From Gemmatimonadaceae bacterium (GTDB taxonomy: Bacteria; Gemmatimonadota; Gemmatimonadetes; Gemmatimonadales; Gemmatimonadaceae): a DNA stretch of 10,946 nt. Below the pieces are notes generated by a model. The model saw only the letters and a list, made by a program, of their open reading frames with translations. It had not been told where the DNA came from and did no database searches. The position numbers and the translations under genes were made by a program. Location of the stretch: NCBI GenBank assembly GCA_013813605.1, contig JACCRL010000157.1:1-10946 (forward strand), in the 5' to 3' direction. Positions 1 to 10,946 of this stretch are shown one piece after another. Positions within the stretch are counted from its first letter, which is position 1. Each line of letters begins with the position of its first letter.

Positions 1-93
1 GCTCAGGGTCAGGCAGAGTGGAGTGGCTCGGCGTCGCATTCGCAGACTGGCAAGACCTGCGCGATGGCCACCGGCGTCATCACCTGCACCTGA
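1..93 (+). CDS. C-terminal end of a type IV pilin-like protein (partial)
   Basis: The first reading frame is open from the left edge to a TGA at 91-93, giving 30 residues that end in SGSASHSQTGKTC...GVITCT. The fragment is small, rich in Ser, Thr, Gly and Ala, and has two cysteines near the C-terminus. This resembles the C-terminal part of major-type pilins with the pattern aromatic/Ser/Ala-rich strand, His, Cys, Gly, Cys. The N-terminal prepilin signal, which would settle the matter, lies outside the window. A strong intrinsic terminator begins 21 bases after the stop, so this is the last gene of its transcript. The context supports a pilin, since three minor pilins and pilMNOPQ follow on the same strand. 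It could instead be another small secreted protein; with only 30 residues visible the product name is inference. Confidence 0.55.
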   Translation, partial: AQGQAEWSGSASHSQTGKTCAMATGVITCT

Positions 94-114
94 TCAGGGC
101 TCTGGCTCTGAGTT

Positions 115-154
115 GAAAGAAGGGAGCGTCGAGAGACGCTCCCTTCTTTCTTTT
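115..154 (+). terminator. Intrinsic terminator of the upstream pilin-like gene
   Basis: A perfect 16-bp inverted repeat (115-130 GAAAGAAGGGAGCGTC paired with 135-150) closes a 4-base GAGA loop and is followed by TTTT at 151-154. The arm contributes further U-rich sequence (CTTTCTTTT) at its 3' side. This is a classic rho-independent terminator on the + strand, and it insulates the upstream gene from the minor-pilin operon. Confidence 0.92.
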
Positions 155-411
155 GGGGAACTGGGAACTGGGAACTGCAACTACAGTGAAAACTTCTGCT
201 TCCCGCTGTGCGCTAACGACGCTTTGCGCTTTTGGCTGCAAAGCGACGCGGACCGATCGGCCCGCGTGGACGGGAAAAGACTAAAACCGATCCCGTGAAG
301 CGGTTAGTGAAGGGGTTAGTAAAGCGGTAGTGAAGTCATGAAGGTAGGCCAGCGCACGGCGCCCCCAAGCGCAAAGCGGGAAGCTGAAGTTTTCAGTTGC
401 CGTTAGTCCCC
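155..411. repeat. Non-coding repeat block with imperfect inverted arms (MITE-like candidate)
   Basis: No credible gene lies between 94 and 482; this block fills most of that gap. Positions 188-213 match the reverse complement of 369-394 at 24 of 26 bases. The match extends outward through CAACT (178-182 against 395-399) after a 5-base insertion in the left arm, and GGGG occurs at 155-158 against CCCC at 408-411. Inside are an 8-bp hairpin (220-227 with 238-245) and a 20-bp palindrome with one mismatched pair (247-266, core CCGATCGG). Three degenerate 12-mers of the type GCGGTTAGTGAA occur at 300-335. Paired arms around a palindromic, gene-free core of about 155 bp are typical of small dispersed or non-autonomous elements. 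No target-site duplication was identified, so mobility is only a hypothesis. Confidence 0.55.
157..177. repeat. Three perfect tandem copies of GGAACTG
   Basis: The heptamer GGAACTG occurs three times head to tail at 157-163, 164-170 and 171-177, at the outer edge of the left inverted-repeat arm. The right arm has no equivalent triplication, so the tandem copies may have arisen by slippage after the block formed. Confidence 0.85.
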
Positions 412-444
412 TCGCGCCAAATCGATGCTTCCGGCTGAAAAAGA

Positions 445-482
445 TTGACAGCCCGCCGAGTCCGTTCCACTACCCTCCGGCC
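445..482 (+). promoter_or_regulatory. Probable promoter of the minor-pilin operon, leaderless or nearly so
   Basis: A perfect -35 consensus TTGACA lies at 445-450. Downstream, CACTAC (468-473, 17-bp spacer) and TACCCT (471-476, 20-bp spacer, matching T1, A2 and T6 of the -10 consensus) are the candidate -10 hexamers. Either places the transcription start at about 480-483, on or immediately before the ATG at 483. The bases before that ATG contain no purine-rich Shine-Dalgarno stretch, which fits a leaderless mRNA. The -35 is convincing; the -10 choice and the start site are inferred. Confidence 0.6.
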
Positions 483-833
483 ATGCCGAAACCACCCGCC
501 GGCTATACCCTCGTCGAAGTAATAGTCGCACTCTTCGTTTTCTCCGTGGGTGCACTCGCCCTCGCCGCAACGAGCGCCGTCATCGCGCGCGAGATGACCA
601 CGAATTCTCTCCGTGAGCGTTCAGCGCTCGCGGCTTCGAACCGGCTCGAGATCCTGCGCTCGCAATGTGTCGCGACGAGCGGCGAAGAGACGCGGCGTGG
701 TGTGACATCGGCATGGTCGGCAGCCCCTGCTTCAGCGAACGGCCTGTCAGTCGAGGCCACCACGACGCGGTCGTCGGCATCCGGCGGCGAGAAAACAGAT
801 ACCTACCGGGCGACGATCGGCTGCACACGGTGA
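483..833 (+). CDS. pilV: PilV-like minor prepilin (type IV pilus)
   Basis: This 116-residue protein starts with a short positive leader and the class III signal G7|YTLVE. Prepilin peptidase would cleave after Gly7, leaving a mature N-terminal Tyr and the conserved Glu at +5 (E12). A hydrophobic helix follows at about residues 8-32, then the amphipathic helix expected of pilins (AREMTTNSLRERSALAASNRLEILR) and a short globular tail with cysteines near residues 61 and 114. The protein would sit in the inner membrane before assembly and act in the minor-pilin priming complex. It is shorter than typical proteobacterial PilV. The gene has no visible Shine-Dalgarno sequence and is probably translated from a leaderless transcript. 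Its TGA overlaps the next start codon by 4 nt, indicating coupled translation. A GspI/PulI-like pseudopilin is the alternative, but the pilMNOPQ context favours T4P. Confidence 0.8.
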   Translation: MPKPPAGYTLVEVIVALFVFSVGALALAATSAVIAREMTTNSLRERSALAASNRLEILRSQCVATSGEETRRGVTSAWSAAPASANGLSVEATTTRSSASGGEKTDTYRATIGCTR

Positions 834-1741
834 AATGGCGCCATGGATTCACCTTGATCGAAACTATCGCTGTTCTCGTGCTGCTCATGCTCGTCGCCGG
901 CACGGTCGGCGTCACGCTCGTCCGACAGCAGCAGTTCTACCGCGGAGCAGGCGAGCTGATTCAGGCGCGCCAGGAAGTCCGCGATGCGTCGGAGCTCATG
1001 TCCGCCGATCTGCGCGCGATCTCGCTCGAGGACACGGTGCGGGTGATGGCCGACAGCGCGGTCGAGTTCTATTCCACCATTGCAGCTTCCGTCCTTTGCG
1101 CTGCGCTCGGAGATTTCGAGATCGGACTTCCTGCCACGGGGGGACCCCGCGGCAATACTCTTACCTCCTTTGCGACGGAGCCCGACACCGGCGACCTCGC
1201 GCTCGTCTTCCGCGACACAGCGGATTCGCTGACGGGAAGCCGTTGGGACCGGTACCGCATTGCTTCCTTCTCGATGCGCGCTGACGGCGCTGCCTGTCCC
1301 GCCGCCAGTCCATTCGCGGTCCCCGTCCCCGGCGCCTTTTCTCTTGCTCTGCGCACGCCACTCCGCGCGGAGCCGCGTGCGGGCACTCCGATACGGTTTC
1401 TGCGCCGGTCGCGCTACAGTCTCTACCGGTCGTCTGACGGTCTGTGGTATCTGGGTTACCGCAGATGTGGCGCGGTAGCGGGCGCGGCCTGCGGCGCAAT
1501 TCAGCCGCTGAGCGGGCCATATCGTCCCTACTCCAGTGATCCCGCCGCAACGGGAATACTCTTCCAGTATTTCAACAGCTCCGGCTCGCCGCTCTCGCTG
1601 GGCAATTCGTCGGCGAGCCTCGCTCGCGTTTCCGTTACGGCCCGTGCTCTCAGTGCACAGCGGCTGCGGAGCGGCAATGCTGTTCGGACCTTCGGTGATT
1701 CTTCCTTCGTGACCGTCAGCATCCGGAACCGCACGCCGTGA
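830..1741 (+). CDS. pilW: PilW-like minor prepilin (type IV pilus)
   Basis: The protein is read from GTG at 830, which overlaps the preceding stop as GTGA. This start gives MKWRHG6|FTLIE, a textbook prepilin peptidase site with mature Phe and Glu at +5 (E11). The frame is open further upstream, but any earlier start would bury the signal behind about 55 residues of pilV antiphase sequence, so 830 is preferred. The 303-residue product has a hydrophobic helix at about 7-31, an amphipathic helix (VRQQQFYRGAGELIQARQEVRDASELMSADL, with the usual heptad character) and a large globular domain with several cysteines. Size and N-terminal pattern match the PilW/PulJ class of minor pilins, which help nucleate pilus assembly. 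It sits between PilV-like and PilX-like genes, the usual order. The GspJ family is the alternative name. Confidence 0.8.
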   Translation: MKWRHGFTLIETIAVLVLLMLVAGTVGVTLVRQQQFYRGAGELIQARQEVRDASELMSADLRAISLEDTVRVMADSAVEFYSTIAASVLCAALGDFEIGLPATGGPRGNTLTSFATEPDTGDLALVFRDTADSLTGSRWDRYRIASFSMRADGAACPAASPFAVPVPGAFSLALRTPLRAEPRAGTPIRFLRRSRYSLYRSSDGLWYLGYRRCGAVAGAACGAIQPLSGPYRPYSSDPAATGILFQYFNSSGSPLSLGNSSASLARVSVTARALSAQRLRSGNAVRTFGDSSFVTVSIRNRTP

Positions 1742-2190
1742 CGAAACGGGAATCGCGCGGCCAGCCGTTTCACCAGCGTGGCTTCGCCCTCGCCGCAGCG
1801 CTCCTTGCCGTTGTGCTCATCGGCGCGCTGGTCGCTGGTGTCTTCTTCGCGACCACCGAGGAAACCGCAATCGGTTCCGCCTTCCGCTCGCGCCAGCTCG
1901 CGCTCGGCGGCGCCGAGTCAGCGCTCGAGAGCGTTCTTGCTGGAGGGGTTACGCCTGCCGTTGACTCTATCGCGACGGGGGAAACCACCATCCTCGTAAC
2001 GGGTAACGCCACCGTCCGCATCACGCGACTCGACTCGCTCCTTTACTGGGTGGTCGCCGAAAGCGAATTCGGCATTGATGCAACGAAGTCGAGACGCCGC
2101 ATCGGCATTGCCCTGACGATCGCTCGCGACTCGTCGGGCGTCCGGCAGGTGGCGAGGATTCCCGGACAGGCCTGGGTAGAGCTGTACTGA
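1738..2190 (+). CDS. pilX: PilX-like minor pilin assembly protein
   Basis: This 150-residue product starts at GTG 1738 and overlaps the pilW stop by 4 nt (GTGA). The N-terminus has a 14-residue basic leader, then RG15|FALAAALLAVVLIGALV and a single transmembrane helix at about 17-38, followed by TTEETAIGSAFRSRQLALGGAESALE. The helix and the downstream acidic/Ala-rich amphipathic segment (QLALGGAESALE) are the hallmark of the PilX N-terminal family. Position +5 of the predicted mature protein is Ala20 rather than Glu. That departure is known from PilX/GspK-type subunits, which are thought to sit at the filament tip and need no charge neutralisation. No terminator follows the gene. Confidence 0.75.
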   Translation: MTKRESRGQPFHQRGFALAAALLAVVLIGALVAGVFFATTEETAIGSAFRSRQLALGGAESALESVLAGGVTPAVDSIATGETTILVTGNATVRITRLDSLLYWVVAESEFGIDATKSRRRIGIALTIARDSSGVRQVARIPGQAWVELY

Positions 2191-2392
2191 GGTCCGCGCA
2201 GCGCACCGTTACTTTCCCGCCGCTTAAATCGTGTCTAAGTGCGAACTACCCGTGTCGGCGAAGGGGCGGAATAGGCGCTCCCCGACTCGCCATGTAACTG
2301 CAAGCAAGACCGATTCTTAGGACGGCCCACCTCGACGCGCTCAAGGGCGGAGGTCCGTCGCAGCAAACTTCTCTAGACTACCAAGGCCCTCG
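2191..2392 (+). promoter_or_regulatory. 202-bp leader region upstream of pilM with two possible hairpins
   Basis: No gene is visible here. Two inverted repeats stand out. The first is imperfect, at 2257-2291 (GGCGA...GGGG against CCCC...TCGCC). The second is at 2321-2359, where GACGG and ACCTC (separated by CCC) pair with GAGGT-CCGTC around a 16-base loop. A weak -10-like TAGACT lies at 2374-2379, but no convincing -35 is found 16-18 bp upstream. No Shine-Dalgarno sequence precedes the pilM ATG beyond AAGG at 2383-2386. The region is likely to hold the pilM promoter or a structured leader. It contains none of the conserved boxes of GEMM-type cyclic dinucleotide riboswitches that precede pil operons in some Geobacter. 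Confidence 0.4.
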
Positions 2393-3433
2393 ATGGCGTT
2401 ATTCGGCCGGAAGAAGACTACTGTAGGGCTCGACATTGGCTCAGGCCTGGTGAAGGTCGCCGTCGTCGATCACTCGAAATCCGCCCCGGAACTGGTCAAG
2501 GTTGCGATCAGCCCGCTTCCCGACGACGCGATCGTCGAGGGTGAGGTCATGGATCCGCATCTCGTTTCTGACGCGATTCGCGCGACTGTCGAGCGGGTAG
2601 GCGGCAGCATGAAGGACGTCGTCACCGCAGTCGGGGGACGCGACGTCATCATCAAGCGCATATCCACCGAGCGCGTGAAAGAGGCGCAGGCCCGTGAGCT
2701 CATGCGCTGGGAGGCCGAGCAGCACGTGCCCGATGTCGACTCGGTGGAGCTGGATTTCCAGATCCTCGAAGACAGTGCCGCGCCCCGCGACCAGATGAGC
2801 GTGCTGCTCGTCGCCGCCAAGCGCGACCTCGTCGAGGCGAAGCTGAGGATCCTTTCCGAGGCCGGCATCAGTCCGCGCATCATGGATGTCGACGCGTTTG
2901 CGCTGCATAACGCCTTCGAGGTGAACTATCCCGCGGCAATGAACGGCGCCGTCGGCCTCATCAACATCGGCCATGAAGTCACCAACATCAACGTTCTCGA
3001 CGACGGCGTTCCCATTCTTACGCGCGACCTCCCGATCGGCACCCGCCGGTTTCGTGAGGATCTGCAGCGCGAGCATGGCCTGTCGTCCTCCGACGCGGAG
3101 GCTTTGATCCGTGGCTTTGACCGTGCGCCGCAACTCGACTCAGTGATCGATGCGCGTACCGAAGAGATCGTCACCGGCCTCGAGCGCGCAGTCGCGTTTC
3201 TCGCCAGCTCGCTGAAGGGCGACGGGCAGATGCGCGCCGTCTATACATGCGGCGGCGGATCACGCACGCCTGGTCTCACCGAATCGCTGGGCAAGCGCCT
3301 GCGCAAGCCGGTCGAGCTCGCGAATCCACTTGCCAACATGCAGGTGCGTGATGGCGCAATGGATTCGCTCGTAACCGATGAAGTCGCACCGCTGCTGATG
3401 CTCGCCATCGGCCTCGCGCTGCGCACCAACTGA
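2393..3433 (+). CDS. pilM: Type IV pilus assembly protein PilM (actin-like ATPase)
   Basis: PilM is the cytoplasmic FtsA/actin-like member of the alignment complex. It binds the N-terminus of PilN and links the assembly motor to the envelope subcomplex. This 346-residue protein has the normal family length and begins MALFGRKKTTVGLDIGSG, with the phosphate-1 loop D14-I-G-S-G and K21. The second phosphate loop is visible at about 190-200 (LINIGHEVTNINV), followed by the conserved LTRDLPIGTRRF. The adenosine loop CGGGS is at 286-290, followed by GLTESLGKRLRKPVELANPL. There is no signal peptide or membrane segment. It heads a tight same-strand cluster, with pilN starting 16 nt downstream. The start is fixed by the conserved N-terminus. 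Confidence 0.95.
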   Translation: MALFGRKKTTVGLDIGSGLVKVAVVDHSKSAPELVKVAISPLPDDAIVEGEVMDPHLVSDAIRATVERVGGSMKDVVTAVGGRDVIIKRISTERVKEAQARELMRWEAEQHVPDVDSVELDFQILEDSAAPRDQMSVLLVAAKRDLVEAKLRILSEAGISPRIMDVDAFALHNAFEVNYPAAMNGAVGLINIGHEVTNINVLDDGVPILTRDLPIGTRRFREDLQREHGLSSSDAEALIRGFDRAPQLDSVIDARTEEIVTGLERAVAFLASSLKGDGQMRAVYTCGGGSRTPGLTESLGKRLRKPVELANPLANMQVRDGAMDSLVTDEVAPLLMLAIGLALRTN

Positions 3434-3449
3434 CCGGGAGAAGACACAG

Positions 3450-4226
3450 ATGATCGAGATCAATCTCCTCCCGAGCGAGGGCAAGAAGCGCAAGAGCTCG
3501 AAGTTCGAGCCCGGCGCAATGATCACCGGCGTTGCCGACCAGGTGAAGGACAAGTACCTCCTTTCCGCAATCGGAGTCGGCGGCCTGTCGCTCGCCCTGC
3601 TGTCGTTGCTGTTCGTCACCCAGACCAGCCGCGCGAATGCCCTCGATGAGCGCAACCTGAAAGCGGTGAAGGATTCATCGCAGTTCAGCTCCGTACTCGC
3701 CGCCAAGAACAAGGCAGAAGCAACGCGCGACTCGCTTTACCAGCAGGTCGCCATCATCAGATCCATCGACGACACGCGTTTCATGTGGTCTCACCTGATG
3801 TATGAGATCAGCACCGCGCTGCCGGCCTACACGTGGCTCACCGAGATCACGCAGACAACTCCGCCGCGAAGCGCGGCTGCATCGGACCCCTCGAAAGCCG
3901 CGAAGAGCGCGGACACCACCGTAAAGGAATCGAGGGAAGCAAAGGCCGCCGCCCGCAAGGCGAGATCGGATTCGCTGCTCATGGCAGCAAAGGATCTCAA
4001 GTTCCGCCTCGTCGGGCACACCGTCGACATACAGGCGCTGACTCGCTTCATGAAGGCTCTCGAAGCATCGCCGTTCATTCAGAACGTGCAGCTCACCAGA
4101 TCGGACGTCATCGCTACGGATGGCCGCGAGGTCACCGAGTTCTCGCTCGAGGCGGAGACGCAGCCGCCCGCGCCATTCGCGATCAAGACCGTGCCGCTGT
4201 TAGCCGCGGCCGGAGAGGGAAACTAA
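3450..4226 (+). CDS. pilN: Type IV pilus alignment protein PilN
   Basis: PilN is a bitopic inner-membrane protein whose cytoplasmic tail docks into PilM and whose periplasmic domain pairs with PilO. The defining INLLP motif is at residues 4-8 (MIEINLLPSEGKKRK). One transmembrane helix spans about 36-57, followed by a coiled-coil-like stretch and a ferredoxin-like periplasmic domain (about 183-240). At 258 residues it is longer than common proteobacterial PilN (about 180-200). The surplus is mostly an Ala/Ser/Lys/Glu-rich segment at about 138-182 (DPSKAAKSADTTVKESREAK...) inserted between conserved parts. A Shine-Dalgarno GGGAG (3436-3440) lies 9 nt before the ATG. pilO begins 1 nt after the stop. 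Confidence 0.93.
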   Translation: MIEINLLPSEGKKRKSSKFEPGAMITGVADQVKDKYLLSAIGVGGLSLALLSLLFVTQTSRANALDERNLKAVKDSSQFSSVLAAKNKAEATRDSLYQQVAIIRSIDDTRFMWSHLMYEISTALPAYTWLTEITQTTPPRSAAASDPSKAAKSADTTVKESREAKAAARKARSDSLLMAAKDLKFRLVGHTVDIQALTRFMKALEASPFIQNVQLTRSDVIATDGREVTEFSLEAETQPPAPFAIKTVPLLAAAGEGN

Positions 4227-4227
4227 G

Positions 4228-4836
4228 ATGGCAATCGGCGCCAACATGACCAAGCGCGAGCAGACGCTCGCTTCGATAGCTTTGGGTTCGCTGCTCCTTC
4301 TCGCCGGCTACTGGTACTTTCTGCACCGGCCAAAGAGTGCGGAGCTTATCGCTACCGAAATGCACGTCGACTCGCTCGAGGCAGCCAATCAGGTCGCCCG
4401 TGCCGCAGTCGCCCAGGGCAGCGTCCAGAAGCTTCGCGACGAAGCCAATGAGTACGAAGCGAGCCTCAAGGTTATGAGGCAGCTCGTGCCAACCAGCAAC
4501 GAAGTCCCCGGGCTCCTCGAGGACATCTCGACGGCCGCCCGACGCGTCGGTCTGGATCTCGCCACGGTCGAGCCGATGCCGGTTCTTCCCGGCGAACAGT
4601 TCGACACCTACCGCTACAAGCTCGCCGTCGTCGGCGGCTACCATGCGGTCGGGCAGTTCCTCAGCAATGTCGGCTCGCTCAGTCGCATCGTCGCGCCAGT
4701 TACGCTGGCGATCAGGAACACTCCCGCGGCCGAGAAGGCAAAGGCGCGCGTGAGACAAGGCGAATCACGTGTCGACACCGAATTCCAGGTGCAAACCTAC
4801 GTCGCCCGCACCTCAGCCCGCGGACAGGCCCGATGA
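4228..4836 (+). CDS. pilO: Type IV pilus alignment protein PilO
   Basis: PilO forms heterodimers with PilN in the inner membrane and contacts PilP in the periplasm. The 202-residue protein is of normal family length. It has a short cytoplasmic tail (MTKREQTLAS), one transmembrane helix at about 14-32, and a coiled coil (MHVDSLEAANQVARAAVAQG...KLRDEANEYEASLK). A C-terminal ferredoxin-like domain follows, with the characteristic LVPTSNEVPGLLEDIS and YKLAVVGGYHAVGQFLSNVGSLSRIV (about 91-150). A purine-rich GGAGAGGGAAA ends just before the stop of pilN and supports the ATG at 4228. A second in-frame ATG at 4246 would give MTKREQ and cannot be excluded. The stop overlaps the pilP start as ATGA. 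Confidence 0.93.
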   Translation: MAIGANMTKREQTLASIALGSLLLLAGYWYFLHRPKSAELIATEMHVDSLEAANQVARAAVAQGSVQKLRDEANEYEASLKVMRQLVPTSNEVPGLLEDISTAARRVGLDLATVEPMPVLPGEQFDTYRYKLAVVGGYHAVGQFLSNVGSLSRIVAPVTLAIRNTPAAEKAKARVRQGESRVDTEFQVQTYVARTSARGQAR

Positions 4837-5297
4837 AAAAGCTCACACTCGGGGCAGCGCTTCTCGCCCTCGCGATATCCGGAACAGCGGCGGCGCAGGC
4901 GCGTCCCGCCGGGCCAGCGCCAAGGACGGCTTCTGCGCCGGCAACTGGCGATACGGCTCGCAAGGTCCTCATGGCGCGGGAAGTATTCGCCTATGAGGGC
5001 GGTGGCAGGAGAGACCCATTTCTCTCCCTGCTCACCTCGGCCGAGTTGCGGCCGATGCTCATCGACCTGAAGCTGGTTGCGATAGCCTACGACCCTTCCG
5101 GAAGAAATTCTGTTGCCGTTTTGCGTGATCTCACGTCTAAGCAACAGTACAAGGTCAGAGTTGGTCAGGCCTTGGGCAGGATGCGGGTCGCAGCGATCCG
5201 CGAAAAGGCAGTTGTTTTCACGATCGAAGAGTTCGGATACAGTCGGCAGGAAATGCTGTCGATGACCGATTCGACCAAGACGAGGCCCCCTCAATGA
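4833..5297 (+). CDS. pilP: Type IV pilus protein PilP
   Basis: PilP bridges the PilN/PilO inner-membrane complex to the N0 region of the secretin PilQ. The 154-residue product has a signal peptide (MKKLTLGAALLALAISGTAAAQA, cleavage expected after AAA), a Pro/Ala-rich linker at about 22-45, and the conserved FAYEGGGRRDPFLSL segment (about 53-67). A small beta domain ends in YKVRVGQALGRMRVAAIREKAVVFTIEE. Unlike well-studied PilP proteins, which are lipoproteins, it has no lipobox and no cysteine at all. It is therefore predicted to be periplasmic and soluble, held only by partners, unless the signal is left uncleaved as an anchor. The gene overlaps pilO and pilQ by 4 nt each (ATGA), so translation is coupled. 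Confidence 0.9.
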   Translation: MKKLTLGAALLALAISGTAAAQARPAGPAPRTASAPATGDTARKVLMAREVFAYEGGGRRDPFLSLLTSAELRPMLIDLKLVAIAYDPSGRNSVAVLRDLTSKQQYKVRVGQALGRMRVAAIREKAVVFTIEEFGYSRQEMLSMTDSTKTRPPQ

Positions 5298-7291
5298 CCA
5301 TTCTAAAAGCGCTGGCCGCTTCGGCGCTCCTGTTCCTGCCCTCACCGGCCGCCAACGTTCATTCTCTCAGCGTCGTCCCCATGGCGGGGAAGGCTGAAGT
5401 GGTGATCGGAGTAGACGCAGCCGTCTCCGTGCAGGACTTCACGCTCGACGCACCCGCCCGGGTGGTCCTCGACCTGAAGGGCGCAACGCTCGACATGGCC
5501 GGCCGTACCTATGACCGGATCGAGCGCGGCGGAATTACCAACGTCCGCTATTCACAGTTCAAGCCAAACGTCGTTCGCGTCGTAATCGAGCTGAACGATC
5601 TCCGTGCATATGAAGTCCGCCGTAACGAAGGCGAAGTCCGCGTGCTGGTCGCAGGTGCCGTCGATGGCTTTGCCGCCTGGCACTCGTCGCGCAGCGGCGA
5701 CGTCGCCGTTTCGTCGCCGGTTCCGTCTGTCAGCCGCCCCGCAGCAACCGCGCGCGTTGACGCCGCTCCGGCCCGTCCGGTACCGGCAGCCGCCGAACCC
5801 GAGCAAGTGATCGAGGAGCCGGCTGAGCCCGCACCGCTGGTTTCGACTGCGAAACTCGCGCTCGGTCCCGCACAACAGTCGCAGCAGCCGCCCATCACCG
5901 TGACTTTTCAGGACACGGACATCCGCGACGTCATCGCGTCCTTTGCGAGCTTCGCCGGACGCACCATTGTCGTCGGCAAGGACGTGAGCGGAACGGTCAC
6001 CGCCGAGATCCGCAATCAGCCGTGGGATGTCGCCCTGAGGGCGATCCTCCAGGGCCAGGGCCTCGCCGCGTCCGAAGATGCAGTCTCCGGGATCATCACG
6101 GTCGACAGCTATCGCAACATCCAGAATCGCCAGGCGTCGGAGCCGCTCGTCACGCAGCTCGTCTCGATCAACTACGCGAACGCCGGCTCGCTCGTCCCGA
6201 CCATCAGGTCGCTCCTGCTCAAGGATTGCGGCCAGGGTGGCAGCGTCGAGACCAGTCCCAACGTACAGAACAACGCTGCCCAGAACTGCGTCGCCCGCGG
6301 CGTTGTCGCGGCGGACAGCACCACTAACACGCTCATCATTACGGAGACGGCTTCACGCCTCGCCGACGTCCTTGGCTACGTGCGCAACCTCGACGTTCGC
6401 ACGCCGCAGGTCGGCATCAAGGCGAAGATCATCTTCGTCAACAGAACCAACATCGAAGATATCGGCCTCTCGTACGACCTCGGTACCGGCTCGGATCAGT
6501 TCTTCAGCCAGCTCGTGAAGCGCTCCGATCCGACATCGCTTGTCCCGGTCGACACCAACGGCGACGGCGTTCCTGACGCGCTCGGCGGCGGCACCCCGTT
6601 CCAGGGAGATCGCGTGCTGCTCGGCGGCAACGCTCTCTCGGCGATCGCCAACGCGAACGCCCGCGTCACCAACCCCGCGCTCAGCGTCGTCTTCTCGACG
6701 GCGCTCGGCAAGTTCCAGCTGACGAGCTTCCTCGATGCATTGCAGGAAGTGCGTCTCGCCGACCTCCAGGCGGAGCCGAGCATCGTCACGCTCGACAACC
6801 GCCAGGCCTCGATTCACGTCGGACAGGAAATTCCGATTCGCGTGCTCGATGCGAGCTCGCAGAATACACAGCCCGGTGCAAATCCGAATCAGCAGCCGCG
6901 TGCGACTGTCCAGCTCAAGGAAGTCGGCATCATCCTGACTGTCACGCCGCACATCACGAACAACCGGCAGATTCTCCTCAAGCTGCACGCCGAGAACTCT
7001 GATGCGCAGCTCGCGTCGTCGGACGTCGGCTTCATCTTCGGCAAGCAGGCCGGCGACACCCAGTTGCTCGTCGGCGACGGTGAGACCGCCGTCATCGGCG
7101 GTCTCACGGTTACCCAGGCTTCGACTTCGAAGTCCGGAATTCCAATCCTCGTGGACCTGCCGATCATCGGCCGGCTCTTCGGTCAGACCCGTACCTCCGA
7201 CGAGAAGCGCGACCTGCTGATCCTCGTCACGCCGCACATCATCGACGACGGCTCGTCTCCCGACGCACCGATTCGCCCGGCCACCCGCTAA
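5294..7291 (+). CDS. pilQ: Type IV pilus secretin PilQ
   Basis: PilQ forms the outer-membrane gate through which the pilus passes. The 665-residue protein has a signal peptide (about 1-20) and one AMIN peptidoglycan-binding domain (about 23-117, VHSLSVVP...FTLDAPARVVLDL...YSQFKPNVVRVVIEL). A Pro/Ala-rich linker (about 130-195) precedes the N0/STN domain (about 201-270, ITVTFQDTDIRDVIASFASF) and an N1 domain (from about 288, QLVSINYANAGSLVPTIRSLL, ending VLGYVRNLDVRTPQV). The C-terminal secretin beta-barrel carries the family signatures VGIILTVTPHIT and GIPILVDLPIIGRLF (615-629), ending LLILVTPHIID. Oddities are a Gly/Asn-rich insertion in N1 with the only two cysteines (C312, C332) and a DTNGDGVPD loop (420-428). 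The start overlaps the pilP stop as ATGA. Confidence 0.96.
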   Translation: MTILKALAASALLFLPSPAANVHSLSVVPMAGKAEVVIGVDAAVSVQDFTLDAPARVVLDLKGATLDMAGRTYDRIERGGITNVRYSQFKPNVVRVVIELNDLRAYEVRRNEGEVRVLVAGAVDGFAAWHSSRSGDVAVSSPVPSVSRPAATARVDAAPARPVPAAAEPEQVIEEPAEPAPLVSTAKLALGPAQQSQQPPITVTFQDTDIRDVIASFASFAGRTIVVGKDVSGTVTAEIRNQPWDVALRAILQGQGLAASEDAVSGIITVDSYRNIQNRQASEPLVTQLVSINYANAGSLVPTIRSLLLKDCGQGGSVETSPNVQNNAAQNCVARGVVAADSTTNTLIITETASRLADVLGYVRNLDVRTPQVGIKAKIIFVNRTNIEDIGLSYDLGTGSDQFFSQLVKRSDPTSLVPVDTNGDGVPDALGGGTPFQGDRVLLGGNALSAIANANARVTNPALSVVFSTALGKFQLTSFLDALQEVRLADLQAEPSIVTLDNRQASIHVGQEIPIRVLDASSQNTQPGANPNQQPRATVQLKEVGIILTVTPHITNNRQILLKLHAENSDAQLASSDVGFIFGKQAGDTQLLVGDGETAVIGGLTVTQASTSKSGIPILVDLPIIGRLFGQTRTSDEKRDLLILVTPHIIDDGSSPDAPIRPATR

Positions 7292-7303
7292 TAGGTGACT
7301 TGA

Positions 7304-9691
7304 ATGACCATAAATTTTGTTAACGCCATTCGTCGGGGCGGTGCGTACGCCCTGATTTCAGGTGTGCTCGCGCTCGGCGTTGCCGCCTGTGATGCGACAT
7401 CGACGGACACGAACCGTGATGCCGCTGCGCCGACGATCGACGTCAGCAGAGTGCAGGCGGCGAACGATACCACCGTTGCGTTCAACGTTGACGTAAAGGA
7501 CAACCTCGGCATCAAGTCCGTGCACGTCGAAACGCTGGGTGGAGTAAGTACTGTTTTTGATACGACGTTCACTACTGCCGTCACGAACATTCAGATTCCC
7601 TTCGCCCTCTCGGCGTCGCGGTCCGTGCCCCCGGGTACTCCGGTGCTCGTGGTCGCTTCGGCCGTGGACGGAGCCGGTAACGTGTCGCGTGTGGACACGC
7701 TCAGGCTGACGGTCGGCTTCATTCTGCCGCCGGTAATAAGAGTGACGAGCCCGGCTTCGGGAACCGTCGCCGTAGTCGGCAAGTCGATTGTGATCTCGAT
7801 CAGCGGCAAGAGCGGCCTCAAGGTGCGCGCCCTTGGCTACAACGCCACCGGTGCGGTCACTACCGCCGATTCGACCGCCTTCAACTCGCCGTTAGCTGAC
7901 TCGGTGTCGATCCAGGATACCATTGCAATCCCTGCCAACGCGGCGCCCGGCCCACTGACGATCACGCCGTTCCTCAGGGATTCACTCGGAGTCCGTACCA
8001 CCGGCACTCCGATAACGCTCACGGTCCAGACCGTCGCCTCCTCTAATACGGTGCCGGTGGTCAACGCATACTGCCTCAACATTCCTTCGGCGAACTCGTG
8101 CGGCCACAGCGCCCGCATGGAGGTATCCGATACGGTTCACGTCGAAGCAACCGACCAGACGGGCATCACCGTCCTCGGATACGAAGTAAGAGGTACGCCC
8201 GGTGGGCCGATCCAGGCCTCGGGCCAGGCAACATCAAGCGGCCAGGTCACGTCCGCGATCCGGACGTTCACCACCAGCCTGCCCTACACGAACTTCCCGA
8301 CTACAGTCTACCTGCAGACGTTCGCGATCAACTCAAACGGCACCAAGGCTTATTCGAAGCTGGCCAGCGGAGCTGACCGCGTCGATACCGTCACGATCGT
8401 GGCCGGTGTGACCCGCGCGCTGCCGCTTGGTGGAGAGGTCGCTGATGCGCTCTATCACTCGCGCTTCGACCGGATCTATCTCTCCAACATCGCGCGCAAC
8501 CGCGTTGAGGTCTTCAACCTCGCCGATTCCTCGTTCAAGGCGCCGGTAATCGTTGGGTCGCGTCCATGGGGACTTTCCGCATGGCCGCGCGACCGCAACG
8601 GAACGATGGGTGACACGATCCTCGTCGCCAATTCCGGCGGCACCAACATCAGCTACATCAACCTGAATGGCGGTGGCAGCGGCACGGAAGTATTCCGCTA
8701 CGACCTGCCGAACATCATCGCCTTTTCGATCACCACCACGAGGTCGGCGGCCGGCGTCCTCATTCAGCAGCGCACGAAGTTCGACTTCTCGGACAGGCCA
8801 CAGTACCTGGCCGCGACCTGTAAATCCGCGGGCGGGGCCTGCTCGGAAGTAGTTCTCGCCTATTCAACGACTCCGACCCCCGGCCAATCAATACCGTTTA
8901 CGGAGAACAACGGAACGCTGCGCTGGGAAAATCTGACCACACGCCAGTCGCACTTCTTCTTCGAACAGGCGGTTGGGCAGGGCGCCGACCGGGCGGACAC
9001 GCTCGAAGTCATCAGGTACGACGCCAACGACAATACCGCGACGATTCTCCTTCCCTTCAAGGATCCGCAGAACCGTTCGACGGTCGTTACTGTCCCGCGG
9101 CTTGCCTTTCGAGACACGACGTTCGTGCGCAATTCCGGAAACTTCCGCCGCGCCGTATTTGGCGAAGGCGGCCGTGTGATGGGAAGCAGGGCGCTGTCGT
9201 TCGATGTGGACAGAGGCCTGGACCCGTCATACCCGTATTTCGATCTTGGCGTGTCGGGTTCTCAGGACGTGACCGACTTCATCGCCAACAGCTTCGCGCA
9301 GGTCAAGGGAGTGGCAATCAACTTCGACGGTTCGCTGTCGGCCATTCGCGCTGATTCGACATATGTGCTGAATCCGGCCCTCCGGCTTCAGGGTGTAATC
9401 GGAACGACCGCGGCGAACGCCGGAATCGACTTCCACCCGCTCAACACGGGCCCCAACTCGTTCCCGCTCAACACACGGCTGTCGTTTGCCGCGTCGTCGG
9501 AGCCGCTGATCGAGATCTTCGATACGCGCTGCTACCAGAGAGTTGCTACCATCCCGATTCGTGATCCGGTCATCGGACCGATCAAGGCAGCATTTCGCCA
9601 GGCGACAGGGCAGCTGGTGCTCGTCGCGGCGACCGGACGAGGGGTTGTCATCGCACAGCTTCCGAATACGTTTACGACGACCTGCCCGTAG
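7304..9691 (+). CDS. Large Ig-like/beta-propeller lipoprotein of unknown function, pil-operon linked
   Basis: I do not recognise this 795-residue protein as a named family. Residues 1-28 form a lipoprotein signal (basic n-region IRRGG, hydrophobic core, lipobox LGVAAC with Cys29, and Asp at +2). Residues about 40-139, 140-245 and 246-369 look like three Ig-like beta-sandwich domains, each with Thr/Asp/Val-rich strands, a turn such as DNLGIKSVHV or DQTGITVLGYEV, and a closing strand DTLRLTV, PITLTVQ or DTVTIV. From about 371 the character changes to a beta-propeller (ALYHSRFDRIYLSNIARNRV, VIVGSRPWGLSAWP, VKGVAINFDGSLSAIRADS). Six further cysteines occur at 257, 266, 506, 513, 743 and 794. AGGTGA (7293-7298) is a good Shine-Dalgarno. 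The start lies 12 nt after pilQ with no terminator between, so co-transcription is likely. An envelope-exposed T4P accessory or adhesin-like role is inference. Confidence 0.85.
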   Translation: MTINFVNAIRRGGAYALISGVLALGVAACDATSTDTNRDAAAPTIDVSRVQAANDTTVAFNVDVKDNLGIKSVHVETLGGVSTVFDTTFTTAVTNIQIPFALSASRSVPPGTPVLVVASAVDGAGNVSRVDTLRLTVGFILPPVIRVTSPASGTVAVVGKSIVISISGKSGLKVRALGYNATGAVTTADSTAFNSPLADSVSIQDTIAIPANAAPGPLTITPFLRDSLGVRTTGTPITLTVQTVASSNTVPVVNAYCLNIPSANSCGHSARMEVSDTVHVEATDQTGITVLGYEVRGTPGGPIQASGQATSSGQVTSAIRTFTTSLPYTNFPTTVYLQTFAINSNGTKAYSKLASGADRVDTVTIVAGVTRALPLGGEVADALYHSRFDRIYLSNIARNRVEVFNLADSSFKAPVIVGSRPWGLSAWPRDRNGTMGDTILVANSGGTNISYINLNGGGSGTEVFRYDLPNIIAFSITTTRSAAGVLIQQRTKFDFSDRPQYLAATCKSAGGACSEVVLAYSTTPTPGQSIPFTENNGTLRWENLTTRQSHFFFEQAVGQGADRADTLEVIRYDANDNTATILLPFKDPQNRSTVVTVPRLAFRDTTFVRNSGNFRRAVFGEGGRVMGSRALSFDVDRGLDPSYPYFDLGVSGSQDVTDFIANSFAQVKGVAINFDGSLSAIRADSTYVLNPALRLQGVIGTTAANAGIDFHPLNTGPNSFPLNTRLSFAASSEPLIEIFDTRCYQRVATIPIRDPVIGPIKAAFRQATGQLVLVAATGRGVVIAQLPNTFTTTCP

Positions 9692-9720
9692 CTCCACAGG
9701 CGTCGCGATGGAGTAATGAG

Positions 9721-9756
9721 AACGAGCCCGGTCAAAAGCCGGGCTCGTTCGTTTTT
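9721..9756 (+). terminator. Intrinsic terminator after the pil-lipoprotein operon
   Basis: An 11-bp perfect stem (AACGAGCCCGG, 9721-9731, with 9739-9749) closes a 7-base loop TCAAAAG and is followed by CG and TTTTT (9752-9756). It ends the transcript running from pilM through the lipoprotein gene. The T-tract stops immediately before GGAG at 9757-9760, the ribosome-binding site of aroC, so the hairpin also lies in the region that would carry the aroC promoter or leader. Confidence 0.9.
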
Positions 9757-9764
9757 GGAGATTA

Positions 9765-10946
9765 ATGCTGCGATTCACAACCGCCGGAGAGTCTCACGGG
9801 CCGGCGCTGATCTCGATCCTCGAGGGAATGGTTGCCGGGCTCCCGCTCCTCGCCGCCGACGTCAACGTCGAGCTGGCGCGCCGTCAGCAGGGATATGGCC
9901 GCGGCCGCCGCATGAAGATCGAGTCGGACGAGGCCGAGATTCTCTCCGGAGTCCGCGCCGGTGAAACGCTCGGCTCCCCAATCGCCCTGCTCATCCGGAA
10001 TCTGGATTGGAGGAACTGGGTTGAAATCATGGATCCGGCGCCGCGTGAGGGTGACCCGGCGCGCAAGCGCGCCGTCACCAGGCCGAGGCCCGGCCACGCC
10101 GATCTCTCCGGAATGCTCAAGTACGGCCGAGACGATGCCCGCGACATTCTCGAGCGCGCGTCGGCACGGGAGACGACCGCGCGCGTTGCCGCCGGCGCGA
10201 TCTGCAGGAAGCTGCTGCGCGAATTCGGCATCTCACTCGGCAGTCATGTCGTAAGTCTTGGCGGGATTGATGCGCAGCGTCCCGACACCATGCCGACAGA
10301 CCTGAACGCTGCCGCCGACCCGTCGCCTCTACGCACTCTGGACAACTCCGCCCAAGCGCGGATGATCGAGCGCATCGACGCTGCCAAGGCCGAGGGAAAC
10401 ACGCTCGGTGGAATCGCCGAGGTGGTGTGCGATGGTGTTCCGGTTGGGCTCGGCTCGCATGTCTCGTGGGATCGCAAGCTCGATGGCCGCCTCGCGGCGG
10501 CGCTGATGTCGATTCCCGCCGTCAAGGGAGTTGAGATCGGTCTCGGCTTCGAGGTCGCGCGGCGCCCCGGCTCCGAAGCTCACGACGAGATCGACGCGGC
10601 GGAGGGGAATGCGCGCACGGGTCGAGTGCGGCGGCGCACCAATCGCGCCGGTGGCCTCGAGGGTGGTATGACCACCGGCGAGCAGATCGTGCTGCGCGTG
10701 GCGATGAAACCGATCAGCACCCTGATGCGTCCCCTCGGCACGGTGGAGATGAAAACGCGCGAGCCCGCGCAGGCCGTCGCGGAAAGAAGTGATGTCACCG
10801 CGGTGCCAGCGATGGGAGTAATCGCCGAGGCAATGGCAGCGTTCGTCGTCGCCGATGCGATGCTCGAGAAGTTCGGCGGCGATTCGCTCGCGGAGCTCAA
10901 ACGGAACTACGAAGGGTATATCACTTCACTGGGTGCACGACACGGA
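9765..10946 (+). CDS. aroC: Chorismate synthase, 3' end outside the window
   Basis: Chorismate synthase (EC 4.2.3.5) converts 5-enolpyruvylshikimate 3-phosphate to chorismate using reduced FMN, the last step of the shikimate pathway, in the cytoplasm. The frame is open from ATG 9765 to the last base (394 codons, no stop), close to full family length. Signatures are all present: GESHG at 8-12 with the invariant His11, RPGHAD with the second invariant His111, the RETTARVAAG segment (R135-E136-T137), GGLEGGMTTGE, and ERSDVTAVPAMGVIAE with the catalytic-region Asp343. The N-terminus LRFTTAGESHGPALISILEGMVAGLPL is of the longer bacterial class. GGAG at 9757-9760 sets the start, 4 nt before the ATG. 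It follows an intrinsic terminator directly, so its transcription source is unclear. Confidence 0.95.
   Translation, partial: MLRFTTAGESHGPALISILEGMVAGLPLLAADVNVELARRQQGYGRGRRMKIESDEAEILSGVRAGETLGSPIALLIRNLDWRNWVEIMDPAPREGDPARKRAVTRPRPGHADLSGMLKYGRDDARDILERASARETTARVAAGAICRKLLREFGISLGSHVVSLGGIDAQRPDTMPTDLNAAADPSPLRTLDNSAQARMIERIDAAKAEGNTLGGIAEVVCDGVPVGLGSHVSWDRKLDGRLAAALMSIPAVKGVEIGLGFEVARRPGSEAHDEIDAAEGNARTGRVRRRTNRAGGLEGGMTTGEQIVLRVAMKPISTLMRPLGTVEMKTREPAQAVAERSDVTAVPAMGVIAEAMAAFVVADAMLEKFGGDSLAELKRNYEGYITSLGARHG

What the first reader, a model, noticed from the sequence alone, without database searches (positions are those of the whole stretch)
7304..9691. Undescribed Ig/propeller lipoprotein embedded in the pilMNOPQ transcript
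Seen: the gene starts 12 nt after pilQ with a good Shine-Dalgarno, no intervening terminator, and one intrinsic terminator after it. The product has a lipobox (Cys29), three Ig-like segments and a predicted beta-propeller, and resembles no classical Pil protein. Known: secretins often need a lipoprotein pilotin or accessory, and some T4P carry beta-propeller tip adhesins (PilY1), but those are not lipoproteins encoded after pilQ. Inference: this may be a lineage-specific outer-membrane T4P accessory, such as a PilQ partner, a surface adhesin, or a dock for the retracted pilus tip.
Basis: partly seen in the sequence, partly recalled or inferred. Interest (0 to 1): 0.7.

Follow-up and report, generated by a model that had tools for sequence, protein, structure and literature searches.

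The report
Ig-propeller lipoprotein paired with PilQ secretin
A gene read straight after the pilus-pore gene in many soil bacteria of the phylum Gemmatimonadota encodes a lipid-anchored stalk with a propeller head, which looks like an undescribed outer-membrane partner of that pore, perhaps a cap on its outer mouth.

Summary
ORF 7304-9691 (795 aa) starts 12 nt after pilQ with AGGTGA upstream, has a lipobox (Cys29), and is followed by a strong terminator (9720-9750) and aroC.

The refuting result was mostly not seen. In 98 of 101 loci chosen for carrying the gene it directly follows pilQ; the other three start at a contig end. Of 135 genomes with the gene, 134 have pilQ. It is present or absent as a unit: 33 of 40 pilQ loci from genomes without it read pilQ-aroC. 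Four unlinked relatives exist.

Its divergence tracks PilQ (partial correlation 0.50), like the known pairs PilP-PilQ (0.51) and PilN-PilO (0.57), most strongly at PilQ's apical, probably extracellular loop (0.58); PilP tracks N0, its known site. In two families that loop is longer where the gene is present; in others not. Independent contrasts are few and some controls noisy.

Best reading: an outer-membrane accessory lipoprotein docked on PilQ's outer mouth, comparable in position to the unidentified Thermus crown. Contact and function are inferred. The main rival is a co-transcribed surface adhesin.

The parts
7304..9691 (+). lipoprotein gene (LP), 795 aa
7293..7298 (+). AGGTGA, Shine-Dalgarno-like, 5 nt before the ATG
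   Evidence: read from sequence
7304..7390 (+). predicted lipoprotein signal peptide with lipobox VAAC (Cys29)
7391..8398 (+). Ig-like stalk (about three domains; Big_7-like in relatives)
   Evidence: domain limits approximate, no structure
8399..9688 (+). YVTN/lactonase-type beta-propeller region
   Evidence: (1l0q, E 2.1e-17)
9720..9750 (+). intrinsic terminator-like stem with T-run, between LP and aroC
5294..7291 (+). pilQ, secretin (AMIN, N0, N1, secretin)
   Evidence: below the TIGR02515 cut-off, above the Pfam Secretin cut-off
6494..6658 (+). PilQ apical (beta-lip) loop, residues 401-455, whose divergence tracks LP most strongly
   Evidence: topology inferred from PMC10550240 and PMC8563730 passages
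6551..6577 (+). DTNGDGVPD, calcium-loop-like motif (resemblance recalled) inside that loop
2393..5297 (+). pilM, pilN, pilO, pilP-like genes upstream in the same run
   Evidence: PilM, PilN, PilO by Pfam; PilP by position and size only
9765..10946 (+). aroC (chorismate synthase), runs off the window

Best explanation
LP is an accessory lipoprotein of the type IV pilus secretin. It is made from the end of the pilMNOPQ transcript, lipidated at Cys29 and anchored in the outer membrane. Its Ig stalk carries a beta-propeller head that sits at the outer mouth of PilQ, touching PilQ's apical loop, where it would steady or gate the pore or guide the pilus. Shown: the gene, lipobox, family, synteny, domain similarity and co-divergence with PilQ. 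Inferred: co-transcription, outer-membrane sorting, surface exposure, contact with PilQ, and any effect on pilus passage.
For: LP follows pilQ directly on the same strand in 98 of 101 loci chosen for an LP hit; the 3 others begin within 26 nt of a contig end. pilQ stop to LP start: median 19 nt, 86 of 89 measured within 60 nt. 134 of 135 LP genomes also have a pilQ hit, the exception being a contig break. LP changes state at least 7 times on a PilM+AroC tree of 109 loci. A divergent second pil operon in G012 also has an LP relative after its pilQ (L193). Mirror-tree over 80 loci, AroC partialled out: LP-PilQ 0.504 (5-95% 0.42-0.59), LP-PilP 0.26, LP-PilO 0.27, LP-PilN 0.23, LP-PilM 0.00; known pairs PilP-PilQ 0.507, PilN-PilO 0.571. 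By PilQ region, LP peaks at the apical loop 401-455 (0.582) and PilP at N0 (0.511), PilP's site by NMR in Neisseria (PMC3441751, abstract and passages). In f1 and f2 the loop is 45-58 residues in 79 of 83 LP+ loci and 23-33 in 25 of 25 LP- loci. The stalk varies (Cys to the VGSRPWG-type anchor: median 384, up to 1032 and 1068 residues) while the head stays near 400, which suits an outward-facing stalk.
Against: The loop association fails in f4 and f5 (LP- loci with the motif: L164, L175, L180, L183) and for some divergent f1 LPs (L126, L132, L133, L135, and L195, L196, L200, L205). On the tree only 2-3 independent contrasts exist in f1+f2; over all families the motif goes the same way in 1.6, the opposite way in 0.2 and does not differ in 4.2 of 6 pairs, not significant. 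Among the 64 long-loop loci LP and PilP track the loop equally (0.43 each), and in f2 the LP peak is not at the loop. PilM-AMIN scores 0.465 although PilM is expected in the cytoplasm, so false signals reach that level. PilO-PilQ (0.48) is nearly as high as LP-PilQ. Four unlinked LP relatives exist. No structure or co-fold was possible.
Confidence: 0.42

Rival explanations
1. LP is a surface adhesin or ligand-binding lipoprotein co-expressed with the pilus but not bound to PilQ. Correlated change of LP and of PilQ's outer loop would then reflect shared surface exposure (phages, environment), not contact.
For: Ig stalk plus YVTN propeller resembles a surface-layer protein (1l0q); variable stalk length; LP absent beside pilQ in many loci; unlinked relatives.
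Against: Near-constant place after pilQ and co-divergence with PilQ as strong as the PilP-PilQ pair, 0.499 still after partialling out AroC, PilM, PilN and PilO. The first part of the propeller, not the stalk, is the most conserved stretch, which a fast-evolving adhesin head would not predict.
Confidence: 0.28
2. LP is the local counterpart of PilY1: a propeller that binds the pilus tip or docks the retracted tip at the pore.
For: A C-terminal propeller, and minor-pilin-like genes at 483-2190 in the same run (one of three above its Pfam cut-off); PF05567 was found in only 1 of 298 genomes of the phylum.
Against: No sequence link to PilY1: PF05567 does not match LP and none of the 10 PDB hits is named PilY1. 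LP is a predicted lipoprotein; PilY1 is not (recalled). The PF05567 control rang in none of 14 genomes, so absence of PilY1 is not shown; PMC13190605 (passages) places Gemmatimonadota homologues in its PilY1.3 clade.
Confidence: 0.1
3. LP is a pilotin that escorts PilQ to the outer membrane.
For: Predicted lipoprotein encoded beside the secretin gene.
Against: 33 of 40 pilQ loci from genomes without an LP hit read pilQ-aroC, so PilQ assembly does not generally need it. Its profile matches are Ig and propeller, not the small helical or TPR folds of known pilotins (recalled).
Confidence: 0.06
4. LP has nothing to do with pili; its place is kept by operon inertia.
For: aroC keeps the same place without a pilus role.
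Against: 134 of 135 LP genomes carry pilQ, and LP tracks PilQ after AroC is partialled out.
Confidence: 0.1

Closest known systems
Crown of the Thermus thermophilus PilQ complex (PMC5745081)
   Same: A non-PilQ component capping the secretin outside the outer membrane, disturbed by mutating two PilQ residues near the membrane surface (abstract and passages).
   Different: The crown protein was unidentified in that paper; no sequence to compare, so only position and idea are shared.
PilY1/PilC tip protein (PF05567)
   Same: C-terminal beta-propeller in a type IV pilus locus.
   Different: LP is a YVTN-type propeller on an Ig stalk, a predicted lipoprotein, after pilQ; no sequence relation detected.
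YVTN/lactonase propellers (1l0q; PF10282)
   Same: Profile match over 4 repeats of 1l0q; PF10282 in 2 of 37 relatives; one relative is named YncE family by NCBI.
   Different: LP adds a lipobox, an Ig stalk and a fixed place in the pil operon.
Secretin pilotins (PilF/PilW/Tgl, GspS)
   Same: Outer-membrane lipoprotein partner of a secretin (recalled).
   Different: Different fold and size; missing beside pilQ in many loci.
Top gate or cap gate of Vibrio-type GspD (PMC10550240, PMC10329019; passages)
   Same: An optional apical element above the secretin pore.
   Different: That is an insertion in the secretin itself; LP is a separate gene, though PilQ's apical loop also varies with it in f1 and f2.

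Membership tests
Bacterial lipoprotein | signal peptide with lipobox cysteine | tested here: met
   Cys29 invariant in 23 and 37 aligned sequences; strict pattern in 79 of 101 open frames; with a relaxed pattern 3 gave no cysteine (L070, L087, L105) and 2 were mis-assigned by the script (L111, L116)
Outer-membrane lipoprotein | sorting to the outer membrane | not testable with these tools
   +2 residue varies (D19 G18 S17 N10 of 79); sorting rules of this phylum unknown to me
YVTN-type beta-propeller | repeated YVTN-like blades | tested here: met
   four stretches of 1l0q; sequence only, blade number not determined
Bacterial Ig domain (Big_7) | Big_7 profile match | tested here: inconclusive
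   15 of 37 aligned relatives match; the window protein itself does not
PilY1 | PF05567 domain | tested here: not met
PilY1 | found at the pilus tip with minor pilins | not testable with these tools
Secretin pilotin | required for secretin assembly | tested here: inconclusive
   absent beside pilQ in 33 of 40 loci from LP-less genomes, but need for it where present is untested
[quoted passage not shown]
   indirect only: co-divergence with the apical loop

The most novel reading that the evidence does not exclude
LP is a phylum-specific secretin crown: a ring of lipid-anchored Ig-propeller proteins standing on PilQ's outer mouth and clasping a calcium-loop-like insert there. It would have grown from an older Ig-type lipoprotein like those that still follow pilQ in outgroup lineages, and it would be a sequence-identified example of the extracellular caps seen without assignment on type IV pilus machines.
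Probability: 0.28. Interest if true: 0.82.

Novelty: new variant of a known kind. Interest (0 to 1): 0.6.

Why it matters
Non-PilQ material capping a type IV pilus secretin outside the outer membrane was seen in Thermus and left unidentified (PMC5745081), and unidentified extracellular densities are marked on the Myxococcus machine (PMC7545093). A pilQ-linked, naturally present-or-absent lipoprotein with a predicted contact loop gives a candidate class for such caps and a testable partner of PilQ in an abundant, little-cultured soil phylum.

Tried and rejected
Pilotin and PilY1 membership: considered and rejected as filings. Minor-pilin co-variation: PilX-like scores differ between LP+ and LP- loci, but the profile was built from LP+ loci and PF14341, found in 122 of 298 genomes, gave no clear split by eye, so it was dropped. 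PilT is in 148 of 148 genomes of the family and says nothing. PF05567 searches cannot show absence because the control rang in none of 14 genomes. In the rows listed by paper searches (9 to 20 rows each, of up to 496 papers) I saw no paper on this gene; only open-licence PMC papers are held. Passages were read in PMC13190605, PMC10581226, PMC5542475, PMC7545093, PMC5745081, PMC3441751, PMC8563730, PMC10329019 and PMC10550240; a term search in PMC13039148 found nothing. No paper was read whole.

Rows dropped: seven of the 40 loci from LP-less genomes were left out of the LP+/LP- contrasts because a plain aroC does not follow pilQ there (L147 contig end; L163 a prepilin-like frame, then contig end; L151 topA-like; L153 unclear; L160, L176, L179 Ig-type lipoproteins). 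The mirror-tree used 80 of 101 loci, those with all seven genes at over 75% of median length. The stalk measure used 85 of 101: nine failed the anchor pattern and seven were set aside; its shortest value (L072, 243) looks mis-anchored and L124 is cut after the anchor. The 101 loci were chosen because they have an LP hit, so they show linkage, not frequency; the 40 and the 20 later regions were also picked by me, not drawn at random.

Full report
What is there. The window reads minor-pilin-like genes, pilM, pilN, pilO, a pilP-like gene, pilQ, LP, a terminator and aroC, all on the plus strand. LP (7304-9691) begins 12 nt after pilQ with AGGTGA upstream. The window lies in a fragmented 2.1-Mb assembly (80% complete). 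Named relatives are metagenome assemblies, four of five called Gemmatimonadaceae.

What the protein is. Alone it hits no curated model above cut-off. A 37-member alignment from six family codes (A2; other members 25-62% identical to the window) matches the YVTN surface-layer propeller 1l0q at E 2.1e-17 in four stretches, and bacterial Ig and Fn3-like modules more weakly. Big_7 is found in 15 of 37 members and a lactonase propeller in 2. So: lipobox, Ig-like stalk, YVTN-type propeller. The stalk reaches nearly three times its median length in some relatives while the head stays near 400 residues; the first part of the propeller is the most conserved stretch.

Where it occurs. With profile A2, 135 of 298 genomes of the phylum match at E<=1e-10. 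A TIGR02515 pilQ hit is in 273 of 298 (none over that model's curated cut-off, so some may be other secretins). Of the 135, 134 are among the 273; the exception, G060, has LP 81 nt from a contig start. In 101 loci with an LP hit (the window plus 100 fetched), pilQ is directly upstream on the same strand in 98, and the other three start within 26 nt of a contig end. aroC follows on the same strand in 96, with six gaps over 800 nt; the other five lie within 760 nt of a contig end. In a further 20 regions, 16 have a pilQ with an LP-profile hit after it (some weak, L187 only 16 bits) and 4 hold unlinked LP relatives with no hit to the pil or aroC profiles (L186, L188, L190, L192).

Where it is missing. 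In 40 pilQ regions from genomes without an LP hit, 33 read pilQ then aroC with no LP-like hit between, 30 of them with less than 200 nt between frames and the other three up to 579 nt. Three have another Ig-type lipoprotein after pilQ (L160, L176, L179), one a topA-like gene (L151), one a prepilin-like frame (L163), one is unclear (L153) and one ends at a contig edge (L147). Four more loci (L209-L212) also read pilQ-aroC. On a PilM+AroC tree of 109 loci (82 LP+, 27 LP-) the state changes at least 7 times. LP is thus a discrete unit gained or lost between pilQ and aroC; the count cannot tell gain from loss.

Outgroups and fission. In family f11, outside the window's class, pilQ is followed by an Ig-type lipoprotein in L179 (Big_1, E 6.6e-29) and by similar-looking frames in L207 and L213 (not Pfam-tested); L208 is unclear. 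L176 (f8) has Big_1 at 1.7e-21. In f9, L160 and L206 carry short Ig-like lipoprotein frames that hit the LP profile weakly (50 and 93 bits), L206 being cut by the contig end, while L197 and L204 have full LPs. Homology of the Big_1 proteins to LP is not shown, only the same place and a similar plan. In G212 and G239 the lipoprotein after pilQ is too short for a stalk plus propeller (L189 with weak Ig-type matches, L191 with none), and in G211 it is cut by a contig end; in all three an Ig-propeller relative lies elsewhere, which looks like a split of stalk and head. G276, however, has a full LP at pilQ and an unlinked copy as well. G012 has a second, divergent pil operon whose pilQ is followed by an LP relative (L193, 124 bits).

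Does it go with PilQ? Pairwise divergences of seven genes in 80 loci, AroC partialled out, give LP-PilQ 0.504, against 0.26, 0.27, 0.23 and 0.00 for PilP, PilO, PilN and PilM; LP-PilQ exceeded LP-PilP in 99.7% of 300 resamplings. Known partners score alike: PilN-PilO 0.571, PilP-PilQ 0.507; but PilO-PilQ reaches 0.48 and PilM-PilQ 0.41. By region, PilP peaks at PilQ N0 (0.511), its NMR-mapped site (PMC3441751), and LP at the loop 401-455 (0.582). In f1 alone the LP windows at 400-464 reach 0.75 and 0.71, in f2 only 0.28-0.35; within 64 long-loop loci LP and PilP tie at 0.43; PilM-AMIN at 0.465 shows the level of false signal. With AroC, PilM, PilN, PilO and PilP all partialled out, LP-loop is 0.617.

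The loop. It lies after the first strand of the secretin domain. In T2SS secretins the stretch from a conserved [QN]W to a following motif is the apical region that bears the optional top gate (PMC10550240, passages), and a beta-lip of 36 to about 80 residues lies at the extracellular edge (PMC8563730, passages). That the window's loop is extracellular is inferred by its place in the alignment to solved PilQ. In f1 the loop has 45-48 residues in 56 of 60 LP+ loci and 23-31 in 10 of 10 LP- loci; in f2 48-58 in 23 of 23 LP+ and 29-33 in 15 of 15 LP-. A calcium-loop-like motif is in 72 of 83 LP+ and 1 of 25 LP- loci of these two families. In f5 it is in 7 of 9 LP+ and 3 of 5 LP-, so the rule does not hold there. 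Over 129 loci the motif agrees with LP in 108, and 0 of 10000 within-family shuffles reach that, but shuffles ignore relatedness: only two or three independent contrasts lie in f1+f2. It is a lead, not a test passed.

Reading. The linkage to the pilus is firm; a physical partnership with PilQ is likely; a place at the outer mouth is the best single guess. A Thermus precedent exists for a non-PilQ crown there (PMC5745081, abstract and passages). Function beyond that (gating, steadying, guiding, adhesion) is open.

Noticed in passing
window 483-2190: Three minor-pilin-like genes stand before pilM in the same direction: one with a methylation motif above the Pfam cut-off, one just below it, one weak PilX_N.
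   Followed up: partly
L193 (G012): A second, strongly divergent pilMNOPQ-like operon with its own Ig-propeller-like lipoprotein after pilQ.
   Followed up: partly
L160:8706-9185: A 160-aa Ig-like lipoprotein frame after pilQ matches Pfam PilN (PF05137) at 2.9e-6, above cut-off; perhaps chance, unexplained.
   Followed up: no
L151, L153, L160, L176: Where aroC is not next, a topoisomerase I-like frame (topA, recognised by eye) stands 0.3 to 1.9 kb downstream of pilQ.
   Followed up: no
L163 (G280): A prepilin-like frame (GFTLIELLIVV...) follows pilQ before the contig ends.
   Followed up: no
L186, L188 (G211, G212), L190 (G239): Unlinked Ig-propeller lipoproteins whose mature end begins C-x-x-D-T-L-Y, in genomes whose pilQ-site lipoprotein lacks a propeller or is cut.
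   Followed up: partly
L043, L123, L148: Split open frames (pilO and aroC, LP, pilN), likely assembly or sequencing frameshifts; left as they are.
   Followed up: no
L185 (G289): The only PF05567 (PilY1) hit among 298 genomes, covering 59 of 411 positions.
   Followed up: no
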